A stretch of 64,000 nt of DNA from Streptomyces sp. NBC_01197. GTDB taxonomy: Bacteria > Actinomycetota > Actinomycetes > Streptomycetales > Streptomycetaceae. The stretch lies in NCBI RefSeq assembly GCF_036010505.1, contig NZ_CP108569.1, forward strand, positions 6,234,501 to 6,298,500, read 5' to 3'. Below, in pieces: positions 1 through 64,000 of this stretch. The notes below the pieces were generated by a model that was not told the origin of the DNA, did no database searches, and was given only the letters and a program-made list of their open reading frames with translations. The stretch's first letter is position 1; the number at the start of each line of letters is the position of its first letter. Made by a program: the position numbers and the translations under genes.

Positions 1-1
1 G

Positions 2-103
2 GTCGTACCGCTGCTCCAGGAGCGCGGGGTGTTCCGCACCGAGTACACCGGCCCGACGCTCCGCTCCCACCTCGGTCTCGCCGAGCCGGTATGGAAGGGT
101 TGA
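2..103 (+). CDS. LLM-class flavin-dependent monooxygenase, C-terminal end (partial)
   Basis: Only the last 33 codons lie inside the window, ending at TGA 101-103; the rest is off the left edge. The residues [14 protein letters not shown] followed by [10 protein letters not shown] match the C-terminal signature of the NtaA/SnaA/DszA group of bacterial-luciferase-fold monooxygenases, which oxidise small substrates with reduced flavin supplied by a separate reductase. The stop is 4 bp before the next ATG, so the two genes are probably cotranscribed. The substrate cannot be inferred from so short a piece. Confidence 0.7.
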
Positions 104-107
104 TCCC

Positions 108-950
108 ATGACAGAAGGAACGGGCAGTACCCGTGACGCCGCGTCCAGGGCCGCCGGGGAAGAAGCGGCCACGGGACCGGACAGCTGGCGGGCGTGGCAC
201 GAAGAGCGCATGGCGACGGTCTCCGCGCCCTACGGTCCGCTGGCTCTGACCGGAACCCACTGGCTCGACGACGCGCCGGACGGACGGATTCCGGGCGTGG
301 CGGGCCACTGGGAGGCGGCCGGCGACGAGGTGGTGCTGACGGCCACCGCCGGTGACGGGCTCTCCCTCGACGGGAAGCCGTTCACCGGACGGGCCGCGCT
401 CACCGCCGACCACGCCCCGCCCGCGATGGCCCGCACCGCCCAGGGCGAGCGGCGTCTGGTCGTGGTGCGCAGGGAGGGGCTCTGGGCGGTCCGGGTCTGG
501 GACCCGGACTCCGCGAACCGGCGGGCGTTCGCCGGGATCGAGGCCACGCCGTACCACCCGGAGTGGGCACTTCCCGGCCTCTACCGGCCCTACGGCGCGA
601 GCCGAACCGTCCAGGTGCCCAACGCCGACGGCCGCGACCGTGGTCTCGGCCTCTCCGGCGAACTCGCCTTCCACCTGGCGGGCGACGAGCACACCCTCCA
701 GGTCGCGCAGGAGGAGGACGGTTCGCTGTGGGCGGTCTTCGCCGACACCACCAGCGGGACGAGCAGTTACCGGTTCCGCTTCCTGCGGCCGTCCGCACCG
801 GCGGCCGACGGCACGGTGAGGGTGGACTTCAACCGCACGCTGCTGCCGCCCTGCGCCTTCGCCGAGCACTTCATCTGCCCCTTCCCGCCGCCGGGCAACA
901 CCCTCCCGGTCGCGATCACGGCGGGTGAACGCAGAGCGCGTACACGCTGA
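108..950 (+). CDS. DUF1684 domain-containing protein
   Basis: A 280-residue soluble protein without signal peptide or membrane segments. It has the DUF1684 hallmarks: an N-terminal WRAWHEERM followed by PYGPLALTGTHWLDD, and a C-terminal DFNRTLLPPCAFAEHF followed by CPFPPPGNTLPV. The C-terminal Cys/Pro cluster is the most conserved part of the family, whose biochemical role is unknown to me. The first 25 or so residues are low-complexity and probably disordered. ATG 108 is preceded by GGAAGGG and lies 4 bp after the monooxygenase stop, which suggests one transcript and perhaps a shared flavin-linked pathway. Confidence 0.85.
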   Translation: MTEGTGSTRDAASRAAGEEAATGPDSWRAWHEERMATVSAPYGPLALTGTHWLDDAPDGRIPGVAGHWEAAGDEVVLTATAGDGLSLDGKPFTGRAALTADHAPPAMARTAQGERRLVVVRREGLWAVRVWDPDSANRRAFAGIEATPYHPEWALPGLYRPYGASRTVQVPNADGRDRGLGLSGELAFHLAGDEHTLQVAQEEDGSLWAVFADTTSGTSSYRFRFLRPSAPAADGTVRVDFNRTLLPPCAFAEHFICPFPPPGNTLPVAITAGERRARTR

Positions 951-1152
951 CCCGGCCTGATCCAGTCGGAAGACCCCCGCAGCGACCGTGCCCGGCCGGG
1001 AGGCCCTCTTGCGCCCGGTGGCCGGGTCGCGTTGTACTCCGGGCAGCGCGTTTGTCAGGGACACGGCGGGAGCGTTCCGCCGTGCCCCGGCCTGCGCCTC
1101 ATGGGTCCCCCCACCGAAAAGGACCCGCGGATTCTCTTCCGGAGGAACTGAT

Positions 1153-2052
1153 ATGAGGATCAAGCGCACCACCCCCCACAACGGCCCCGCGAGACGCGGC
1201 CGGCTGATCGCCGTGGCGTCCGGCCTGCTGGTCGCGGCCGCACTCACGGTCCCGACCGCCCACGCCGAGCAGGCCACGGCGTACAGCCCCCGGCAGCTGA
1301 CAGCCGCGAGCAACGCCGTGCAGGGCGCGGATGTCCCGGGCACCGCCTGGTACGTCGACAAGGCGACCGGCACCCTTGTCGTCACCGCGGACAGCACGGT
1401 CTCATCGGCGGAGATCAGCCGGATCAAGCAGCGGAGCGGGGCCAACGCGGGCGCGATCCGCGTCGAGCGCACCGCCGGCACCTTCAGTAAGCTCCTCAAG
1501 GGCGGTGACGCCATCTACACCTCGCAGTGGCGCTGCTCCGTCGGCTTCAACGTACGCAGTGGGTCGACCTATTACTTCCTCACCGCCGGTCACTGCACCG
1601 AGGGTTCCCCCGCCTGGTACACCAACTCGTCGGACACCACGAGCATCGGCCCGACGGCCGGCACCAGCTTCCCGGGCAACGACTACGGCATCGTCAAGTA
1701 CACCAACTCCGCCGTGCCGCACGCCGGCACCGCCGGCAGCCAGGACATCACCAGCGCGGGCAACCCGACGGTGGGCCAGACCGTGACCAGGACCGGCTCC
1801 ACCAGCGGCACCCACAGCGGCAAGGTCACCGCGCTGAACGCCACCGTCAACTACGGCGGCGGGGACGTCGTCTCCGGACTCATCCAGACGACGGTCTGCG
1901 CCGAGCCCGGTGACAGCGGCGGCCCGCTCTACGCGGGCTCCAAGGCCCTGGGTCTCACCTCGGGCGGCAGCGGTGACTGCACATCGGGCGGTACGACCTT
2001 CTTCCAGCCCGTCACCGAGGCGCTGAGCGCCTACGGGGTCAGCGTCTACTGA
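1153..2052 (+). CDS. sprB: Streptogrisin B-like secreted serine protease (S1E) preproprotein
   Basis: A 299-residue prepro-protease. ATG 1153 is chosen because GGAGG stands 7 bp upstream and it gives a normal Sec signal (RR then a hydrophobic core, AHA cleavage near residue 38). A propeptide of about 75 residues follows; the mature chymotrypsin-fold enzyme begins near residue 115 ([10 protein letters not shown]). The catalytic triad is visible: His147 in TAGHC, Asp177 in NDYGIV, Ser255 in GDSGGP. The last 25 residues, [17 protein letters not shown] included, agree closely with what I remember of Streptomyces griseus protease B. The protein is an extracellular endopeptidase. A strong hairpin terminator follows, so it is monocistronic. 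Confidence 0.9.
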
Positions 2053-2096
2053 CCGGGCCCCCTCGGGTGGCCGCCGCCGCCCCGCCGACACAGCGG

Positions 2097-2138
2097 CGCA
2101 AGAGCCTTCGTCCGGGATTCCGGGCGGGGGCTCTTGCG
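2097..2138 (+). terminator. Hairpin terminator after streptogrisin B-like gene
   Basis: Perfect 10-bp arms (CGCAAGAGCC at 2097-2106, GGCTCTTGCG at 2129-2138) enclose a 22-nt loop and are followed by TACTTTTG. It stands 44 bp after the protease stop. Confidence 0.75.
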
Positions 2139-2191
2139 TACTTTTGAGAGGATGTCAGGGGGAGCGGGGAGCTCACAGAAGGCGGGGGCGT

Positions 2192-2671
2192 ATGAAGCGC
2201 ATCGGAGTGACCGGACACCGCAGTATTCCGCCCGACGCCATCGCCCATGTGCGGGAGGCGCTGCGCACCCTGCTCGGCGGCCATCAGGGGCCCCTGGAGG
2301 TCCTCTCCAGCCTGGCCGCGGGGGCCGACCAGCTCTTCGCGTGCATCGCGCTCGAATACGGCGCCGAGCTGACCGCGGTCATCCCCAGCGGGGACTACGA
2401 ACTGGGCTTCCGCGACGCGGGCGAGCTGGCCGGCTACCGCCGGCTCAGAGGCAGGGCGACCCAGGAGGTCCGGATGGACTTCCCGCACTCGACGGACGAG
2501 GCCTACTACGCGGCCGGCGCCTATATCGCAGACAACTGCGACCGTCTGGTGGCCGTCTGGGACGGTCTGCCCTCCCGCGGCCTCGGCGGTACGGGCGACA
2601 TCGTCGGCTACGCCCTGGACGCGGGCAAGCCGGTGACCGTCATCTGGCGGGAGGGCGTGAAACGTGACTGA
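2192..2671 (+). CDS. SLOG-family (LOG/DprA-like Rossmann) nucleotide-binding protein
   Basis: A 159-residue single-domain protein. ATG 2192 (MKRIGVTGHRSI) is preferred over a TTG 48 bp upstream: a GGGGG ribosome site precedes it and homology would start here. Features of the SLOG superfamily are the GHR at the N terminus, the SSLAAGADQLFA helix-loop, the IPSGDYE turn, and the glycine-rich GLGGTGDIVGYAL that forms the nucleotide-phosphate loop. SLOG proteins bind or process nucleotide-derived ligands and are common in conflict systems with SLATT membrane effectors. The next gene, convergent and 69 bp away, is a SLATT protein, so a functional pair is likely. The ligand is unknown. Confidence 0.7.
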   Translation: MKRIGVTGHRSIPPDAIAHVREALRTLLGGHQGPLEVLSSLAAGADQLFACIALEYGAELTAVIPSGDYELGFRDAGELAGYRRLRGRATQEVRMDFPHSTDEAYYAAGAYIADNCDRLVAVWDGLPSRGLGGTGDIVGYALDAGKPVTVIWREGVKRD

Positions 2672-2740
2672 AAACGATCGCTGCCTCGGGTCCGCGGGGC
2701 GTTGAACGTGCGACGTTGAGTCAACCGCCGGTCAGCCGGC

Positions 2741-3667
2741 TCAACTGCCGTGCCGTGCGAGCCAGTCGGTGTACTGCGGTGAGACGACCCGCTCGGTCTC
2801 GTACACCGCGGCCGACCACTGCTTCTCGGTGAGGGGGCTCTCCATCTCCAGATGCAGCGCCTTGAGTTTCTCCTCCACCAGCGCGTGCGCCGCTATCAGC
2901 GGCTGGTGCCGGCGGAATTCGCTCCAGGCCACACCGGAGGCCGCGGCGGCCGACACCACCGCGGCGACCTCGGTGTTCTCGCTGATGGAGAGGGCGCGCA
3001 GCACCCCGAAGGCCAGGGCGACCAGGGTGAGCAGCGCGAAGGCGCTGGACCACAGGAGGGTGGCGCCGCGGGAGACCTCCTGCTTGCGCCGGTACCAGTT
3101 GCGCTGCTCGATCAGCCGGTCCCGTACGTAGGTCTCCTTGCGGACCTCGAACGACCTGGCCCGCAGCGAACGCATCCCGGGGGTGATCAGGTCGGTGCCG
3201 GGCGTCTCCTGGTCCCAGCCCACCGTGCGCAGTTCCTCCAGCTGCTCCCCGACGCGGCCGATGAACAACTCGTCCACATCGGCCGACCCGGCGTCGAAGG
3301 GGGCGCCGTGCACGGCGTAGCGCCAGCACATCGACTTGATGAAGTCGGCTGCCGAGCGGTTGAGTTGCCACTGTGCCTTGGCCTTGCGGCGGGAGGTGCT
3401 GAAGGTCAGCAGCAGCACCCCGGCGTAGGCCAGCGTGCTTAGTACGCCGATGGCCTGGAAGCCGCCCCCGAGCTCCGCTCGCCAGGGCAGGGACGCCGTC
3501 GCGGCACCCACCACCAGGAGCACCAGCTGGGCCCGGGTGGAGCCCACGGCCTCGCCCTGCCTGGCGATGGCGTGGGCGTCGGCCCGGTGGAACAGCCCGG
3601 GCAGATCGGCGCTCCGGAAGACCATGCTGTGTTCTGGGTTCCGCTCTGGACCGGGAAACGCCGTCAC
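2741..3667 (-). CDS. SLATT/DUF4231 two-helix membrane protein
   Basis: A 308-residue protein with GTG start at 3667, preceded by GGGGG; an internal ATG at 3625 is a weaker alternative. Two hydrophobic hairpins are visible: residues about 44-86 (LVLLVVGAATA and AIGVLSTLAYAGVLLLTF) and about 205-245 (LLWSSAFALLTLVALAFG and the alanine-rich AAVVSAAAASGVA), with charged helical stretches between and after. This duplicated 2TM-plus-helix layout is that of DUF4231/SLATT proteins (SMODS- and SLOG-associating 2TM effector), proposed to form pores on activation. It is divergent from fxsA and convergent with the SLOG gene, linking the two systems physically. Pore function here is inference. Confidence 0.75.
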   Translation of the reverse strand: MTAFPGPERNPEHSMVFRSADLPGLFHRADAHAIARQGEAVGSTRAQLVLLVVGAATASLPWRAELGGGFQAIGVLSTLAYAGVLLLTFSTSRRKAKAQWQLNRSAADFIKSMCWRYAVHGAPFDAGSADVDELFIGRVGEQLEELRTVGWDQETPGTDLITPGMRSLRARSFEVRKETYVRDRLIEQRNWYRRKQEVSRGATLLWSSAFALLTLVALAFGVLRALSISENTEVAAVVSAAAASGVAWSEFRRHQPLIAAHALVEEKLKALHLEMESPLTEKQWSAAVYETERVVSPQYTDWLARHGS

Positions 3668-3777
3668 ATGAACCCCCGTCTGCGACTTCTGTCTTCACTC
3701 TTTAGGTGGAATGGCGTGTTCCGGAATTCTGGAGCACACTCTGTGCGACGTTCTTCCGAGCGTCCGGTCGCGCTCAG

Positions 3778-3805
3778 TTGCCTTCGGTCTGGTTGAGGGT
3801 AAAGT
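3778..3805 (+). promoter_or_regulatory. Candidate promoter of the fxs operon
   Basis: TTGCCT (3778-3783), a 16-nt spacer and TAAAGT (3800-3805) resemble a vegetative promoter 80 bp before fxsA. The 217-bp divergent region 3668-3884 is visibly richer in A/T than its surroundings and must also hold the promoter of the SLATT gene. The assignment is only by eye. Confidence 0.3.
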
Positions 3806-3884
3806 CGACCCGCCGACACTGCAACGGTGCAAGTATCGGCATTCCTGCCCATGTCCAGAAAACATCCCTCAAGGCGGCCTCATC

Positions 3885-4046
3885 ATGTCCGTAACTTCAG
3901 CCTCTTCCGCCGCTGTAAAGAAGCCGCGTGTCCCCCTGGCCGAGATCGATGTGCGCGGTACCGAGGCTGTCAAGCAGCTCGGCCGGGTTCTCTCCGCTTC
4001 GACCGGTCGCTCGATGAGGGCATCGACCTTCAATTCGGCGCTCTAG
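3885..4046 (+). CDS. fxsA: FxsA, FxSxx-COOH cyclophane RiPP precursor peptide
   Basis: A 53-residue peptide ending in FNSAL immediately before TAG, exactly the Phe-x-Ser-x-x-COOH signature of this precursor family. The N-terminal two thirds form the leader, including VPLAEIDVRGTEAVKQLGRV, which resembles the recognition helix of other family members; the core is the S/T/R-rich tail from about residue 39. ATG 3885 is the only start that gives a normal-length precursor. The stop is 9 bp before the ATG of the radical SAM maturase. By analogy with three-residue cyclophane-forming enzymes, Phe49 should be joined to Ser51. No separate protease or exporter gene is adjacent, so the mature product may remain leader-attached or act inside the cell. 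Confidence 0.88.
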   Translation: MSVTSASSAAVKKPRVPLAEIDVRGTEAVKQLGRVLSASTGRSMRASTFNSAL

Positions 4047-4055
4047 ACTGGCGGA

Positions 4056-6266
4056 ATGACAGGACCCCTGGTCCCATTCCGCGAGATCGTCCTCAAGGTC
4101 CACAGCAGATGCGATCTTGCCTGTGACCACTGCTATGTCTACGAACATGCCGACCAGAGCTGGCGCACGCGGCCCAAGGCCATCTCTGACGAGGCGGTCC
4201 ACTGGACAGCTCTGCGACTGGCGGAGCACGCCAGGACCCATGACCTGCCCTCCGTGTCAGTGATCCTGCACGGAGGGGAGCCACTGCTGGCAGGCCCCGC
4301 ACGACTGCGCCGCGTCTGTGAGGAGCTCACCGGGGCCCTCGAAGGGACCGCCGGGCTCGACCTCCGGATCCACACCAACGGCCTCCAGCTCAGCCCCCGG
4401 TACCTCGACCTGTTCGACGAGTTCAACGTCCGGGTCGGCATCTCCCTCGACGGGGACCGCGCCTCCAACGACAGGCACCGCCGCTTCGCCGACGGCCGCA
4501 CCAGCCATCCACTGGTACTCAGGGCCGTCGAGCTGCTCCGCCAGGACCGGTACGCCCATCTCGACCTCGGTCTGCTCTGCACCATCGACGTGCTGAACGA
4601 CCCGGTCGCCGTCTACGACGCGCTGACCGAGCTCGCCCCGCCGCGCATCGACTTCCTGCTGCCGCACGCGACCTGGGACGACCCCCCGCACCGGCCGGCC
4701 GGAGCGCCGACCGCCTACGCCGACTGGATCCTGACGGTCTTCGACCGCTGGGACGCGCAGGGGCGGAAGATCCCCGTACGGCTCTTCGAGTCGGTCATCT
4801 CCACGCTGGGCGGCGGTCCGAGCCTCACCGAGTCACTGGGCCTGGCCCCCACCGACCTGGTCGTCGTGGAGACCGACGGCACGCTGGAGCAGGTCGACTC
4901 CCTCAAGAGCGCCTACGAGGGCGCGGCGTTCACCGGGTTCGACGTCTTCAGCCACGCCTTCGACGAGGTGGCCGCCCACCCCGGGGTCCGCGCCCGCCAG
5001 CTCGGCCTGGCCGGTGTCGGCGAGAAGTGCCGGGAGTGCCCCGTCGTGCGGTCCTGCGGGGGCGGTCTCTACACCCACCGCTACCGCGCGGGCTCCTTCG
5101 ACCAGGAGAGCGTCTACTGCACCGATCTGGAGGCACTGGTCCGCGGCATCGAGACGCGCACCGCGCCGGCCGCCACCTCGCCCGCGCTCACCGATCCGCG
5201 GGAACTGGCCGCCGGACAGCAGGAGCTGACCCGCACTCTGCTCGCCGCGCTGCACACGGAACTGGCCGGCCGCGGCGGCGAGGAGTGGGCGCGGGCCTGG
5301 GAGCTGGCGGGCGAGGTCGAGCAGCGGTCCGACGGGCTCGACACGGTGCTCGCCCACCCCTACGCCCGCAGCTGGCTGCTCAGCTGCCTGGACGCCCTGC
5401 GCCTGGGCCGGTCCGGCACCCCCGGCAGGCTGGCCGCCCATGTCGCCGCTGGGGCCCTGCGAGGCGGGCTCGATCTGCCCGTCACCGTGGCGTACTCCGG
5501 TGGTCTGCTGCACCTGCCGACCTACGGGGCGTTACGTCTCACCGGGTCCGCCGCGAGCGGCAGCGCCGAGGTCCGCCGCGCCGAGAAGGGCTTCCTGGTC
5601 AGAAGCGCGGGCGCCGAACTGCGCGTTCCGCGCCCGGACGAGGCCACCGCCGACTGGCAGCCGCTGCGCAGGACCGACTGCGACGGGGCCCCCGATCTCG
5701 CGCTGGACGACCTCGACCCGTACCGCGACTGCTTCGGTACGCCCGTCGGGGAGCGCCTCACCCTGGCAGGCGCCGCCGACTGGAGCCGGCGCTTCGCGCG
5801 CACCTGGTCCGCGCTGCGGGCCGCCGTCCCCGTGCACGCCGAGGACGCCGCCGCCCGGCTCACCACGGTGACCCCGCTGACCGCGGGCGAGCCGGCGGTC
5901 GGCCGGCACGGGCACGGAGCCATCGGTGTCTCCCTGCCCGGCCTCACCCCCGGGGGCCTGCTGCGCGCCGTGCGCCGGGGGAAGCTGCGCGCGCTCCTCG
6001 ATGTCACCGATCTCTACGCCGAGGACGGCTCCTGGCCGCACCGGGTGCCCTGGCGGCAGGAGCCGGTGCCGGTCTCGGAGGTGCTGGCCGGCGCCTATGA
6101 GGGCGTGGCGCTCGCCGCGTACCCGGGAGAGAACCGTGCGCGCACCCTGGCGCACACCCGGCAGGCGCTGGAAGCTCTGGAGGGCGCGGCCGAACTGACC
6201 ATCAGCGGCAGGAGCCTGGTCGCCGCCCTGTGGGACGAGTGGGAGGAGGCAGCCCGTGGCCGGTGA
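4056..6266 (+). CDS. fxsB: FxsB, radical SAM/SPASM cyclophane peptide maturase with C-terminal HEXXH-like domain
   Basis: A 736-residue two-part enzyme. Residues 1 to about 365 are the radical SAM/SPASM part: the 4Fe-4S motif Cys19-x3-Cys23-x2-Cys26 (CDLACDHC), and SPASM cysteines at 325, 328, 334 and 355. It should use S-adenosylmethionine to form a C-C bond in the FNS tail of FxsA. Residues about 375-736 look like the HEXXH putative peptide-modification domain often fused to FxsB proteins (for example LLDVTDLYAEDG followed by VPWRQEPVPV), but the place where HEXXH should be reads RAVRR (637-641). A TTA leucine codon occurs at 5532-5534 (residue 493). The gene begins 9 bp after fxsA and overlaps the acetyltransferase gene by 11 bp. 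Confidence 0.9.
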   Translation: MTGPLVPFREIVLKVHSRCDLACDHCYVYEHADQSWRTRPKAISDEAVHWTALRLAEHARTHDLPSVSVILHGGEPLLAGPARLRRVCEELTGALEGTAGLDLRIHTNGLQLSPRYLDLFDEFNVRVGISLDGDRASNDRHRRFADGRTSHPLVLRAVELLRQDRYAHLDLGLLCTIDVLNDPVAVYDALTELAPPRIDFLLPHATWDDPPHRPAGAPTAYADWILTVFDRWDAQGRKIPVRLFESVISTLGGGPSLTESLGLAPTDLVVVETDGTLEQVDSLKSAYEGAAFTGFDVFSHAFDEVAAHPGVRARQLGLAGVGEKCRECPVVRSCGGGLYTHRYRAGSFDQESVYCTDLEALVRGIETRTAPAATSPALTDPRELAAGQQELTRTLLAALHTELAGRGGEEWARAWELAGEVEQRSDGLDTVLAHPYARSWLLSCLDALRLGRSGTPGRLAAHVAAGALRGGLDLPVTVAYSGGLLHLPTYGALRLTGSAASGSAEVRRAEKGFLVRSAGAELRVPRPDEATADWQPLRRTDCDGAPDLALDDLDPYRDCFGTPVGERLTLAGAADWSRRFARTWSALRAAVPVHAEDAAARLTTVTPLTAGEPAVGRHGHGAIGVSLPGLTPGGLLRAVRRGKLRALLDVTDLYAEDGSWPHRVPWRQEPVPVSEVLAGAYEGVALAAYPGENRARTLAHTRQALEALEGAAELTISGRSLVAALWDEWEEAARGR

Positions 6267-7038
6267 GGCCGGGCCGGCCGCCGAGCTGAGAGCGCTCGGG
6301 GTCACGGAGGGGATGACGCTGCTGGTGCACTCCGCGCTCGGTGGTACGGGGCTGGACGCGCGGACGCTGCGGGACGCGCTCCTCGGCGTCCTGGGCGAGG
6401 GGGGGACGCTGGTGGTCCCGGCCTTCACCCCGGAGAACTCCACGACATCGGCGGCCCATCTGCGGCAGACCGCCGGACTCACCGAGGACGCCAGGGCTCG
6501 CTTCCTCGCCTCGATGCCCGCCTTCGACCCCGCCCGTACGCCGTGTCCCGGGATGGGCCGGCTGGCTGAATGTGTCCGGCTCTCTCCGGGCGCGGTACGC
6601 AGCAGCCACCCCCAGACCTCGTTCGCCGCGCTGGGCGCGCGCGCCGAAGAGCTGGTAAAGGACCATCCCGCCGACTGCCACCTCGGTGAGGATTCCCCGC
6701 TGGGCAGACTCGCCGCCGCCGGCGCGCGGGAATTGATGATCAATGTGGGATTCGGTGTGTGCACCTCATTCCATCTCGCTGAATACCGGCTGGCTGAATA
6801 CAAGATTCCGGATATCCCGACGCGGCTGTACCGCTGCGTGGTCGGTACGGGTGGCCGGCGTGAGTGGTTCGAATACCGGGACATCGAACTCGACGACAGT
6901 GATTTCGAACTGATCGGTGCGGATTTCCCCCGCGTGAGCCTGCGAGAGGGGAAGCTGGGGAACGCGGCCGCCATGGCGTTCCCGATCAAGGAAGCTGTGG
7001 CGCACGCGATGAAGTGGATGACCGAAAAACGACGTTGA
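6256..7038 (+). CDS. AAC(3)-family (aminoglycoside 3-N-acetyltransferase-like) acyltransferase in the fxs operon
   Basis: A 260-residue protein with GTG start inside the end of fxsB (11-bp overlap, GGGAGGAGG upstream). Family motifs: LVHSALGGTG near residue 23, GGTLVVPAF, SSHPQTSFAALG with the conserved His118, LGEDSPLGRL and NVGFGVCTSFHLAEYR. AAC(3) enzymes transfer acetyl from acetyl-CoA to an amine. In this setting resistance is unlikely to be the real job; a peptide, lipid or small-molecule amine linked to the fxs product is a reasonable guess. The last third of the gene, from about 6720, has clearly more A/T at third positions than the rest of the operon. Confidence 0.8.
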   Translation: MAGEAGPAAELRALGVTEGMTLLVHSALGGTGLDARTLRDALLGVLGEGGTLVVPAFTPENSTTSAAHLRQTAGLTEDARARFLASMPAFDPARTPCPGMGRLAECVRLSPGAVRSSHPQTSFAALGARAEELVKDHPADCHLGEDSPLGRLAAAGARELMINVGFGVCTSFHLAEYRLAEYKIPDIPTRLYRCVVGTGGRREWFEYRDIELDDSDFELIGADFPRVSLREGKLGNAAAMAFPIKEAVAHAMKWMTEKRR

Positions 7039-7052
7039 TTGACCGAACGTCG
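7030..7052 (+). promoter_or_regulatory. Inverted repeat between the acetyltransferase and fxsC genes
   Basis: CGACGTT (7030-7036) and AACGTCG (7046-7052) are perfect 7-bp arms with a 9-nt spacer, overlapping the acetyltransferase stop codon. It could be an RNA hairpin tuning downstream expression or a protein-binding site. It lies in the only real gap (71 bp) of an otherwise tightly packed operon. Confidence 0.4.
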
Positions 7053-7109
7053 ACGGGGTGGGGACTCTTCGCTCCGGAATGATGTCTTCATGGACGACGG
7101 GGGGCCGAG

Positions 7110-8444
7110 TTGGCAGCATCGGAACAGCCGAGAGCGGCGAACCACAGGCCGTATTTTTTTCTCAGCTATGCGCACACTCCGAAACACGGAGCCGTCGGGC
7201 CCGACCCGGACATGTGGGTCGAGCGGCTCTTCCGTGACCTCTGCGCCCATGTGATGGCCATGACCAATCTGCCCGCGGGAGCGCCCGCGGGCTTCATAGA
7301 CCGGGAGCTGCGCTCGGGGGAGGGCTGGTCGGAGCGGCTCGGCGAAGTCCTCGCCACCTGCCGGGTCTTCGTACCGCTCTTCTCGCCCCGCTATTTCGGC
7401 AGCGAGATGTGCGGCAAGGAGTGGTACGCCTTCGCCCAGCGCGCCATTCAGGAACAGGTCCGCAGCAACCGCACGGCCGACGCGATAGTCCCCGCCCTCT
7501 GGGTCCCCGTGCCGCCGCACCAACTGCCGGGCCCGGCAGCGCGGTTGCAGTTCAACCACCGTGCTTTCGGCGAGCGCTATGTGACCGACGGGCTCTACGG
7601 TCTCGTCAAACTGCGGATATTCGCCGAGGAGTACGAGCGGGCAGTCTACGAACTGGCCAAACGCATTGTGAGCGTCGCCGACGCATCGGACGTCGGCCCG
7701 TGCCGCCCCGTCGACTACCGGGCCATACCCAGCGCCTTCGGCCCGCCCAGCGCGGGCCCGCGCCCGATGAAACTGACCGTCGCAGCGCCCACCCGCCACG
7801 ACCTTCCCGACGGCCGGCATTCCGAGTACTACGGGGACACCCCGCTGGACTGGAATCCGTACCACCCCGTCTCCGCGCAGCCGCTGTCCCGGCTGGCCGA
7901 GGACCTGGTCCGCTCGCTCAACTACCAGGCCACCGTCACCTCGTTCGACGAGGAAGTACTCCACCTCGACGGGAAGCAGCCTCCGTCACGTCCCGAGGTC
8001 CTGCTCGTCGACCGCTGGGCCCTGCACGACGACGAGCGGCGCCAGCGGCTCGCCGCCTTCGACTCCGAGCACCGCCCCTGGGTGAGTGTGGTGGTCCCCT
8101 GGAACCGCGACGACCACCAGAGCAGAGCCTCCGAGGCCGAGCTCACCGGCCGTCTTGAGGACACCATGCCGTCCAAGATGCGGGAGGGGCGCGCCGCGTC
8201 GAGAGCCGCGGCCAAGGGCGTCCCGAGCATGGAGGCCTTCGGCCAGATCCTCCCCCAGGTGGTGGAGGCCGCCGCCCAGCAGTATCTGAAGCACGCAGCC
8301 GTCTACCCGCCGGGCGGCGGCGGCCACCACGAACGGCCCCGGCTCATCGGCCCGATGGCGACCGAGCAGGCCGCCACCCGCTACATACCGGCAACTCAGG
8401 ATCTCGCGCTCGATGCGGAGGACACGGATGACGGCAGGTCGTGA
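7110..8444 (+). CDS. fxsC: FxsC, TIR-like domain protein
   Basis: A 444-residue protein. TTG 7110 is the only plausible start in frame; the ATG at 7090 is out of frame, and ACGGGGGG precedes the TTG. Residues about 14-135 form a TIR-like fold: the beta-strand box YFFLSYAH, then the VFVPLFSPRYFGS strand and turn with CGKEW, where Glu104 sits at the position of the catalytic glutamate of NAD-hydrolysing TIR domains. Residues about 210-440 form a second region of unknown fold (SRLAEDLVRSLNYQATVTSF, then WVSVVVPWNRDD). A run of seven T at 7154-7160 lies in codons 15-17. The gene overlaps fxsT by 17 bp. NADase activity is inferred, not shown. Confidence 0.88.
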   Translation: MAASEQPRAANHRPYFFLSYAHTPKHGAVGPDPDMWVERLFRDLCAHVMAMTNLPAGAPAGFIDRELRSGEGWSERLGEVLATCRVFVPLFSPRYFGSEMCGKEWYAFAQRAIQEQVRSNRTADAIVPALWVPVPPHQLPGPAARLQFNHRAFGERYVTDGLYGLVKLRIFAEEYERAVYELAKRIVSVADASDVGPCRPVDYRAIPSAFGPPSAGPRPMKLTVAAPTRHDLPDGRHSEYYGDTPLDWNPYHPVSAQPLSRLAEDLVRSLNYQATVTSFDEEVLHLDGKQPPSRPEVLLVDRWALHDDERRQRLAAFDSEHRPWVSVVVPWNRDDHQSRASEAELTGRLEDTMPSKMREGRAASRAAAKGVPSMEAFGQILPQVVEAAAQQYLKHAAVYPPGGGGHHERPRLIGPMATEQAATRYIPATQDLALDAEDTDDGRS

Positions 8445-11400
8445 CGGACGCATCGTCACCTTCTACTCGTACAAGGGAGGTACCGGCCGGACCATGGCCC
8501 TGGCCAACACCGCCTGGATCCTGGCCGCCAACGGCAGACGCGTCCTCGCGGTCGACTGGGACCTGGAGGCACCGGGCCTCTACCGCTTCTTCCACCCCTT
8601 CCTCGACCCGTCCACGCTCGGCGCCACCACCGGGATCATCGACCTGATCACCGAGTACGCCTGGGCGGCCACCAGCCCCGTCCCGCGCCCCGACGACTGG
8701 CACCGGGACTACGCCCGTATCCAGCAGCACGCCGTCTCGCTGACACCGGAGACGCTGGGCTGGGAGTTCCCCGACGGCGGCACGCTCGACTTCGTGTCGG
8801 CCGGCCGGCAGAACCGCGAGTACTCCGCCACCGTCTCCACCTTCGACTGGGACAACTTCTACGACCGGCTCGGCGGCGGCCACTTCTTCGACGCGCTGCG
8901 CGACGACATGAAGGCCAACTACGACTACGTCCTCATCGACAGCAGGACCGGGCTCAGCGACATCGCCGACATCTGCACCGTCCATCTGCCCGACGCGCTC
9001 GTCGACTGCTTCACCCTCAGCGACCAGTCCATCGACGGCGCCGCCGCCGTGGCCCGCCAGATCGACAAGCACGACGGCGGCCGGGGCATCCAGATCCTGC
9101 CCGTCCCGATGCGGATCGACGAGGGCGAGAAGGAGAAGGCGGACGCGGGACGGGCCCTGGCCAGGCTCCGGTTCGACGGGCTGCCGCGCGGGCTCACGGG
9201 CGAGGAGCTCACCGCGTACTGGGGAGCGGTCGAGATCCCGTACCGCCCCTACTACGCCTACGAGGAGACCCTGGCCACCTTCGGCGACGAGGCAGGGCTC
9301 ACCAACTCGCTGCTCTCCGCCTTCGAACGGCTCGCCTCCGTCGTCACCGACCGGCAGATCACCTCGATGCCGCAGATCCCCGAAGAGGTCAGGCTGCGCA
9401 TCAGGGACGCCTTCACCCGCCGCCGCCCCGCGCTCCCCGCCGATCTGCTGCTCAGCTATGTGGCCGAGAACCGGATGTGGGCGGACTGGATCGAGTCAGT
9501 GCTCACCCGCGCCGGATTCCGGGTGGTGCCGCGCGACGTGTCGGCCGAGGCGCCACCGTCCGACGCGGAGACCGCGGCGGCCGACGGCGCGGCCCGTACC
9601 GTCGTCGTGCTGTCCAGCGCCTATCTCAAGTCGGCCCGCGCGGTGGAGGTCTGGCAGCGCTCGGCCGCCGAGGACCCCTCCGGGACCCGCAGGCATCTGC
9701 TGCCGCTGCGCGTCGGTGACGTACGGCTGACCACGCCCTACATCGACCGCAACCCGGTCGACCTGTTCCGGCTCGACGAGGTGCACGCCACCGCTGCGCT
9801 GCTGCGGGCGGTGGACCGGCCGGGCCAGGCGGTCGACGGGGTGGCGCCGGGGCCGCGGTTCCCCGGCACCGTCCCGAAGATCTGGAACGCCCCGGCCCGC
9901 AACTCCGGCTTCACCGGGCGCTCCCTGGTACTGGAGCGGATGCGCGACCAGCTCGGCGGCGGGATGGCCGTGGTCCTGCCGCAGCCCCAGACGCTGTACG
10001 GCCTCGGCGGCGTCGGCAAGACCCAGGTGGCCCTGGAGTACGTACACCGCTTCATGGCCGACTACGACCTGGTCTGGTGGATCTCCGCCGAACAGACCGA
10101 CGACGTGATCGCCGGCCTCGCCGAACTCGCCGTCCGTCTTGGCACCCAGGGCGCCGACGACATGGCGTCCGCCTCGCAGGAGGCCATCGATCTGCTGCGC
10201 CGCGGGGTGCCCACCTCGCGTTGGCTGCTGGTCTTCGACAACGCGGACGATCCCGAGCAGCTCAAGCGCTTCTTCCCGCCGGGCGGCCCCGGCCATGTGC
10301 TGGTGACCTCGCGGAACCAGACCTGGTCGCAGTACGGGGACGCGCTGCCCGTCGACGTCTTCATGCGGGAGGAGTCCGTCGAGCACATCCAGCGCCGGGC
10401 GCCGGGGCTCTCCGCCGACGACGCGGCCCGGGTCGCCGAGGCGGTGGGCGATCTGCCGCTCGCCGTCGAGCAGGCGGCGGCCTGGATCGCCGAGACCGCC
10501 ACCCCCGTCGACACCTATCTGGAACAGCTGGCCCAGGAGGCCGAGAGCGTCCTCGCCCTCAACCAGCCCGCCGGGTACCCCGAACCGGTGGCCGCCACCT
10601 GGAACGTGTCCATCGCCCGCCTCAAGGAGCGCTCGCCCGCCGCGGTCCGGCTGCTCCAGCTCTGCGCCTTCTTCGCGCCGGAACCGATCTCGGCCAAGCT
10701 CCTCTACAGCCGGGAGATGATCGACGCGCTCAAGCCGTACGACGCGACGCTCCAGGAGAAGCTGGTGCTCGGCCGGGTCATCCGGGAGATCGGCCGCTTC
10801 GCGCTCGCCAAGGTGGACCCGGTGGGCGGCTCCATCCAGGTGCACCGCCTGGTGCAGGCCGTGATCAAGGCACAGCTCAGCCACGCGGAGCGGGACGACG
10901 CACGGCACGCCGTCCATATGATCCTCGCGGGCGCCAGGCCCGACGGTGACGAGCCGATAGACAATCCCGGCACCTGGCCCGACTTCGCCCCCATCTGGCC
11001 GCACCTGGGCCCGTCGGAGGCCAGGCTCTGCAAGGAGCCGGAGACCCGCCGGCTGATGATCGACCGGGTGCGCTACCTGTGGAAGCGCGGTGACTTCGTC
11101 ACGGCGGCAGCCCTCGCCGGCGAGCTGCGCGAGGTGTGGCGCGAACGCCTCGGCAACAACGACCTCCAGTACCTCTACCTCCGCTTCCACCTCTCCAACA
11201 TCCTCCGCTCGCGCGGTCGTTACGTGGAGGCCATGGAGCTGGACGAGGAGACCCTGCGGCGCCAGCGCGAGCAGCTCCCGGAGCTCGGCCCTTCGCATCC
11301 GCACACCTACATGACCACCAGCGCCCTGGCCATGGACCTGGGTGCGGTCGGTGAGTACAGCAGGGCCATGACGCTGGCGACCGAGGCGTACGAGGGGTTC

Positions 11401-12372
11401 AAGGAGATCTTCGACGAGTCGCATCCGAGGACCCTGGCCGCGGCCAACAACCTGGCGCTGAACCTGCGGATCGCCGGCCAGTACGCCCGCGCGCGCGAGA
11501 TGGACCAGGACGTCTACGACCGCCGCACCGAAGTGCTCGGCCCGGAGCATCCGTACACCCTCTCGTCCGCGCAGAACCTCGCCCGCGACCTGCGCGAGGT
11601 CGGCCGGTACGAGGACTCCGTCGTGCTGCTCTCGCGGACGTACCAGATCTTCAAGGAGCAGCTGGGCCGGGCCTTCCCCGGTACGCTCGCGGCGGCCAAG
11701 AGCCTGGCCGTCTCGCTGCGCAGGGCCGGCCGCCCGGAGGACGCCAGGCGGCTGACCTCGGCCACCCGGGACCGGTACCGCATCAAGTACACGGTGGCGA
11801 ACCCGGACTGGCTGGCCTGCGACCTGAACTTCGCGGCCGACCTGTTCGCCGCCGGGGACGCGGTGGGGGCGCGGGACACCGCGCAGGCGGTGGTCGACCA
11901 GTACATGAAGATGCCGGGGGAGCGGCATCCGTACACCCTCACCGCCATGAACAACCTCGGTATCTTCCAGGGGGCCTGCGGTGCGCTGGACACCGCCGAA
12001 TCGGTGCTCGCCAGCACGATCAGGGCGATGAGCGACGTACTGAACCCCCGTCATCCGCATGTGCTGTTCGCGACCGTCAACCTCGCCAATGTGACGGCCG
12101 AGCTGGGCGATCTCCCGAAGGCCCTGGAGATCGAGCGCCGGGTGGTCGCGGCGCTGCGCGAGGTCGTCGGCGCCCATCATCCGGAGACCCTGGCCTGTGC
12201 GTCCAACATGTCGGTGACGCTGGACGCACTCGGGCGCAAGGAGGAGGCGCAGCTGCTGAGGGCGGAGACCGTCACCGAGCTGCAGCGGCAGCTCGGTGAC
12301 GACCACGACTACGTGGGGATCGCGGGCGACGCGCGGCGGTTCAGCCGGGACCTGGAGCCGCTCGTGGTGTGA
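8428..12372 (+). CDS. fxsT: FxsT-type fusion: MinD-like ATPase, TIR, NB-ARC NTPase and TPR repeats
   Basis: A 1314-residue protein. ATG 8428 has CGGAGG 7 bp upstream; the ATG at 8413 lacks one. Order of domains: MinD/ParA-like ATPase from residue 8 (IVTFYSYKGGTGRT, where the usual GKT is GRT); a TIR-like domain at about 337-470 (LLLSYVAENRMWADW); an NB-ARC/STAND NTPase with Walker A GLGGVGKT at 525-532 and Walker B LLVFDNADD around Asp604; then kinesin-light-chain-type TPRs of about 42 residues from about 880 to the end, each with HPxT. In the TIR domain the glutamate position next to the conserved Trp409 is Val408. STAND proteins act as inducible signalling hubs. This matches the 'FxSxx-COOH system TPR protein' family. 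Confidence 0.9.
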   Translation: MTAGRDGRIVTFYSYKGGTGRTMALANTAWILAANGRRVLAVDWDLEAPGLYRFFHPFLDPSTLGATTGIIDLITEYAWAATSPVPRPDDWHRDYARIQQHAVSLTPETLGWEFPDGGTLDFVSAGRQNREYSATVSTFDWDNFYDRLGGGHFFDALRDDMKANYDYVLIDSRTGLSDIADICTVHLPDALVDCFTLSDQSIDGAAAVARQIDKHDGGRGIQILPVPMRIDEGEKEKADAGRALARLRFDGLPRGLTGEELTAYWGAVEIPYRPYYAYEETLATFGDEAGLTNSLLSAFERLASVVTDRQITSMPQIPEEVRLRIRDAFTRRRPALPADLLLSYVAENRMWADWIESVLTRAGFRVVPRDVSAEAPPSDAETAAADGAARTVVVLSSAYLKSARAVEVWQRSAAEDPSGTRRHLLPLRVGDVRLTTPYIDRNPVDLFRLDEVHATAALLRAVDRPGQAVDGVAPGPRFPGTVPKIWNAPARNSGFTGRSLVLERMRDQLGGGMAVVLPQPQTLYGLGGVGKTQVALEYVHRFMADYDLVWWISAEQTDDVIAGLAELAVRLGTQGADDMASASQEAIDLLRRGVPTSRWLLVFDNADDPEQLKRFFPPGGPGHVLVTSRNQTWSQYGDALPVDVFMREESVEHIQRRAPGLSADDAARVAEAVGDLPLAVEQAAAWIAETATPVDTYLEQLAQEAESVLALNQPAGYPEPVAATWNVSIARLKERSPAAVRLLQLCAFFAPEPISAKLLYSREMIDALKPYDATLQEKLVLGRVIREIGRFALAKVDPVGGSIQVHRLVQAVIKAQLSHAERDDARHAVHMILAGARPDGDEPIDNPGTWPDFAPIWPHLGPSEARLCKEPETRRLMIDRVRYLWKRGDFVTAAALAGELREVWRERLGNNDLQYLYLRFHLSNILRSRGRYVEAMELDEETLRRQREQLPELGPSHPHTYMTTSALAMDLGAVGEYSRAMTLATEAYEGFKEIFDESHPRTLAAANNLALNLRIAGQYARAREMDQDVYDRRTEVLGPEHPYTLSSAQNLARDLREVGRYEDSVVLLSRTYQIFKEQLGRAFPGTLAAAKSLAVSLRRAGRPEDARRLTSATRDRYRIKYTVANPDWLACDLNFAADLFAAGDAVGARDTAQAVVDQYMKMPGERHPYTLTAMNNLGIFQGACGALDTAESVLASTIRAMSDVLNPRHPHVLFATVNLANVTAELGDLPKALEIERRVVAALREVVGAHHPETLACASNMSVTLDALGRKEEAQLLRAETVTELQRQLGDDHDYVGIAGDARRFSRDLEPLVV

Positions 12373-12403
12373 CGGGCCGGAGCGCTGCCGCGTGCCCCGG
12401 TCC

Positions 12404-13315
12404 TCACTCGTCCAGCAGCCAGTTGAGGATGCGGGGGAGCGCGTGCAGCGCGTCGAAGTGCGCGGCGGCCGGTTCGAGTACGGCCGTCGCGCCCGGGATG
12501 CGCCGGGCCAGCCAGCGGGAGTGGCCGACGGGCGAGAAGACGTCCTTCACCCCGTGCCACAGCATGATCGGGCTGCGGATGTCGGCGGGGTCGAAACCCC
12601 AGGGGTGGGAGAACGCCAGCGCGTCGTCGATCCAGCCGTACGGTGAAGTGCGCAGCGCCTCCTGGTAGTTGCGCAGCAGCATGGCCCGTACGCCCGCGTC
12701 GTTGACGACTCGGCGGTCGGAGTCGGTGAGGTCGCTGAACAGCTGGTCGAGCAGGCGGACGGGGTTCTTCCTGATCTCCGCCGAGCGCGGGATGAGCCGG
12801 GCCGCCAGGCCGTCGGGGTCGTCGGACGCGGTGGTGTACTCCCGGACGTTGGACGCGGCCATGCCCTCGAACCAGTCGAGCCCGACGGCGTCCCGCGGGG
12901 CGAGTGTCACCAGGGCGGCCGCTCTGGTGACCCGGCCGGGCAGCAGGGCCGCACAGGCCAGCGCGTGGGGTGCGCCGCCCGACCGGCCCGCGACGGCGAA
13001 CCTCTCGATGCCCAGCGCGTCCGCGATCGCCCCGACGTCCTGGGCGACATCGGCGACGCTGCGTCCCGGCAGCCGGTCACTGCCTCCGTAGCCGGGGCGG
13101 TCGAAGGCGATGAGCTGCATTCTGCGCTGATAGAGCACCATGCCGCGCGGGGCGGGCCCGAGTCTGCTGCCCGGGGTGCCGTGCAGCAGGAACACCGGCC
13201 TGCCGCGCGGATCGCCGAGACGTTCCACTGTGAGATGACGTCCGTCCGGCGCGCGAACCCGCCCGCGCAGCCCCGGTCCCTCTGTGCCGTATGCATGCAT
13301 CGTGTGCACTGGCAT
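12404..13315 (-). CDS. Alpha/beta hydrolase
   Basis: A 303-residue cytosolic alpha/beta-hydrolase. FLLHGTPGS (residues 42-50) holds the oxyanion-hole segment, the nucleophile elbow is AGRSGGA with Ser112, and the acid and base are probably Asp in WHGVKDVFSP and His in PAAAHFDAL near the C terminus. The fold resembles proline iminopeptidase, haloalkane dehalogenase and esterase relatives, so the reaction is not determined. It faces the end of fxsT with only 31 bp between stops, and nothing shows that it belongs to that system. Confidence 0.8.
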   Translation of the reverse strand: MPVHTMHAYGTEGPGLRGRVRAPDGRHLTVERLGDPRGRPVFLLHGTPGSRLGPAPRGMVLYQRRMQLIAFDRPGYGGSDRLPGRSVADVAQDVGAIADALGIERFAVAGRSGGAPHALACAALLPGRVTRAAALVTLAPRDAVGLDWFEGMAASNVREYTTASDDPDGLAARLIPRSAEIRKNPVRLLDQLFSDLTDSDRRVVNDAGVRAMLLRNYQEALRTSPYGWIDDALAFSHPWGFDPADIRSPIMLWHGVKDVFSPVGHSRWLARRIPGATAVLEPAAAHFDALHALPRILNWLLDE

Positions 13316-13399
13316 CCCCCTTCGTTCCGATGATTACCCATCAGCGCGCTTTCAGGGGCACGGAGTTGCCGAGAAGCTGCGGATACGGCTGAGGGGGCG

Positions 13400-13443
13400 C
13401 CCGCAATCCGCCCGCAATCCACCCGCAACCCGGTCGCAATCCG
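13400..13443 (+). repeat. Four 11-bp direct repeats upstream of sprD
   Basis: Units CCCGCAATCCG, CCCGCAATCCA, CCCGCAACCCG and GTCGCAATCCG run head to tail without spacers. They lie in the 385-bp region 13316-13700, which contains no convincing gene and separates the divergent hydrolase and sprD. An 11-bp period places each copy on the same face of the helix, as in SARP and OmpR-type operators of Streptomyces. Confidence 0.6.
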
Positions 13444-13489
13444 GTCCCCCGGCGGTGGATAGCGGACGGCGGCCGTCGGACAGGCGGCA

Positions 13490-13517
13490 TTGATTTGTCG
13501 ACCGAAGCGGCTTATCT
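13490..13517 (+). promoter_or_regulatory. Candidate promoter of sprD
   Basis: TTGATT (13490-13495), a 16-nt spacer and TTATCT (13512-13517). It is 47 bp downstream of the 11-bp repeats and leaves a leader of about 175 nt before the TTG start. Confidence 0.3.
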
Positions 13518-13700
13518 CCCCTTGAGTCCCTCCGGGAGGCGCCCCATTCGTGAACGGAGTGCGGGCGGCTTGTCGGTGTCGTGTGCCCGTCCATGGGCCG
13601 ACCTTGTGTACGAGCTGTGACTGTCGGAATAGTGGGCGGCTCCATCCTCCGCTTCCGGTCACCCCACATGACCGGAAGCGGCCCCCACAGGAGGTCGAAG

Positions 13701-14786
13701 TTGAAGCACCGACGCATACCCAAGCGCCGAGTGATCGCGGCGGCGACCGGTGCCGCCGCGCTGATCGCCGCAGGCGTCACCTTCCAGACGGCCAACGCCA
13801 GCGAGGCAGCACCGGCCTCCCCGTTGAAGACGCTGTCCGTGACCGCGGCCGGGACCCTGGCCTCGACGCTGACCCACACACTGGGCGCCGACGCGGCCGG
13901 CTCGTACTACGACGCCAAGAGCAAGCATCTGGTGGTGAACGTCGTCGACGAGGCGGCGGCCCAGGGCGTACGCAAGGCGGGCGGCCGGGCGAGAGTCGTC
14001 CAGAACTCGATGGCCGCGCTGACCGGTGCGCGCAAGACCCTGGCCGACAAGGCATCGCTGCCGGGCACCTCGTGGGCGGTGGACCCGGTCAGTAACAAGA
14101 TCGTCGTCACCGCCGACCGCACCGTCTCCGGCGCGAAGCTCTCGAAGCTGGACAGTGTCGTCAAGGGCCTCGGCTCCAAGGCCGAACTCAAGCGCAGCGC
14201 GGGGGAGTTCAAGCCCCTCATCGCGGGCGGTGACGCCATCTGGGGCTCCAGCGCCCGCTGCTCGCTCGGCTTCAACGTGGTCAAGGACGGCCAGCCGTAC
14301 TTCATCACCGCCGGGCACTGCACCCAGGCCGTCAGCAGCTGGTCGGACTCGCAGGGCGGCTCCGAGATCGGCACCAACGCGGCCTCCGACTTCCCCGGCC
14401 ACGACTACGGCCTGGTGAAGTACACGGCGGACACCCCGCACCCGAGTGAGGTCGACCTCTACAACGGCAAGACGCAGCCGATCACCAAGGCGGCCGAAGC
14501 GACGGTCGGCATGGCGGTCCAGCGCAGCGGTTCCACCACACAGGTGCACGGCGGCACGGTGAAGGGGCTCAACGCCACCGTCAACTACGGCAACGGCGAC
14601 GTCGTCAACGGTCTCATCCAGACCGATGTCTGCGCCGAGCCCGGCGACAGCGGCGGCGCGCTCTTCGCGGGCGACAGTGCGATCGGTCTTACCTCGGGCG
14701 GCAGCGGTGACTGCTCGGCCGGCGGGGAGACGTTCTTCCAGCCGGTGCCCGCGGCGCTGGCCGCCTTCGGGGCGACGATCGGCTGA
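13701..14786 (+). CDS. sprD: Streptogrisin D-like secreted serine protease preproprotein
   Basis: A 361-residue S1E protease. TTG 13701 is preferred: CAGGAGG is centred 8 bp upstream and translation starts with a basic n-region (KHRRIPKRR), a hydrophobic core and cleavage near TANA-SEAAP. A longer reading from ATG 13581 also exists and resembles the way S. griseus protease D has been annotated. A long propeptide (to about residue 170, ending FKPLIAGGDAIWGS) precedes the mature enzyme with TAGHC, HDYGLV and GDSGGA triad segments. Unlike the 1153 gene it has the glutamate-preferring or D-type sequence pattern I remember for SGPD rather than SGPB. It is exported and monocistronic, with a 13-bp-stem terminator after it. 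Confidence 0.88.
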   Translation: MKHRRIPKRRVIAAATGAAALIAAGVTFQTANASEAAPASPLKTLSVTAAGTLASTLTHTLGADAAGSYYDAKSKHLVVNVVDEAAAQGVRKAGGRARVVQNSMAALTGARKTLADKASLPGTSWAVDPVSNKIVVTADRTVSGAKLSKLDSVVKGLGSKAELKRSAGEFKPLIAGGDAIWGSSARCSLGFNVVKDGQPYFITAGHCTQAVSSWSDSQGGSEIGTNAASDFPGHDYGLVKYTADTPHPSEVDLYNGKTQPITKAAEATVGMAVQRSGSTTQVHGGTVKGLNATVNYGNGDVVNGLIQTDVCAEPGDSGGALFAGDSAIGLTSGGSGDCSAGGETFFQPVPAALAAFGATIG

Positions 14787-14818
14787 CGCTTCAGTAACAC
14801 ACACTGCGGACAGCACCG

Positions 14819-14849
14819 GGCCCGGCCCGTCCTTGTGACGGGCCGGGCC
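14819..14849. terminator. Bidirectional hairpin terminator between sprD and the DUF3533 gene
   Basis: A perfect 13-bp stem (14819-14831 with 14837-14849) and 5-nt loop CTTGT lie between two convergent genes. Confidence 0.85.
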
Positions 14850-14877
14850 TCTGCCGTCCGGCCGCTGCCGAGCCGCC

Positions 14878-15909
14878 TCAGGGCCGGGGGATCTCCCGCG
14901 GCTCCGGGGCGGTGGGAGGCCTCCTGCGGAACGTGGACATACCGAGCGTGATCGCCGTGCCCACCACCGCCCAGCCGGAGAGCACCAGCAGCGGTCCGGT
15001 GACGGAGTTGCCCCTGAAGTACGCGATGGAGCGCGCCGTCCAGGTGCCCGCGCCCGGGGGCAGCCAGGGGCCGATCGCGTGCCAGAACGGCGGCAGCATC
15101 GGCAGCGGGAAGGCGCCGCCCGCGCTCGGGTTGCCCGCGATCACCACCAGCAGGACGGCCAGACCGATCCCCACGATGCCGGTGAGCGCCTGCAGGGCGA
15201 GAGTGATCGCGCCGACCCCGAAGACGACCAGCGCGCCGAGACCCCAGAGTCCCAGGACACTGCCGGGCAGCGCACCGAGCACCGGACCGACGATGACCGC
15301 GCCCCCCAGCCCGCCCAGGACCGAGTAGAGCGCCATGGTGATGAGCCTGAGCGCGGCGCGCCGTCCGTTGGCGGCCCGGGAGCCCGCGCTGATCGCCAGG
15401 ATCGACGCGCAGAGGTAGCCGCCGACGCACCATCCGACGACCAGGTAGAACGCGGAGAGCCCGTCGAAGTCCTGGGCCGACGCCGGCGCCACGTCGACGG
15501 TCCGCACGCTCCGCCGCTGTGTCTTCTCCACGCCAGTGATGATCCGGTCGAGCGACGAGGACAGTACGGTCCCGCCGCCGGACGCGACCAGGAGCGTGTC
15601 CTTCGAACCGTTGGGGCTGACGATCAGGGCGCCGTCGAGATCACGGTTCAGGATCTTCTTCCGGGCGTCGGCCGCGCCGGCGGCCGTACGCGGGTCCAGC
15701 GGTCCGCCGGGCAGCCCCTTGAGTTCGCTGACCAGCCGCGGGGCCGCCTGCGCGGGCGCGACGACCCCGAAGGGGACGTCCTTCGGGGCGGGATTGTGCA
15801 GAGCCCCCACATAGGACGCGATGAACAGCAGCTGCAGCACCAGCGTGCCGATGACGAGCAGCGCCGCGCGCGGAGTGACAGCGGTCTTCATCTCGTCCAG
15901 GAAAGTCAT
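14878..15909 (-). CDS. DUF3533 / ABC-2-permease-like membrane protein
   Basis: A 343-residue protein starting at ATG 15909 (MTFLDEMKTAVTPRAALLV), a start just ahead of the first membrane helix; longer readings add low-complexity sequence. One N-terminal helix (about residues 15-37) is followed by a large external domain to about residue 155 (GVVAPAQAAPRLVSEL...), then five or six helices. This is the YhgE/Pip-like, DUF3533/ABC-2 layout. No ATPase gene is next to it, so it is probably not a classical ABC exporter; small-molecule or envelope function is possible. Divergent from dnaE2 with 150 bp between. Confidence 0.7.
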   Translation of the reverse strand: MTFLDEMKTAVTPRAALLVIGTLVLQLLFIASYVGALHNPAPKDVPFGVVAPAQAAPRLVSELKGLPGGPLDPRTAAGAADARKKILNRDLDGALIVSPNGSKDTLLVASGGGTVLSSSLDRIITGVEKTQRRSVRTVDVAPASAQDFDGLSAFYLVVGWCVGGYLCASILAISAGSRAANGRRAALRLITMALYSVLGGLGGAVIVGPVLGALPGSVLGLWGLGALVVFGVGAITLALQALTGIVGIGLAVLLVVIAGNPSAGGAFPLPMLPPFWHAIGPWLPPGAGTWTARSIAYFRGNSVTGPLLVLSGWAVVGTAITLGMSTFRRRPPTAPEPREIPRP

Positions 15910-16059
15910 GGACCCACGGTCCGGTAGAGGGGGTGTTTGCGCAGGTGGGGCGGGCCCGAATGGCTGACGCGCCGTTAATCGCACAAGTATTCGAAAGTGG
16001 TCTATGGTGGTGAAGGGGGTCAGGAACGGACTGGATCAGCGGAGCAGGAGGTGCGGCGG

Positions 16060-19000
16060 ATGCCCGGTTTCACGCATCTCCACACCGTCTCGGGGTTCTC
16101 CCTGCGGTACGGGGCCTCCCACCCGGAACGGCTCGCCGAGCGGGCCGCCGAGCGGGGTATGGACGCCATCGCGCTGACCGACCGGGACACCCTCTCCGGC
16201 ACCGTCCGCTTCGCCAAGGCCTGTGCCGCGGCCGGGGTGCGGCCGCTGTTCGGCGCGCGGCTCGCGGTTGGCGGGCGGGCGCGGGCCGAGGGGCCCACGC
16301 ACCGGATGCGCGCCCCCGTGCGCGGCGGAGTGTTCGTCGACGAGTCCGTGCCCCGCGCGACCTTCCTCGCCCGGGACGGCTCGGCGGGCTGGGCGGCCCT
16401 GTGCCGGCTGGTCACCGCGGCCCACGCGGGCGGGGAGCGGCCCCTGCTGCCCTGGGACGAGAACCACGGGGACGGTCTCGCCGTCCTGCTCGGCCCGGAC
16501 TCCGACGTCGGCCGTGCGCTCGCCGCCGGCCGCCCCGACCGGGCCGCCGCCCTGCTCGGGCCCTGGCGGGAGGCGCACGGCGACGCGCTGCGCCTCGAAG
16601 CGGTCCACCACGGGCTGAGCGGCACCGGGCCCGGCTCGCTCAGACTCGCCGCCCGCACGCTCGGCTTCGCCGCCGAGCAGGGCGTACGCCCCGTACTGAC
16701 CAACGCCGTCCGCTACGCCGACCAGGGGCAGGGCCCCGTAGCCGACGTCCTCGACGCCGCCCGCAGGCTGGTGCCCGTCGATCCGCGCAAGGGCCTCGAC
16801 AGCGGTGAGCGCTGGCTCAAGGACGCCGGTGAGATGTTCCGCACCGCCGAGCGGATCGCCGAGGCGGCGGGCTTCCGCCGGGACACCGCACACCGGCTGA
16901 TCGACGAGACCCAGGCGCTGGCCGCCTCGTGCAGCGTCGACGCCGAGGACGACCTCGGTATGGGCACCGTCCACTTCCCCGAACCGCGTCTCGTCGGCGC
17001 CGCCCATCGCACCGCACAGCGCGTGCTCGCCTCCCGGGCCGCCGCCGGCATGGTGCTGCGCGGTTACGACCGCAGGCGCGAGTACTGGGAGCGGGTGCAC
17101 CACGAGCTGGACATCATCGCCTTCCACGGCCACGCCTCGTACTTCCTGACCGTCGCCCGGGTCGTGGACGATGTGAAGGAGATGGGTATCCGGGTCGCGG
17201 CCCGCGGCTCCGGTGCGGGGTCCCTCGTCAACCATCTCCTGGGCATCGCCAACGCGGACCCCGTCGAGCACGGGCTGCTGATGGAGCGCTTCCTCTCCCG
17301 GCGCAGGCTCGCGCTGCCCGACATCGACATCGACGTCGAGTCGGCCCGCAGGCTCGACGTCTACCGCGCGATCATCGGCCGCTTCGGCGCCGAGCGGGTC
17401 GCCACCGTGGCCATGCCGGAGACCTACCGGGTGCGCCACGCGATACGGGACGTGGGCGCCGCCCTGTCCATGGACCCGGCGGAGACCGACCGGCTCGCCA
17501 AGGCCTTCCCGCACATCCGTGCCCGCGATGCCCGTGCCGCGCTGGCTGAGCTGCCCGAACTGCGCGCCGTGGCCGAGGAGTCGAAGCGGGACGGCGGGAA
17601 GTACGGACGGCTGTGGGAGCTGGTCGAGGGGCTCGACGCGCTGCCGCGCGGAATCGCCATGCACCCGTGCGGGGTGCTGCTCTCCGACGCCTCCCTGCTG
17701 CGGCGCACGCCGGTGATGCCGACCAGCGGCGAGGGCTTCCCGATGTCCCAGTTCGACAAGGAGGACGTGGAGGACCTGGGGCTGCTCAAGCTCGATGTGC
17801 TGGGGGTGCGGATGCAGTCCGCGATGGCCCACGCCGTCGCCGAGATCGGCCGGGCCACCGGGGAGCGGCTCGACCTGGACGACCCCGCCCAGGTGCCGGC
17901 GGGCGACCCCGCGACGTACGCGCTCATCCGCTCCACCGAGACGCTGGGCTGCTTCCAGATCGAATCGCCGGGCCAGCGCGACCTGGTGGGGCGGCTGCAG
18001 CCCGCCACCTTCGACGATCTGGTCGTCGACATCTCGCTGTTCCGGCCGGGGCCGGTCGCGGCCGACATGGTGCGGCCCTTCATCGAAGCCCGGCACGGCC
18101 GCGCGCCGGTGCGCTTCCCGCACCCCGATCTGGCGGAGGCGCTGAGCGGCACGTACGGGGTCGTCGTCTTCCACGAGCAGATCATCGAGATCCTGCGGAT
18201 CATGACGGGCTGCGGGCGGGACGAGGCGGACCAGGCGCGGCGCCGGCTGTCCGACCCCGAGTGGCAGGGGCGTATCCGCGCCTGGTTCGCCGCGGCGACG
18301 GCGGAGCGCGGCTATGCGCCCGAAGTCACCGCGCACACCTGGGAGATCGTCGAGGCGTTCGGCGCGTACGGCTTCTGCAAGGCGCACGCGGTGGCCTTCG
18401 CCGTGCCGACGTACCAGTCCGCCTGGCTCAAGGCGCACCACCCCGCCGCCTTCTACGCGGGGCTGCTCACCCACGACCCGGGGATGTATCCGAAGCGGCT
18501 GCTGCTGGCGGACGCACGGCGGCGCGGGGTTCCGGTGCTGCCGCTGGACGTGAACCGGTCGGCGGTCGCTCACCGTATCGAACTGGTGTCCGGCAAGCTC
18601 GGTGTCCGGCTCGCGCTCTCCGACGTCCACGGCATCAGCGAGGCCGAGGCCGAACGGATCGAGACCGGTCAGCCCTACTCCTCCCTGCTGGACTTCTGGC
18701 AGCGCGCCCGGCCGGGAAAGCCGGTCGCCCAGCGGCTCGCCCAGGTCGGCGCGCTGGACGCGTTCGGCGCGAACCGCCGGGATCTGCTGCTGCACATCTC
18801 CGAACTGCACGCGGGCCGCGGCGGATCCGCGCACAGCGGCCAACTCGCCCTGGGCGAAGGGCGGAAGGCCGCATCGGCCGGTCTGCCCGACCTCAGCGAC
18901 ACCGAGCGGCTCAGCGCCGAACTCGGCATCCTCGGCATGGACTCGTCGCGCCATCTGATGGAGGACCACTACGCCTTCCTGAAGGAACTGGGCGCGCTCT

Positions 19001-19515
19001 CAGCCCGGCGGCTGCGCTCCGCCGAGCACGGGCAGAGCGTCCTGGTCGCGGGCGCCAAGGCCGCCACCCAGACCCCGCCGATCCGCTCCGGGCGCCGGGT
19101 CGTCTTCACCACCCTGGACGACGGCACGGGCCTGGTCGACCTCGCCTTCTTCGACGACAGCCATGCCACGTGCGCGTACACCGTCTTCCACTCCTGGCTG
19201 CTGCTGGTGCGCGGAGTGGTGCAGCGGCGCGGGCCGCGCAGCCTCAGCGTGGTCGGCTCGGCGGCCTGGAACCTGGCCGATCTGGTCGAACTGCGGCGTA
19301 CCGGCGGTCTCGAGGCCGTCGCCGCCGCCCTGGCCGCGCCCGCGCCGGACGGAAGGGGCGGGGCGGACGGAATGGAGGAACCGGCCGACAACGGCCGCCG
19401 CATCCAGCTCTCCACCGGCTACGAGATGAACCCCTGGGCGGACCTCAGGCCCGCCGGGGACCCGAACACCACCGGGCGCAAGCTCTGGCACTCCAGCCAG
19501 GGGAGCGCGGGATGA
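16060..19515 (+). CDS. dnaE2: Error-prone DNA polymerase III alpha subunit DnaE2 (ImuC)
   Basis: A 1151-residue C-family polymerase. ATG 16060 has AGGAGG 9 bp upstream, so the 63-bp longer reading is rejected. The PHP domain is at the start (FTHLHTVSGFSLRYGASHP), the polymerase core has ALPDIDIDVES with the catalytic aspartates, then FRPGPVAADMV, YGVVVFHEQI and FCKAHAVAFAVPTYQSAWLKAHHP, all typical of DnaE2. The C terminus has the OB-fold region but no long tail for replisome binding. It performs mutagenic translesion synthesis after DNA damage. It overlaps the downstream Y-family gene by ATGA, so the two are translationally coupled. Confidence 0.93.
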   Translation: MPGFTHLHTVSGFSLRYGASHPERLAERAAERGMDAIALTDRDTLSGTVRFAKACAAAGVRPLFGARLAVGGRARAEGPTHRMRAPVRGGVFVDESVPRATFLARDGSAGWAALCRLVTAAHAGGERPLLPWDENHGDGLAVLLGPDSDVGRALAAGRPDRAAALLGPWREAHGDALRLEAVHHGLSGTGPGSLRLAARTLGFAAEQGVRPVLTNAVRYADQGQGPVADVLDAARRLVPVDPRKGLDSGERWLKDAGEMFRTAERIAEAAGFRRDTAHRLIDETQALAASCSVDAEDDLGMGTVHFPEPRLVGAAHRTAQRVLASRAAAGMVLRGYDRRREYWERVHHELDIIAFHGHASYFLTVARVVDDVKEMGIRVAARGSGAGSLVNHLLGIANADPVEHGLLMERFLSRRRLALPDIDIDVESARRLDVYRAIIGRFGAERVATVAMPETYRVRHAIRDVGAALSMDPAETDRLAKAFPHIRARDARAALAELPELRAVAEESKRDGGKYGRLWELVEGLDALPRGIAMHPCGVLLSDASLLRRTPVMPTSGEGFPMSQFDKEDVEDLGLLKLDVLGVRMQSAMAHAVAEIGRATGERLDLDDPAQVPAGDPATYALIRSTETLGCFQIESPGQRDLVGRLQPATFDDLVVDISLFRPGPVAADMVRPFIEARHGRAPVRFPHPDLAEALSGTYGVVVFHEQIIEILRIMTGCGRDEADQARRRLSDPEWQGRIRAWFAAATAERGYAPEVTAHTWEIVEAFGAYGFCKAHAVAFAVPTYQSAWLKAHHPAAFYAGLLTHDPGMYPKRLLLADARRRGVPVLPLDVNRSAVAHRIELVSGKLGVRLALSDVHGISEAEAERIETGQPYSSLLDFWQRARPGKPVAQRLAQVGALDAFGANRRDLLLHISELHAGRGGSAHSGQLALGEGRKAASAGLPDLSDTERLSAELGILGMDSSRHLMEDHYAFLKELGALSARRLRSAEHGQSVLVAGAKAATQTPPIRSGRRVVFTTLDDGTGLVDLAFFDDSHATCAYTVFHSWLLLVRGVVQRRGPRSLSVVGSAAWNLADLVELRRTGGLEAVAAALAAPAPDGRGGADGMEEPADNGRRIQLSTGYEMNPWADLRPAGDPNTTGRKLWHSSQGSAG

Positions 19516-20507
19516 TCCTCTCCGTACGGTTCACGCCCGAGGCCCTGCCGCTCGACCTGATCGAGGACCTCACCCCGGTGGTCCAGGCCTTCCCGCCCGA
19601 CTCCGCGCTCATCGACGTGGGCGGTGCACAGCGGTACTTCGGGCGGAGCGCCACCGAACTCGCCGCGCTGCTGCGGGTGCGGGCGCTCGCGCACCACGGT
19701 CTCGACTGCGCGATCGGGGTGGGCGCCAATCCGCTGCTGGCCCGGATGGCCGCGCGGGAGGCCCGGCCGGGAACGACCCTGGTGGCCGGTGACGCCCGGA
19801 CGTTCCTCGCGGACAAACCCGCCGCCGCGCTCCAGGGGGTCGGGCCGAAGCTGGCCCGCACCCTCTGCTCGTACGGACTCGACTCCATCGGCAGGATCGC
19901 CGCCGCGCCCCTCGCCACCCTCCAGCGGATCGCCGGAGCGCGCGCCGGGCGCGAACTCCAGGAGCGGGCGCGGGGCATCGACCGTACGCGGGTCGTGCCG
20001 AACGCCGCTGCCCGCTCGGTCTCGTCCGAACGGTCCTTCCCCCGCGACGAACTGGACCGCGACCGGCAGCGCGGGGCCCTGCTCTCGCTCACCGAGGAAC
20101 TGGGCGCCCGGATGCGCCGTGAGGGGCAGGTGTGCGGCTCGCTGACGCTCACCGTGCGGTACGCCGACCGGTCCACCACCATCCGCGGCCGCACCCTGCA
20201 CGAGCGGACCGCGCACTCCGCGGCGCTCACCGCCGCGGCGTACGCGATCCATGACTCGCTCGGGCTCCAGCGCGCCCGGGTGCGCGGGATCGCGCTGCGC
20301 GCCGAGGGGCTGACACCGGCCGAGCACGCCGCCCATCAGCTGATGTTCGACCCCACCGACGACAAGGCGCGCCGCATCGAGGCGGTCGCCGACCGGGCCC
20401 GGGCGCGGTTCGGACCGGGGGCGATCGTGCCGGGGACGCTCGCCGCGCAGGAACGGCGACACACGCGCCGTGCGGGCAGGTCCGTACGGCGGTCCGCTGT
20501 ACCGTGA
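19512..20507 (+). CDS. Y-family DNA polymerase-like (ImuB/DinB-like) protein with degenerate active site
   Basis: A 331-residue protein starting in the ATGA overlap with dnaE2. Palm/fingers remnants are at residues 1-85 (FPPDSALIDVGGAQRYFG, LDCAIGVGANPLLARMAA), the thumb helix-hairpin-helix at about 104-130 (LQGVGPKLARTL), and the little-finger domain at about 165-295. The first catalytic motif of Y-family enzymes (DxDxFF) is absent, since the protein begins ILSVRF, and the SxDE motif reads LIDV, so Glu is replaced. It therefore probably works as a polymerase scaffold like mycobacterial ImuB, linking DnaE2 to the sliding clamp. No ImuA/SulA-like partner is next to it. Confidence 0.82.
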   Translation: MILSVRFTPEALPLDLIEDLTPVVQAFPPDSALIDVGGAQRYFGRSATELAALLRVRALAHHGLDCAIGVGANPLLARMAAREARPGTTLVAGDARTFLADKPAAALQGVGPKLARTLCSYGLDSIGRIAAAPLATLQRIAGARAGRELQERARGIDRTRVVPNAAARSVSSERSFPRDELDRDRQRGALLSLTEELGARMRREGQVCGSLTLTVRYADRSTTIRGRTLHERTAHSAALTAAAYAIHDSLGLQRARVRGIALRAEGLTPAEHAAHQLMFDPTDDKARRIEAVADRARARFGPGAIVPGTLAAQERRHTRRAGRSVRRSAVP

Positions 20508-20510
20508 GCC

Positions 20511-20571
20511 GCGAAGACCAGCGACGGCGAAGGCCGGCGGATCGCGAAGGCCGGCGAACGGCGAAGATCAG
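20511..20571 (+). repeat. GCGAAG-headed direct repeats after the ImuB-like gene
   Basis: Three repeats of 16-17 bp starting GCGAAG (20511, 20527, 20544) plus a partial fourth at 20561; the middle two share GCGAAGGCCGGCG. They occupy the 3' flank between the polymerase gene and the lipase operators. No function can be assigned. Confidence 0.5.
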
Positions 20572-20593
20572 TTCCTGATCCTCCATCAGTTCT

Positions 20594-20635
20594 TTACTGA
20601 CGCGTAACTTCCCCCGCTACCTTACTCGCGCGTAA
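20594..20635 (+). promoter_or_regulatory. Twin TTAC-N6-GTAA operator upstream of the lipase gene
   Basis: TTACTGACGCGTAA (20594-20607) and TTACTCGCGCGTAA (20622-20635) are two near-identical sites with symmetric TTAC/GTAA ends, 28 bp apart, 85 bp before the lipase ATG. The shape suits a dimeric TetR- or MarR-type repressor. No regulator gene is adjacent. Confidence 0.5.
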
Positions 20636-20719
20636 TTTGGCGTGAGCAGAACACCTGGTGGTCCGGGCCGCAGGGCGAACATCCGTCGTCACTCCCTTGA
20701 GTCGCAAGGAGATCACTCG

Positions 20720-21580
20720 ATGATGCCCTGGAAGCGTGCGTTCGGAGCCCTCCCCGCGCTGGCACTGGCGGTCACCGCCGCAGCGGTCCCCGCTGCCACG
20801 ACGGCGCAGGCCGCCGCCCCCAGCAGCGGATGGAACAACTACTCCTGCAAACCGTCGGCGGCTCACCCCCGGCCGGTCGTCCTCGTCCCCGGCACCTTCG
20901 GGAACGCGGCCGACAACTGGCTGGTACTCGCCCCGTACCTGGTCAACCGCGGCTACTGCGTCTTCTCGCTCGACTACGGACAGCTCCCCGGCGAGACCCT
21001 CTTCGACGGGCTCGCCCCGATCGAGCAGTCGGCCGCCCAGCTCTCCACGTTTGTCGACAAGGTGCTCGCGGCGACCAGCACCCCGAAGGCCGACATCGTC
21101 GGCCACTCGCAGGGCGGCATGATGCCGAACTACTACATCAAGTTCCTCGGCGGAGCCGCCAAGGTGAACTCGATGACCGGCATCGCCCCCGACAACCACG
21201 GCACCACCCTGTCGGGGCTCACCAAGCTCCTGCCGTACTTCCCCGGCGCCGCCGACATCCTCAAGAAGGGCGCACCGGGCCTCACCGACCAGGTCGCCGG
21301 CTCACCCTTCGTCACCAGACTCAACTCGGTGCCCGACACGGTGCCCGGCGTGCACTACACCGTCATCGCCACCAAGTACGACGAGGTGGTCACCCCCTAC
21401 AAGACACAGTTCCTCAGCGGCCCGGACGTCAACAACGTGCTGCTCCAGGACAAGTGCGCCGCCGACATCTCCGAGCACGTCACCATCGGCCTGACCGACC
21501 GGATCGCGTACCACGAGGTCGCCAACGCCCTCGACCCCGCACACGCCACCCCCACCACCTGCGTCTCCGCGGTCGGTTAG
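20720..21580 (+). CDS. Secreted triacylglycerol lipase / esterase (alpha/beta hydrolase)
   Basis: A 286-residue exported lipase. ATG 20720 is chosen because AAGGAG stands 8 bp upstream and a Sec signal follows (KRAFGALPALALAVTAAAVPA, cleavage after AQA). The mature protein has RPVVLVPGTFGN for the oxyanion hole, the nucleophile in GHSQGGM, and probable Asp (ATKYDEVVTPY) and His (ISEHVTIGLTDRIAYHEV). Cysteines near both ends (NYSCKPS, CAADIS, TTCVSA) suggest disulfides. It resembles the Streptomyces lipase class typified by LipA-like, secreted enzymes and should cleave acylglycerols outside the cell. Confidence 0.88.
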   Translation: MMPWKRAFGALPALALAVTAAAVPAATTAQAAAPSSGWNNYSCKPSAAHPRPVVLVPGTFGNAADNWLVLAPYLVNRGYCVFSLDYGQLPGETLFDGLAPIEQSAAQLSTFVDKVLAATSTPKADIVGHSQGGMMPNYYIKFLGGAAKVNSMTGIAPDNHGTTLSGLTKLLPYFPGAADILKKGAPGLTDQVAGSPFVTRLNSVPDTVPGVHYTVIATKYDEVVTPYKTQFLSGPDVNNVLLQDKCAADISEHVTIGLTDRIAYHEVANALDPAHATPTTCVSAVG

Positions 21581-21697
21581 GGCCGGACGGCCCCCTGCTA
21601 CGAGTCCCGTGACGGGCAGGTGGGAGGGGGTGCCGTCTCCTCCGGGTCGCGCAGCCGCGTGCATAGCGTCAGCCGTACCGGGCAGACACGTCGGCCA

Positions 21698-21781
21698 CGG
21701 GTCGCGCCGTCGCTCCCCGCGCGGCGCCTGGCCGGCCTCCTCGCCGACCTCGACCCCATGGCCGCCGCCCTGGGCAGTTGA
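21698..21781 (+). pseudogene. Possible 3' remnant of a lost gene
   Basis: The 361-bp space 21581-21941 has no complete gene. Inside it a reading ending at TGA 21779-21781 has strict G/C third positions for its last 28 codons (VAPSLPARRLAGLLADLDPM then AAALGS), the look of a real C terminus, perhaps of a MarR-like regulator. No proper start, ribosome site or domain lies upstream before the lipase stop. A decayed gene end is the simplest reading, but chance in G/C-rich DNA is not excluded. Confidence 0.3.
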
Positions 21782-21941
21782 TGGTTGCAAGCGGGTTGTA
21801 TACGAACGCGCCGACGCGGGAGAACCAGGCCCCGCGTCCGCCATACGGCTGCGAACTCCCCGAGCGGGGCGGGGGATACACATGTGTTTCGCCGGGCATG
21901 TGATCAGCCGGATTGTCGGTGGGAGCTGAGAGCATCGGATC

Positions 21942-22517
21942 ATGACGATCAACTGGGATGCCGCCGCCGACACCTTCGACGAGGAGGCCGACCACGGCCT
22001 GCGCGACACCGGGGTGCGCGACGCGTGGGCGGCGCGGCTGAAGAGATGGCTGCCGGGGGCGCCGGCGGCGGTCCTCGACGTGGGCTGCGGCACCGGCAGC
22101 CTCTCCCTGCTCGCCGCGGAGCAGGGGCACCGGGTCACCGCGGTCGACCTCTCCCCCCGGATGGCCGAGCAGGCGCGCAGCAAACTGGCCGGTGCGGACG
22201 CCGAGGTGCTGGTGGGGGACGCGGCGCTGCCACCTGTCGGCGCGCGCACCTTCGACGTGGTGCTGGCCCGTCATGTGGTGTGGCTGCTGCCCGATTTCGA
22301 GGCGGCGCTCAAGCACTGGTGCTCCCTGCTCAACCCGGGCGGCCGGCTGGTGCTGGTGGAGGGCGTCTGGGGCGGGGTCGGGCTCTCCGCAGGCCAGTTG
22401 ATGGCGGCCCTCGACCCGCTCACCGCGTCCGTGCACCATGAACTGCTCTCGGCCGACCCCGCCCTCTGGGGCAAGGAGGTCGACGACGAGCGCTATGTCC
22501 TGGTGGCGCTGACCTGA
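21942..22517 (+). CDS. Class I SAM-dependent methyltransferase
   Basis: A 191-residue Rossmann-fold methyltransferase. Motif I is VLDVGCGTGSLSLLA (residues about 44-58), the acidic residue binding the ribose is in VTAVDLS, and later motifs are GDAALPP, FDVVLARHVVWLLPD and NPGGRLVLVEG. It belongs to the UbiE/Methyltransf_11-type group; substrates of this group vary widely and nothing nearby points to one. ATG 21942 starts a normal N terminus (TINWDAAADTFDEEADHG). Confidence 0.85.
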   Translation: MTINWDAAADTFDEEADHGLRDTGVRDAWAARLKRWLPGAPAAVLDVGCGTGSLSLLAAEQGHRVTAVDLSPRMAEQARSKLAGADAEVLVGDAALPPVGARTFDVVLARHVVWLLPDFEAALKHWCSLLNPGGRLVLVEGVWGGVGLSAGQLMAALDPLTASVHHELLSADPALWGKEVDDERYVLVALT

Positions 22518-22572
22518 GGCACGCCCAGCCCGGCACACCTGAGATATCCGGGATACCTGGGAAGTGGTGGCG

Positions 22573-22595
22573 GGGGCCGGGTGAACGCCGGCCCC
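22573..22595. terminator. Bidirectional terminator between methyltransferase and DUF402 genes
   Basis: GGGGCCGG (22573-22580), a 7-nt loop, and CCGGCCCC (22588-22595) lie between convergent genes. Confidence 0.75.
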
Positions 22596-22611
22596 GGCCT
22601 CGCCGTACGGG

Positions 22612-23097
22612 TCAGGCGTGCGGCAACTGGCCGCGGGAGGCGAGCAGTTCCAGCTCGTCCAGGGCCTGTACGGCCTGCCGTGCCGCCTCCGGGTCGCGCC
22701 CGGCCAGACCGCTCGCCTCGAACTCGTCCTCGTCCAGCCGGAGAATCTCGGCCCCGTCCAGCGACACCCACAGGTCGAGATCCAGATCCTCCACCACCAG
22801 TTCGCCTTCGCGCAGCTCGGCCGGCCGGGTCACATCGCAGTACCAGCCCTTGAGTTCCCCGGCTCCGGTGCGGACCTCCTTGACCGCGTACCACCGGTCG
22901 CGCCAGTAGTGCTCGGTGAACACGTCACCGGGCTCGAACCGTACGAAGCCGAAGTCCCGTACGCCCGACCCTGCCCACTCCGCCCGGACGGTCACCCGGG
23001 TGCCGTCGTCGGAGAGCACCGTCGCCGGATAGCTGATCTTTGTGCTGCCGGCCTTCCGCAGGACGACCGTCACCTCGGCCGGACCCTCTGACGACAT
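22612..23097 (-). CDS. DUF402 domain-containing protein
   Basis: A 161-residue soluble protein beginning at ATG 23097, with GGAGG 8 bp upstream; the reading extends further upstream but is low-complexity there. The DUF402 core is clear: GFVRFEPGDVFTEHYWRDRW, then LKGWYCDVTRPAEL, VVEDLDLDLWVSLDG and ILRLDEDEFEASGL. Members include nucleoside di/triphosphate phosphatases (FomD- and Ntdp-like folds) with metal-binding Asp/Glu such as the EDLDLDLWV run seen here. A phosphohydrolase is plausible but the substrate is open. Confidence 0.8.
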   Translation of the reverse strand: MSSEGPAEVTVVLRKAGSTKISYPATVLSDDGTRVTVRAEWAGSGVRDFGFVRFEPGDVFTEHYWRDRWYAVKEVRTGAGELKGWYCDVTRPAELREGELVVEDLDLDLWVSLDGAEILRLDEDEFEASGLAGRDPEAARQAVQALDELELLASRGQLPHA

Positions 23098-23258
23098 GCC
23101 GTACCTCCGTCGAGCGCTCTCGTAGCCGGACTGTGCGGCGGCGGCCGGCGCTCGGCCCGGCCGCCGCCGCAGATTACGTGGGGACCCCGGCGGGCCGCCT
23201 CCCCTTTTCCGGCCGGGTGCCGCCGGAGCGGTAGCCCTCCGTGGGGGAGAATCGCGGG

Positions 23259-23633
23259 GTGACTCTGAAGATCGCCATTGACACGGATGCCGCCACCGCC
23301 CCGTACGAGCAGCTGAGGGCCCAGATCGCCGGGCAGGCGCGCTCGGGGAAGCTTCCCGCCGGGTACCGGCTGCCGACGGTGCGGGGCCTGGCCGAGGAGC
23401 TCGGCCTCGCCGCGAACACGGTCGCCAAGTCGTACCGGGCGCTGGAGGCGGACGGTGTGATCGAGACGCGCGGACGCAACGGCACCTTCGTGGCGGCCGC
23501 CGGTGACGCGGCGGACCGCGAGGCGGCGGAGGCGGCGCGGGACTTCGCCGAGCGCGCCCAGCGGCTGGGCCTCGCTCCGGACGCGGCCCGCACCGCGGTC
23601 GACGACGCGCTGCGGGCGGTCTACGGGAAGTAG
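23259..23633 (+). CDS. Short GntR-family (YtrA-like) transcriptional regulator
   Basis: A 124-residue regulator with GTG start 23259, preceded by GGGGGAGA; the GTG at 23241 is less well placed. The N-terminal 75 residues are a winged helix (PYEQLRAQIAGQARSGKL, LPTVRGLAEELGLAANTVAK, ALEADGVIETRGRNGTFV). Only a helical tail of about 45 residues follows (EAAEAARDFAERAQRLG), so no ligand-binding domain, which is the YtrA subclass. Such regulators usually precede an ABC transporter operon, but here the next gene is on the opposite strand, so it is a solo regulator. Confidence 0.87.
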   Translation: MTLKIAIDTDAATAPYEQLRAQIAGQARSGKLPAGYRLPTVRGLAEELGLAANTVAKSYRALEADGVIETRGRNGTFVAAAGDAADREAAEAARDFAERAQRLGLAPDAARTAVDDALRAVYGK

Positions 23634-23657
23634 CTCCGGCAGGGGGCCGCGAACCTC

Positions 23658-24752
23658 CTACAGGTACAGCCCCGCGTCCGCGCCCCGTTCCTGTGCGGGG
23701 ACGGACGCCGGCCCCGCACCCCGCCGCAGCGCGTACAGCTCCGCGAGCGTCGTGCCCTCCCGGCCGACGCCCTCGTCCGTGCCCAGCCACGCCGTCGACT
23801 CCTTGCGGGTCAGCGGGCCGACCTCGATCCGGGCCAGGCAGCGGCCCGGACGCACCACGGCGGGGTGCAGACGCTCCAGGTCCTCATTGGTGGTGACGCC
23901 CACCAGGACATTGCGGCCCTGGCCCAGCAGCCCGTCCGTGAGGTTCAGCAGCCGTGACAGCGCCTGCCCCGCGGTGTGCTTGGCCTCGCCGCGGATCAGC
24001 TCGTCGCAGTCCTCGAGGAGCAGCAGCCGCCAGCGGCCCTTCGCCGAACCGTCGTCCTCGCCGATGGCGATGTCCATCAGATAGCCGACGTCGTTGAACA
24101 GCCGCTCCGGGTCGAGCACGCAGTCCACCTGGCACCAGTCCCGCCAGGACCGGGCCAGGGTGCGCAGCGCCGACGTCTTCCCGGTGCCGGGCGGACCGTG
24201 CAGCAGGAGCAGCCGGCCCGAGATGTCGTCCGGAGTGACCTTCATCAGTCCGTCCAGCGCATCGGCCACCGGCGCCGTGTAGTTGGGCCGCACCTCGTCC
24301 CAGGTACCGGCCGCGATCTGCCGGGTGGTGCGGTGCGGACCGCGGCGCGGGGAGACGTACCAGAACCCCATGGCGACGTTCTCGGGCTGCGGTTCGGGCT
24401 CGTCCTGCGCGTCATCCGTCGACTGCTTCAGTACCTTCGTCGCCAGCTCCTCGCTGACCGCGGTGACGGTGACGTCGGCGCCGCGGCTCCAGCGCGAGAC
24501 GAGCAGCGTCCACCCCTCGCCCTCGGCAAGCGTCGCGCTGCGGTCGTCGTCCCGGGCCGCCCGCAGCACGGTCGCGCCGGGCGGCAGCAGGGTGAGCCCC
24601 TTCTTGACGCGGTCGATCGAGGAACTGTGCGAGTACGGCTGCTCTCCCGTGGCGAAGCGGCCGAGGAACAGCGCGTCCACGACATCGGACGGCGAATCGC
24701 TGTCGTCGACGTTGAGCCGGATCGGCAGGGATGCCTCAGGGTTTGCGGACAT
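23658..24752 (-). CDS. AAA+ ATPase with DUF5925-type N-terminal region
   Basis: About 364 residues, from ATG 24752 (MSANPEASLPIRL); a GTG six codons upstream is possible because neither has a good ribosome site. Residues 1 to about 165 are an Actinobacteria-specific N-terminal domain (VDALFLGRFATGEQPY). The AAA+ core follows: Walker A HGPPGTGKTS, Walker B RLLLLEDCDELI, sensor-1 LVGVTTNEDL and an arginine finger region HPAVVRPGRCLARI. It resembles FtsH/Cdc48-type remodelling ATPases but has no protease domain. Its client is unknown. Convergent with the GntR gene, 24 bp between. Confidence 0.8.
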   Translation of the reverse strand: MSANPEASLPIRLNVDDSDSPSDVVDALFLGRFATGEQPYSHSSSIDRVKKGLTLLPPGATVLRAARDDDRSATLAEGEGWTLLVSRWSRGADVTVTAVSEELATKVLKQSTDDAQDEPEPQPENVAMGFWYVSPRRGPHRTTRQIAAGTWDEVRPNYTAPVADALDGLMKVTPDDISGRLLLLHGPPGTGKTSALRTLARSWRDWCQVDCVLDPERLFNDVGYLMDIAIGEDDGSAKGRWRLLLLEDCDELIRGEAKHTAGQALSRLLNLTDGLLGQGRNVLVGVTTNEDLERLHPAVVRPGRCLARIEVGPLTRKESTAWLGTDEGVGREGTTLAELYALRRGAGPASVPAQERGADAGLYL

Positions 24753-25029
24753 GCGCCCATGATCCGGCACGGGGGCGGCCGGTGCACGCCCTTTGTGTCA
24801 CGCGTTCTCCCCGGGCGGGGCCGACATACGGCTGTACGGCCCACTGACGCCGTGTCACCGAAGGTGTGAATCCAGGCGGTTCAGGCCCGGAGCGACCGAC
24901 GCCCCGGCTTCACTGACGGGCAGGCGGCCGTAAGCCGTCGATGCGTCGAATACTTGGCATGAACACTTCCAGAATGTGGACATGAGCTGGTACGACAGAC
25001 GTGGCGGAAATCCCGCTCAAGGAGGTTCC

Positions 25030-25839
25030 ATGAAATTGTCCAGATTTGTGACTTTCTCATCCTCTGTTCTGCTCGCCGTCGGACTCGCCCTCACCGGGGC
25101 GGGCGCGGCGCAGGCTGCCCAACCGGCCGCATCCACCAGCTATGTGGCCCTCGGCGACTCGTACTCGTCCGGTGTCGGATCCGGCAGCTACGACAGCTCG
25201 AGCGGGAACTGCAAGCGCAGCAGCCTCGCGTACCCGAAACTGTGGGCGGCGGCCCACTCACCCTCGTCGTTCGCCTTCGTCGCCTGCTCGGGCGCCCGTA
25301 CGAGTGACGTCCTCTCCAGCCAGCTCTCCGCGCTGAATTCCTCGACCGGTCTGGTCTCCCTCACCATCGGCGGCAACGACGCGGGCTTCGCCGACACCAT
25401 GACCACCTGCGTCCTGAAGTCCCAGGCGGCCTGTCTCGCCGCCCTCGCGACAGCCAACACGTACATCGACTCGACGCTGCCCGGCCTGCTGGACAAGGTC
25501 TACGCGGCGATCACCGCCAAGTCCCCCTCCGCGCATGTGGTCGTGCTCGGCTATCCGCGCTTCTACCAGCTGAACGGCACGTGTATCGCCGGGCTGAGCG
25601 AGACGGAGCGCAGCGCCATCAATTCGGCGTCCGACCACCTCAACGCGGTGACCGCCAAACGCGCCGCCGACCACGGCTTCGCGTTCGGCGACGTCACCTC
25701 CGCCTTCTCCGGACATGAGATCTGCTCGTCCGACAGCTGGCTGCACAGCGTGAACTTCCTCAATCCGACCGAGTCCTACCACCCCACGGCAGCCGGCCAG
25801 TCCGGCGGCTATCTGCCCGTGCTCACCGCACAGGACTGA
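25030..25839 (+). CDS. Secreted SGNH/GDSL-family lipase/esterase
   Basis: A 269-residue exported enzyme; ATG 25030 has AAGGAGG 6 bp upstream and a Sec signal (KLSRFVTFSSSVLLAVGLAL, AQA cleavage). SGNH blocks: block I GDSYSSGVGSG with the nucleophilic Ser, block II Gly in CSGARTSDV, block III GGNDAGFADT, block V NPTESYHPTAAGQ with the catalytic Asp/His region. Six cysteines (for instance GNCKRS, FACSGA, TTCVLK, AACLAA, GTCIAG, HEICSS) can form the three disulfides of Streptomyces SGNH lipases. It should hydrolyse lipid or acetyl esters outside the cell. Terminated by a 10-bp-stem hairpin. Confidence 0.92.
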   Translation: MKLSRFVTFSSSVLLAVGLALTGAGAAQAAQPAASTSYVALGDSYSSGVGSGSYDSSSGNCKRSSLAYPKLWAAAHSPSSFAFVACSGARTSDVLSSQLSALNSSTGLVSLTIGGNDAGFADTMTTCVLKSQAACLAALATANTYIDSTLPGLLDKVYAAITAKSPSAHVVVLGYPRFYQLNGTCIAGLSETERSAINSASDHLNAVTAKRAADHGFAFGDVTSAFSGHEICSSDSWLHSVNFLNPTESYHPTAAGQSGGYLPVLTAQD

Positions 25840-25853
25840 CGCTCGCCGGGGGA

Positions 25854-25881
25854 GGAGGCCCCGTGTACCAGCGGGGCCTCC
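25854..25881 (+). terminator. Hairpin terminator after SGNH lipase gene
   Basis: GGAGGCCCCG (25854-25863), an 8-nt loop, and CGGGGCCTCC (25872-25881), 14 bp after the stop. Confidence 0.8.
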
Positions 25882-26076
25882 GTCCGGTTCGGCTCCCGTG
25901 TCCGGCAGGGCGGAACGGAACCGGCCAACTCTCCCTGGAACCAGATATATTCGGAGAGTTACGTCAACCTCCGTATGGCAGAGGTGAATCCGGCGCCCGG
26001 GATACACGGGTGCCTCCGAGGGGCGATAGGGTTACTGTGCCCCGGGCCGGGTGCCCTCGTACGGGTGGGGAGTGAC

Positions 26077-26340
26077 ATGGAACAGATAACAGTGCGCAGC
26101 AGGCCACGAGTGCCTGCGATCACGTGCGGAAGCGGCGCGACCAGTTCGCGCCTCGACCGCCATCTCTCGGTGCTCGGCGGCCCTGTGGTCCCGCAGCGCG
26201 AGTCGGCAGAAGCGACGACCCTGATGCGTGAGCTCACCTCACGTGACGTCGCACACTCCAGGACAGGCAGGGGCGCGCGGGTGAAGCTCTTCGCCCCGCT
26301 GCGACGGCTGCGCCGCTCGCTGTTCGGCAGCCGCGGCTGA
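26077..26340 (+). CDS. Small basic conserved Streptomyces protein, function unknown
   Basis: An 87-residue protein from ATG 26077 (MEQITVRSRPRVPAITCGSG), with GGTGGGGAG upstream; the longer reading from 25975 starts in proline/glycine-rich noncoding-like sequence. It has a mid-section DRHLSVLGGPVVPQRESAEAT and a strongly basic C terminus (VKLFAPLRRLRRSLFGSRG). I recall similar short proteins in many Streptomyces genomes but no function. The C-terminal RR/RL helix could bind nucleic acid or membrane. The 201-bp stretch 26341-26541 after it shows nothing recognisable. Confidence 0.6.
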   Translation: MEQITVRSRPRVPAITCGSGATSSRLDRHLSVLGGPVVPQRESAEATTLMRELTSRDVAHSRTGRGARVKLFAPLRRLRRSLFGSRG

Positions 26341-26541
26341 AACCTCCGAACCGGCACGACCGGTCCACGGCCGGGCGACCACACCGTCCCGGTGCGGCGC
26401 TGCTCACGTCCCGCCCGTCATTCCCGGGGCGCACAGTGGCGCGCCGGTGTGTTCGCCGGACCTGACTCCCCGTAACCCTGCCCAGGCCCTCTTCGTCAGT
26501 AACCGGCCCGTCAGCAAGCCACCCAGCTCCCGTCAGCGGCG

Positions 26542-27810
26542 TCACAGCAGAGCGAACTGGCCTTCCGGGCCCTCCTCGTGGTGGTCGAGCACCGACGCGG
26601 GGCGACGGGCCGCCGCGGGTACCGGAAGGACGCCTGCCGCTTCCAGGTCGGCCCGCCCGATGCGCGGGCCCGACTCCAGCTTCCGCCGCAACTCGCCCTG
26701 CCTGGAGCGGAGTCCGGCCAGCAGGGCCAGCACGGTGATCAGCTCCAGCAGTTCGGAGCTCCACTCCGGGGGCCAGCCGGCCGGCCGCAGCGCCTCCAGC
26801 GTGCCGGGCTGCGCCGGAGCGGTCCTGCGCCCGAACCAGAGGTCGAGCACCCGGGCACCGCCCACCGTGAAGTCCCAGGCCTCGGCGGGTACCGGCGAGA
26901 TACGCCCGGTGCCGAGCAGCAGGGCCTCCTCGCCGGGGTCGTACGTGAGCGTGCCGGGCCGGGGCGGGACGGCGGCCCGCACATAGGGGCGGCGGCCGCC
27001 GGGCAGCCGGGGCCGTTCGCCGCCGCGTGCCCCGCGCAGCTGGATGCGGAGCAAGCGCCGCCCCAGTTCGGTCCCGGACGACCAGAGCTCCGGGTCGGCG
27101 GTCAGCGGTACGGCGCACCCGCCGGGCACCGGTCCGGCCGCGGCCACCGCCCAGGCGAGTATCTGCTCGGCGGTGACCTCCTGCCCGTACCGCGCGGTGA
27201 GCAGATCCGCCAGCCCCGGCGCGATGTTGGGCTCGGCCCCGCCGGGCCTGCGGTGCAGCGGCCTGATCCGGCCGGGGCGGCCCGCCGGGGAACGGCCGTC
27301 CGGGAGCACGGCCGAGACCAGCAGTGCCGGGCTTGAGTCCTGTGCGGCACTGTCTCCCGCCGCACTGTTCCGCCCCGCGCTGTTCCGCGTGGCGCTGTCT
27401 CCTGTGGCGCCGGCCTGCTCGACGGCGAAGAGCTGGTGCTCGTCGGCGACCCGCCACAGCTCCGGGCGGGCGGCGTCCAGCAGCCGGTGGTCCGGGATCA
27501 GCCACTGTTCGTCGAAGGGGCCGCATCCGAGCCGTACCGGTTCGGGACACGGGCCCGACTCACGGCTGAAGCGGACCGTCCCGGTGGGCTGGCCCGGCAG
27601 CGCGGGTACGGAACTCTCCGGCGTCCTGGACCTGGTGGGGCGGAACAGCCGCTCGCGTTCCGGCCCGTCGGCCCGTACCAGGGTGTCCCAGCGCGCCTTC
27701 AGCGAACGGGCGTCGGGCGCCACCACCCAGTCGCGCCCCAGCCGCGGGGACCCTACCGACCAGGGCATCAGATCGTCGAGCAGGGGAGCGTCATCCGTCA
27801 CGGTCCGCAT
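26542..27810 (-). CDS. Orphan type ISP restriction/modification C-terminal module (specificity-like domain)
   Basis: A 422-residue protein, start ATG 27810 (MRTVTDDAPLLDDLMPWSVG). Its sequence resembles the C-terminal part of type ISP restriction enzymes of the LlaBIII kind, including RESGPCPEPVRLGCGPFDEQ, WLIPDHRLLDAARPELW, the IRPLHRRPGGAEPNIAPGL stretch, GRRPYVRAAV, GRISPVPAEAWDFTVGG and SSELLELITVL. No nuclease, helicase or N6-methyltransferase motif (NPPY) is present or nearby. It may be a domesticated DNA- or ligand-binding protein. Residues about 134-158 contain a Ser/Ala/Asn-rich insert made by a 15-bp DNA repeat. Confidence 0.65.
   Translation of the reverse strand: MRTVTDDAPLLDDLMPWSVGSPRLGRDWVVAPDARSLKARWDTLVRADGPERERLFRPTRSRTPESSVPALPGQPTGTVRFSRESGPCPEPVRLGCGPFDEQWLIPDHRLLDAARPELWRVADEHQLFAVEQAGATGDSATRNSAGRNSAAGDSAAQDSSPALLVSAVLPDGRSPAGRPGRIRPLHRRPGGAEPNIAPGLADLLTARYGQEVTAEQILAWAVAAAGPVPGGCAVPLTADPELWSSGTELGRRLLRIQLRGARGGERPRLPGGRRPYVRAAVPPRPGTLTYDPGEEALLLGTGRISPVPAEAWDFTVGGARVLDLWFGRRTAPAQPGTLEALRPAGWPPEWSSELLELITVLALLAGLRSRQGELRRKLESGPRIGRADLEAAGVLPVPAAARRPASVLDHHEEGPEGQFALL
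27335..27409 (-). repeat. 15-bp minisatellite inside the type ISP-like gene
   Basis: Five imperfect 15-bp units run from 27335; units at 27350, 27365, 27380 and 27395 all begin CTGTYTCC or CTGTTCCG and end in GCA/GCG. Being a multiple of three they add five residues each (GDSAT, RNSAG, RNSAA, GDSAA and so on) to a linker, so copy number can vary without breaking the protein. Confidence 0.7.
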
Positions 27811-27876
27811 GCTAGTGCCGTCGCGGCGGGCAGGGCTTGCCCCATCGCGACGGGGCAAGGCTCGCCGGCAGGACGA

Positions 27877-29037
27877 TCACCGCCGTCTGACCACCACCAG
27901 GGCGATCGCCGCGACAACGACCAGGGCGGCCACCACCGCGGCGGCGATCTTGCCCTTGCTGTACGGGCGTTCGCCGATGACCTCGGCGGTCCGTGCGTTG
28001 ACCATGACCTGCCAGCTCTTGCCCGCGTAGAGATAGGTCAGGAACCATACGGGCAGCAGCATCAGCTTGAAGGTGAGCCCCGAGTACCGGGTGTCCACCG
28101 AGTGCACCCGCTGCTCGTCCCCGCCGATGTCGGACTTGCAGTCGCGCGTGATGACATCGGCCATCCGCTGCTTGGCCGTCACCAGCCCGTCCTCGGGCTC
28201 CACGTCGTACCGCACGGTCTGGAAACCGGCCAGGTACTCCGGCTGGAAGGGCTTGGCTTCCTCCAGCGGCCAGGGCGTCAGCTTGTCCAGCTGCTTGGTG
28301 GCCACGTGGTTGGTCCCCGCGACCAGCACATCGTCGAAGGCGCGGCTGACCGTTCCGGAGGTGGCGAACCAGCGCGTGTGCCGCACCTGACGGGTCTTGG
28401 TGACGGTCTGGCCGTTCTCCTCCGTGGTGTACGTCTCGGTCACGTAGTAGTACTCACCACGCTGGCCCCAGTAGTCGGAGACCGTCTCGGCGTCATACGT
28501 CCAGTGCGGCAGATAGCTGCCCTTGAAGGTCTCCGCCTCGCTGACCTTCTTCAGGCTTGAGGGGGCGAACCAGCGGGAGGACGTCCACTTGCGCAGTGCC
28601 TCGCGGGCGTCGTTGCGGTCCAGACCGAAGGGGACCACGGCCTCCGGTGTCACACGCTCGGTGGCGTCCGGCTCCGCGACCAGTGCGGTCGCGCAGAACT
28701 GGCAGCGGGCGGAGAGGTCGTCGGTCTCGGTGTGGGCGCCGCAGCCGGGGCAGACATAGGCCCGCACGCCCGCGGGCACGGAGCCCCTCGGCTTGGCGGG
28801 CAGCGCGGCCAGCTCGTCCCAGCTGTGCTCGCGCACCTGGCGGGGCACCGAGGTGACCGCCTGCTCCTGACCGCAGTACGGGCAGCGCATCGCGCCGGAG
28901 CCGGGAGCGAATTCCACGGTGGCGCCGCAGGCCTGGCACGGGTAGGAGCGGGAAGCGGTACCGGATGAGGCGGGCCCGGCGCCCGGGTCCGCGGCCGGTC
29001 CGGTGGCTGCTCCGGTGTACTGATCGTCGTTGGTCAT
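27877..29037 (-). CDS. TFIIB-type zinc-ribbon membrane protein (YdjG-like)
   Basis: A 386-residue protein. After a flexible N terminus come two zinc ribbons: CQACG...CPYCG (residues about 34-56) and CPGCG...CQFC (about 97-117). A long mixed domain follows (LPHWTYDAETVSDYWGQRG, YYYVTETYTTEENGQTV), ending with a transmembrane helix at about 365-383 (IAAAVVAALVVVAAIALVV) and a short RRR tail. It starts 13 bp after the SPFH gene, on the same strand. This pair recalls Bacillus subtilis YdjG and YdjI, which belong to one envelope-linked operon. A membrane-surface scaffold role is inferred. Confidence 0.75.
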   Translation of the reverse strand: MTNDDQYTGAATGPAADPGAGPASSGTASRSYPCQACGATVEFAPGSGAMRCPYCGQEQAVTSVPRQVREHSWDELAALPAKPRGSVPAGVRAYVCPGCGAHTETDDLSARCQFCATALVAEPDATERVTPEAVVPFGLDRNDAREALRKWTSSRWFAPSSLKKVSEAETFKGSYLPHWTYDAETVSDYWGQRGEYYYVTETYTTEENGQTVTKTRQVRHTRWFATSGTVSRAFDDVLVAGTNHVATKQLDKLTPWPLEEAKPFQPEYLAGFQTVRYDVEPEDGLVTAKQRMADVITRDCKSDIGGDEQRVHSVDTRYSGLTFKLMLLPVWFLTYLYAGKSWQVMVNARTAEVIGERPYSKGKIAAAVVAALVVVAAIALVVVRRR

Positions 29038-29050
29038 CGTCGTCCCGGCC

Positions 29051-30175
29051 TCAGCCCTGCTGGGGGAACGGCGGTGGAACGGACCCGAAGAGCCCGCTGA
29101 CCCCGGGCACCTGGTCGGCGGGGAGCCAGCCCGGCATCCCGTCCTTCCAGACGAGCGTCTCGCGCGTCAGGGTGCCCGCGCCCACCAGGCCGCTCAGCGC
29201 GGTGCTGTCGTACGGTCCCTGCTGGGCGCCGTTGACGCCGACGAACCACTGCTCCCGCGCGGGCAGCGGCGGCGGACCTGCCGCCGGTGCGGGCGCTGCG
29301 GGAGCCGCCGCGGACTGCTGCGGGGCGAGCCCGGCGGCCATCCGCTGACCGGCGGCCATCCCGAGGCCGAGCCCCATGCCCTCGCCGACACCGCTGCCGG
29401 GGGTCCGAGCGCCTGCGCCGAGCGCGTCGGCCGCCTGGAACTGGGTGTACTGGTCGAGATTGCCCGCGATGCCCATCCGGGAGCGGGTGTCGATCGCCTG
29501 CTCCACCTCCGGCGGCAGCGAGATGTTCTCGATGATGAACTTGGGGACCGCGATACCGACCGGCGCCAGTTCCTGGGTGAGCACACCCGCCAGCTTGACG
29601 CCGATGGCCTCCTGCTGGGTCGCCAGATCCAGCATCGGCACGCCCGAGTTGGCCAGCGCGCTGCCCAGCTTGCCGACGATCAGCTGGCGCAGGTACTCCT
29701 GCACCTCCTCGGTGCGGAACTGCGGGTCGGTGCCCGCCAGCTCGCGCAGCAGCGCGGCCGGATCCACCACCCGGGCGGCGAAGGCGCCGAAGGCCCGGAG
29801 CCGCACCATGCCGAACTCGGCGTCGCGGACGATGACGGGGTTCTGCGTGCCCCACTTCATGTCGGTGAACTGGCGGGTGGTGACGAAGTACACCTCGGCC
29901 TTGAACGGCGAGTCGAACCCGTACTTCCAGCCCTTCAGCGTGGAGAGCAGCGGCAGGTTCTGCGTCTCCAGTGTGTAGGTGCCGGGCTGGAAGACATCAG
30001 CTATCCGGCCCTCGTTGACGAAGACCGCCGTCTGCGACTCGCGCACGACGAGCCTGGCACCCATCTTGATCTCGTTGTCATGACGCGGGAATCGCCACAC
30101 GATGGTGTCCCGGCTGTCGTCGGTCCACTCGACGATGTCAATGAATTCTCCGCGGATGCTGTCGAACAGCCCCAT
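29051..30175 (-). CDS. SPFH-domain protein with C-terminal GYF-like domain (YdjI-like)
   Basis: A 374-residue protein. Residues about 20-235 are a YdjI-type SPFH (band 7) domain: FPRHDNEIKMGARLVVRES, FQPGTYTLETQNLPLLS, VPKFIIENISLPPEVEQA. A glycine/methionine/alanine-rich linker (about 265-315) leads to a GYF_2/DUF4339 domain (WFVGVNGAQQGPYDS, LVWKDGMPGWLPADQV) at about 318-362. SPFH proteins oligomerise at membranes; GYF_2 domains mediate protein contacts. It is first in a two-gene unit with the zinc-ribbon protein. No membrane helix is evident, so attachment may depend on its partner. Confidence 0.82.
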   Translation of the reverse strand: MGLFDSIRGEFIDIVEWTDDSRDTIVWRFPRHDNEIKMGARLVVRESQTAVFVNEGRIADVFQPGTYTLETQNLPLLSTLKGWKYGFDSPFKAEVYFVTTRQFTDMKWGTQNPVIVRDAEFGMVRLRAFGAFAARVVDPAALLRELAGTDPQFRTEEVQEYLRQLIVGKLGSALANSGVPMLDLATQQEAIGVKLAGVLTQELAPVGIAVPKFIIENISLPPEVEQAIDTRSRMGIAGNLDQYTQFQAADALGAGARTPGSGVGEGMGLGLGMAAGQRMAAGLAPQQSAAAPAAPAPAAGPPPLPAREQWFVGVNGAQQGPYDSTALSGLVGAGTLTRETLVWKDGMPGWLPADQVPGVSGLFGSVPPPFPQQG

Positions 30176-30313
30176 GGAACCTCCCCCGCTCTTGGTCGCA
30201 CGCCTTTCCTGACATGCCTGGGAACGATAGCAACCGGTTCGGACACCCGGTCGGGGCCGTCCACAGGCACTGGCGCCCGCCGGCCGAGGTCCGGCGCTCC
30301 CGCCTTCGACAGG

Positions 30314-31063
30314 TCAGGGCGCTTCCACCGTCACGGAGAACGAGAACCTGTCGCCCCGGTACCGGATCCGGGCCACATCCACGACCTGGCCCGCCTCGTC
30401 GTAGGTCACGCCCGTGTAGTGCAGGATCGGCGAGAGCAGCGGAACCTGGAGGAGCTCGGCCGTCACCGGGTCCGCGAGCCGGGCCTCGACCGTGTCGGTG
30501 ATCCGGCTGATCCGCACCCCGACCCCGTCGCGCAGGACCTTGGTCATCGGCCAGCGCTCCAGGTCGCTGATCCGGACGGCGGCGGCGATCTCCGGACGGA
30601 GCGCGTTCTCCGCCCAGTTGGTCGGCTCGCCGCTCTCGCCGTCACAGCGCAGCCGGGTGTAGCCGACTATCTCGTCCAGCCCTGGGAAGTGCTCGGCGAG
30701 CTCGCCCGGTACCGGGGCCGGTCCGTGGCTGAGTACGGTCGTCCGCTCGCCCGACTGCTGGGCGACGATCGCGTCGATCGACCCCAGCAGGCGGCGCGGG
30801 GCGCTCGGCCGTGCGCCGGGGTCGATGAAGGTGCCGCGCCGCCGGTGCCGGGTGATCAGGCCCTCCGTCTCCAGTTCCTTGAGGGCCTGGCGCATGGTGA
30901 GCACGCTGACGCCGTAGTGCCCGGCCAGTTGTTCCTCGGTCGGCAGCCGCAGCGGATCCTGCGGACGGCGGCCAAGTATCGAGGCCCGCAGCGACTGCGA
31001 GACCTGGTACCAGAGGGGCAGCCTGCGGTTCAGGACCAGCGAGTCGGGCGCGAAGGCGGTCAC
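30314..31063 (-). CDS. GntR-family regulator with UTRA domain (HutC subfamily)
   Basis: A 249-residue regulator. GTG 31063 is chosen because CGGAG is 6-10 bp upstream and the longer reading runs through the palindromic promoter region. The winged helix is at about residues 10-75 (LRLPTEEQLAGHYGVSVLTM, LKELETEGLITRHRRRGTFI) and the UTRA effector-binding domain at about 90-245 (FPGLDEIVGYTRLR, ILHYTGVTYDEAGQVVDVAR). It lies 75 bp downstream of hmgA on the same strand, with its own palindrome between, so it is probably separately controlled. The ligand is unknown. Confidence 0.86.
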   Translation of the reverse strand: MTAFAPDSLVLNRRLPLWYQVSQSLRASILGRRPQDPLRLPTEEQLAGHYGVSVLTMRQALKELETEGLITRHRRRGTFIDPGARPSAPRRLLGSIDAIVAQQSGERTTVLSHGPAPVPGELAEHFPGLDEIVGYTRLRCDGESGEPTNWAENALRPEIAAAVRISDLERWPMTKVLRDGVGVRISRITDTVEARLADPVTAELLQVPLLSPILHYTGVTYDEAGQVVDVARIRYRGDRFSFSVTVEAP

Positions 31064-31071
31064 GTGGATCT

Positions 31072-31083
31072 CCGTACGTACGG
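31072..31083. promoter_or_regulatory. 12-bp perfect palindrome upstream of the GntR-UTRA gene
   Basis: CCGTACGTACGG sits 9 bp before the GTG start and is flanked by further CCGTAC/GTCGG fragments. It is a candidate autoregulatory operator; at this position it would overlap the ribosome-binding region. Confidence 0.4.
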
Positions 31084-31137
31084 ACGGTCGGCCGTACTGG
31101 CACCGGACGGCGGCCGACCGTGGTGTCCGAGTATCCC

Positions 31138-32511
31138 TCAGCCCTCCCAGTGCCTGGCCAGCCCCTGCCACACGTCGTCGTAACCGGTCTGCAGATGACC
31201 GGCCTCCGCCGCCTGCGCGGTCGCCGTCACCGGCCAGCGCGTCTCGAACATGAAGGCGAGCCCGTCGTCGATCTTCTGCGGTTTGAGCTCGGCGGCGCCG
31301 GCCCGCTCGAAGGTCTCCCGGTCAGGGCCGTGCGCGGACATCATGTTGTGCAGGGAGCCGCCACCCGGTACGAATCCGCCCTTGCCCGCCGTCTTCGCGT
31401 CGTACGCGCCCTCGATCAGCCCCATGTACTCGCTCATCACGTTGCGGTGGAAGTACGGCGGCCGGAACGTGTCCTCGCCGACCAGCCAGCGCGGCGCGAA
31501 GACCACGAAATCGACACCGGCGAGCCCCTCGGTGTCGGACGGGGACGTCAGCACCGTGAAGATCGACGGGTCCGGGTGGTCGTAGCTGATGGACCCCATC
31601 ACATTGAACCGGTGCAGGTCGTAGACGTACGGCGCGTGGTTGCCGTGCCAGGCCACGACGTCCAGCGGCGAGTGGTCGTACTCCGCGGCCCAGAGGTTGC
31701 CGCAGTACTTGTTGACCACCTGGACCGGGCGCCCGTCGCCCCCGTCGTCCTCGTAGGCGGCCACCGGGGCCAGGAAGTCCCGTGCGTTGGCCAGGCCGTT
31801 GGCGCCGATCGGGCCGAGGTTGGGGAGCTGGAAGGGGCGGCCGTAGTTCTCGCACACATAGCCGCGGACCACCTCGTCCAGCAGCTCGACGCGGAACCGG
31901 ACCCCGCGCGGGATCAGCGCGACCTCACCGGGCCGCGCGCTCAGCAGCCCCAGCTCGGTACGGATGAGGAGCCCGCCGCTCTCCGGGACGATCAGCAGCT
32001 CGCCGTCGGCGTCGCTGAACACCCGGTCGGTCATGGGCGAGTTGGCGTGGTAGAGGTGCACCGCCATCCCGGAGCGCATGGTCGCGTCGCCGTTGCCGCC
32101 CAGGGTCCACAGGCCGGCCAGGAAGTCCGTGCCAGGGGCGGGCTCGGGCATCGGGTCCCAGCGCAGCCGGTTGGGGTCGGGAACTTTCTCGGTGAACGGC
32201 GCGCCGCGCACCGTGCCGTTCTCGATCCGCACGAAGGGAGGATGCGCGGCGGACGGCCTGATCCGGTACAGCCAGGAGCGGCGGTTGTGCGCGCGGGGCT
32301 CGGTGAACGCGGAGCCGCTGAGCTGTTCCGCGTAGAGCCCGAGCGGGGCGCGCTGCGGCGAGTTCCGGCCGTGCGGCAGGGCGCCGGGCACCGCCTCCGT
32401 GCTGTGCTCATTGCCGAAGCCCGACGAGTACACGAGCGCCCCGGCCGTCTCCCTGGCCCGCTCGATCTCTCCGGCCCGCTCAAGCTCTCTGGCCTGCTCG
32501 GTAGTCGTCAT
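31138..32511 (-). CDS. hmgA: Homogentisate 1,2-dioxygenase
   Basis: A 457-residue enzyme that opens the ring of homogentisate to maleylacetoacetate in tyrosine/phenylalanine catabolism, using nonhaem iron. Family blocks are unmistakable: [67 protein letters not shown] with iron-ligand residues, and the C-terminal [18 protein letters not shown] 32511 has GGGGAG upstream. The first 22 residues are a charged extension ([19 protein letters not shown]). No other homogentisate-pathway gene is in the window. A divergent TetR gene and an operator on its promoter suggest local repression. Confidence 0.95.
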
Positions 32512-32534
32512 CGCTCGCTCCCCGGTGCCGAAAG

Positions 32535-32576
32535 AATCCTATGCTCAACAGTAGGATTGCGCTTACCGCGCGTCAA
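32535..32576 (-). promoter_or_regulatory. hmgA promoter with overlapping inverted-repeat operator
   Basis: On the minus strand: TTGACG (32576-32571), a 17-nt spacer, and TACTGT (32553-32548), a good vegetative promoter giving a leader of about 30 nt. A perfect inverted repeat AATCCTA-N10-TAGGATT (32535-32558) lies across the -10 box and start point. The divergent TetR gene starts at 32614. Confidence 0.6.
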
Positions 32577-32613
32577 CGGGGGGAAACCGGGGGCGACACC
32601 GCGTCGGGGCATC

Positions 32614-33219
32614 ATGGAGCGCATGGCCGATCCGAACGCGCTCCGGCGCGTCCCCGTACAGCAGCGCAGTGCCGAGCGGCTGACCCGGATACTCGACGCC
32701 TGCGCGGAAATCCTCGACGAGGGCGGGTACGAGCGGCTGACCACCCGCGCCGTCGCCGCGCGGGCGGCCGTCCCCATCGGCTCCGTCTACCGCTTCTTCG
32801 GAAACAAGCGCGCGATGGCGGACGCCCTGGCGCAGCGCAATCTGGACGGCTACGCGGCCCGGATCACCGACCGGCTCACCGCGCTCCCCGCAGCCGACTG
32901 GCGCGGGGTGATCGACGCCGTACTCGACGAGTACCTCGCCATGCGGCGGACCGTCCCCGGATTCGCCTTCGTCGACTTCGGCGGCCCGGCGGCACTGGAC
33001 GAACCCAACCCGAAGGTCGCCGACCGCCTCACCGGACTGCTCGCGTCCCACCTCGGCAGGGCCGCCGACGACAGGCTGCGCCGCAAGGTACTCGTCGGTG
33101 TCGAGGCGACCGACGCGCTGCTCCAACTCGCCTTCCGCGCCGAGCCGTCGGGGGACGCGGGGCTGATAGCGGAGGTCCGGGAGCTGCTGCACGCGTATCT
33201 CGGACCCGTACTGGACTGA
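32614..33219 (+). CDS. TetR/AcrR-family regulator, probable repressor of hmgA
   Basis: About 201 residues; ATG 32614 and ATG 32623 are both possible, the latter with GGAG close by. The helix-turn-helix is at about residues 20-65 (ILDACAEILDEGGYERLTT, VAARAAVPIGSVYRFFGNK). The C-terminal ligand domain (WRGVIDAVLDEYLAMRRTVP, DRLTGLLASHLGRAADDRL) resembles TetR_C_17-like forms common in actinomycetes. It is divergent from hmgA with 102 bp between; the only strong palindrome in that gap covers the hmgA promoter, so control of hmgA and of itself is likely. Confidence 0.85.
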   Translation: MERMADPNALRRVPVQQRSAERLTRILDACAEILDEGGYERLTTRAVAARAAVPIGSVYRFFGNKRAMADALAQRNLDGYAARITDRLTALPAADWRGVIDAVLDEYLAMRRTVPGFAFVDFGGPAALDEPNPKVADRLTGLLASHLGRAADDRLRRKVLVGVEATDALLQLAFRAEPSGDAGLIAEVRELLHAYLGPVLD

Positions 33220-33274
33220 GCGCGGGGCGCGCACCCCTTCCCGGCACGTCTGTGCCGGGGGCCCTGGCGCTGGA

Positions 33275-33293
33275 AAACTAACGCCGCTAGTTT
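33275..33293. promoter_or_regulatory. Palindromic operator upstream of the aldehyde dehydrogenase gene
   Basis: AAACTAAC-GCC-GCTAGTTT, a 19-bp site with one mismatched pair. A near-identical 19-mer stands at 36620-36638 beside a TetR gene, which makes it a probable target of that regulator. Confidence 0.65.
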
Positions 33294-33370
33294 GGGCGGT
33301 GACGGTCACCGCCCGGCCCCGCACGGGGCCGTGCCGGTGCGGCGACACCGGCAGGCTCTGGAGGAGTGCG

Positions 33371-34765
33371 ATGAAGGCCCACGACGGCATGTACATCGGC
33401 GGCGAGTGGCGGCCCGCGGCCGGCCCGGACACCATCGCGGTGGTGAATCCGGCCGACGAGCAGGTCATCGGCCATGTCCCGGCCGGTACGCCGGAGGACG
33501 TCGACGCGGCGGTACGGGCGGCCCGTGCGGCCTTCCCGGCCTGGGCAGCGACGGCGCCCGCCGAGCGCGCCGCCAGGATCGGGGCCCTGCGCGATGTACT
33601 GGTCGCGCGCCGGGACGAGATCGCGGAGACCGTCACCGCCGAGCTGGGCGCGCCCCCGCAGTTCTCCCGGGCCGTGCACGCGGGCGTACCCGCGCTGGTC
33701 GCGGCTTCGTACGCGGAACTGGCCGCCACCTACCCCTTCAAGGAGACGGTCGGCAACTCCACCGTCCTCTCCGAACCGATCGGCGTGGTCGGCGCGATCA
33801 CCCCCTGGAACTACCCGCTGCACCAGATCGTCGCCAAGGTGGCCCCGGCGCTCGCCGCGGGGTGCACGGTCGTCCTGAAGCCGGCCGAGGACACCCCGCT
33901 GACGGCGCAGCTGTTCGCCGAGGCGACCGCGGAAGCGGGGCTGCCCGCCGGGGTCTTCAACCTGGTCACCGGAGTCGGTTCGGTCGCCGGCCAGGCGCTG
34001 GCCGGGCACGAAGGCGTGGACCTGGTCTCCTTCACCGGCTCCACCGCCGTCGGCCGCCAGATCGGCGCGGTCGCCGGCGCGGCGGTCAAGCGCGTCGCCC
34101 TGGAGCTCGGCGGGAAGTCCGCCAACGTGATCCTGCCGAGCGCCGACCTGGCCAAGGCGGTGGGTGTCGGCGTCGCCAACGTCATGGGCAACTCCGGCCA
34201 GACGTGCAGCGCCTGGACCAGGATGCTGGTCCACCGCGACCAGTATGACGAGGCGGTCACCCTCGCGGCGGCCGCCGCCGCCAAGTACGCCCCGGGCGAG
34301 CGGATGGGGCCGCTGGTCAACGCCAAGCAGCTGGACCGGGTCCGCGGATACATCGAGAAGGGCGTCGAGGAGGGGGCCAGGCTCGTCGCGGGCGGCCCCG
34401 AGGCACCGCTGGAGCGGGGGTACTACGTCAGCCCGACCGTCTTCGCCGATGTCACCCCCGGCATGACCATCGCACAGGAGGAGATCTTCGGTCCGGTCGT
34501 CTCGGTCATCGCCTACGAGGACGAGGAGGACGCCCTGCGGATCGCCAACGGCACCGTCTACGGCCTCGCGGGTGCGGTCTGGGCCGGTGAGGAGAGCGAG
34601 GCGGTGGCTTTCGCGCGGCGGATGGACACCGGCCAGGTCGACATCAACGGCGGCCGCTTCAACCCGCTCGCGCCCTTCGGCGGTTACAAGCAGTCCGGCG
34701 TCGGCCGCGAGCTCGGCTCGCACGGTCTCGCCGAGTACCTCCAGACCAAGTCCCTGCAGTTCTGA
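33371..34765 (+). CDS. NAD(P)-dependent aldehyde dehydrogenase
   Basis: A 464-residue ALDH-superfamily enzyme; ATG 33371 has GGAGGA 7 bp upstream. Motifs: PWNYPLHQIVAKVAPALAAG, the cofactor loop SFTGSTAVGRQI, the general base Glu in ALELGGKSANV, the nucleophile Cys in NSGQTCSAWTRM, and EEIFGPVVSVIAYE. It oxidises an aldehyde to its acid. The next gene, 17 bp later, is a zinc alcohol dehydrogenase, so the pair can convert an alcohol to an acid in two steps. A 19-bp operator 78 bp upstream ties it to the TetR at 35935. Confidence 0.92.
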   Translation: MKAHDGMYIGGEWRPAAGPDTIAVVNPADEQVIGHVPAGTPEDVDAAVRAARAAFPAWAATAPAERAARIGALRDVLVARRDEIAETVTAELGAPPQFSRAVHAGVPALVAASYAELAATYPFKETVGNSTVLSEPIGVVGAITPWNYPLHQIVAKVAPALAAGCTVVLKPAEDTPLTAQLFAEATAEAGLPAGVFNLVTGVGSVAGQALAGHEGVDLVSFTGSTAVGRQIGAVAGAAVKRVALELGGKSANVILPSADLAKAVGVGVANVMGNSGQTCSAWTRMLVHRDQYDEAVTLAAAAAAKYAPGERMGPLVNAKQLDRVRGYIEKGVEEGARLVAGGPEAPLERGYYVSPTVFADVTPGMTIAQEEIFGPVVSVIAYEDEEDALRIANGTVYGLAGAVWAGEESEAVAFARRMDTGQVDINGGRFNPLAPFGGYKQSGVGRELGSHGLAEYLQTKSLQF

Positions 34766-34782
34766 GCCCGGGAGTACCGCAC

Positions 34783-35865
34783 ATGGTCCGCGCAGCCGTC
34801 CTGTCCGCCGTCGGTTCCCCTCTGGAGGTCACCGGCATCGAACTGCCCGAGCCCGGCCCCGGCCAGGTCCGGGTCCGTCTCGCCGCAGCCGGGGTCTGTC
34901 ACTCCGACCTCTCCCTGGCGAACGGCACCATGCGGGTGCCGGTCCCCGCGGTCCTCGGCCACGAGGGTGCGGGCACCGTCGTCTCCGTGGGCGAGGGCGT
35001 CACCCATGTCGCCCCCGGTGCCGGTGTCGTCCTCAACTGGGCCCCGTCCTGCGGGACATGCCATGCCTGCTCGCTGGGCGAGGTGTGGCTCTGCGCGGAC
35101 GCGCTGTCGGGGGCCGGCCGCATCCACGCCCGTACCGCCGACGGCACCGAGCTGCATCCCGGCCTGAACGTCGCGGCGTTCGCCGAGGAGACGGTCGTCG
35201 CCGCGAACTGCGTCCTGCCGGTGCCCGACGGTATTCCGCTCACCGACGCGGCGCTGCTGGGCTGTGCGGTCCTCACCGGGTACGGCGCCGTGCACCACTC
35301 GTCGCGGGTCCGCGCGGGGGAGACGGTCGCGGTCTTCGGGGCGGGCGGGGTCGGCCTCGCGACGCTGCAGTCCGCGCGGATCGCGGGTGCGTCGGCGATC
35401 ATCGCGGTGGACGTCTCCCCGGCGAAGGAGGAACTCGCGCGGGCCGCCGGTGCCACCGAGTTCGTGGTGGCGTCCGAAACGACGGCCAAGGACATCCGCC
35501 GGCTGACGGGCGGCCACGGCGTGGACGCCGCGGTCGAGTGCGTGGGCCGCGCGGCGACGATCCGTACGGCCTGGGAGTCGACGCGGCGCGGCGGCCGCAC
35601 GACGGTGGTCGGCATCGGAGGCAAGGACCAGCAGGTCACCTTCAACGCCCTGGAACTCTTCCACTGGGGCCGTACGCTCTCCGGCTGCGTCTACGGCAAC
35701 TCCGACCCGGCGCAGGACCTCCCCGTGCTCGCCGGGCACATCAGGGCGGGCCGGCTCGACGTCGGGTCGATGGTGACAGAGCGCATCGGCCTGGAGGGGA
35801 TTCCCGGGGCGTTCGAGAACATGCTGGCGGGCAAGGGCGGACGGGCGCTGGTGGTCTTCGAGTAG
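34783..35865 (+). CDS. Zinc-dependent alcohol dehydrogenase (class III-like MDR)
   Basis: A 360-residue medium-chain dehydrogenase. Catalytic zinc ligands: Cys in GVCHSDL, His-Glu in LGHEGAG, and a later Cys in LLGCAVLTGYG. Structural zinc: CGTCHAC with WLCAD. The nucleotide-binding site is AVFGAGGVGLATLQSARIAG followed by IIAVDVSPAKEE (Asp suggests NAD). The pattern is that of formaldehyde/aryl-alcohol dehydrogenase relatives. It follows the aldehyde dehydrogenase by 17 bp, so it probably supplies the aldehyde that enzyme oxidises. Confidence 0.9.
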   Translation: MVRAAVLSAVGSPLEVTGIELPEPGPGQVRVRLAAAGVCHSDLSLANGTMRVPVPAVLGHEGAGTVVSVGEGVTHVAPGAGVVLNWAPSCGTCHACSLGEVWLCADALSGAGRIHARTADGTELHPGLNVAAFAEETVVAANCVLPVPDGIPLTDAALLGCAVLTGYGAVHHSSRVRAGETVAVFGAGGVGLATLQSARIAGASAIIAVDVSPAKEELARAAGATEFVVASETTAKDIRRLTGGHGVDAAVECVGRAATIRTAWESTRRGGRTTVVGIGGKDQQVTFNALELFHWGRTLSGCVYGNSDPAQDLPVLAGHIRAGRLDVGSMVTERIGLEGIPGAFENMLAGKGGRALVVFE

Positions 35866-35934
35866 GCCCGTCGGGCGCCGGGACGGTGTCCCGAGCGGTT
35901 CCGGACGGCAGCCGACATACGCGCACCGGGTGCG

Positions 35935-36591
35935 TCAGCTGCCGTCCGCGACCGGCCGGACGGCCTCGAACTGCAGCGCCAGGCCGTCCACCAGGGCCCT
36001 GAGGCCGGTCTCGAAGGCCCCGTTGTCGACCTTCTGCCGGCGGTCGGCGAGCAGATGCGCCTGCCCGAGGTGCGGATAGTCGGCGGGGTCGTAGGCGGCC
36101 TCGTCGTCCACGAAGCCCCGCGCGAACGAGCCGAGCGCCGAGCCGGTGATGAAGTACCGCATCAGCGCCCCGATGTACGTCGCCTGTGCGGGCGGCCATC
36201 CGGCGCGGACCATCGCGCCGAAGACCGCGTCGGCCACCCGCAGCCCCGCCGGGCGCCTTCCGGGGCCGCGGGCCAGCACCGGGACGATGTTGGGGTGGTC
36301 GCTGAGGGCCTCCCGGTAGGAAACGGCCCAGTCGTGCAGCGCGGTGCGCCAGTCGCGGCCGTCGGCCTCGTCGAACATCGACAGGTCGATCTGCGCCGAG
36401 ACGGCGTCGGCGACCGCTTCGAGGATCTCGTCCTTGGTGCGGAAGTGGTTGTACAGCGAGGGCCCGCTGACCCCCAGCTCGGCGGCGAGCCGGCGGGTGG
36501 AGACGGCGGCGAGCCCCTCGGAGTCCACGAGCGCGCTCGCGGCGGTGACGATGCGCTCCCTGCTGAGGAGGGGCTTGCGTGGGCGGGCCAT
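35935..36591 (-). CDS. TetR/AcrR-family regulator
   Basis: A 218-residue regulator starting at ATG 36591 (MARPRKPLLSRERIVTAASA); ATG 36600 upstream is an alternative. The helix-turn-helix is at residues about 10-56 (STRRLAAELGVSGPSLYNHF). The C-terminal domain holds ALLDHP-like TetR_C_1 features (WRTALHDWAVSYREALSDHP, YFITGSALGSFARGF). It is divergent from an acyl-CoA dehydrogenase and has a 19-bp palindrome in the shared promoter; the same palindrome lies before the aldehyde dehydrogenase gene 3.3 kb away, outlining a small regulon. Confidence 0.88.
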   Translation of the reverse strand: MARPRKPLLSRERIVTAASALVDSEGLAAVSTRRLAAELGVSGPSLYNHFRTKDEILEAVADAVSAQIDLSMFDEADGRDWRTALHDWAVSYREALSDHPNIVPVLARGPGRRPAGLRVADAVFGAMVRAGWPPAQATYIGALMRYFITGSALGSFARGFVDDEAAYDPADYPHLGQAHLLADRRQKVDNGAFETGLRALVDGLALQFEAVRPVADGS

Positions 36592-36619
36592 GGCGCACAT
36601 AGTAGGGCCTGTCACCCAG

Positions 36620-36638
36620 AAACTAGCAGTGCTAATTT
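36620..36638. promoter_or_regulatory. Palindromic operator between TetR and acyl-CoA dehydrogenase genes
   Basis: AAACTAGC-AGT-GCTAATTT, 19 bp, matching the site at 33275 in 16 of 19 positions. The leader after it (36640-36700) has short TGATCCGG-type repeats of no clear function. Confidence 0.65.
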
Positions 36639-36705
36639 AACTTGATCCGGTCGCCGGGCTGTCCGGCTGATCCGGGTGATCCGGCTGATCAAAAAGAGGT
36701 GCGCC

Positions 36706-37863
36706 ATGAATCTGGAGCTCAGTGAGGAGCAGACCGCTGTACGGCGGCTCGCCGAGGACTTCGTCGCTCGGGAGATCACACCGCACGTCATCGAGTGGGA
36801 CCGGGCGGAGAGCGTCGACCGCTCCGTGGCGCGCAAGCTCGGCGCGCTGGGCTTCCTCGGGCTCACCGTGCCCGAGGAGTACGGCGGCTCCGGCGGCGAC
36901 CACCTCTCGTACTGCCTGGTCACCGAGGAACTCGGCCGCGGGGACTCGTCGGTGCGCGGCATCGTCTCGGTCTCGCTGGGTCTGGTCGCCAAGACCATCG
37001 CGCACTGGGGCGACGAGGAGCAGAAGCAGCGCTGGCTGCCCGGTCTCACCTCCGGCGAGCTCATCGGCTGTTTCGGCCTCACGGAGCCCGGCACCGGCTC
37101 CGACGCGGTCAACCTGACGACGAAGGCAGTCCGGGACGGTGAGACCGGTGACTACCTCGTCAACGGCTCCAAGATGTTCATCACCAACGGCACCTGGGCC
37201 GATGTGGTTCTCCTGTTCGCCCGTTCCACCGACGCCCCGGGCCACCGGGGGATCTCGGCGTTCCTGGTCCCCACCGACACCCCGGGGCTCACCCGCCGTA
37301 CCGTCCACGGCAAGCTCGGGCTGCGCGGCCAGGCGACGGCCGAGCTGGTCTTCGAGGATGTACGGGTCCCGGCTTCGGCGATGCTGGCGCCCGAGGGCAA
37401 GGGTTTCTCGGTCGCCATGTCGGCGCTGGCCAAGGGGCGGATGTCGGTCGCCGCCGGCTGTGTGGGCATCGCGCAGGCGGCGCTCGACTGCGCCGTGAAG
37501 TACGCGACCGAGCGCGAGCAGTTCGGCAGGACGATCGCCCACCACCAGCTCATCCAGGAACTGATCACCGACATCTCGGTGGACGTGGACGCGGCCCGGC
37601 TGCTCACCTGGCGGGTCGCCGACCTGATCGACCGCGGCGAGCCCTTCGCCACCGAGTCGTCCAAGGCGAAACTCTTCGCGTCGGAGGCCGCCGTACGGGC
37701 CGCGAACAACGCGCTCCAGGTCTTCGGCGGCTACGGGTACATCGACGAGTACCCGGCGGGGAAGCTGCTGCGCGACGCCCGGGTGATGACGCTGTACGAG
37801 GGCACCAGCCAGATCCAGAAGCTGGTCATCGGCCGTGCGCTCACCGGGGTTTCCGCCTTCTGA
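36706..37863 (+). CDS. Acyl-CoA dehydrogenase
   Basis: A 385-residue flavoenzyme; ATG 36706 has AGAGG 7 bp upstream. Hallmarks: GLTVPEEYGGSGGDHLSYC, the FAD/substrate loop CFGLTEPGTGSDAVNL, MFITNGTWADVVLLFAR, YATEREQFGRTIAHHQLIQE, and the catalytic Glu in YEGTSQIQKLVIGRAL. It introduces a 2,3 double bond into an acyl-CoA. Size and motifs fit short- or branched-chain members. Divergent from a TetR with a shared operator, so substrate-inducible expression is likely. Confidence 0.92.
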   Translation: MNLELSEEQTAVRRLAEDFVAREITPHVIEWDRAESVDRSVARKLGALGFLGLTVPEEYGGSGGDHLSYCLVTEELGRGDSSVRGIVSVSLGLVAKTIAHWGDEEQKQRWLPGLTSGELIGCFGLTEPGTGSDAVNLTTKAVRDGETGDYLVNGSKMFITNGTWADVVLLFARSTDAPGHRGISAFLVPTDTPGLTRRTVHGKLGLRGQATAELVFEDVRVPASAMLAPEGKGFSVAMSALAKGRMSVAAGCVGIAQAALDCAVKYATEREQFGRTIAHHQLIQELITDISVDVDAARLLTWRVADLIDRGEPFATESSKAKLFASEAAVRAANNALQVFGGYGYIDEYPAGKLLRDARVMTLYEGTSQIQKLVIGRALTGVSAF

Positions 37864-37948
37864 ACCGCCGTCGGCCGCATGGGATGAGTACCCGCGCTGA
37901 GTAGCTGTGCGGATGTGGCCGGTGCCGCATCCGCATGATGCTGTCCCC

Positions 37949-38236
37949 ATGAGTGACACACCGGTCAGACAGCAGAACACCGCCGCCTACTACGGCCAGG
38001 CCGTCGCATCCTTCGCCGTCGCACTGGCGGCCATGGCCCTTGGCATCCTCAACCTGGACGTCAACGTCTGGGTGCGGGCCTTCCTCGGGCTCGGTCTCCT
38101 CTATCTCACGACATCCGCCTTCACTCTCGCCAAGGTCATCAGGGACCGCCAGGAGGCCGGCCAGATCGTGACCAGGGTCGACCAGGCCCGGCTGGAGAAG
38201 CTGCTCGCCGAGCACGACCCGTTCCAGAAGCTCTGA
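37949..38236 (+). CDS. YiaA/YiaB-family small inner-membrane protein
   Basis: A 95-residue protein from ATG 37949 (MSDTPVRQQNTAAYYGQAVA). Two transmembrane helices at about residues 18-38 (ASFAVALAAMALGILNL) and 44-66 (VWVRAFLGLGLLYLTTSAFTL) match the YiaA/B two-helix family. The soluble tail (KVIRDRQEAGQIVTRVDQAR) is charged and likely cytoplasmic. Function is unknown; family members are often near stress or sugar genes. No clear ribosome site is present (CTGTCCCC upstream). Confidence 0.8.
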   Translation: MSDTPVRQQNTAAYYGQAVASFAVALAAMALGILNLDVNVWVRAFLGLGLLYLTTSAFTLAKVIRDRQEAGQIVTRVDQARLEKLLAEHDPFQKL

Positions 38237-38272
38237 CAGCCGCCGCAAGCTCCGGCAGCCGCCGGGTGTTCT

Positions 38273-38285
38273 AAGCGCTTGCTCA
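38273..38285 (+). promoter_or_regulatory. AAGCGCTTGCTCA operator before TetR gene
   Basis: The 13-mer AAGCGCTTGCTCA, with a palindromic AAGCGCTT centre, lies 60 bp before the TetR start. The identical 13-mer occurs at 39570-39582 before the MaoC-family gene. Confidence 0.6.
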
Positions 38286-38345
38286 CCCTCGGGGTATGGT
38301 GTGCGTCCTGCAGCGGCGCTGCGTCATGGGCGGAAGGGGCGAGCA

Positions 38346-38969
38346 ATGAGCACGGCGGAGGAGACGGCGGGCGGCGACGAGCCGTGGGCGGAGGTCAGCC
38401 CTGAGGCCGCCAGGCGGCTGCTCGTCGCCGCGGTCGAGGCCTTCGCCGAGCGCGGCTACCACGCGACGACGACCCGCGACATCGCGGGCCGCGCCGGCAT
38501 GAGCCCGGCCGCCCTCTACATCCACTACAAGACCAAGGAAGAGCTGCTCCACCGGATCAGCCGGATCGGCCACGAGAAGGCCCTGGAGATCCTGGAGACG
38601 GCGGCCGACGGCCCGGGCACGCCCGCCGAACGGCTCGCTGCCGCCGTCCGCTCTTTCGTCCGCTGGCACGCCGGGCACCACATGACGGCCCGTGTCGTCC
38701 AGTACGAACTCGACGCGCTCGGCGCCGAACACCGCACCGAGATCGTCGGGCTCCGCAAGCGCAGCGACGAGGCCGTCCGCCGCATCATCGACGACGGTGT
38801 GCTGACGGGGGAGTTCGACGTCCCGTATGTCGCCGGGACCGCGCTGGCGGTGCTGTCGCTCTGCATCGACGTGTCGCGCTGGTTCAACGTGGAGGGACGC
38901 AGCACGCCCGACGAGGTCGGCGTGTTCTACGCCGACCTCGTCCTGCGGATGGTCTCCGCCCGCGAGTAG
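38346..38969 (+). CDS. TetR/AcrR-family regulator (lipid-metabolism type)
   Basis: A 207-residue regulator; ATG 38346 with AAGGGGCG upstream. After an acidic N-terminal tail the helix-turn-helix lies at about 20-66 (AERGYHATTTRDIAGRAGMS, ALYIHYKTKEELLHRI). The C-terminal domain (RSFVRWHAGHHMTARVVQYE, LSLCIDVSRWFNVEGRSTP) matches TetR_C_24/KstR2-like proteins that usually sense acyl-CoAs. A 13-bp motif shared with the MaoC promoter supports a role in fatty-acid or polyketide-like acyl metabolism. Confidence 0.88.
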   Translation: MSTAEETAGGDEPWAEVSPEAARRLLVAAVEAFAERGYHATTTRDIAGRAGMSPAALYIHYKTKEELLHRISRIGHEKALEILETAADGPGTPAERLAAAVRSFVRWHAGHHMTARVVQYELDALGAEHRTEIVGLRKRSDEAVRRIIDDGVLTGEFDVPYVAGTALAVLSLCIDVSRWFNVEGRSTPDEVGVFYADLVLRMVSARE

Positions 38970-39041
38970 CCCAGGCTCAGCGGAACGAAAAATGGCCCGC
39001 CGCCGCGGTGATGCAGTGGTGCGGCAGCTCAGCGGCCTGGG

Positions 39042-39503
39042 TCAGAAGTAGTAGCGGGAGACCGACTCCGCCACGCACACCGGCTTGTCGCCGCCCTCGC
39101 GCTCCACCGTGACGGCGGCCGTCACCTGCACGCCCCCGCCCGCCTCGGACACGTCCGTGAGGACCGCCGTGGCGCGCAGCCGGGAGCCCACCGGCACCGT
39201 GGCCGGGAAACGCACCTTGTCGGTGCCGTAGTTGATGCCCATCTTCATCCCCTCGACCCGCATGATCTGCGGGACCAGTGTGGGCAGCAGGGACAGGGTC
39301 AGATAGCCGTGCGCGATGGTCGTGCCGAACGGTCCCGCCGCGGCCTTCGCCGGGTCGACATGGATCCACTGGTGATCGCCCGTGGCGTCCGCGAAGAGAT
39401 CGATCCGCTTCTGGTCGATCTCCAGCCAGTCGCTCGGCCCCAGCTGATCGCCGATCCCGGCGCGCAGCTCATCGGCGGATGTGAAGATCCTCGGCTCTGC
39501 CAT
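39042..39503 (-). CDS. MaoC-family dehydratase (enoyl-CoA hydratase, hot-dog fold)
   Basis: A 153-residue protein from ATG 39503 (MAEPRIFTSADELRAGIGDQ), with GGCAGGATC upstream. The R-specific hydratase motif is intact: FADATGDHQWIHVDPAKAA gives the catalytic Asp and His, followed by FGTTIAHGYLTLSLLPTL. It hydrates 2-enoyl-CoA to (R)-3-hydroxyacyl-CoA. It is convergent with the TetR at 38346 and carries the same 13-bp motif in its promoter (39570), so regulation by that protein is likely. Confidence 0.9.
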   Translation of the reverse strand: MAEPRIFTSADELRAGIGDQLGPSDWLEIDQKRIDLFADATGDHQWIHVDPAKAAAGPFGTTIAHGYLTLSLLPTLVPQIMRVEGMKMGINYGTDKVRFPATVPVGSRLRATAVLTDVSEAGGGVQVTAAVTVEREGGDKPVCVAESVSRYYF

Positions 39504-39569
39504 GCGTGATCCTGCCTTTCCCAACAGTCCCGGCGGCCGGCGGTGTCCGGCGGCCCCAGTGAAGTGTCC

Positions 39570-39582
39570 AAGCGCTTGCTCA
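39570..39582 (-). promoter_or_regulatory. AAGCGCTTGCTCA operator before the MaoC-family gene
   Basis: Exact copy of the 13-mer at 38273-38285, about 67 bp upstream of the MaoC start codon on the other strand. Confidence 0.6.
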
Positions 39583-39676
39583 GCATTGTCGGGTGCGCCC
39601 GTCCCTGTCAACGACCGGCCTCACCGCCGGCCGTTGGCAGAGACCGTTGAGAGAGGCGGGCAGTAGGCTTCGCGGA

Positions 39677-40171
39677 GTGCCGCACATTCCAGAGACGATC
39701 CAGGAGCTCACGGTCGGCCAGCTCTCCGCGCGGAGTGGCGCCGCCGTCTCCGCCCTGCACTTCTACGAGAGCAAGGGCCTGATCACCAGCCGCAGGACCA
39801 GCGGCAACCAGCGCCGCTACACCCGGGAGGCACTGCGCCGTGTGGCCTTCGTCCGCGCGGCGCAGCGGGTGGGCATCCCGCTCGCCACGATCAGAAGCGC
39901 GCTCGCCGAGCTGCCCGACGAGCGCACGCCCAACCGCGAGGACTGGGCGCGCCTCTCCGCCGCCTGGCGCTCCGAGCTCGACGGGCGCATCGCCCAGCTC
40001 GCCCGCATCCGCGACCATCTCACCGACTGCATCGGCTGCGGCTGCCTGTCCCTTGAGAACTGCATCCTGTCCAACCCGCACGACATGTACGGCGAACGCA
40101 TGACCGGTTCCAGGCTGCTCCCCGGTCCGCCGGATCCTGCCGGTCCGGCTCCGGAGAGCGGGACCGGCTGA
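39677..40171 (+). CDS. soxR: SoxR, redox-sensing MerR-family activator
   Basis: A 164-residue regulator read from GTG 39677; no clear ribosome site is present, so translation may be leaderless. The MerR winged helix is at residues about 13-80 ([40 protein letters not shown]). The dimer helix is followed by the 2Fe-2S cluster motif [12 protein letters not shown] near residue 120, diagnostic of SoxR. Actinomycete SoxR responds to redox-active metabolites such as phenazines and actinorhodin-like pigments rather than running a full superoxide regulon. The tail after the cluster is proline/glycine-rich. No partner soxS exists here, as expected. Confidence 0.95.
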
Positions 40172-40199
40172 CGGCTTCGCCGGTCACCCGGCCCGGTTC

Positions 40200-40811
40200 T
40201 CAGGCCGCCGATGCCATGGGCGAGTGCCGGGCGCTCCTCGCGCGGGCCAGCGCGGTTGAGGTGAGGACCGGCTGCGGTACGAGGATCCCGCAGCGGCTGC
40301 AGACCGGGCCCGACCACGGCTCCCGGCCGCCTCGTGAGGTCCAGGTGATCGTCTTCTCGGTACATACCGGGCAGGCGCCGGCCGGGTCGGCCCTGAGGGC
40401 GGAAATCAGCCGCTGAAGAACCTCCGCCAGGGGCCGGGACGGGTGCACGGCGGGGTCACCGCACCAGGCCACACCGCAGCCGCCCCAGGTGCGCCGGTGC
40501 CAGTCGTCGAAGGTGCCGGGACGCCGTATCCCGTCGTGCTTCTCCCGCTTGCGCCGCTCCGCGAACTCCGCCTCGTAGGCGAGCCAGACGGTCCGCGCCG
40601 CTTCCAGTTCGTCGAGCGCGGCCACCAGCCGCGCCGGATCCGGGGCCCGGTCCTCGGGCCCGATGTGATGTCTGGCACACAGATGATCCCAGGTCGCCCT
40701 GTGTCCGTACGGGGCAAACCTCTCCAGGCACTTGCGCAGCGAATACCGCCGCAGAGCAAGGTCGTGGTGGGGATCGCGCACCTGTCTCGCGAGACTCCGG
40801 AAACCGGCCAT
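40200..40811 (-). CDS. Conserved hypothetical protein with C-terminal zinc ribbon
   Basis: A 203-residue protein from ATG 40811 (MAGFRSLARQVRDPHHDLAL), with CGGAGGT 9 bp upstream. The N-terminal half is helical and rich in Arg/His (LRRYSLRKCLERFAPYGHRA, LCARHHIGPEDRAPDP). A tryptophan-rich middle (WHRRTWGGCGVAWCGDPAVH) precedes a CPVC-x19-CSRC zinc ribbon near residue 160-190. This suggests nucleic-acid or protein binding; I do not recognise a named family. It faces soxR with 28 bp between stops. Confidence 0.7.
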   Translation of the reverse strand: MAGFRSLARQVRDPHHDLALRRYSLRKCLERFAPYGHRATWDHLCARHHIGPEDRAPDPARLVAALDELEAARTVWLAYEAEFAERRKREKHDGIRRPGTFDDWHRRTWGGCGVAWCGDPAVHPSRPLAEVLQRLISALRADPAGACPVCTEKTITWTSRGGREPWSGPVCSRCGILVPQPVLTSTALARARSARHSPMASAA

Positions 40812-40945
40812 CGCACTGCCACCTCCGTCGCTGAATACTCCTGCGTCAGTGAATGGACGTACGGCTACCCGATCCGGCTCCATCGAATTCCCGATGGGTG
40901 CCATCACCGATGCGACCGCTCCCGCACCTGTGTGGTGATTCGGAA

Positions 40946-40966
40946 AAGGTGACGCATGTTCACCTT
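40946..40966. promoter_or_regulatory. AAGGTGA-N7-TCACCTT inverted repeat before the penicillin acylase-like gene
   Basis: Perfect 7-bp arms (40946-40952, 40960-40966) lie 60 bp before the ATG of the exported acylase and 135 bp from the divergent zinc-ribbon gene. A second inverted repeat TTACTG-N14-CAGTAA (40965-40990) abuts it. Confidence 0.5.
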
Positions 40967-41025
40967 ACTGACGGGTTACCTCGCCAGTAACGTCCGTCTC
41001 ATCGGCTTCCCCCTCAGGAGCATTC

Positions 41026-43803
41026 ATGCGACGACGCACCGGAAAGCTCAGAACCGCCATCGCCGTAGCGGTGTTCGCACTCGGCGCCGGCCTCATCACA
41101 CCCGCCCCGCAGGCGACCGCCTCGGCCGCGGACCCCGTCACCGACTACTGCAAGAGCCAGTGCAACGACATCCTGCCGCCAGGCGAGAACGGCAACGCCA
41201 CCCTCGCCCAGATCCTCGCGCACCGTGCGCTGGGCACCCGTCCCGAACACAGCGCCGACCAGCTCGGACCGTACGACGCGCTGCCCGCCGGGGCCCCTTC
41301 GCTCACCGACTCCACCCTCAACAAGTTCTTCAACGACGCCTCGTTCGGCGTCCCCGACGACCAGGTCGCCTCGGTCACCAAGCCGCGCGACGACGTCAGC
41401 ATCACCCGGGACAAGAAGACCGGCGTGCCCCACATCAAGGGGACCACGCGCTACGGAACCGAGTTCGGCGCCGGATACGCGGCGGGCCAGGACCGGCTCT
41501 GGCTGATGGACCTCTTCCGGCACATCGGCCGCGGCGAGCTCACCTCCTTCGCCGGCGGCGCGCCCGCCAACCAGGGCCTGGAGCAGGAGTTCTGGCCGAT
41601 GGCGCCGTACACCGAACAGGACCTCCAGGACCAGGCCGACCGGATAGCGGCCCAGGGCCCGCGCGGCAAGCAGGCCATGGACGACGCGCAGGCGTACGTC
41701 GACGGCATCAACGCCTACCGGCAGAAGTCGAAGGACGGCCGCTACTTCCCCGGCGAGTACGTCCTCACCGGGAAGATCAACGCGATCACCAACGCCGGTG
41801 AGATCGAACCGTTCAAGATCACCGACATGATCGCGCTCGCCTCGGTCGTCGGCGGGCTCTTCGGCGGCGGTGGTGGCGGCGAGGTCCAGGCCGCGCTGTC
41901 GCTGCTCTCGGCCCAGCAGAAGTACGGCGTCACCGAGGGCAGCAAGGTCTGGGAGTCGTTCCGGGAGCGCAATGACCCGGAGGCGACCCTCACCGTCCAC
42001 GACGGCACCAGCTTCCCGTACGCGGACAAACCCGCGGACCCCAAGGGCACCGCGATGCCGGACCCGGGCTCGGTGAAGGCCGAACCGCTGGTATACGACC
42101 GGACCGGCGGCGCCAGGACCGCGGCGAAGACCCCGGTCAAGGCTCCGGAGAAACTCAAGCCCATGCAGGGGATGTACGACAAGGGGGTGCTGCCCGCCGA
42201 CCTGTTCAGCAGCAAGAAGGGCATGTCCAACGCCCTCGTCGTCTCGGGGCAGCACACCGCGAGCGGAAACCCCGTCGCCGTGTTCGGCCCGCAGACCGGG
42301 TACTTCCTGCCCCAGCTGCTGATGCTCCAGGAACTCCAGGGGCCCGGCATCAGCGCCCGCGGTGTCTCCTTCGCCGGTGTCGGCATGTACATCCAGCTGG
42401 GCCGCGGCCAGGACTACGCGTGGAGCGCCACGTCGGCGGGCCAGGACATCACCGACACCTACGCCGTGGAACTCTGCCAGGACGACACGCACTACCTCTT
42501 CCGGGGCGTCTGCACCCCGATGGAGAAGATGGAGCGGACCAACTCCTGGACGCCCACCGTCGCCGACTCCACAGCGGCCGGCTCCTACCGGATGCAGGTC
42601 TACCGCACCAAGTACGGCATCGTGACGCACCGCGCGACCGTCGGCGGCAAACCCGTCGCCTACACCTCGCTGCGCAGTACGTACGGCCATGAGGCCGACT
42701 CGATAGTCGGCTTCGAGATGATGAACGACCCCGGGTACGTGAAGGACGCCAAGACCTTCCAGCAGGCGGCCGGCCACATCGGCTACACCTTCAACTGGTT
42801 CTACGCCGACTCCCGCCAGGCCGCCTACTTCAACAGCGGTATGAACCCGGTGCGCGCGGCCGGGGTGGACGCCTCGCTGCCGGTCAAGGCCGAACCGGCC
42901 TACGAGTGGAAGGGCTTCGACCCCGACCACCACACCACCGACGTGACCCCGGCCACCGAGCACCCGCAGTCCGTGGGCCAGGACTACTACGTCTCCTGGA
43001 ACAACAAACAGGCCAAGGACTACTCATCCGCCGGGTTCGGAAACGGCTCGGTGCACCGGGTCGACCTGCTCGGCGACCGGGTGGCGAAACTCGTCGCCAA
43101 GGGCGGTGTCACCCGTGCCGCACTGACCCGTGCCATGGCCGAGGCGGCCGTCACCGATCTGCGCGGCGAGGACGTCCTGCCCGAACTGCTCGACGTCGTA
43201 CGGAGCAAGCCGGTCACCGACCCGGCGGAGGCCAAGGCCGTCGAGCAGCTGGAGGCATGGGTGGCCGACGGCGCCCAGCGCAAGGAGAACGCCCAGAGCT
43301 CGCACGTCTACACCCACCCGGACGCCGTGCGGATCATGGACGCCTGGTGGCCGCTGCTGGTGGAGGCCGAGTTCAAGCCGGGGCTCGGTGACGACCTCTA
43401 CTCGGCGCTCACCGCCAACCTCTCCATCGACGAGTCGCCGTCGGCGGGCCACGGGCCCACCGGTGCCCACGCCGGATCCGCCTTCCAGTACGGCTGGTGG
43501 AGCTATGTCGACAAGGACATCCGTACGGTCCTGGGGCGCCCGGTGCAGGGCAAGCTGGGCAAGACGTACTGCGGTGGGGGAGACCTGAGCGCCTGCCGCG
43601 ACGCACTGCTCTCGACCCTGGGCCGCGCCGCGGCCAAGACCCCGGCGCAGGTATACACCGGCGACGACAGCTGCGCCGCCGGTGACCAGTGGTGCTCGGA
43701 CGCGATCATCCACCGGCCGCTGGGCGGGCTCAAGTTCTGGCCCATCCAGTGGCAGAACCGGCCCACGTACCAGCAGGTCGTGGAATTCCCCTCGCACCGG
43801 TAG
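41026..43803 (+). CDS. Secreted penicillin acylase-family Ntn hydrolase
   Basis: A 925-residue preproenzyme; ATG 41026 follows TCAGGAGC. A Sec signal (RRRTGKLRTAIAVAVFALGAG, ASA cleavage) is followed by the alpha-chain region with VPHIKGTTRYGTEFGAGYAAGQDRLW. The beta chain starts at the autocatalytic Ser in KGMSNALVVSG, which becomes the N-terminal nucleophile; GNPVAVFGPQTGYFLPQLL and GVGMYIQLGRGQDYAWSATS follow. A glycine-rich loop GGLFGGGGGGEVQA interrupts the alpha chain. Family members cleave amide side chains of beta-lactams, echinocandin-like lipopeptides and acyl-homoserine lactones. Here the substrate is unknown; an extracellular acylase or quorum-quenching role is possible. Confidence 0.9.
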   Translation: MRRRTGKLRTAIAVAVFALGAGLITPAPQATASAADPVTDYCKSQCNDILPPGENGNATLAQILAHRALGTRPEHSADQLGPYDALPAGAPSLTDSTLNKFFNDASFGVPDDQVASVTKPRDDVSITRDKKTGVPHIKGTTRYGTEFGAGYAAGQDRLWLMDLFRHIGRGELTSFAGGAPANQGLEQEFWPMAPYTEQDLQDQADRIAAQGPRGKQAMDDAQAYVDGINAYRQKSKDGRYFPGEYVLTGKINAITNAGEIEPFKITDMIALASVVGGLFGGGGGGEVQAALSLLSAQQKYGVTEGSKVWESFRERNDPEATLTVHDGTSFPYADKPADPKGTAMPDPGSVKAEPLVYDRTGGARTAAKTPVKAPEKLKPMQGMYDKGVLPADLFSSKKGMSNALVVSGQHTASGNPVAVFGPQTGYFLPQLLMLQELQGPGISARGVSFAGVGMYIQLGRGQDYAWSATSAGQDITDTYAVELCQDDTHYLFRGVCTPMEKMERTNSWTPTVADSTAAGSYRMQVYRTKYGIVTHRATVGGKPVAYTSLRSTYGHEADSIVGFEMMNDPGYVKDAKTFQQAAGHIGYTFNWFYADSRQAAYFNSGMNPVRAAGVDASLPVKAEPAYEWKGFDPDHHTTDVTPATEHPQSVGQDYYVSWNNKQAKDYSSAGFGNGSVHRVDLLGDRVAKLVAKGGVTRAALTRAMAEAAVTDLRGEDVLPELLDVVRSKPVTDPAEAKAVEQLEAWVADGAQRKENAQSSHVYTHPDAVRIMDAWWPLLVEAEFKPGLGDDLYSALTANLSIDESPSAGHGPTGAHAGSAFQYGWWSYVDKDIRTVLGRPVQGKLGKTYCGGGDLSACRDALLSTLGRAAAKTPAQVYTGDDSCAAGDQWCSDAIIHRPLGGLKFWPIQWQNRPTYQQVVEFPSHR

Positions 43804-43822
43804 ACGGAGCAGGGGTACGGGG

Positions 43823-43860
43823 CCGCGGGCCGGAACGGGTAACTCCGTTCCGGCCCGCGG
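43823..43860. terminator. Bidirectional terminator with 16-bp stem
   Basis: A perfect 16-bp stem (43823-43838 with 43845-43860) and 6-nt loop GTAACT separate the convergent acylase and NamZ-like genes. Confidence 0.9.
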
Positions 43861-43867
43861 CGGTTGT

Positions 43868-45118
43868 TCAGCGGTACGTCAGATACCGTTCGCGGACGGC
43901 CCGGAAGGCGGCGAGTTCGCCCTGCCAGGCCGCCACCACCTCGTCCGTGTCCGCGCCCTTGTCGATCATGGTGCGGACCTGCGCGGACCCGGTCAGCTTG
44001 TCGATCCAGTCGTCGGATCGCCAGGCGAAACCGGACCAGACGCGCTTCGCCGTCACCAGCAGCCCGATGGCGGTCCGTACCGGGTCGAACGCCGAACGGT
44101 CCTGGACATGGAGCTGCACACCGCCCGCGGTCTTCCCCTCGAACTTGGAGAACACCGGCGCGAAGTACGCCTCGCGGAAGACGACCCCCGGCAGTTCGAG
44201 CGCGTTGGCCGCCTCGGCCCACCGCCGGTCGATCCCCTCGGCCCCCAGCAGCTCGAACGGCCTGGTGGTGCCCCGGCCCTCGGAGAGGTTCGTCCCCTCG
44301 AACAGGCAGGTCCCCGAGTAGACGAGCGCTGTGTCGGGCGTCGGCATGTTCGGGCTCGGCGGCACCCAGGGCAGCCCCGTCGCGTCGAAGAAGTCGCCGC
44401 GCCGCCAGCCGGACATCCGTACGGTCTCCAACTCGACCGGCTTCGGAAGGAATTCACCGTTGAAGAGCCGTGCCAGTTCCGTCACCGTCATTCCGTGCGC
44501 CTGGGAGACGGGCTGCCGCCCGACGAAGGTCGCGAACTCCTTGTGCAGCACCGGACCGAGCGCGGCCCGCCCGGTGACCGGGTTCGGCCGGTCCAGCACC
44601 ACGAAGCGCAGGCCCGCCATCGCCGCGGCCTCCATGCAGTCGTACAGCGTCCAGATGTACGTGTAGAAGCGGGCCCCCACGTCCTGGATGTCGAAGACCA
44701 CCGTGTCCACACCGGACTTGGTGAAGACGTCCGCGAGGGGCTGCCCGCTCCTGGTGTACGTGTCGTACACCGGCAGCCCGGTCGCCGGGTCGTCGTACCG
44801 CCCCTCCGAACCGCCCGCCTGCGCCGTGCCGCGGAACCCGTGCTCCGGGCCGAAGACGGCGGTGAGGTTCACGTTCCGGTCGGCGTGCATGACATCGACG
44901 ATGTGCTGGACGTCCTGGGTGACCCCGGTCGGGTTGGTGACGATCCCGACGCGTTCCCCGTGGAGGAGGCCGTACCCGTCGGCGGCCAGCCGGTCGAATC
45001 CGGTACTCACCCGGGCGCGCTTCCCGTGCGCGGCGGCCGGCCGGGCCGCGGCCCCCACGGCTCCCAGCGCACCCACCGCCCCGCTCGCGGCCAGCAGTCC
45101 CCGTCTGGACAGGTTCAT
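43868..45118 (-). CDS. namZ: Exported DUF1343 / NamZ-type exo-beta-N-acetylmuramidase
   Basis: A 416-residue protein from ATG 45118, with GGAGGT 7 bp upstream. It has a twin-arginine-like signal (SRRGLLAASGAVGALGAVGA, cleavage after AAA/AHG). DUF1343 blocks: GERVGIVTNPTGVTQDVQHI, FGPEHGFRGTAQAG, PVYDTYTRSGQPLADVF, FDIQDVGARFYTYIWTLYDC, DRPNPVTGR, AHGMTVTELARLFNGE and GTNLSEGRGTTRPFELLG. NamZ releases terminal N-acetylmuramic acid from peptidoglycan fragments, a cell-wall recycling step. It probably acts outside the membrane after Tat export. Confidence 0.85.
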   Translation of the reverse strand: MNLSRRGLLAASGAVGALGAVGAAARPAAAHGKRARVSTGFDRLAADGYGLLHGERVGIVTNPTGVTQDVQHIVDVMHADRNVNLTAVFGPEHGFRGTAQAGGSEGRYDDPATGLPVYDTYTRSGQPLADVFTKSGVDTVVFDIQDVGARFYTYIWTLYDCMEAAAMAGLRFVVLDRPNPVTGRAALGPVLHKEFATFVGRQPVSQAHGMTVTELARLFNGEFLPKPVELETVRMSGWRRGDFFDATGLPWVPPSPNMPTPDTALVYSGTCLFEGTNLSEGRGTTRPFELLGAEGIDRRWAEAANALELPGVVFREAYFAPVFSKFEGKTAGGVQLHVQDRSAFDPVRTAIGLLVTAKRVWSGFAWRSDDWIDKLTGSAQVRTMIDKGADTDEVVAAWQGELAAFRAVRERYLTYR

Positions 45119-45186
45119 CGGGCTACCTCCATGATCTCGCCGAGTGTCATGGCCACGCAGGCTAACTCTCGCCCCTTCCCCTGCAA

Positions 45187-45206
45187 CATACCGACTGGTT
45201 AGTCTG
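45187..45206. promoter_or_regulatory. TetR-type operator before the SDR/AMP-ligase operon
   Basis: CATACCGACTGGT (45187-45199) followed by TAGTCTG, 30 bp before the SDR start. The same 13-mer occurs on the other strand at 50868-50880, in front of the ACAD11-type kinase and quinone-oxidoreductase genes. Confidence 0.6.
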
Positions 45207-45236
45207 CTCGTGCATTCAACGGAGAGGCAGGTCCTG

Positions 45237-45998
45237 ATGGGTACGGTCGAGGGCGCGGGTGTAGTGGTCACAGGGGCGGGCGGCGGTATCGGCGCGGCGC
45301 TGGCCCGGAGGTTCGCCGCGGAGGGGGCGCGTGTCGTCGTGAACGACCTGGACGGCGACAAGGCCCGTGCGGTGGCCGAGGGGATCGGCGCGACCGCGGT
45401 GCCGGGCGACGCGTCGACGATCGTGGACGCCGCCCGTGAAGCCCTCGGCGGACGCGTCGACGTCTACTGCGCCAACGCCGGTCTCGGCTCACCCGGCGAC
45501 CCCTTCGCCGACGAGGGGGTGTGGGCCGCCGCCTGGGACGTCAACGTGATGGCCCATGTCCGCGCCGCCCGCGCGCTGCTGCCCGACTGGCTGGAGCGCG
45601 GGGAGGGCCGGTTCGTCTCCACCGTGTCCGCCGCCGGGCTGCTCACCATGATCGGCGCGGCGCCGTACAGCGTCACCAAGCACGGCGCGCTCGCCTTCGC
45701 CGAATGGCTCTCGCTCACGTACCGCCACCGCGGGCTGAAGGTCCACGCGATCTGCCCGCAGGGCGTACGGACCGACATGCTCACCTCGGCGGGGTCCGCG
45801 GGTGAACTGGTGCTCGCGCCGACGGCCATCGAGCCCGACGACGTCGCCGACGCGCTCTTCGCCGCCATCGCCGCCGACCGGTTCCTGGTGCTGCCGCACC
45901 CTGAGGTCGCCGGGTACTACCAGGCGCGGGCCGCGGAGCCCGACCGGTGGATCGGCGGGATGAACCACCTTCAGCAGAAGTGGGAGGCCGGGCGGTGA
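45237..45998 (+). CDS. Short-chain dehydrogenase/reductase
   Basis: A 253-residue SDR; ATG 45237 has GGAGAGG upstream. The cofactor loop is TGAGGGIGAALARRFAAEGA (NAD(P)), then NDLDGDK, the CANAGLG turn, and the catalytic SYK set with Ser in STVSAAG and Tyr-x3-Lys in PYSVTKHG. It oxidises or reduces a hydroxyl/keto group, probably on an acyl substrate since the next gene is an acyl-CoA synthetase. GTGA overlap couples the two. A TetR operator lies 30 bp upstream. Confidence 0.9.
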   Translation: MGTVEGAGVVVTGAGGGIGAALARRFAAEGARVVVNDLDGDKARAVAEGIGATAVPGDASTIVDAAREALGGRVDVYCANAGLGSPGDPFADEGVWAAAWDVNVMAHVRAARALLPDWLERGEGRFVSTVSAAGLLTMIGAAPYSVTKHGALAFAEWLSLTYRHRGLKVHAICPQGVRTDMLTSAGSAGELVLAPTAIEPDDVADALFAAIAADRFLVLPHPEVAGYYQARAAEPDRWIGGMNHLQQKWEAGR

Positions 45999-47665
45999 GC
46001 ACCTCGATCTACGCCGCCAAGCCCTGGCTCGGCCTGCTCAGCGAGGCCCAGCGCCGCCCGGTGCACCCGCAGCCGAGTGTGGTGCACGCCTTCCGTGACG
46101 CCGTGGCCCGCGCACCCGAACACCCCGCCCTCGCCTACTTCGACGGGCGGCTCACCTACCGCGAGACCGACACGCTCTCCGACTCGGTCGCAGGACACCT
46201 CGCCGCCCGGGGCGTGGGCCGCGGTGACCGGGTCGCGGTCATGCTGCAGAACTCGCCGCACTTCGTGCTGGCGCTGCTCGGCGCCTGGAAAGCGGGCGCC
46301 ACGGTCGTACCGCTCAATCCGATGTACAAATCGGCGGAGGTCGGCCACGCCCTGCGGGACGCCGGCGTCACGGTACTGGTCTGCTCCGACCGTGCCTGGG
46401 AGACGTATCTGCGGGAGGCCTCCCGCGCAGCAGGCTCCCCGCTGCGGTTCGCGCTGACCGCCTGCGAACGTGATCTGCAGAGCCGCGACGACGAACGGGT
46501 CCTCGGCTTCGAGCGGCTCCCGTGCCCCGCCGACACCGACGATCTGGTGGCGGTCGCCCGGCAGGGGCTCCCGGCCCCGGCGGACCGCGACCCGCGCGCA
46601 ACCGACGTGGCGCTGATCAGCTATACGTCGGGCACCAGCGGGACTCCCAAGGGCGCGATGAACGCGCACGCCAACATCATGGTGAACGCCGAGCGCCAGC
46701 GCGCCGGCCACCCCGTCGCTGAGGGCTCGGCGTACTTCGCGCTCGCGCCGCTCTTCCACATCACCGGCATGGTCTGCGAACTCGCCGCGTGCGTCGCCAA
46801 CGCTGGCACTCTCGTCCTCGCCTACCGCTTCCACCCCGGAGTGGTCCTCGACGCGTTCGCCGAGCACCGTCCCGCGTACACCGTCGGCCCCTCCACGGCT
46901 TTCATGGCGCTCGCGGCCGACCCGTCGGTCACCCCGGACCACTTCGCCTCCTTCAAGGTGATCTCGTCGGGCGGCGCACCGCTGCCGCCCGCGCTGGTGG
47001 AGGGCTTCCGCGAGCGGTTCGGCCCGTACATCCGCAACGGCTACGGGCTCACCGAGTGCACCGCCCCGTGCGCCTCGGTGCCGCCCGAGCGGGAGGCCCC
47101 GGTCGATCCGGTCTCGGGCACGCTCTCGGTCGGTGTGCCGGGGCCCGACACCGTGGTGAGGATCGTGGACGCCAACGGCGACGAGGTGCCCTTCGGGGAG
47201 CAGGGCGAGATCGTGGTGAGCGGGCCGCAGGTGGTCTCCGGCTATTGGGAGCGCCCGGAAGCCACCGCCGACACGTTCCCCGGCGGCGAGCTGCGCACCG
47301 GGGACATCGGCTTCATGGACCGGTACGGCTGGCTCTATGTCGTGGACCGGATGAAGGACATGATCAACGCCTCCGGTTTCAAGGTGTGGCCGCGCGAGGT
47401 CGAGGACGTCCTCTACACCCACCCCGCCGTACGGGAGGCCGCCGTGATCGGGGTCCCCGACCCCTACCGGGGCGAGACGGTCAAGGCGTATGTGAGCCTG
47501 CGGCCCACGGCGTCCGGGGCCGCGGCGACACCGGAGGAGCTGGCCGCCTACTGCAAGGAGCGGCTCGCCGCGTACAAGTACCCGCGCGAGGTCGAGATCC
47601 TGCCCGAGCTGCCGAAGACAACCAGTGGGAAGATCCTCAGACGGGAACTGCGTTCCCCCCAGTGA
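45995..47665 (+). CDS. AMP-dependent acyl-CoA synthetase/ligase
   Basis: A 556-residue ANL-superfamily enzyme, GTG start at 45995 inside the SDR stop, GGGAGG upstream. Motifs: A3 phosphate loop YTSGTSGTPKGAM, A5 NGYGLTECTAP, A7 ELRTGDIGFMDRYGWLYVVD, A8 hinge KDMINASGFKVWPREVE, and the A10 lysine in PKTTSGKILRREL. It activates a carboxylate with ATP and CoA; the pattern is that of long- or medium-chain fatty-acid ligases. The stop codon sits in an AGTGAGC repeat. Confidence 0.92.
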   Translation: MSTSIYAAKPWLGLLSEAQRRPVHPQPSVVHAFRDAVARAPEHPALAYFDGRLTYRETDTLSDSVAGHLAARGVGRGDRVAVMLQNSPHFVLALLGAWKAGATVVPLNPMYKSAEVGHALRDAGVTVLVCSDRAWETYLREASRAAGSPLRFALTACERDLQSRDDERVLGFERLPCPADTDDLVAVARQGLPAPADRDPRATDVALISYTSGTSGTPKGAMNAHANIMVNAERQRAGHPVAEGSAYFALAPLFHITGMVCELAACVANAGTLVLAYRFHPGVVLDAFAEHRPAYTVGPSTAFMALAADPSVTPDHFASFKVISSGGAPLPPALVEGFRERFGPYIRNGYGLTECTAPCASVPPEREAPVDPVSGTLSVGVPGPDTVVRIVDANGDEVPFGEQGEIVVSGPQVVSGYWERPEATADTFPGGELRTGDIGFMDRYGWLYVVDRMKDMINASGFKVWPREVEDVLYTHPAVREAAVIGVPDPYRGETVKAYVSLRPTASGAAATPEELAAYCKERLAAYKYPREVEILPELPKTTSGKILRRELRSPQ

Positions 47666-47688
47666 GCAGTGAGCAGTGAGCAGTGAAC
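47661..47688 (+). repeat. Tandem 7-bp repeat AGTGAGC across the AMP-ligase stop codon
   Basis: Three copies of AGTGAGC and one AGTGAAC run head to tail at 47661-47688; the first contains the TGA stop (47663-47665). Because the unit is 7 bp, the downstream copies put TGA in every frame. Confidence 0.7.
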
Positions 47689-47789
47689 GGCGCAGGATCT
47701 CCGGGCGCGCACAGCACACCTGTGCACAGCCCGCGCGTAACGGCCCGCACAGGCACAACGAGTTCAAGGACGGACGGAAGGTGGCGGCG

Positions 47790-48386
47790 ATGGCAGCCAG
47801 AACGACCGACGGGAACGGCGTCCCCGTCCCGCAGAGGCTGCTGGCCGCCGCCACCCGGCTGTTCGCCGAGCGCGGCTACGACCGGACCTCCGTTCAGGAG
47901 ATCGTCGAGGCGGCGGGGGTCACCAAGGGTGCCCTCTACCACTACTTCGGCTCCAAGGAGGATCTGCTCCAGGAGATCTACTCCCGGGTGCTGAGGCTCC
48001 AGCAGGAGCGGCTCGACGCGTACGCGGACGCCGACGCGCCCGTCGAGGAGCGGCTGCGCGAGGCCGCGGCGGACGTCGTCGTCACGACCATCGACAATCT
48101 GGACGACGCGTCGATCTTCTTCCGCTCCATGCACCAGCTGAGCCCCGAGAAGAACAAGCAGGTACGGCTGGAGCGGCGCCGCTACCACGAGCGCTTCCGG
48201 GCGCTCGTGGAGGAGGGCCAGCGAACCGGGGTGTTCTCGACGGCCACCCCCGCGGATCTGGTGGTCGACTACCACTTCGGGTCCGTGCACCATCTGTCGA
48301 CGTGGTACAGACCGGACGGCCCGCTGACCCCGCGCGAACTGGCCGAGCAGCTGGCCGATCTGCTGCTGAGGGCACTGCGGCCGTAA
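47790..48386 (+). CDS. TetR/AcrR-family regulator of the acyl-CoA regulon
   Basis: A 198-residue regulator from ATG 47790 (MAARTTDGNGVPVPQRLLAA); GTG 47781 is an alternative. Helix-turn-helix at about 18-60 (FAERGYDRTSVQEIVEAAGV, KGALYHYFGSKEDLLQEIYS). The C-terminal part (IDNLDDASIFFRSMHQLSPE, VRLERRRYHERFRALVEEGQ) is of the KstR2/TetR_C_33-like class that binds acyl-CoAs. It is third after the SDR and AMP-ligase genes and is the natural owner of the CATACCGACTGGT operators at 45187 and 50861. Confidence 0.88.
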   Translation: MAARTTDGNGVPVPQRLLAAATRLFAERGYDRTSVQEIVEAAGVTKGALYHYFGSKEDLLQEIYSRVLRLQQERLDAYADADAPVEERLREAAADVVVTTIDNLDDASIFFRSMHQLSPEKNKQVRLERRRYHERFRALVEEGQRTGVFSTATPADLVVDYHFGSVHHLSTWYRPDGPLTPRELAEQLADLLLRALRP

Positions 48387-48450
48387 CGGTGCGGCCGTAA
48401 CGGGTGCGCCGTAGCCGGTTGCCCTGGGCGGACGTGCCCCGGCTCCACCC

Positions 48451-48506
48451 GGCCCAGCCCGCCCCCGCCGGGGACGCACCGCGCCCCGGCCTGGGCGGGC
48501 TGGGCC
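48451..48506. terminator. Bidirectional terminator with nested stems
   Basis: A 14-bp outer stem (48451-48464 with 48493-48506) contains an inner CCGGGG/CCCCGG stem (48468-48473, 48484-48489). It lies between the convergent TetR and acyl-CoA dehydrogenase genes. Confidence 0.85.
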
Positions 48507-48527
48507 GCCCCCGCAATGTCCCGTCCG

Positions 48528-49742
48528 CTACAGGTACTTCTTCAGCTCGCGCCGAGCCAGGGACCGCTGATGCACTTCGTCCGGACCGTCGGCGAGCCTC
48601 AGTGTCCGTGCCCCGGCCCAGAGTTCGGCCAGCGGGAAGTCCTGGCTCACCCCGCCCGCGCCGTACAGCTGCACCGCGTTGTCGATGATGTCGATGACCG
48701 CGCGCGGCGTCGCGATCTTGATGGCCTGGATCTCCGTGTGCGCACCCCGGTTGCCCACCGTGTCCATCAGCCAGGCCGTCTTGAGCACCAGCAGCCGCAG
48801 CTGCTCCACGGTGACACGGGCGTCCGCGATCCAGTTCTGTACGACACCCTGCTGGGCCAGCGGCTTGCCGAACGCGGTGCGGGACACCGCCCGCCTGCAC
48901 ATCAGCTCGATGGCGCGCTCCGCCATACCGATCAGCCTCATGCAGTGGTGGATCCGGCCCGGCCCGAGGCGGGCCTGGGCGATGGCGAAACCGCCGCCCT
49001 CCTCACCGATCAGGTTCGACGCGGGAACGCGGACGTTGTCGAAAACCAGCTCGGCGTGGCCGCCGTGGGAGTGGTCCTCGTAGCCGTACACCTGCATGGC
49101 GCGGCGGACTTCGAGTCCCGGGGTGCCGCGCGGGACCAGGATCATCGACTGCTGGCGGCGGGCGTCGGCGCCGTCCGGGTCGGTCTTCCCCATCACGATG
49201 AAGATCTTGCAGTCGGGGTTCATCGCCCCGGAGATGTACCACTTGCGGCCGTTGATGACGTACTCGTCGCCCTCGCGCGTGATACGGGTCTCGATGTTCG
49301 TCGCGTCGGACGAGGCGACCTCCGGCTCCGTCATGGCGAAGCCCGACCTGATCTCACCGGCGAGCAGCGGCTCCAGCCACTGCTTCTTCTGCTGCTCGGT
49401 GGCGAACTGGAACAGCACCTCCATATTGCCCGTGTCGGGGGCCGCGCAGTTCAGCGCGGTGGGTGCCAGATGCGGTGAGCGCCCGGTGATCTCGGCCAGC
49501 GGCGCGTACTGAAGGTTGGTCAGCCCCGCGCCGTACTCCGCATCCGGCAGGAAGAGATTCCACAGGCCCTGGCGGCGCGCCTCGGCCTTCAGATCGCCGA
49601 CCACTGCCGGGGTGTCCCAGGGGGAGGCGAGTCGCGCGCGCTGTTCGTGGGCGACGGCCTCGGCGGGCAGGACGTGCTCGTCCATGAAGGCGAGGAGCTT
49701 GCCGCGCAGCTCTTCGGTGCGCGCGTCGAATGCGAAGTCCAT
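48528..49742 (-). CDS. Acyl-CoA dehydrogenase (ACAD10/11-like)
   Basis: A 404-residue flavoenzyme. Signature segments: DAEYGAGLTNLQYAPLAEIT, NCAAPDTGNMEVLFQFATEQ, the FAD loop FAMTEPEVASSDATNI, WYISGAMNPDCKIFIVMGKT, and ARTLRLADGPDEVHQRSLAR at the end, where the catalytic acid is replaced by the DGPDEVH arrangement typical of the ACAD10/11 branch. It is 7 bp downstream of a phosphotransferase-fold kinase gene; in mammals these two activities are fused in ACAD10/11, which handle 4-hydroxyacyl-CoAs. That pathway is therefore the leading guess. Confidence 0.9.
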   Translation of the reverse strand: MDFAFDARTEELRGKLLAFMDEHVLPAEAVAHEQRARLASPWDTPAVVGDLKAEARRQGLWNLFLPDAEYGAGLTNLQYAPLAEITGRSPHLAPTALNCAAPDTGNMEVLFQFATEQQKKQWLEPLLAGEIRSGFAMTEPEVASSDATNIETRITREGDEYVINGRKWYISGAMNPDCKIFIVMGKTDPDGADARRQQSMILVPRGTPGLEVRRAMQVYGYEDHSHGGHAELVFDNVRVPASNLIGEEGGGFAIAQARLGPGRIHHCMRLIGMAERAIELMCRRAVSRTAFGKPLAQQGVVQNWIADARVTVEQLRLLVLKTAWLMDTVGNRGAHTEIQAIKIATPRAVIDIIDNAVQLYGAGGVSQDFPLAELWAGARTLRLADGPDEVHQRSLARRELKKYL

Positions 49743-49749
49743 GGGGTGT

Positions 49750-50772
49750 TCAGCCTTCCTGGAGGGTGGTGAGACCGTGCTCGATGAAGACGGGGACCAG
49801 TGAGCCGATCCGGTCGAAACCGGCTCCGACGGTCTGGCCGAGGGTGTAGCGGTAGTGGATTCCTTCGAGGATCACGGCGAGCTTGAACCAGGCGAACGCC
49901 GTGTACCAGGCGATGGCGGAGGTGTCCCGGCCCGAGCGGGCCGCGTAGCGCTCGACCAGCTCGGCGGGCGAGGGGTGGCCCGCCGCACCGCTCGTGGTGG
50001 AGACCGGTGACTCGGGGAGGTCCAGATCGGAGCTGTACATCACGAGCAGCCCCAGGTCGGTGAGCGGATCGCCGAGCGTCGACATCTCCCAGTCCAGGAT
50101 CGCGTTGATCCTGTCGTCGTCACCGAGCAGGACGTTGTCCAGCCGGTAGTCGCCGTGCACGATGGTGGGAGCCGGGGAGCGGGGCAGGTCGCGCCCGAGT
50201 GTGGCGTGCAGTTCGTCGATGCCGGCCAGTTCGCGGTTGCGCGAGGCGTCGAGCTGCTTGCCCCAGCGGCGCAGCTGCCGGTCGAGGAAGCCCTCGGGGC
50301 GCCCGAAGTCCGCAAGACCCACCGCCTCCTGATCCACGGCGTGCAGATCCACGAGCGTGTCGACCAGCCCGAGCACCGCCGCACGGGTCCGCTCGGCGCC
50401 GAGGGGCGCCAGCTGGGCGGCCGTACGGTACGGGGTGCCCTCGACGAACTCCATGACGTAGAACGGCGATCCGATGACCGACTCGTCCTCGCACAGCAGC
50501 ACGGGGGCGGGCACCGGAACCCCCGTAGGGTGCAGCGCGCTGATCACCCGGTGCTCGCGCTTCATGTCGTGCGCGGTGGCGAGGACATGGCCCAGCGGGG
50601 GCCGGCGTACGACCCACCGGCCGGCCCCGTCGGTCACGGTGTACGTCAGATTCGACCGGCCGCCCTCGATCAGCCGTGCGCTGAGCGGTCCGCTCACCAG
50701 GCCGGGCCGCACCCGGTCGAGATGACCGCGCAGCGCCTCGGGGTCGATTCCCGGTGGGTGGACTGTGCTCAT
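49750..50772 (-). CDS. APH-fold phosphotransferase, ACAD10/11 kinase-domain homologue
   Basis: A 340-residue kinase-fold protein. ATP-site features: LIEGGRSNLTYTVTDGAG, the Lys-equivalent WVVRRPP, the catalytic loop VHGDYRLDNVLL with Asp and Asn, and the metal DWEMSTLGDP. It is of the aminoglycoside-phosphotransferase family but, given the adjacent acyl-CoA dehydrogenase, probably phosphorylates 4-hydroxyacyl-CoA, as the equivalent domain of ACAD10/11 does. ATG 50772 has GGAGG upstream; a 20-bp TetR-type palindrome is 89 bp before it. Confidence 0.87.
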   Translation of the reverse strand: MSTVHPPGIDPEALRGHLDRVRPGLVSGPLSARLIEGGRSNLTYTVTDGAGRWVVRRPPLGHVLATAHDMKREHRVISALHPTGVPVPAPVLLCEDESVIGSPFYVMEFVEGTPYRTAAQLAPLGAERTRAAVLGLVDTLVDLHAVDQEAVGLADFGRPEGFLDRQLRRWGKQLDASRNRELAGIDELHATLGRDLPRSPAPTIVHGDYRLDNVLLGDDDRINAILDWEMSTLGDPLTDLGLLVMYSSDLDLPESPVSTTSGAAGHPSPAELVERYAARSGRDTSAIAWYTAFAWFKLAVILEGIHYRYTLGQTVGAGFDRIGSLVPVFIEHGLTTLQEG

Positions 50773-50860
50773 GGGGCACCTCCGTGTGTAGGGGCGGACC
50801 GTCCGGGTGGACCGTCGCGCTGATGTCTGCTGGAACGCTCGCGGTAACGTCTGCGCCCAT

Positions 50861-50880
50861 CATGCCGACCAGTCGGTATG
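50861..50880. promoter_or_regulatory. 20-bp TetR-type palindrome between kinase and quinone-oxidoreductase genes
   Basis: CATGCCGAC-CA-GTCGGTATG has 9-bp arms with one mismatch. Its minus strand begins CATACCGACTGGT, identical to 45187-45199. It sits in the divergent region 50773-51108 and could control both directions. Confidence 0.7.
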
Positions 50881-50917
50881 CCGTCCACCCCCGGCCCGTT
50901 TCCGGCAGCCGGTGCGC

Positions 50918-50981
50918 GGTCGGCACCTCTGTGGTCGGCACCTCTGCCAGGTCGGAACCTCCGTGCGGTCGTCACATCTCT
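50918..50981 (+). repeat. GGTCGGCACCTCT direct repeats in the 336-bp divergent region
   Basis: GGTCGGCACCTCT occurs at 50918 and 50933, followed by looser copies at 50950 (GGTCGGAACCTCC) and 50967 (GGTCGTCACATCT), spaced 15-17 bp. Region 50773-51108 holds these repeats and the palindrome at 50861 but no convincing gene. Confidence 0.5.
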
Positions 50982-51108
50982 GATACACCGCCCGGTCGCT
51001 CCCGGTTCCCGTCCGGCCCTTCCCGTTCCCGCCCGGCCGGTACCGCCGCCCTCCCGTTTGCACGGGGTCCGGTTGCGCGAGGCGGGGCCTGACCAGAGGC
51101 TCGTAAGC

Positions 51109-52044
51109 ATGAAGGCGATCAGCTACAGCCGTTACGGCGGCCCCGAGGTCCTGGAGTACGGCGAGCGCCCCGAGCCCAAGGTCGGGCCCGACTCCGTGCT
51201 GGTGAAAGTACGCGCGGCAGCGGTCAACCCGGTCGATGCGCACGCCCGCGAGGGGCACCTCGACGCGGCTCTCGACGCCGTCTTCCCGGTCGTGCCCGGC
51301 TGGGACGTCTCCGGTGTGGTGGTGCAGCCGGGGGCGGCCGTGACCGAGTTCGCCGTCGGGGACGAGGTCATGGGGTACGTACGGGAGGACTTCCTCTCAC
51401 GCGGAACCTTCGCCGAGTACGTGGCGGCCCCGGTGCGCACCCTGGCCCGCAAGCCGCTGCGGCTGAGTTTCGAGGAGGCCGCCGGGCTGCCGCTGACCGG
51501 ACTCACCGCCTACCAGGCCCTGCGCGCGCTCGAAATCCGGTCCGACGACACCGTCCTCGTGCACGCGGCGGCGGGCGGTGTCGGCTCGATGGCCGTACAG
51601 CTCGCCCTGCACTCGGGAGCACGGGTGATCGGCACCGCGAGCAGCCACAACCACGACCACCTGCGCACGCTGGGCGCGGAACCGGTGGCCTACGGCGACG
51701 GGCTCGCCGACCAGGTGCGGGCCCTGGCGCCCGACGGGGTGGACGCGGTCCTCGACACGGTCGGCGGCGACACCTTGCGGCTGTCGGCGAACCTGCTCGC
51801 CCCGGAGGGCAGGCTCGCGTCCATCGTGGACGACGACGTCGTCGAGTTCGGCGGCCGCTATGTCTTCGTACGGCCCGACCCCCTCGATCTGCATGTCCTG
51901 GGCGAACTGGCCGACCAGGGGGAGATCACGGTCCACGTCGACCGGGTCCTCCCGCTGGAGCAGGCGGCCGAGGCACAGCGGCTCAACTCCGAGGGCCACA
52001 CCCGCGGCAAGATCGTCGTCACGGTGGACTGGGACGCGGCCTGA
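51109..52044 (+). CDS. NADP-dependent quinone-oxidoreductase-like MDR protein
   Basis: A 311-residue zinc-free medium-chain reductase from ATG 51109 (MKAISYSRYGGPEVLEYGER). It lacks zinc ligands; the cofactor site is VLVHAAAGGVGSMAVQLAL followed by VIGTASSHNHDHLRTLGAEP. ADVFPVVPGWDVSG-type and AAGLPLTGLTAYQAL segments are typical of QOR/enoyl-reductase-like proteins. It reduces C=C or quinone groups with NADPH. Its promoter shares the TetR operator of the adjacent acyl-CoA genes, so it may serve the same pathway. Confidence 0.88.
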   Translation: MKAISYSRYGGPEVLEYGERPEPKVGPDSVLVKVRAAAVNPVDAHAREGHLDAALDAVFPVVPGWDVSGVVVQPGAAVTEFAVGDEVMGYVREDFLSRGTFAEYVAAPVRTLARKPLRLSFEEAAGLPLTGLTAYQALRALEIRSDDTVLVHAAAGGVGSMAVQLALHSGARVIGTASSHNHDHLRTLGAEPVAYGDGLADQVRALAPDGVDAVLDTVGGDTLRLSANLLAPEGRLASIVDDDVVEFGGRYVFVRPDPLDLHVLGELADQGEITVHVDRVLPLEQAAEAQRLNSEGHTRGKIVVTVDWDAA

Positions 52045-52156
52045 CCCGGACCCGCACCGGATGCCTCCGTGGACCGGCCGACCACGGCCCTCCCGCCGAC
52101 ATGCCGACAGCCGCCACGCGAAGCGCCGACACCGCGGGCGGAGGTCCCGGCCGCCG

Positions 52157-52720
52157 TCACCCCGGGTGCGGAGCGGTTAGCCGGCGGTACGCGGCGAGGC
52201 CGTCGGGGACCCACTCCCAGGTGCCGATACGGAGTGCCAGCTCCTGGTCGGTGAGGAAGCCGTGCCAGGCGACCTCCTCCACCTGCGGGTTCACCGGAAG
52301 CGTGCAGCGCACCTCGTACACCCAGGACCACCAGCCCTGCCCGGCGCCCTCGTACAGGAACTTGAAGAGCGGTACGGGCGCGGGCAGCCCCGACACGCCC
52401 AGCTCCTCCTCGGCCTCCCGCAGCGCCGCCGCGTCGTAGGACTCGCCCGCGCCGACCACCCCGCCGACGAACATGTCGTACAGCGAGGGGAAGACCAGCT
52501 TCACCGGTGTGCGCCGGTGGACGAAGATGCGGTCGTCGGCGTCCCGGGTGAGGACGAAGACACAGCGGTGCCGCAGCCCCTTCGCGTACACCTCGCCCCG
52601 CGGGGCCTGCCCGGTCACCCGGTCGGACGCGTCGACCACATCGAGGATCTCGTCGGCGGGGCAGGCGGGGCAGGCGGGGGAGGCGGGGGGCTCGGGGGGT
52701 ACGGGGTTCGCGGCCGTCAT
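52157..52720 (-). CDS. Nudix hydrolase
   Basis: A 187-residue protein from ATG 52720. The Nudix box is complete: GGVVGAGESYDAAALREAEE followed by ELG (G-x5-E-x7-REAEEELG). Upstream segments VVDASDRVTGQAPRGEVYAK and HRCVFVLTRDADDRIFVHRR give the YfcD/IPP-isomerase-like type, so a nucleoside-diphosphate-linked substrate is likely but unspecified. The N terminus has a repeat PPASPACPACPA encoded by a 9-bp GCGGGGCAG-type repeat. Its start overlaps the stop of the DMT gene by ATGA. Confidence 0.88.
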   Translation of the reverse strand: MTAANPVPPEPPASPACPACPADEILDVVDASDRVTGQAPRGEVYAKGLRHRCVFVLTRDADDRIFVHRRTPVKLVFPSLYDMFVGGVVGAGESYDAAALREAEEELGVSGLPAPVPLFKFLYEGAGQGWWSWVYEVRCTLPVNPQVEEVAWHGFLTDQELALRIGTWEWVPDGLAAYRRLTAPHPG

Positions 52721-53604
52721 GCGGCCATCTTCTCGCGCGGCGTCCGCGTGGAACCGGAGGGCATCGCCGGATGCCGCCCCAGCAGGACGATCCCCACGAC
52801 GATCGCCGCGAGCCCCGCCGCCTCCCAGGCCAGGGCCCCGGTGTCGGTACGCAGCTGGTCGCCGAGGAAACCCACGCCGCACGCGATGCCAGCGAGCGGC
52901 TGCGCCGCGGTGAGCGCGGGCAGCGAACTGCGCAGCGGCGCGGCCTCGAAGGCGCTCTGCACCAGGACCAGGCCGGTCACCCCCAGCACGATCACGGCGT
53001 ACGGCTCCCAGCCCGTCACCAGCGCCGGCCAGCCGCCGTGCTCCAGATGCTGGCCGCTGACCCGGGTCAGTGCATCCTGGAGCCCGTACAGCAGACCCGC
53101 GCCGAGTGCGAGGAGCGCGGGCCCCACGGTCAGCCGGGTCCGTTTGGCGCAGACCGCCAGGAGCATCGCGGTACCGGCCACCACGCCGATGATCAGCCAG
53201 TGCCGCAGCTCGTTCACCGATGCGGCACCTGCCTTCGGCTGGCCCGCCAGGATGAAGGCCGCGACTCCGCCCGCCAGCAGTGCGAGACCGCCCCAGCCCT
53301 GCCGTCCCAGCGGCTGACCTGTCTGGTGCCGGGAGAGTGCCATGGCGAAGAGCAGGTTCGTCGCGAGCAGCGGTTCGACCAGCGAGATCTCGCCGTGTCC
53401 GAGCGCCAGGGCCCCCAGCACCATGCCGCAGACCATCAGCGCGATGCCGCCCAGCCAGAGTGGCACCCGCACCAGGTCCAGCAGCAGCCGGAAGGAGAGG
53501 AAGTCCTTCATCGGGGCGTGCCGGGCCGCTCTCTGCTGTAGCACGAAACCGAAGCCGAGGCAGCAGGCCGCGGCCACCGAGAGCGCGACGACGAGTACCG
53601 ACAC
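52717..53604 (-). CDS. DMT-superfamily (EamA-like) transporter
   Basis: A 295-residue membrane protein, GTG start 53604 with TGAGGT upstream. Eight to ten hydrophobic helices run the full length, with the EamA-type repeat halves meeting near residue 150: GFVLQQRAARHAPMKDFLSF, LVEPLLATNLLFAMALSRH, ALLALGAGLLYGLQDALTRV, LTAAQPLAGIACGVGFLGDQ. This is the DMT permease branch without known substrate in actinomycetes. It is translationally coupled to the Nudix gene, suggesting removal of a nucleotide-linked or toxic compound. Confidence 0.83.
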   Translation of the reverse strand: MSVLVVALSVAAACCLGFGFVLQQRAARHAPMKDFLSFRLLLDLVRVPLWLGGIALMVCGMVLGALALGHGEISLVEPLLATNLLFAMALSRHQTGQPLGRQGWGGLALLAGGVAAFILAGQPKAGAASVNELRHWLIIGVVAGTAMLLAVCAKRTRLTVGPALLALGAGLLYGLQDALTRVSGQHLEHGGWPALVTGWEPYAVIVLGVTGLVLVQSAFEAAPLRSSLPALTAAQPLAGIACGVGFLGDQLRTDTGALAWEAAGLAAIVVGIVLLGRHPAMPSGSTRTPREKMAA

Positions 53605-53763
53605 GTGATCAACCTCAAGACCGGCCAGAAGGGGCGGGGTCCTGGCGACGATAGCGCCTGGGAGTGCACCTGTACCCGTTGAGTGCCCCGAACGGGACGG
53701 TTGACGCAGCTTCGGGACGAACTGAAGATGTGACCCACAAGTAACCTGGCAGGGATGGGGCTC

Positions 53764-55437
53764 ATGGCGGACGACGCTGACGTGATCGTGATCGGGGCCG
53801 GGCTGGCCGGTCTGGTGGCCACCGCCGAGCTGGTGGACGCGGGGAAGAAGGTGATCCTCCTCGACCAGGAGCCCGAGCAGTCGGCGGGCGGGCAGGCCCA
53901 CTGGTCCTTCGGCGGTCTCTTCTTCGTCGACTCGCCCGAACAGCGGCGCTTCCGCATCAAGGACAGCCGCGAGCTGGCGATGCAGGACTGGCTGGGCACC
54001 GCCGGTTTCGACCGGCCGGAGGACCACTGGCCGCGGCAGTGGGCCGAGGCGTACGTGGACTTCGCGTCGGGCGAGAAGCGGGCCTGGCTGCACGCCCAGG
54101 GGATGCGGTTCTTCCCGGTCGTCGGCTGGGCGGAGCGCGGCGGGTACGACGCGACCGGCCACGGCAACTCCGTACCGCGCTTCCACATCACCTGGGGGAC
54201 CGGACCCGGTGTCGTCGCGCCCTTCGAAGGCCGGGTGCGGGAGGGCGTGGCGCGCGGCCTGGTGCAGCTCAGGTTCCGCCACCGGGTCACCGGCCTCGCC
54301 CGCAGCGCCGGCGCCGTTGACACGGTGACCGGTGAGGTGCTGGAGGCGAGCGGGGCCGAGCGGGGCACCGCCAGCAGCCGCGCGGTCACCGGCGAGTTCA
54401 CCTACCGGGCGCAAGCGGTCATCGTCACCTCCGGCGGGATCGGCGGCAACCACGACCTCGTACGGGCCCAGTGGCCCGAGCGGCTCGGCACCCCGCCCGC
54501 GCACATGCTGTCGGGGGTACCCGCCCATGTGGACGGACTGATGCTGGGCATCACGGAGGCCGCGGGCGGCAGCCAGATCAACCGGGACCGGATGTGGCAC
54601 TACACCGAGGGCATCCAGAACTGGAACCCGATCTGGGCGAAGCACGGCATCCGCATCCTGCCGGGGCCCTCGTCGCTCTGGTTCGACGCACGCGGCAAAC
54701 GCCTGCCGGTGCCGCTCTTCCCCGGCTTCGACACGCTGGGCACGCTCGACCACATCATGAAGTCGGGCCACGACTACACCTGGTTCGTCCTCGACCAGCG
54801 CATCATCGGCAAGGAGTTCGCCCTCTCGGGCTCAGAACAGAACCCGGACCTGACCGGGAAGTCCGTCCGCGACGTCATTGGACGGGCGCGGGCCGACGTA
54901 CCCCCGCCGGTGAAGGCGTTCATGGACAACGGCGCGGACTTCGTCGTCGAGAGGGGCCTGGCGTCACTGGTGCGGGGGATGAACAAGCTCACCGGGCAGC
55001 CGCTGATCGACGAGGCCGGGCTGCGCCGGGAGATCGTCGCCCGCGACCGGGAGATCAGCAACCCCTTCACCAAGGACCTCCAGGTGATGGCGGTCCGCGG
55101 CGCCCGGAAGTATCTGGGCGACAAACTCATCCGTACGGCCGCTCCGCACCGCATCCTGGACCCCGCGGCGGGTCCGCTGATCGCGGTGAAACTGCACATC
55201 CTGACGCGCAAGTCGCTGGGCGGTCTGGAGACGGACCTGTCGTCCCGGGTCCTGGCGGAGCCGGCCGGCGGTACGGACAGGGGCGCGCCCGTACCCGGTC
55301 TGTACGCGGCGGGGGAGGCGGCCGGGTTCGGCGGTGGCGGGGTGCACGGCTACCGATCGCTGGAAGGCACGTTCCTGGGCGGCTGCATCTACTCGGGGCG
55401 GGTCGCCGGGCGGGCAGCGGCCCGGGCGGTGGGGTAG
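53764..55437 (+). CDS. FAD-binding dehydrogenase (KsdD/fumarate-reductase-like)
   Basis: About 557 residues from ATG 53764 (MADDADVIVIGAGLAGLVAT), with GGGATGGGG upstream; ATG 53755 is possible. The FAD Rossmann loop is VIGAGLAGLVATAELVDAGK; SAGGQAHWSFGGLFFVDSPE follows, and near the end GGLETDLSSRVL and the second dinucleotide motif PGLYAAGEAAGFGGGGVHGY are typical of the FAD_binding_2 family (fumarate reductases, 3-ketosteroid-1-dehydrogenases). This subgroup is annotated as a generic FAD-binding dehydrogenase with unknown substrate. It is divergent from the DMT/Nudix pair. Confidence 0.88.
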   Translation: MADDADVIVIGAGLAGLVATAELVDAGKKVILLDQEPEQSAGGQAHWSFGGLFFVDSPEQRRFRIKDSRELAMQDWLGTAGFDRPEDHWPRQWAEAYVDFASGEKRAWLHAQGMRFFPVVGWAERGGYDATGHGNSVPRFHITWGTGPGVVAPFEGRVREGVARGLVQLRFRHRVTGLARSAGAVDTVTGEVLEASGAERGTASSRAVTGEFTYRAQAVIVTSGGIGGNHDLVRAQWPERLGTPPAHMLSGVPAHVDGLMLGITEAAGGSQINRDRMWHYTEGIQNWNPIWAKHGIRILPGPSSLWFDARGKRLPVPLFPGFDTLGTLDHIMKSGHDYTWFVLDQRIIGKEFALSGSEQNPDLTGKSVRDVIGRARADVPPPVKAFMDNGADFVVERGLASLVRGMNKLTGQPLIDEAGLRREIVARDREISNPFTKDLQVMAVRGARKYLGDKLIRTAAPHRILDPAAGPLIAVKLHILTRKSLGGLETDLSSRVLAEPAGGTDRGAPVPGLYAAGEAAGFGGGGVHGYRSLEGTFLGGCIYSGRVAGRAAARAVG

Positions 55438-55532
55438 CCCGGTCGGCGGGGCTTGCGGCGCCGTGAGCCAGGCAGAGGGGCAGAGAGCGCTGCGGTGGGC
55501 GGGCAGCGGGTGCGGCCCGGCGCGCCACGCTG

Positions 55533-55955
55533 CTACAGCCTTTCCACCACCCGGAACCTCTCGGCCACGATCACCGTGTCGTCGTCCACGGTGAACTCCG
55601 GGTCCCGCAGCGCCTCCCGCATCTCGTCCCCGTGCCAGAACCGCTCGTGCCCCGCGCGCCACTCGGCGACCGACGTATAACCCTCGCCCTCGTCCAGAGC
55701 GTGCTGGAGGCCGACGTCACCCAGCCGCAGCAGCCGTACCTCGGTCACCTCGACCACCGCGACCTCGCGGCCGTCCGAGTCGATCAGCGCGGAGCGCTCG
55801 CCCACGGGAGGCAGTTCCTCCTGCTCCGCCTCGTACTCGGCGAGCAGTCCGCTGGTCGAGACCTTCTCCCCGCGCAGCACGGCGTCCACGAGCTGATCAC
55901 GGAGCGGGCCGGGAAAGGCGAGCAACAGGGGCTTGAGGGGTTCGGGGCCGGTCAT
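55533..55955 (-). CDS. ASCH-domain protein
   Basis: A 140-residue single-domain protein from ATG 55955 (MTGPEPLKPLLLAFPGPLRD). ASCH features: GEKVSTSGLLAEYEAEQEEL near residue 30, ALIDSDGREVAVVEVTEVRL in the PUA-like barrel, and the GEGYTSVAEWRAGHERFWHG block containing the E-G-Y and W-H signature. ASCH folds bind RNA or modified nucleosides; some are amidohydrolases. Function here is unassigned. It is convergent with the FAD dehydrogenase. Confidence 0.82.
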   Translation of the reverse strand: MTGPEPLKPLLLAFPGPLRDQLVDAVLRGEKVSTSGLLAEYEAEQEELPPVGERSALIDSDGREVAVVEVTEVRLLRLGDVGLQHALDEGEGYTSVAEWRAGHERFWHGDEMREALRDPEFTVDDDTVIVAERFRVVERL

Positions 55956-56099
55956 GTCACCAGCGTACGCACCCGGGTAAAGCATGGCCGCGCAAAGGGA
56001 GTTGAGGAGGGTGTGGCGTCTGTGCGGCCTTGACGTGGAGCCATCAGTACCGGTTTGCTGGGCGTGATCATTGCCCCCGGCGCCCTGAGGAACCCGCGG

Positions 56100-57095
56100 A
56101 TGCCCCCACTCCTCGGCCGCTCCAGAAGACGGGCCGGCCACCTCGCCGACCCGGCCCTCGACGACGTCGAACTCACAGAAGTGCGAACCCAGTTGGCCCA
56201 GGGCCGCTGGGGCAGAGCCAGTTCACTGCTCACCGCGACCGCCGACGACTGGGACCGCCGGGGCCACCGTCTCGTCGTACTCGCCGAGGGGCCGGGATCG
56301 GCGGCCTGGGCGGAGGACTGGCTGCTCGCCGAGCCGGAGAGCGCGGACGCCGCCGCCCTGCTGGCCTGCGCCATGGTGATGCGGTCGCTGCGCGGCAAGG
56401 ACGGCAAGGGTGGCAGGGCGGACAAGGTGGGCAGGGCGGGCAAGGCCGCCAAGGATGAGGAAGACGCGGCCCGCGAGGCATGCCGGGCCGCTGCCCGCCT
56501 GGCACCGTCGGACCCGACGCCCTGGCTCGGTCTGCTGATCCTGGCCCGCAGCCGCGGCACCGAGGAGGAGGTCAGCCGCCTCTTCGACGAGGTGCGCTCC
56601 CGCCACCCCGAGCACCACCACGCCCACCATCTGATGGCGGCGCGGCTCGCCGAGCGCCATCCGGGAACCGGCCAGGACCCGCTTCACGAGGTGTACGACT
56701 TCGCGGCCTGGGCGGCCGAACAGGCGCCCGCCGACTCGCCGCTCGCGGTGCTGCCGGTGGTGGCCCACGCGGAGCGCTACCGGGTGCTCGCCGTCGCGGG
56801 CAGCGAACCGGACGATCCCGCACGCTCCGCGCACTGGACGGGCCGGCGGGCCCGCCAGGTGATGAAGGCCGCCTTCGACTGGTGGCTGGAGTGGGAGCGC
56901 GAGGACCACCCGCGCAACCGCGTCGACCTCAACTTCCTGGCCCACGCGAAGTTCTGCGAGGGCCGGCCCGCTGAGGCCGCCGCACTGTTCCACCGCATTG
57001 GAGAGCACTTCACGTCAGCCCCCTGGGCGTACCCCGACCGGGACCCGTACCAGGCGTTCAGCGCCGCGCGCGGTGCCGCGCTCGGCTCCGTCTAA
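56100..57095 (+). CDS. Conserved Streptomyces protein with TPR-like helices
   Basis: A 331-residue protein read from ATG 56100, which has GAGGA 8 bp upstream; TTG 56055 gives a longer form. Predicted all-helical: WGRASSLLTATADDWDRRGH, SADAAALLACAMVMRSLRGK, ACRAAARLAPSDPTPWLGLL, HHHAHHLMAARLAERHPGTG, a tetratricopeptide-like pattern. The Lys/Gly insert around residue 100-120 (GKDGKGGRADKVGRAGKAAK) is made by short DNA repeats and is probably variable. I know no function. The downstream permease starts 27 bp later, so they may share a transcript. Confidence 0.7.
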   Translation: MPPLLGRSRRRAGHLADPALDDVELTEVRTQLAQGRWGRASSLLTATADDWDRRGHRLVVLAEGPGSAAWAEDWLLAEPESADAAALLACAMVMRSLRGKDGKGGRADKVGRAGKAAKDEEDAAREACRAAARLAPSDPTPWLGLLILARSRGTEEEVSRLFDEVRSRHPEHHHAHHLMAARLAERHPGTGQDPLHEVYDFAAWAAEQAPADSPLAVLPVVAHAERYRVLAVAGSEPDDPARSAHWTGRRARQVMKAAFDWWLEWEREDHPRNRVDLNFLAHAKFCEGRPAEAAALFHRIGEHFTSAPWAYPDRDPYQAFSAARGAALGSV

Positions 57096-57122
57096 CCTCC
57101 TCACCGAAGGGACCGACCCGCC

Positions 57123-58676
57123 ATGCCGCCGGGCAGTTCGAGCACGAGCGAGATCAACAAGATCAGCACGTTCAAGGGCCAGGACCAGGCGCTGCGCGCC
57201 GGCCGTCTGGGGACGGCGGGGCTGCTGCTCTCCGTGCTCGCGGCCAGCGCTCCCCTGATGGTCGTCGCGGGTGTCATGCCTACGATCTTCGGCCTGATGG
57301 GGATCGTGGGACAGCCGATCCTCTACGTCATCCTCGCGGTCGTCCTGGCGCTGTTCAGCGTCGGTTACGCGGAGATGAGCCGGCATGTCCACAACGCCGG
57401 GGCCTTCTACGCGTACATCGCCCGCGGCCTCGGCTCCACCGCCGGGGCCGGCGCCTCCTTCGTCGCGCTGGTCGCCTACAGCGCCATGCAGGTCGGCATC
57501 TACGGCATCTTCGGCTTCGAGGTCTCCGGCCTCTTCGACACCTATCTGAGCACCGAACTGGCCTGGTGGATACCGGCGTTGTTGGCCGTCGCGGTCGTCG
57601 GGGTGCTGTCCTGGCTGAAGATCGACCTCAACGCGAAGGTCCTCGGGGTGCTGCTGCTCATCGAGTGCGCCCTCGTGGTGATCTTCGACATCGCTTCGGT
57701 CGCGAGCCCCGCCAGGGAAGGGCTCTCGCTGCACGCCTTCAACCCCGGCACCCTCACCGGTGCGGGCTTCGGCACCGCGCTCTGCTTCTGCATCGCCGCG
57801 TTCGTCGGCTTCGAACAGGCCCCCGTGTACGCCGAGGAGACCAGCAGGCCGCAGGTGGTCGTCCGCCGGGTGATGTTCCTCGCCGTCGGCTTCGTCGCGC
57901 TGTTCTTCGCCATCAGCTCCTGGGCGCTGACCGTGGCCGCCGGGCCGTCGGCGATCAGCGCCCAGGCGGCCAAACTCGGCCCGGGACTGCTCTTCGGCCT
58001 CAGCGAGGGCGTACTGGGCAAGTCCTTCACCGATGTGCTCCACGTCCTCTTCGTCACCGGCATGTTCGCCGCGATGCTCAGCTTCCACAACGTGGTCGCC
58101 CGCTACGCCTTCGCGATGGGCCGCGAGGGGCTGCTGCCCGCTGCCTTCGGCCGCACCAACAGGTCCAGCGGCGCACCGGGCACCGGATCGCTGCTGCAGA
58201 CCGTGGTCTCCTTCGTCGTCGTCATCGCCTTCGCGGTGACCGACAGCAAGCCGCACGGCGACCCGACCGCGCCCGTCCTGCACCTCTTCACCTGGATGGG
58301 GAACATCGGCGCCCTCGGCATCATCCTGCTGATGGCCGCCGCCTCGGTCGCGGTGATCGCCTTCTTCGTGCAGCGCGGGGCGGGCCGTGCGCAGATCTGG
58401 CGGCTGACCGCGTCGGGCCTCGCCTGCCTCGCCCTGCTCACCATCGCCTTCATGACGGTCAAGGACTTCGACGTGCTGGTCGGCGCGGGCCCCGGGTCCG
58501 TGCTGAGCTGGCTGCTGCCCGGGATCATCGGCCTCGCGCTGCTCGGCGGTCTGGTCTACGGACTGGTGCTGCGCTCGGGCAGGCCCGAGGTGCACGCCAG
58601 GATCGGGCTGGGCAACGAGGCGTTCCAGCTCGACAAGGCCGCCGAGGCGCGGGCCGGAGCCGCCGCGGACATATGA
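57123..58676 (+). CDS. APC-family amino-acid/polyamine permease
   Basis: A 517-residue transporter with about twelve hydrophobic segments: first helix region LLLSVLAASAPLMVVAGVMP, then ILYVILAVVLALFSVGYAEM, GAFYAYIARGLGSTAGAGAS, FCIAAFVGFEQAPVYAEETS (a conserved APC loop with Glu), and AAMLSFHNVVARYAFAMGRE. The N-terminal 30 residues are hydrophilic. It imports an amino acid or amine with a proton or sodium ion; the substrate cannot be read off. ATG 57123 has GAAGGGA upstream. A hairpin terminator follows. Confidence 0.9.
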   Translation: MPPGSSSTSEINKISTFKGQDQALRAGRLGTAGLLLSVLAASAPLMVVAGVMPTIFGLMGIVGQPILYVILAVVLALFSVGYAEMSRHVHNAGAFYAYIARGLGSTAGAGASFVALVAYSAMQVGIYGIFGFEVSGLFDTYLSTELAWWIPALLAVAVVGVLSWLKIDLNAKVLGVLLLIECALVVIFDIASVASPAREGLSLHAFNPGTLTGAGFGTALCFCIAAFVGFEQAPVYAEETSRPQVVVRRVMFLAVGFVALFFAISSWALTVAAGPSAISAQAAKLGPGLLFGLSEGVLGKSFTDVLHVLFVTGMFAAMLSFHNVVARYAFAMGREGLLPAAFGRTNRSSGAPGTGSLLQTVVSFVVVIAFAVTDSKPHGDPTAPVLHLFTWMGNIGALGIILLMAAASVAVIAFFVQRGAGRAQIWRLTASGLACLALLTIAFMTVKDFDVLVGAGPGSVLSWLLPGIIGLALLGGLVYGLVLRSGRPEVHARIGLGNEAFQLDKAAEARAGAAADI

Positions 58677-58691
58677 CGGAACTCTGACGGG

Positions 58692-58726
58692 CACCCGCGG
58701 TCGCTGGCTTCTGGCGGCCGCGGGTG
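58692..58726 (+). terminator. Hairpin terminator after the APC permease gene
   Basis: CACCCGCGG (58692-58700) and CCGCGGGTG (58718-58726) form a 9-bp stem. It ends only 13 bp before the next start, so that gene has either a leaderless transcript or read-through. Confidence 0.65.
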
Positions 58727-58739
58727 TTCGAACCATTGG

Positions 58740-59465
58740 GTGAAACCAGAACCATCGGACCAGAACGGCACGCCTGTCGGCCGCCGTCTCGTCCTCGGGA
58801 TGCTCGGCCTGGGCGCGGCGGGTCTTGTCACCGCGCCCTACATCCAGCGCGGGGTCGACACGGCGCTGGGGGCCGTCTCGGGCAAGGACCCCACCGGCCT
58901 GACCGGTCTGCTGCCCAACGGCGGCGGATTCCGCTACTACTCGGTCACCTCGTCGGTGCCCCACAAGGACGCCGGGAACTACCGGCTCACCGTGGACGGC
59001 ATGGTCGAGCGGCCCGCCTCGTACACCCTCGGCTCACTGCGCAGGCTCCCGCAGACCAGGCTGGTGCGCGATGTGCAGTGCGTCACCGGCTGGCGGGTGC
59101 CCGGCACCCCCTTCGAAGGTGTCCGACTCTCCCGGCTGCTCGACGCGGCGGGCGTCCGGCCCGGGGCCGGTGCGGTCCGCTTCACCTGCTTCGACGGCGC
59201 GTACAGCGAGAGCCTCACCCTGGACCAGGCGCGCCGTGCGGACGTCCTGGTGGCGCTGCGTATGCAGGACCAGCCGGTGAGCCACAACCACGGCGGACCC
59301 GTCCGCCTCTATGTCGCGCCCATGTACTTCTACAAGTCGGCGAAATGGCTGTCGGGGATCACCGTCACCCGTGACGTGCGACGCGGTTACTGGGAGGAGC
59401 GCGGCTATGACATCGACGCCTGGGTCGGCAAGTCCAACGGACGCGACGACCACCCCACGGTCTGA
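58740..59465 (+). CDS. Molybdopterin-dependent oxidoreductase (sulfite oxidase/MsrP-like)
   Basis: A 241-residue protein read from GTG 58740. An N-terminal Tat-like or anchor segment (GRRLVLGMLGLGAAGLVTAP) suggests envelope location. The Moco domain has DVQCVTGW with molybdenum ligand Cys114, FEGVRLSRLLDAAGV, SHNHGGPVRLYVAPMYFYKS and WLSGITV. These are the traits of the MsrP/SuoX family, which in other bacteria repairs methionine sulfoxide or oxidises sulfite. No clear ribosome site precedes the GTG. Its 3' end overlaps the cytochrome b gene by 59 bp, so electrons probably come from that subunit. Confidence 0.85.
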   Translation: MKPEPSDQNGTPVGRRLVLGMLGLGAAGLVTAPYIQRGVDTALGAVSGKDPTGLTGLLPNGGGFRYYSVTSSVPHKDAGNYRLTVDGMVERPASYTLGSLRRLPQTRLVRDVQCVTGWRVPGTPFEGVRLSRLLDAAGVRPGAGAVRFTCFDGAYSESLTLDQARRADVLVALRMQDQPVSHNHGGPVRLYVAPMYFYKSAKWLSGITVTRDVRRGYWEERGYDIDAWVGKSNGRDDHPTV

Positions 59466-60051
59466 GCTGCGCCGCTTCACCCGCCCGGTGCGGTGGGCGC
59501 ACCGGACGACGTCGGCCCTGATGCTGGTGTGCATCGCGTCGGCAGGCTGCCTGTACATCCCGCAGCTCGCGGAGCTGGTCGGCCGCCGCTATCTGGTCGT
59601 GACCGTCCACGAGTGGTCCGGGCTGCTGCTGCCGGTGCCGGTCCTGCTCGGCCTCGGCTCGCGGGCGCTGCGGGCGGACCTGGGCCGCCTCAACCGCTTC
59701 GCGCCGTACGACCGCGCCTGGCTGCGGTCGGCGCTGCGCAGGGACGGATCACCGCGCAGGGCGGGCAAGTTCAACGGCGGGCAGAAGATCTACGCCGGGT
59801 GGATCGCCGGCGCCGCGCTGGTGATGCTCGGCACCGGGCTGCTGATGTGGTTCACGCATCTGGCGCCGCTGGTCTGGCGGACGAGCGCCACCTTCATCCA
59901 CGACTGGCTGGCGCTGGCCGTCGGCATCGTGATCGCCGGGCACATCGGGATGGCGCTCGGCGACCCGGAGGCCCGGCGGGGGATGCGGACCGGCCGGGTC
60001 GGGCGCGGATGGGCGCGGCGGGAGCACCCGCTGTGGCTGGACGAGGAGTGA
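59407..60051 (+). CDS. Cytochrome b561-type membrane subunit
   Basis: A 214-residue membrane protein; ATG 59407 has GGAGG 10 bp upstream, inside the molybdoenzyme gene. Four helices carry histidines suited to bind two haems: WAHRTTSALMLVCIASAG, VTVHEWSGLLLPVPVLLGLG, AGWIAGAALVMLGTGLLMW, and FIHDWLALAVGIVIAGHIGM. It should pass electrons between the quinone pool and the periplasm-side molybdoenzyme encoded by the overlapping gene. The family is cytochrome b/b6-type (formate-dehydrogenase gamma relatives). Confidence 0.85.
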   Translation: MTSTPGSASPTDATTTPRSELRRFTRPVRWAHRTTSALMLVCIASAGCLYIPQLAELVGRRYLVVTVHEWSGLLLPVPVLLGLGSRALRADLGRLNRFAPYDRAWLRSALRRDGSPRRAGKFNGGQKIYAGWIAGAALVMLGTGLLMWFTHLAPLVWRTSATFIHDWLALAVGIVIAGHIGMALGDPEARRGMRTGRVGRGWARREHPLWLDEE

Positions 60052-60054
60052 GGC

Positions 60055-60112
60055 GCCGGGTCCGCGAAGCCTCGGCCTCACGGGTGGACGGAGGCGGCCT
60101 CGCGGACCCGGC
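60055..60112. terminator. Bidirectional terminator with 13-bp stem
   Basis: GCCGGGTCCGCGA (60055-60067) pairs with 60100-60112; an inner GCCTC/GAGGC stem lies within. It lies between the convergent cytochrome and idonate dehydrogenase genes. Confidence 0.85.
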
Positions 60113-60129
60113 CCTGGGCCGTGCGGCCG

Positions 60130-61155
60130 TCAGCCGCCGAAGCCCAGCAGCACCTTGCAGGACTGCGACCGGTCAGCCGCGAGAGCGAACGCCTCCGCGG
60201 CCCGCTCCGCCGGCACCACCGCACTGACCAGCGCGTCGAAGGAGTCCTCCCGGGCCAGCAGCTCGATCGCCCCGTCGAACTCCACGTCGAAGCGGAGTGC
60301 CCCGCGCAGCTCGATCTCCCGGCTCACCACCAGATTCCCGGCGAACGGGCTCATCCCCGATGGCAGCATCCCCAGCTGTACGACGGCCCCGCCCCGCCGC
60401 ACCGACCGCAGACATGTGTCCAGACCGGCTGCCGACCCGGACGCCTCGATCGCGGTGTCGACCTCGTGCGCCAGGCCGGGACCGTCCGGGTCACCGACCG
60501 CCACGAGCGTCGTCGCACCCGCGGCGGCCGCGAACTCCAGCGCCTTCGGCAGCAGATCGGTGACCGTGACCGCCTCGGCGCCCGCGGCCCGCAGCGCGGC
60601 CACCACCAGGGAGCCGATCGGCCCCGCGCCCGTGACCAGGACGTGCCTGCCCTCGACGGGACCGGCCCTGCGCACCGCGTGCAGCGCGACCGACAGCGGT
60701 TCGGCCAGTGCGGCCCTGCGCAGGCCGAGGCCCGCCGGGAGCGCCCTCAGCTGGCCGGCCGGCACCGCGATCCGGGCCGCGAACCCGCCCTGCACGTGCG
60801 GGGTACGGGCCGCGCTGCCCAGATAGCGGGTGTCCCGGCAGACGTTGGCCCGCCCGTCCAGGCATTCCGGGCAGCCGCCGCACGGCGTCGCCGGGTGCAC
60901 GGCCACCGGGGTGCCGGGCGCGGGACCTTCCGCCCCCTCGCCGTACGCGACCACGGTGCCGACGACCTCGTGGCCCAGCACCATCGGCTCGCGCAGCAGG
61001 AAGTCACCGACCCCGCCGTGCCGCCAGTAGTGCAGATCCGAGCCGCACACCCCGCCGTACCGCACCGCGACGACGGCCTCGCCGGGTCCGGCCACCGGCT
61101 CGGGCAGCTCGTCGACCCGCAGGTCGTCCACTCCGTGGATCACGCAGCCGCGCAT
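60130..61155 (-). CDS. idnD: L-idonate 5-dehydrogenase (zinc MDR)
   Basis: A 341-residue zinc dehydrogenase starting at ATG 61155, which overlaps the idnO stop by one base (TGATG). Zinc and substrate features: CGSDLHYWRHGGVGDFLLRE, the LGHEVVG His-Glu pair, and structural CGGCPECLDGRANVC. Cofactor loop: VLVTGAGPIGSLVVAALRAAGA. This WRHGGVGDF block is typical of L-idonate 5-dehydrogenase. It oxidises L-idonate to 5-ketogluconate, which the neighbouring SDR reduces to gluconate. It is the last gene of the operon. Confidence 0.9.
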   Translation of the reverse strand: MRGCVIHGVDDLRVDELPEPVAGPGEAVVAVRYGGVCGSDLHYWRHGGVGDFLLREPMVLGHEVVGTVVAYGEGAEGPAPGTPVAVHPATPCGGCPECLDGRANVCRDTRYLGSAARTPHVQGGFAARIAVPAGQLRALPAGLGLRRAALAEPLSVALHAVRRAGPVEGRHVLVTGAGPIGSLVVAALRAAGAEAVTVTDLLPKALEFAAAAGATTLVAVGDPDGPGLAHEVDTAIEASGSAAGLDTCLRSVRRGGAVVQLGMLPSGMSPFAGNLVVSREIELRGALRFDVEFDGAIELLAREDSFDALVSAVVPAERAAEAFALAADRSQSCKVLLGFGG

Positions 61156-61922
61156 CACAGCACACTCGTCATTCCGCCGTCGACGTACAGGATCTGGCCG
61201 CTCACGAAGTCCGCGGCCGGTGAGGCGAGATAGAGCACGCCGCCCACCAGGTCGTCGGTGCGCCCCCAGCGCCCGGCCGGGGTACGGCCGCGCACCCAGG
61301 AACTGAACTCGTCGTCCTCCACCAGCGGCCGGGTCAGCTCGGTCTCGATGTAGCCGGGGCCCAGGCCGTTGACCTGGATGCCGTACTGCCCCCAGTCGGC
61401 GCACATGCCCTTGGTGAGCATCTTCAGGGCACCTTTGGTGGCCGCGTACGGGGCGATACCGGGGCGCACCACCTCGCTCTGCAGCGAACAGATGTTGATG
61501 ATCTTCCCGTGGCCGCGGGGAACCATCCGCCGGGCGGCCTCGCGGCCCACCAGGAAGGCGCTGGTGAGGTTGGTGCCGACGATCCGGTGCCAGTCGTCGT
61601 CGGCGAAGTCGAGCAGCGGGGCCCGCAGTTGCATCCCGGCGTTGTTGACCAGGATGTCCAGCGGGCCCGCCTGCTCCTCGGCCGCGGCGATCCCGGCTGC
61701 GACCGATGGTCCGTCGGTGACGTCGAAGGGGGCGGTGAGTACCGTGCCCCCGGCGTCGGCGAGTCCGGCGGCGGCCGCCTTCAGCCGGCCCTCGTCCCGC
61801 CCGTTGATGACGACGGTGCAGCCCGCCTCCAGCAGACCGCGGGCGAGCGCGTGCCCGATGCCGCGGCTGGCCCCGGTGACCAGCGCCGTACGGCCACCGA
61901 TCTCGAACAGTGGATGTGCCAT
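61155..61922 (-). CDS. idnO: Gluconate 5-dehydrogenase (SDR)
   Basis: A 255-residue SDR. TGASRGIGHALARGLLEAGC is the cofactor loop, NNAGMQLRAPLLDFADDDWH the conserved turn with gluconate-dehydrogenase character, Tyr-x3-Lys in PYAATKGALK, and IQVNGLGPGYIETELTRPLV downstream. It interconverts D-gluconate and 5-keto-D-gluconate with NAD(P)H. Order in the operon is gntK, permease, idnO, idnD, so L-idonate and 5-ketogluconate are channelled to gluconate. A gap of 94 bp separates it from the permease gene. Confidence 0.9.
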   Translation of the reverse strand: MAHPLFEIGGRTALVTGASRGIGHALARGLLEAGCTVVINGRDEGRLKAAAAGLADAGGTVLTAPFDVTDGPSVAAGIAAAEEQAGPLDILVNNAGMQLRAPLLDFADDDWHRIVGTNLTSAFLVGREAARRMVPRGHGKIINICSLQSEVVRPGIAPYAATKGALKMLTKGMCADWGQYGIQVNGLGPGYIETELTRPLVEDDEFSSWVRGRTPAGRWGRTDDLVGGVLYLASPAADFVSGQILYVDGGMTSVL

Positions 61923-62016
61923 GAGATGTGTCCTTCTCCCGTACGGGCGGCGGGCTGTACGCCTGGGTCCGCAGCTGGCGCCGCTCCTTGACGGGCAAAC
62001 GCTGCCTGCCGAGGCA

Positions 62017-63411
62017 CTAGAGGACCAGCGAGAGCAGCAGGATGAAGATCATCGAGACTACCGAGATGATGGTCTCCATCACCGACCAGGTCTTGATCGT
62101 CTGGCCGACGTCCATCCCGAAGTACTCCTTCACCAGCCAGAACCCCGCGTCGTTCACATGGCTGAAGAAGAGCGAGCCCGCGCCGACGGCGAGCACCAGC
62201 AGTGCCACGTGCGCGGTCGACATGTCCGCGGCGAGCGGCGCGACCAGACCGGCGGCGGAGACCGTCGCCACCGTGGCGGAGCCGGTCGCCAGGCGCATCA
62301 CCACGGCGATCAGCCAGGCCAGCAGCAGCGCCGGGATCGACCAGTCCTTGGAGAGGTCCAGCACCATCTGACCCACACCGGAGTCGATCAGGGTCTGCTT
62401 GAAGCCGCCGCCGGCGCCGACGATCAGCAGCACACTCGCGATCGGGGCGAGCGACTTCTCGACCGTCGCCGACATCCGGCCCTTGCTGAATCCGGCGGCC
62501 CGGCCCAGCGTGAACATGGCGACGATCACCGCGGCCAGCAGGGCGATCAGGGGTGAGCCGATGACGTCGAACGCGCGCTGGAGCGTGTCCGTGGGGTTGT
62601 CGATCACGATGTCGACGAGCGCCTTGGCCAGCATCAGCACGACGGGCAGTAGCACGGTCGCCACGGTGGCACCGAAACCGGGCCGCTTCTCCAGGTCCTC
62701 CGACGGGCGCTGCGGGACCATCCGGTCGGGTGCCTGGATGTCCACCCAGCGGGCCGCGTACCGGGAGAAGACGGGACCGGCGATGATCACGGTCGGAATG
62801 GCCACCAGGACACCCAGCGCGAGCGTCACACCGAGGTTGGCGTGCACGGCGGCGATGGCCACCAGCGGACCGGGGTGCGGCGGAATCAGTCCGTGCATCA
62901 CGGACAGGCCGGCCAGCGCCGGGATACCGATCCGCATCAGCGAGAAGTTGCCGCGCTTGGCGACCAGCAGGACCACCGGGATCAGCAGCACGATGCCGAT
63001 CTCGAAGAAGAGCGGCAGTCCTACGATCGCCGCGATCAGCACCATCGCCCACGGCATACCGCGCCGGCTCGCCTTCGCGAGGATGGTGTCGACGATCTGG
63101 TCGGCGCCGCCGGAGTCCGCGAGGAGCTTGCCGAGTATGGCGCCGAGCGCGATCAGGACACCCACGCTCGCGGTGGTGGAACCGAGGCCCGTGGTGAAAC
63201 TGGTGATGACCTTGTCGAGCGGAGCACCCGCGACCGCTCCCAGGACGAGCGATCCGATGGTCAGCGACAGGAACGCGTGGAGCTTGGTCTTCGTGATGAG
63301 CAGGACGATGACGGCGATGCCCGCGAGGACGGCGATCCCCAGCTGGGCATGGCCGGCCGACGATATCGGCGCTACGTCCGCTGCCAGCATCTCGACACTG
63401 AGACTGGACAC
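62017..63411 (-). CDS. GntP-family gluconate/idonate permease
   Basis: A 464-residue permease from GTG 63411, which has GAAGGA 8 bp upstream; an ATG seven codons in is an alternative. About twelve hydrophobic segments; GntP signature pieces include SLTIGSLVLGAVAGAPLDK, LADSGGADQIVDTIL, FEIGIVLLIPVVLLVAKRGN, GIPALAGLSVMHGLIPPHPG and GSLFFSHVNDAGFWLVKEYF. It imports gluconate-like sugar acids with a proton. Lies between gntK and idnO, 75 bp downstream of gntK. Confidence 0.93.
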   Translation of the reverse strand: MSSLSVEMLAADVAPISSAGHAQLGIAVLAGIAVIVLLITKTKLHAFLSLTIGSLVLGAVAGAPLDKVITSFTTGLGSTTASVGVLIALGAILGKLLADSGGADQIVDTILAKASRRGMPWAMVLIAAIVGLPLFFEIGIVLLIPVVLLVAKRGNFSLMRIGIPALAGLSVMHGLIPPHPGPLVAIAAVHANLGVTLALGVLVAIPTVIIAGPVFSRYAARWVDIQAPDRMVPQRPSEDLEKRPGFGATVATVLLPVVLMLAKALVDIVIDNPTDTLQRAFDVIGSPLIALLAAVIVAMFTLGRAAGFSKGRMSATVEKSLAPIASVLLIVGAGGGFKQTLIDSGVGQMVLDLSKDWSIPALLLAWLIAVVMRLATGSATVATVSAAGLVAPLAADMSTAHVALLVLAVGAGSLFFSHVNDAGFWLVKEYFGMDVGQTIKTWSVMETIISVVSMIFILLLSLVL

Positions 63412-63485
63412 GGTGGATTCCTTCGGTTCGTGAGGAAGTGGTTCGTCAGGCGGTGAGCGGTGTGCGGTAAGGCGTGACGGTGGTG

Positions 63486-63995
63486 CTACTCGCCAATGCC
63501 GCGCAGTGCGGCCACGGCCCGTCCGGTGATCTCCTCGGGGGTTCCCGAGATGTCGACGGCGGCGCCCGCCTCGTCCCCGCCCAGCGGCTGGAGCGCGGCG
63601 AACTGCGAGTCGAGGAGCGCGGTGGGCATGAAGTGCCCCTTGCGCTCCGCCATCCGCTTCTCGATCAGCTCCCGGTCGCCTGTCAGGTGCAGGAAGACGA
63701 CGCCGGGCGCCTCGGCCCGCAGCCGGTCGCGGTAGGAGCGCTTGAGCGCGGAACAGCTGACGACCCCACCCCGGTCGGCACGCTCGTGCGCCCACCGGCC
63801 GATCGCGTCCAGCCAGGGCCACCGGTCGGCGTCCTCAAGGGGCGTCCCGGCCGACATCTTGGCGATGTTCGCCGCGGGATGGAAGTCGTCCCCCTCGGCG
63901 TACGGGACGCCCAGTGCGGCGGAGAGCAGCGGACCGATCGTGGTCTTGCTGGTCCCTGCCACGCCCATCAGGACTACGACTCGGGGGGTGGTCAT
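63486..63995 (-). CDS. gntK: Gluconokinase with altered Walker A
   Basis: A 169-residue kinase that makes 6-phosphogluconate from gluconate and ATP. Family motifs: DDFHPAANIAKMSAGTPLED, SCSALKRSYRDRLR, LIEKRMAERKGHFMPTALLD, SQFAALQPL. The P-loop reads GVAGTSKTT; the glycine normally before the lysine is Ser. First gene of the idonate/gluconate operon inside the window; its promoter and any regulator lie off the right edge. 6-phosphogluconate then enters the pentose phosphate route. Confidence 0.92.
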   Translation of the reverse strand: MTTPRVVVLMGVAGTSKTTIGPLLSAALGVPYAEGDDFHPAANIAKMSAGTPLEDADRWPWLDAIGRWAHERADRGGVVSCSALKRSYRDRLRAEAPGVVFLHLTGDRELIEKRMAERKGHFMPTALLDSQFAALQPLGGDEAGAAVDISGTPEEITGRAVAALRGIGE

Positions 63996-64000
63996 CGGTG

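Follow-up and report, generated by a model that had tools for sequence, protein, structure and literature searches.

What part does a small, enzymatically modified peptide play when its gene lies among genes for TIR and STAND proteins? The window analyzed here, a 64,000-nucleotide stretch of DNA from Streptomyces sp. NBC_01197, raises this question through an operon at positions 3885 to 12372 in which fxsA and fxsB are followed by the genes for an AAC(3)-fold acyltransferase, FxsC, and FxsT (Table 1).

Table 1. Features of the fxs locus (positions within the window)
Feature	Coordinates	Strand	Evidence
SLOG-fold protein, 159 aa (MKRIGVTGHR...)	2192..2671	+	Fold predicted
SLATT_3-SLATT_1 protein, two 2TM effector domains, divergent from fxsA	2741..3667	-	PF18184 128.1 bits, PF18181 107 bits; NF033610 and NF033634 above cutoff
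fxsA, FxSxx-COOH precursor, 53 aa, C terminus FNSAL	3885..4046	+	TIGR04268 28.8 bits (cutoff 28)
fxsB, radical SAM/SPASM maturase, beta-hydroxylase extension inactivated	4056..6266	+	TIGR04269 571.5 bits (cutoff 370); NF040587 391.8 bits
AAC(3)/Antibiotic_NAT-fold acyltransferase	6256..7038	+	PF02522 232.5 bits
fxsC, N-terminal TIR; C-terminal receiver/flavodoxin-like domain (weak)	7110..8444	+	NF040588 233.5 bits, TIGR04276 241.7 bits
fxsT, KGG-T-GR MinD-like, degenerate TIR, NB-ARC, TPR	8413..12372	+	NF040586 1035 bits
Alpha/beta-hydrolase, GRSGG nucleophile motif, Asp, His; convergent with fxsT	12404..13315	-	PF00561 62.8 bits

Locus organization and distribution

The open reading frames and their NCBIfam and Pfam matches bear out the positions and identities that had been assigned to the five genes, including the 53 residues of FxsA. 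Four of the five operon proteins reach NCBIfam cutoffs, while the AAC(3) protein reaches only its Pfam fold family. Translation of fxsT may start at the ATG at 8413, which gives the longest reading frame and an overlap of 32 bp with fxsC, or at the ATG at 8428; the intergenic gaps of 9, -11, 71, and -17 bp given in the original prediction hold for the second of these starts. Profile searches found a single TIGR04268 match and a single TIGR04276 (FxsC) match in the source genome, and the best named match, Streptomyces sp. NBC_01306, has an FxsC with 100% identity. Both a SLOG gene and a gene for a double-SLATT 2TM protein lie upstream of fxsA. These two genes, the conserved alpha/beta-hydrolase gene downstream, and the loss of the HExxH motif from FxsB were absent from the original prediction.

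Using profiles grown from the window proteins, we annotated 120 loci: 20 around FxsC hits, 99 around FxsB hits, and the first 16 kb of the window. The 99 FxsB loci were chosen among the matches listed, with large contigs preferred, and the counts lean toward high-scoring FxsB proteins. Two loci, L042 and L079, are overlapping pieces of a single region, which is counted twice in the totals of 120, 117, 112, and 111 and once in the HExxH and tree count (110) and the FxsT TIR glutamate count (108). A conserved-neighborhood survey of this kind had been put forward as a check, and its outcome is clear: most of the 117 FxsB loci share the gene order of the window, and in 91 of them the region upstream of fxsB contains an ORF ending in F-x-S-[ASGT]-[LIVMF]. 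The five-gene arrangement is therefore not a product of chance, and the link between the peptide and the TIR/STAND proteins is conserved. FxsC itself is present in 107 of the 111 loci that hold both FxsB and FxsT.

Although widespread, the family has a patchy distribution. Of 61 relatives, 25 encode FxsC (G033 among them, scored as positive on a hit below the family cutoff); across the order, 240 of 391 genomes have an FxsB above its cutoff, and some genomes have several copies, such as G375 with three FxsB loci. Both the patchiness and the multiple copies speak against a role in the developmental or housekeeping signaling of filamentous actinobacteria, in which the peptide and the STAND protein would set the timing of cell death or sporulation instead of countering phage. 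Such a role would suit other features of the distribution: the 80 named loci kept, out of 221 confirmed, bear Streptomyces titles, with one [Kitasatospora] papulosa among them; 43 of the 111 loci sit in a single shared chromosomal block, marked by DUF1684 and trypsin genes; and among the flanking genes scanned with Pfam, SLATT is the sole known defense gene. Taken together, we regard a developmental function as unlikely, though far from negligible. Also, 67 of the 80 named loci are full length with FxsB and FxsT, and these close relatives of the window, mostly from the same chromosomal block, carry the hydrolase in 67 of 67 cases and SLATT in 66 of 67.

The FxsA peptide and its maturase

The window's FxsA and FxsB both score above the cutoffs of the FxSxx-COOH precursor and maturase models, and FxsA ends in FNSAL followed by the stop codon, which leaves the F-x-S-x-x-COOH terminus typical of the family. 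FNSAL is the commonest C terminus among the strict matches (34 loci). Twenty-six of the 117 loci have no strict F-x-S match; 6 of these have variants near fxsB (e.g., FNSAC and FQSCL), and for the other 20 the ORFs listed upstream of fxsB include no credible precursor candidate. Two strict matches lie more than 1 kb from fxsB in loci that also hold a near one and are probably chance matches. Across loci, the C-terminal pentapeptide is conserved and the leader is mostly variable. From this fixed, free C terminus, with which such binding would be consistent, we infer recognition of FxsA by the TPR superhelix of FxsT.

Maturases of the FxsB family cross-link the C-terminal F-x-S of the precursor to a three-residue cyclophane, as the NCBIfam name reflects. 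In the window FxsB, RAVRR occupies the alignment columns that hold HEFQH in relatives, and the HExxH hydroxylase motif is thus lost. Of 110 loci, 25 retain the motif, which has changed at least six times on the tree, and NCBIfam already models the inactivated form. The consulted part of PMC7159879 reads the zincin-like HExxH domain of FxSxx systems as a (metallo)peptidase, and that of PMC12636437 identifies a related fused domain as a beta-hydroxylase. FxsB shares its domain pair, by NCBIfam (NF040587), with the ChlBH-type fused radical SAM/aKG-HExxH cyclophane hydroxylases of PMC12636437 but differs from them in having RAVRR in place of the catalytic HExxH, so hydroxylation by the window FxsB is not expected.

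The peptide might itself be the effector, a toxin or antibiotic-like RiPP whose production or release is governed by the STAND and TIR proteins; toxin and signal are the two options proposed in the consulted part of PMC7159879. FxsA, FxsB, and the acyltransferase do form a compact biosynthetic unit, and a conserved pentapeptide behind a variable leader would suit an effector. However, the core is tiny and little varied, as the prevalence of FNSAL indicates. Many antagonistic peptides have more varied cores. Moreover, of the 28 largest gene families listed for the neighborhoods, none that encodes a transporter is present in more than 10 loci, which is consistent with intracellular action and leads us to consider an effector peptide decidedly unlikely. 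The original prediction had noted that the locus lacks exporter and peptidase genes. This stands for exporters, in the sense just given, and is less secure for peptidases, as an alpha/beta-hydrolase gene adjoins fxs in 103 of the 111 loci with FxsB and FxsT.

The Ser, Asp, and His of that hydrolase are each kept in 102 of 103 proteins. In the PDB, the hydrolase is matched best by an entry named pimeloyl-ACP methyl ester carboxylesterase (1.4e-50), with prolyl aminopeptidases far behind (2e-11), and assignment as a prolyl aminopeptidase was rejected at 39.4 bits against the TIGR01249 equivalog cutoff of 259.75. The AAC(3) gene is optional (68 of the 111 loci); in the protein, H111 and H166 (aligned-stretch numbering) are conserved in 73 of 73 sequences and E169 in 72 of 73. 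Because it scores 134.2 bits against the NF033082 equivalog cutoff of 270 for aminoglycoside 3-N-acetyltransferase, we do not call it a resistance enzyme.

Two TIR domains with different fates

FxsC has both a predicted TIR fold and the motif glutamate, as in TIR NADases, and this putative catalytic residue, Glu104, is invariant (112 of 112). FxsT matches Pfam and NCBIfam models for a KGGVGR-type MinD-like domain, TIR_2, NB-ARC, and TPR; the P-loop lysine is present in 112 of 112 proteins and the MinD-like arginine in 110 of 110, whereas the column of its TIR that corresponds to Glu104 holds glutamate in only 1 of 108. Given a glutamate that is invariant in FxsC and nearly absent from FxsT, the TIR domain of FxsC is perhaps the enzyme and that of FxsT the scaffold.

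SLOG, SLATT, and hydrolase genes as probable partners

The SLOG protein has the predicted fold of its family. SLATT is found in 63 of the 111 loci that hold FxsB and FxsT, and both SLOG and SLATT are missing from 44, so the SLOG-SLATT arm is optional. SLOG accompanies SLATT in 60 of 60 loci in which SLATT is present and FxsB has lost HExxH. A tree-based test agrees that SLATT and SLOG go together, with 4 supported independent pairs and 0 opposite (p = 0.125), but the sample is too small for the purpose.

Among 37 same-genus genomes, SLATT occurs in 10 of 15 with FxsC and in 0 of 22 without it (Fisher p = 8.6e-6), and SLOG shows the same counts and p value. Hydrolase relatives of at least 55% occur in 10 of 15 versus 3 of 22 (p = 0.0015), and the neighboring DUF1684 gene is not associated with FxsC (8 of 15 versus 14 of 22; p = 0.73). 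The genome sets for these tests were compiled by hand. SLATT was scored at E 1e-20 and near full length, with a partial hit in an FxsC-positive genome (G022; 31% over 184 residues) left out of the count, and SLOG was scored at 49% identity or more; the identity limits were chosen after the hits were seen, and at E 1e-15 alone SLOG relatives occur in 11 of 15 FxsC-positive and 5 of 22 FxsC-negative genomes. Outside the DUF1684/trypsin block, the hydrolase is kept in 60 of 68 loci. Also, in 11 of the 120 loci the hydrolase and SLATT genes have exchanged sides with both retained, as an inversion of the operon between them would produce. In six genomes of family f3 (6 of 10 f3 hits), a SLOG relative (36 to 43%) is encoded no more than about 5 kb from FxsC, and SLATT of the window's subfamily is absent from these genomes.

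That the system consists of five genes only, with SLOG, SLATT, and the hydrolase as mere chromosomal neighbors, would accord with a SLATT gene that lies outside the operon, is transcribed away from it, and is found in 43 of 43 loci inside the shared block and 20 of 68 outside, but the absence of SLATT and close SLOG from all 22 FxsC-negative genomes, unlike DUF1684, the retention of hydrolase and SLATT in the side exchanges, and the SLOG relatives near FxsC in family f3 make this improbable.

Comparison with known systems

The fxs core has been described before: it carries names in NCBIfam, and the consulted part of an eLife 2020 paper (PMC7159879) already predicted the coupling of peptides to AP-ATPases in standalone actinobacterial FxSxx systems. 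As there, an FxSxx peptide and a radical SAM/SPASM enzyme are combined with an AP-ATPase that has TPR and an inactive MinD/ParA-like domain, and in the window the gene for this ATPase adjoins the peptide and radical SAM genes. A difference is that the HExxH of the zincin-like domain, a metallopeptidase in that account, is lost from the window FxsB. Also, the consulted part of PMC7159879 names SLATT and alpha/beta-hydrolases for other systems and, for the standalone form, mentions neither FxsC nor SLOG/SLATT nor this hydrolase. As far as the literature searched shows, two features are new: the linkage of SLOG, SLATT, and hydrolase genes to fxs, and the division of the TIR pair into one intact and one degenerate domain.

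Thoeris shares with this locus a TIR enzyme, a SLOG fold, and nucleotide-signaling logic, and its ThsA detects the TIR product via a SLOG domain, according to the consulted part of PMC10022894. It differs in that SLOG is here a separate YpsA-like protein and the locus also encodes a STAND protein and a RiPP. PADLOC returned no Thoeris hit among the five operon proteins, and Pfam scans of eight locus proteins gave no match to SIR2 or Macro, the domains of the SIR2-SLOG and Macro-2TM effectors of Thoeris. The nucleotide-dependent SLOG/SLATT conflict systems likewise pair a SLATT 2TM protein with SLOG, but the pair here adjoins a RiPP-STAND operon. In the consulted parts of the sources, SLATT is predicted to be a pore effector that responds to a nucleotide signal (PMC7159879) and is needed for DRT10 phage defense (preprint PMC12632851).

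A model for fxs function

Gene content, co-occurrence, residue conservation, and the predicted folds of the FxsC TIR domain and SLOG lead us to propose, tentatively and with somewhat less than even confidence, that fxs acts inside the cell as a STAND/TIR conflict system linked to a peptide, with a SLOG-SLATT arm in the case of the window. Since close relatives keep many of these genes together, the peptide and the alarm-like proteins probably act jointly. The linked SLOG and SLATT genes strengthen the original suggestion of immunity or programmed death, whose novelty is lost to the earlier prediction of peptide-ATPase coupling (PMC7159879).

We infer peptide binding, NAD cleavage, signaling, and pore opening, as well as their order, as follows. 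FxsB would cross-link the C-terminal F-x-S of FxsA, and the resulting cyclophane peptide would remain in the cell, bind the TPR sensor of FxsT, and set its state; trimming or acylation of the peptide may fall to the alpha/beta-hydrolase and the AAC(3) protein. We lean slightly toward a brake or health reporter, over an activating signal, because peptide production needs translation, SAM, and intact Fe-S clusters. Upon a trigger, FxsT would oligomerize via NB-ARC, and its degenerate TIR scaffold would gather the intact TIR domains of FxsC, which would consume NAD to yield a nucleotide signal, NAD depletion, or both. The SLOG protein may then sense or process the nucleotide and SLATT open a membrane pore, leading to cell death or arrest, a step available to a little over half of the surveyed loci, including the window.

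The most specific version of this model is a long shot. In it, the cyclophane peptide would be the gate of an NLR-like circuit: the modified C terminus would hold FxsT off and report intact translation, SAM, and Fe-S clusters, and infection would halt its production, so that the dead TIR of FxsT nucleates live FxsC TIRs and an NAD-derived signal passes via the free SLOG protein to the SLATT pore. To our knowledge, this would be the first TIR/STAND death system to have a RiPP as its guardee or brake, and the TIR-SLOG-SLATT relay would be distinct from Thoeris.

If the model is true, a modified peptide would control a bacterial NLR-like death switch, and the division of two TIR domains into adaptor and enzyme would be reminiscent of animal and plant immunity. 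Moreover, an annotated but functionally orphan RiPP family would become an eight-gene system with named effector candidates, for which E104 of FxsC and the P-loop lysine of FxsT would offer single-residue handles.

Genomic context and rearrangement of the fxs operon

Relative to the flanking genes for SLATT, a two-transmembrane-domain protein, and an alpha/beta-hydrolase, the fxs operon is inverted in L038, L087, L093, L095, L097, L100, L107, L116, L120, L127, and L129, an orientation that suggests one or more in-place inversions. Separately, five loci (L128, L131, L142, L148, and L149) carry fxs genes with a second FxsC/FxsT set in tandem, and L128 and L131 each also have two SLATT matches.

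The upstream protease and DUF1684 neighbors recur in approximately 40 of the 120 surveyed loci; among 37 same-genus genomes (15 with FxsC and 22 without), the DUF1684 gene showed no association with FxsC presence. The DNA polymerase III gene, possibly DnaE2-like, lies outside the fxs finding. The long antisense open frames are expected by-products of coding DNA with approximately 71% G+C.

Neighboring genes, antisense frames, and fxsB in the window
Feature	Position	Strand	Remarks
DUF1684 protein	108-950	+	Chromosomal neighbor of fxs locus
Alpha-lytic-type protease	988-2052	+	Chromosomal neighbor of fxs locus
fxsB	4056-6266		
Very long antisense open frame	5532-7964	-	Opposite fxsB-AAC-fxsC
Very long antisense open frame	9496-12306	-	Opposite fxsT
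DNA polymerase III alpha-type gene	15997-19515	+	PHP, DNA_pol3_alpha domains

The fused beta-hydroxylase domain of FxsB

Despite the loss of its HExxH motif, the fused beta-hydroxylase domain of the window's maturase FxsB (residues 374-729) is retained at full length, and it may have been kept for peptide binding or as a structural domain.
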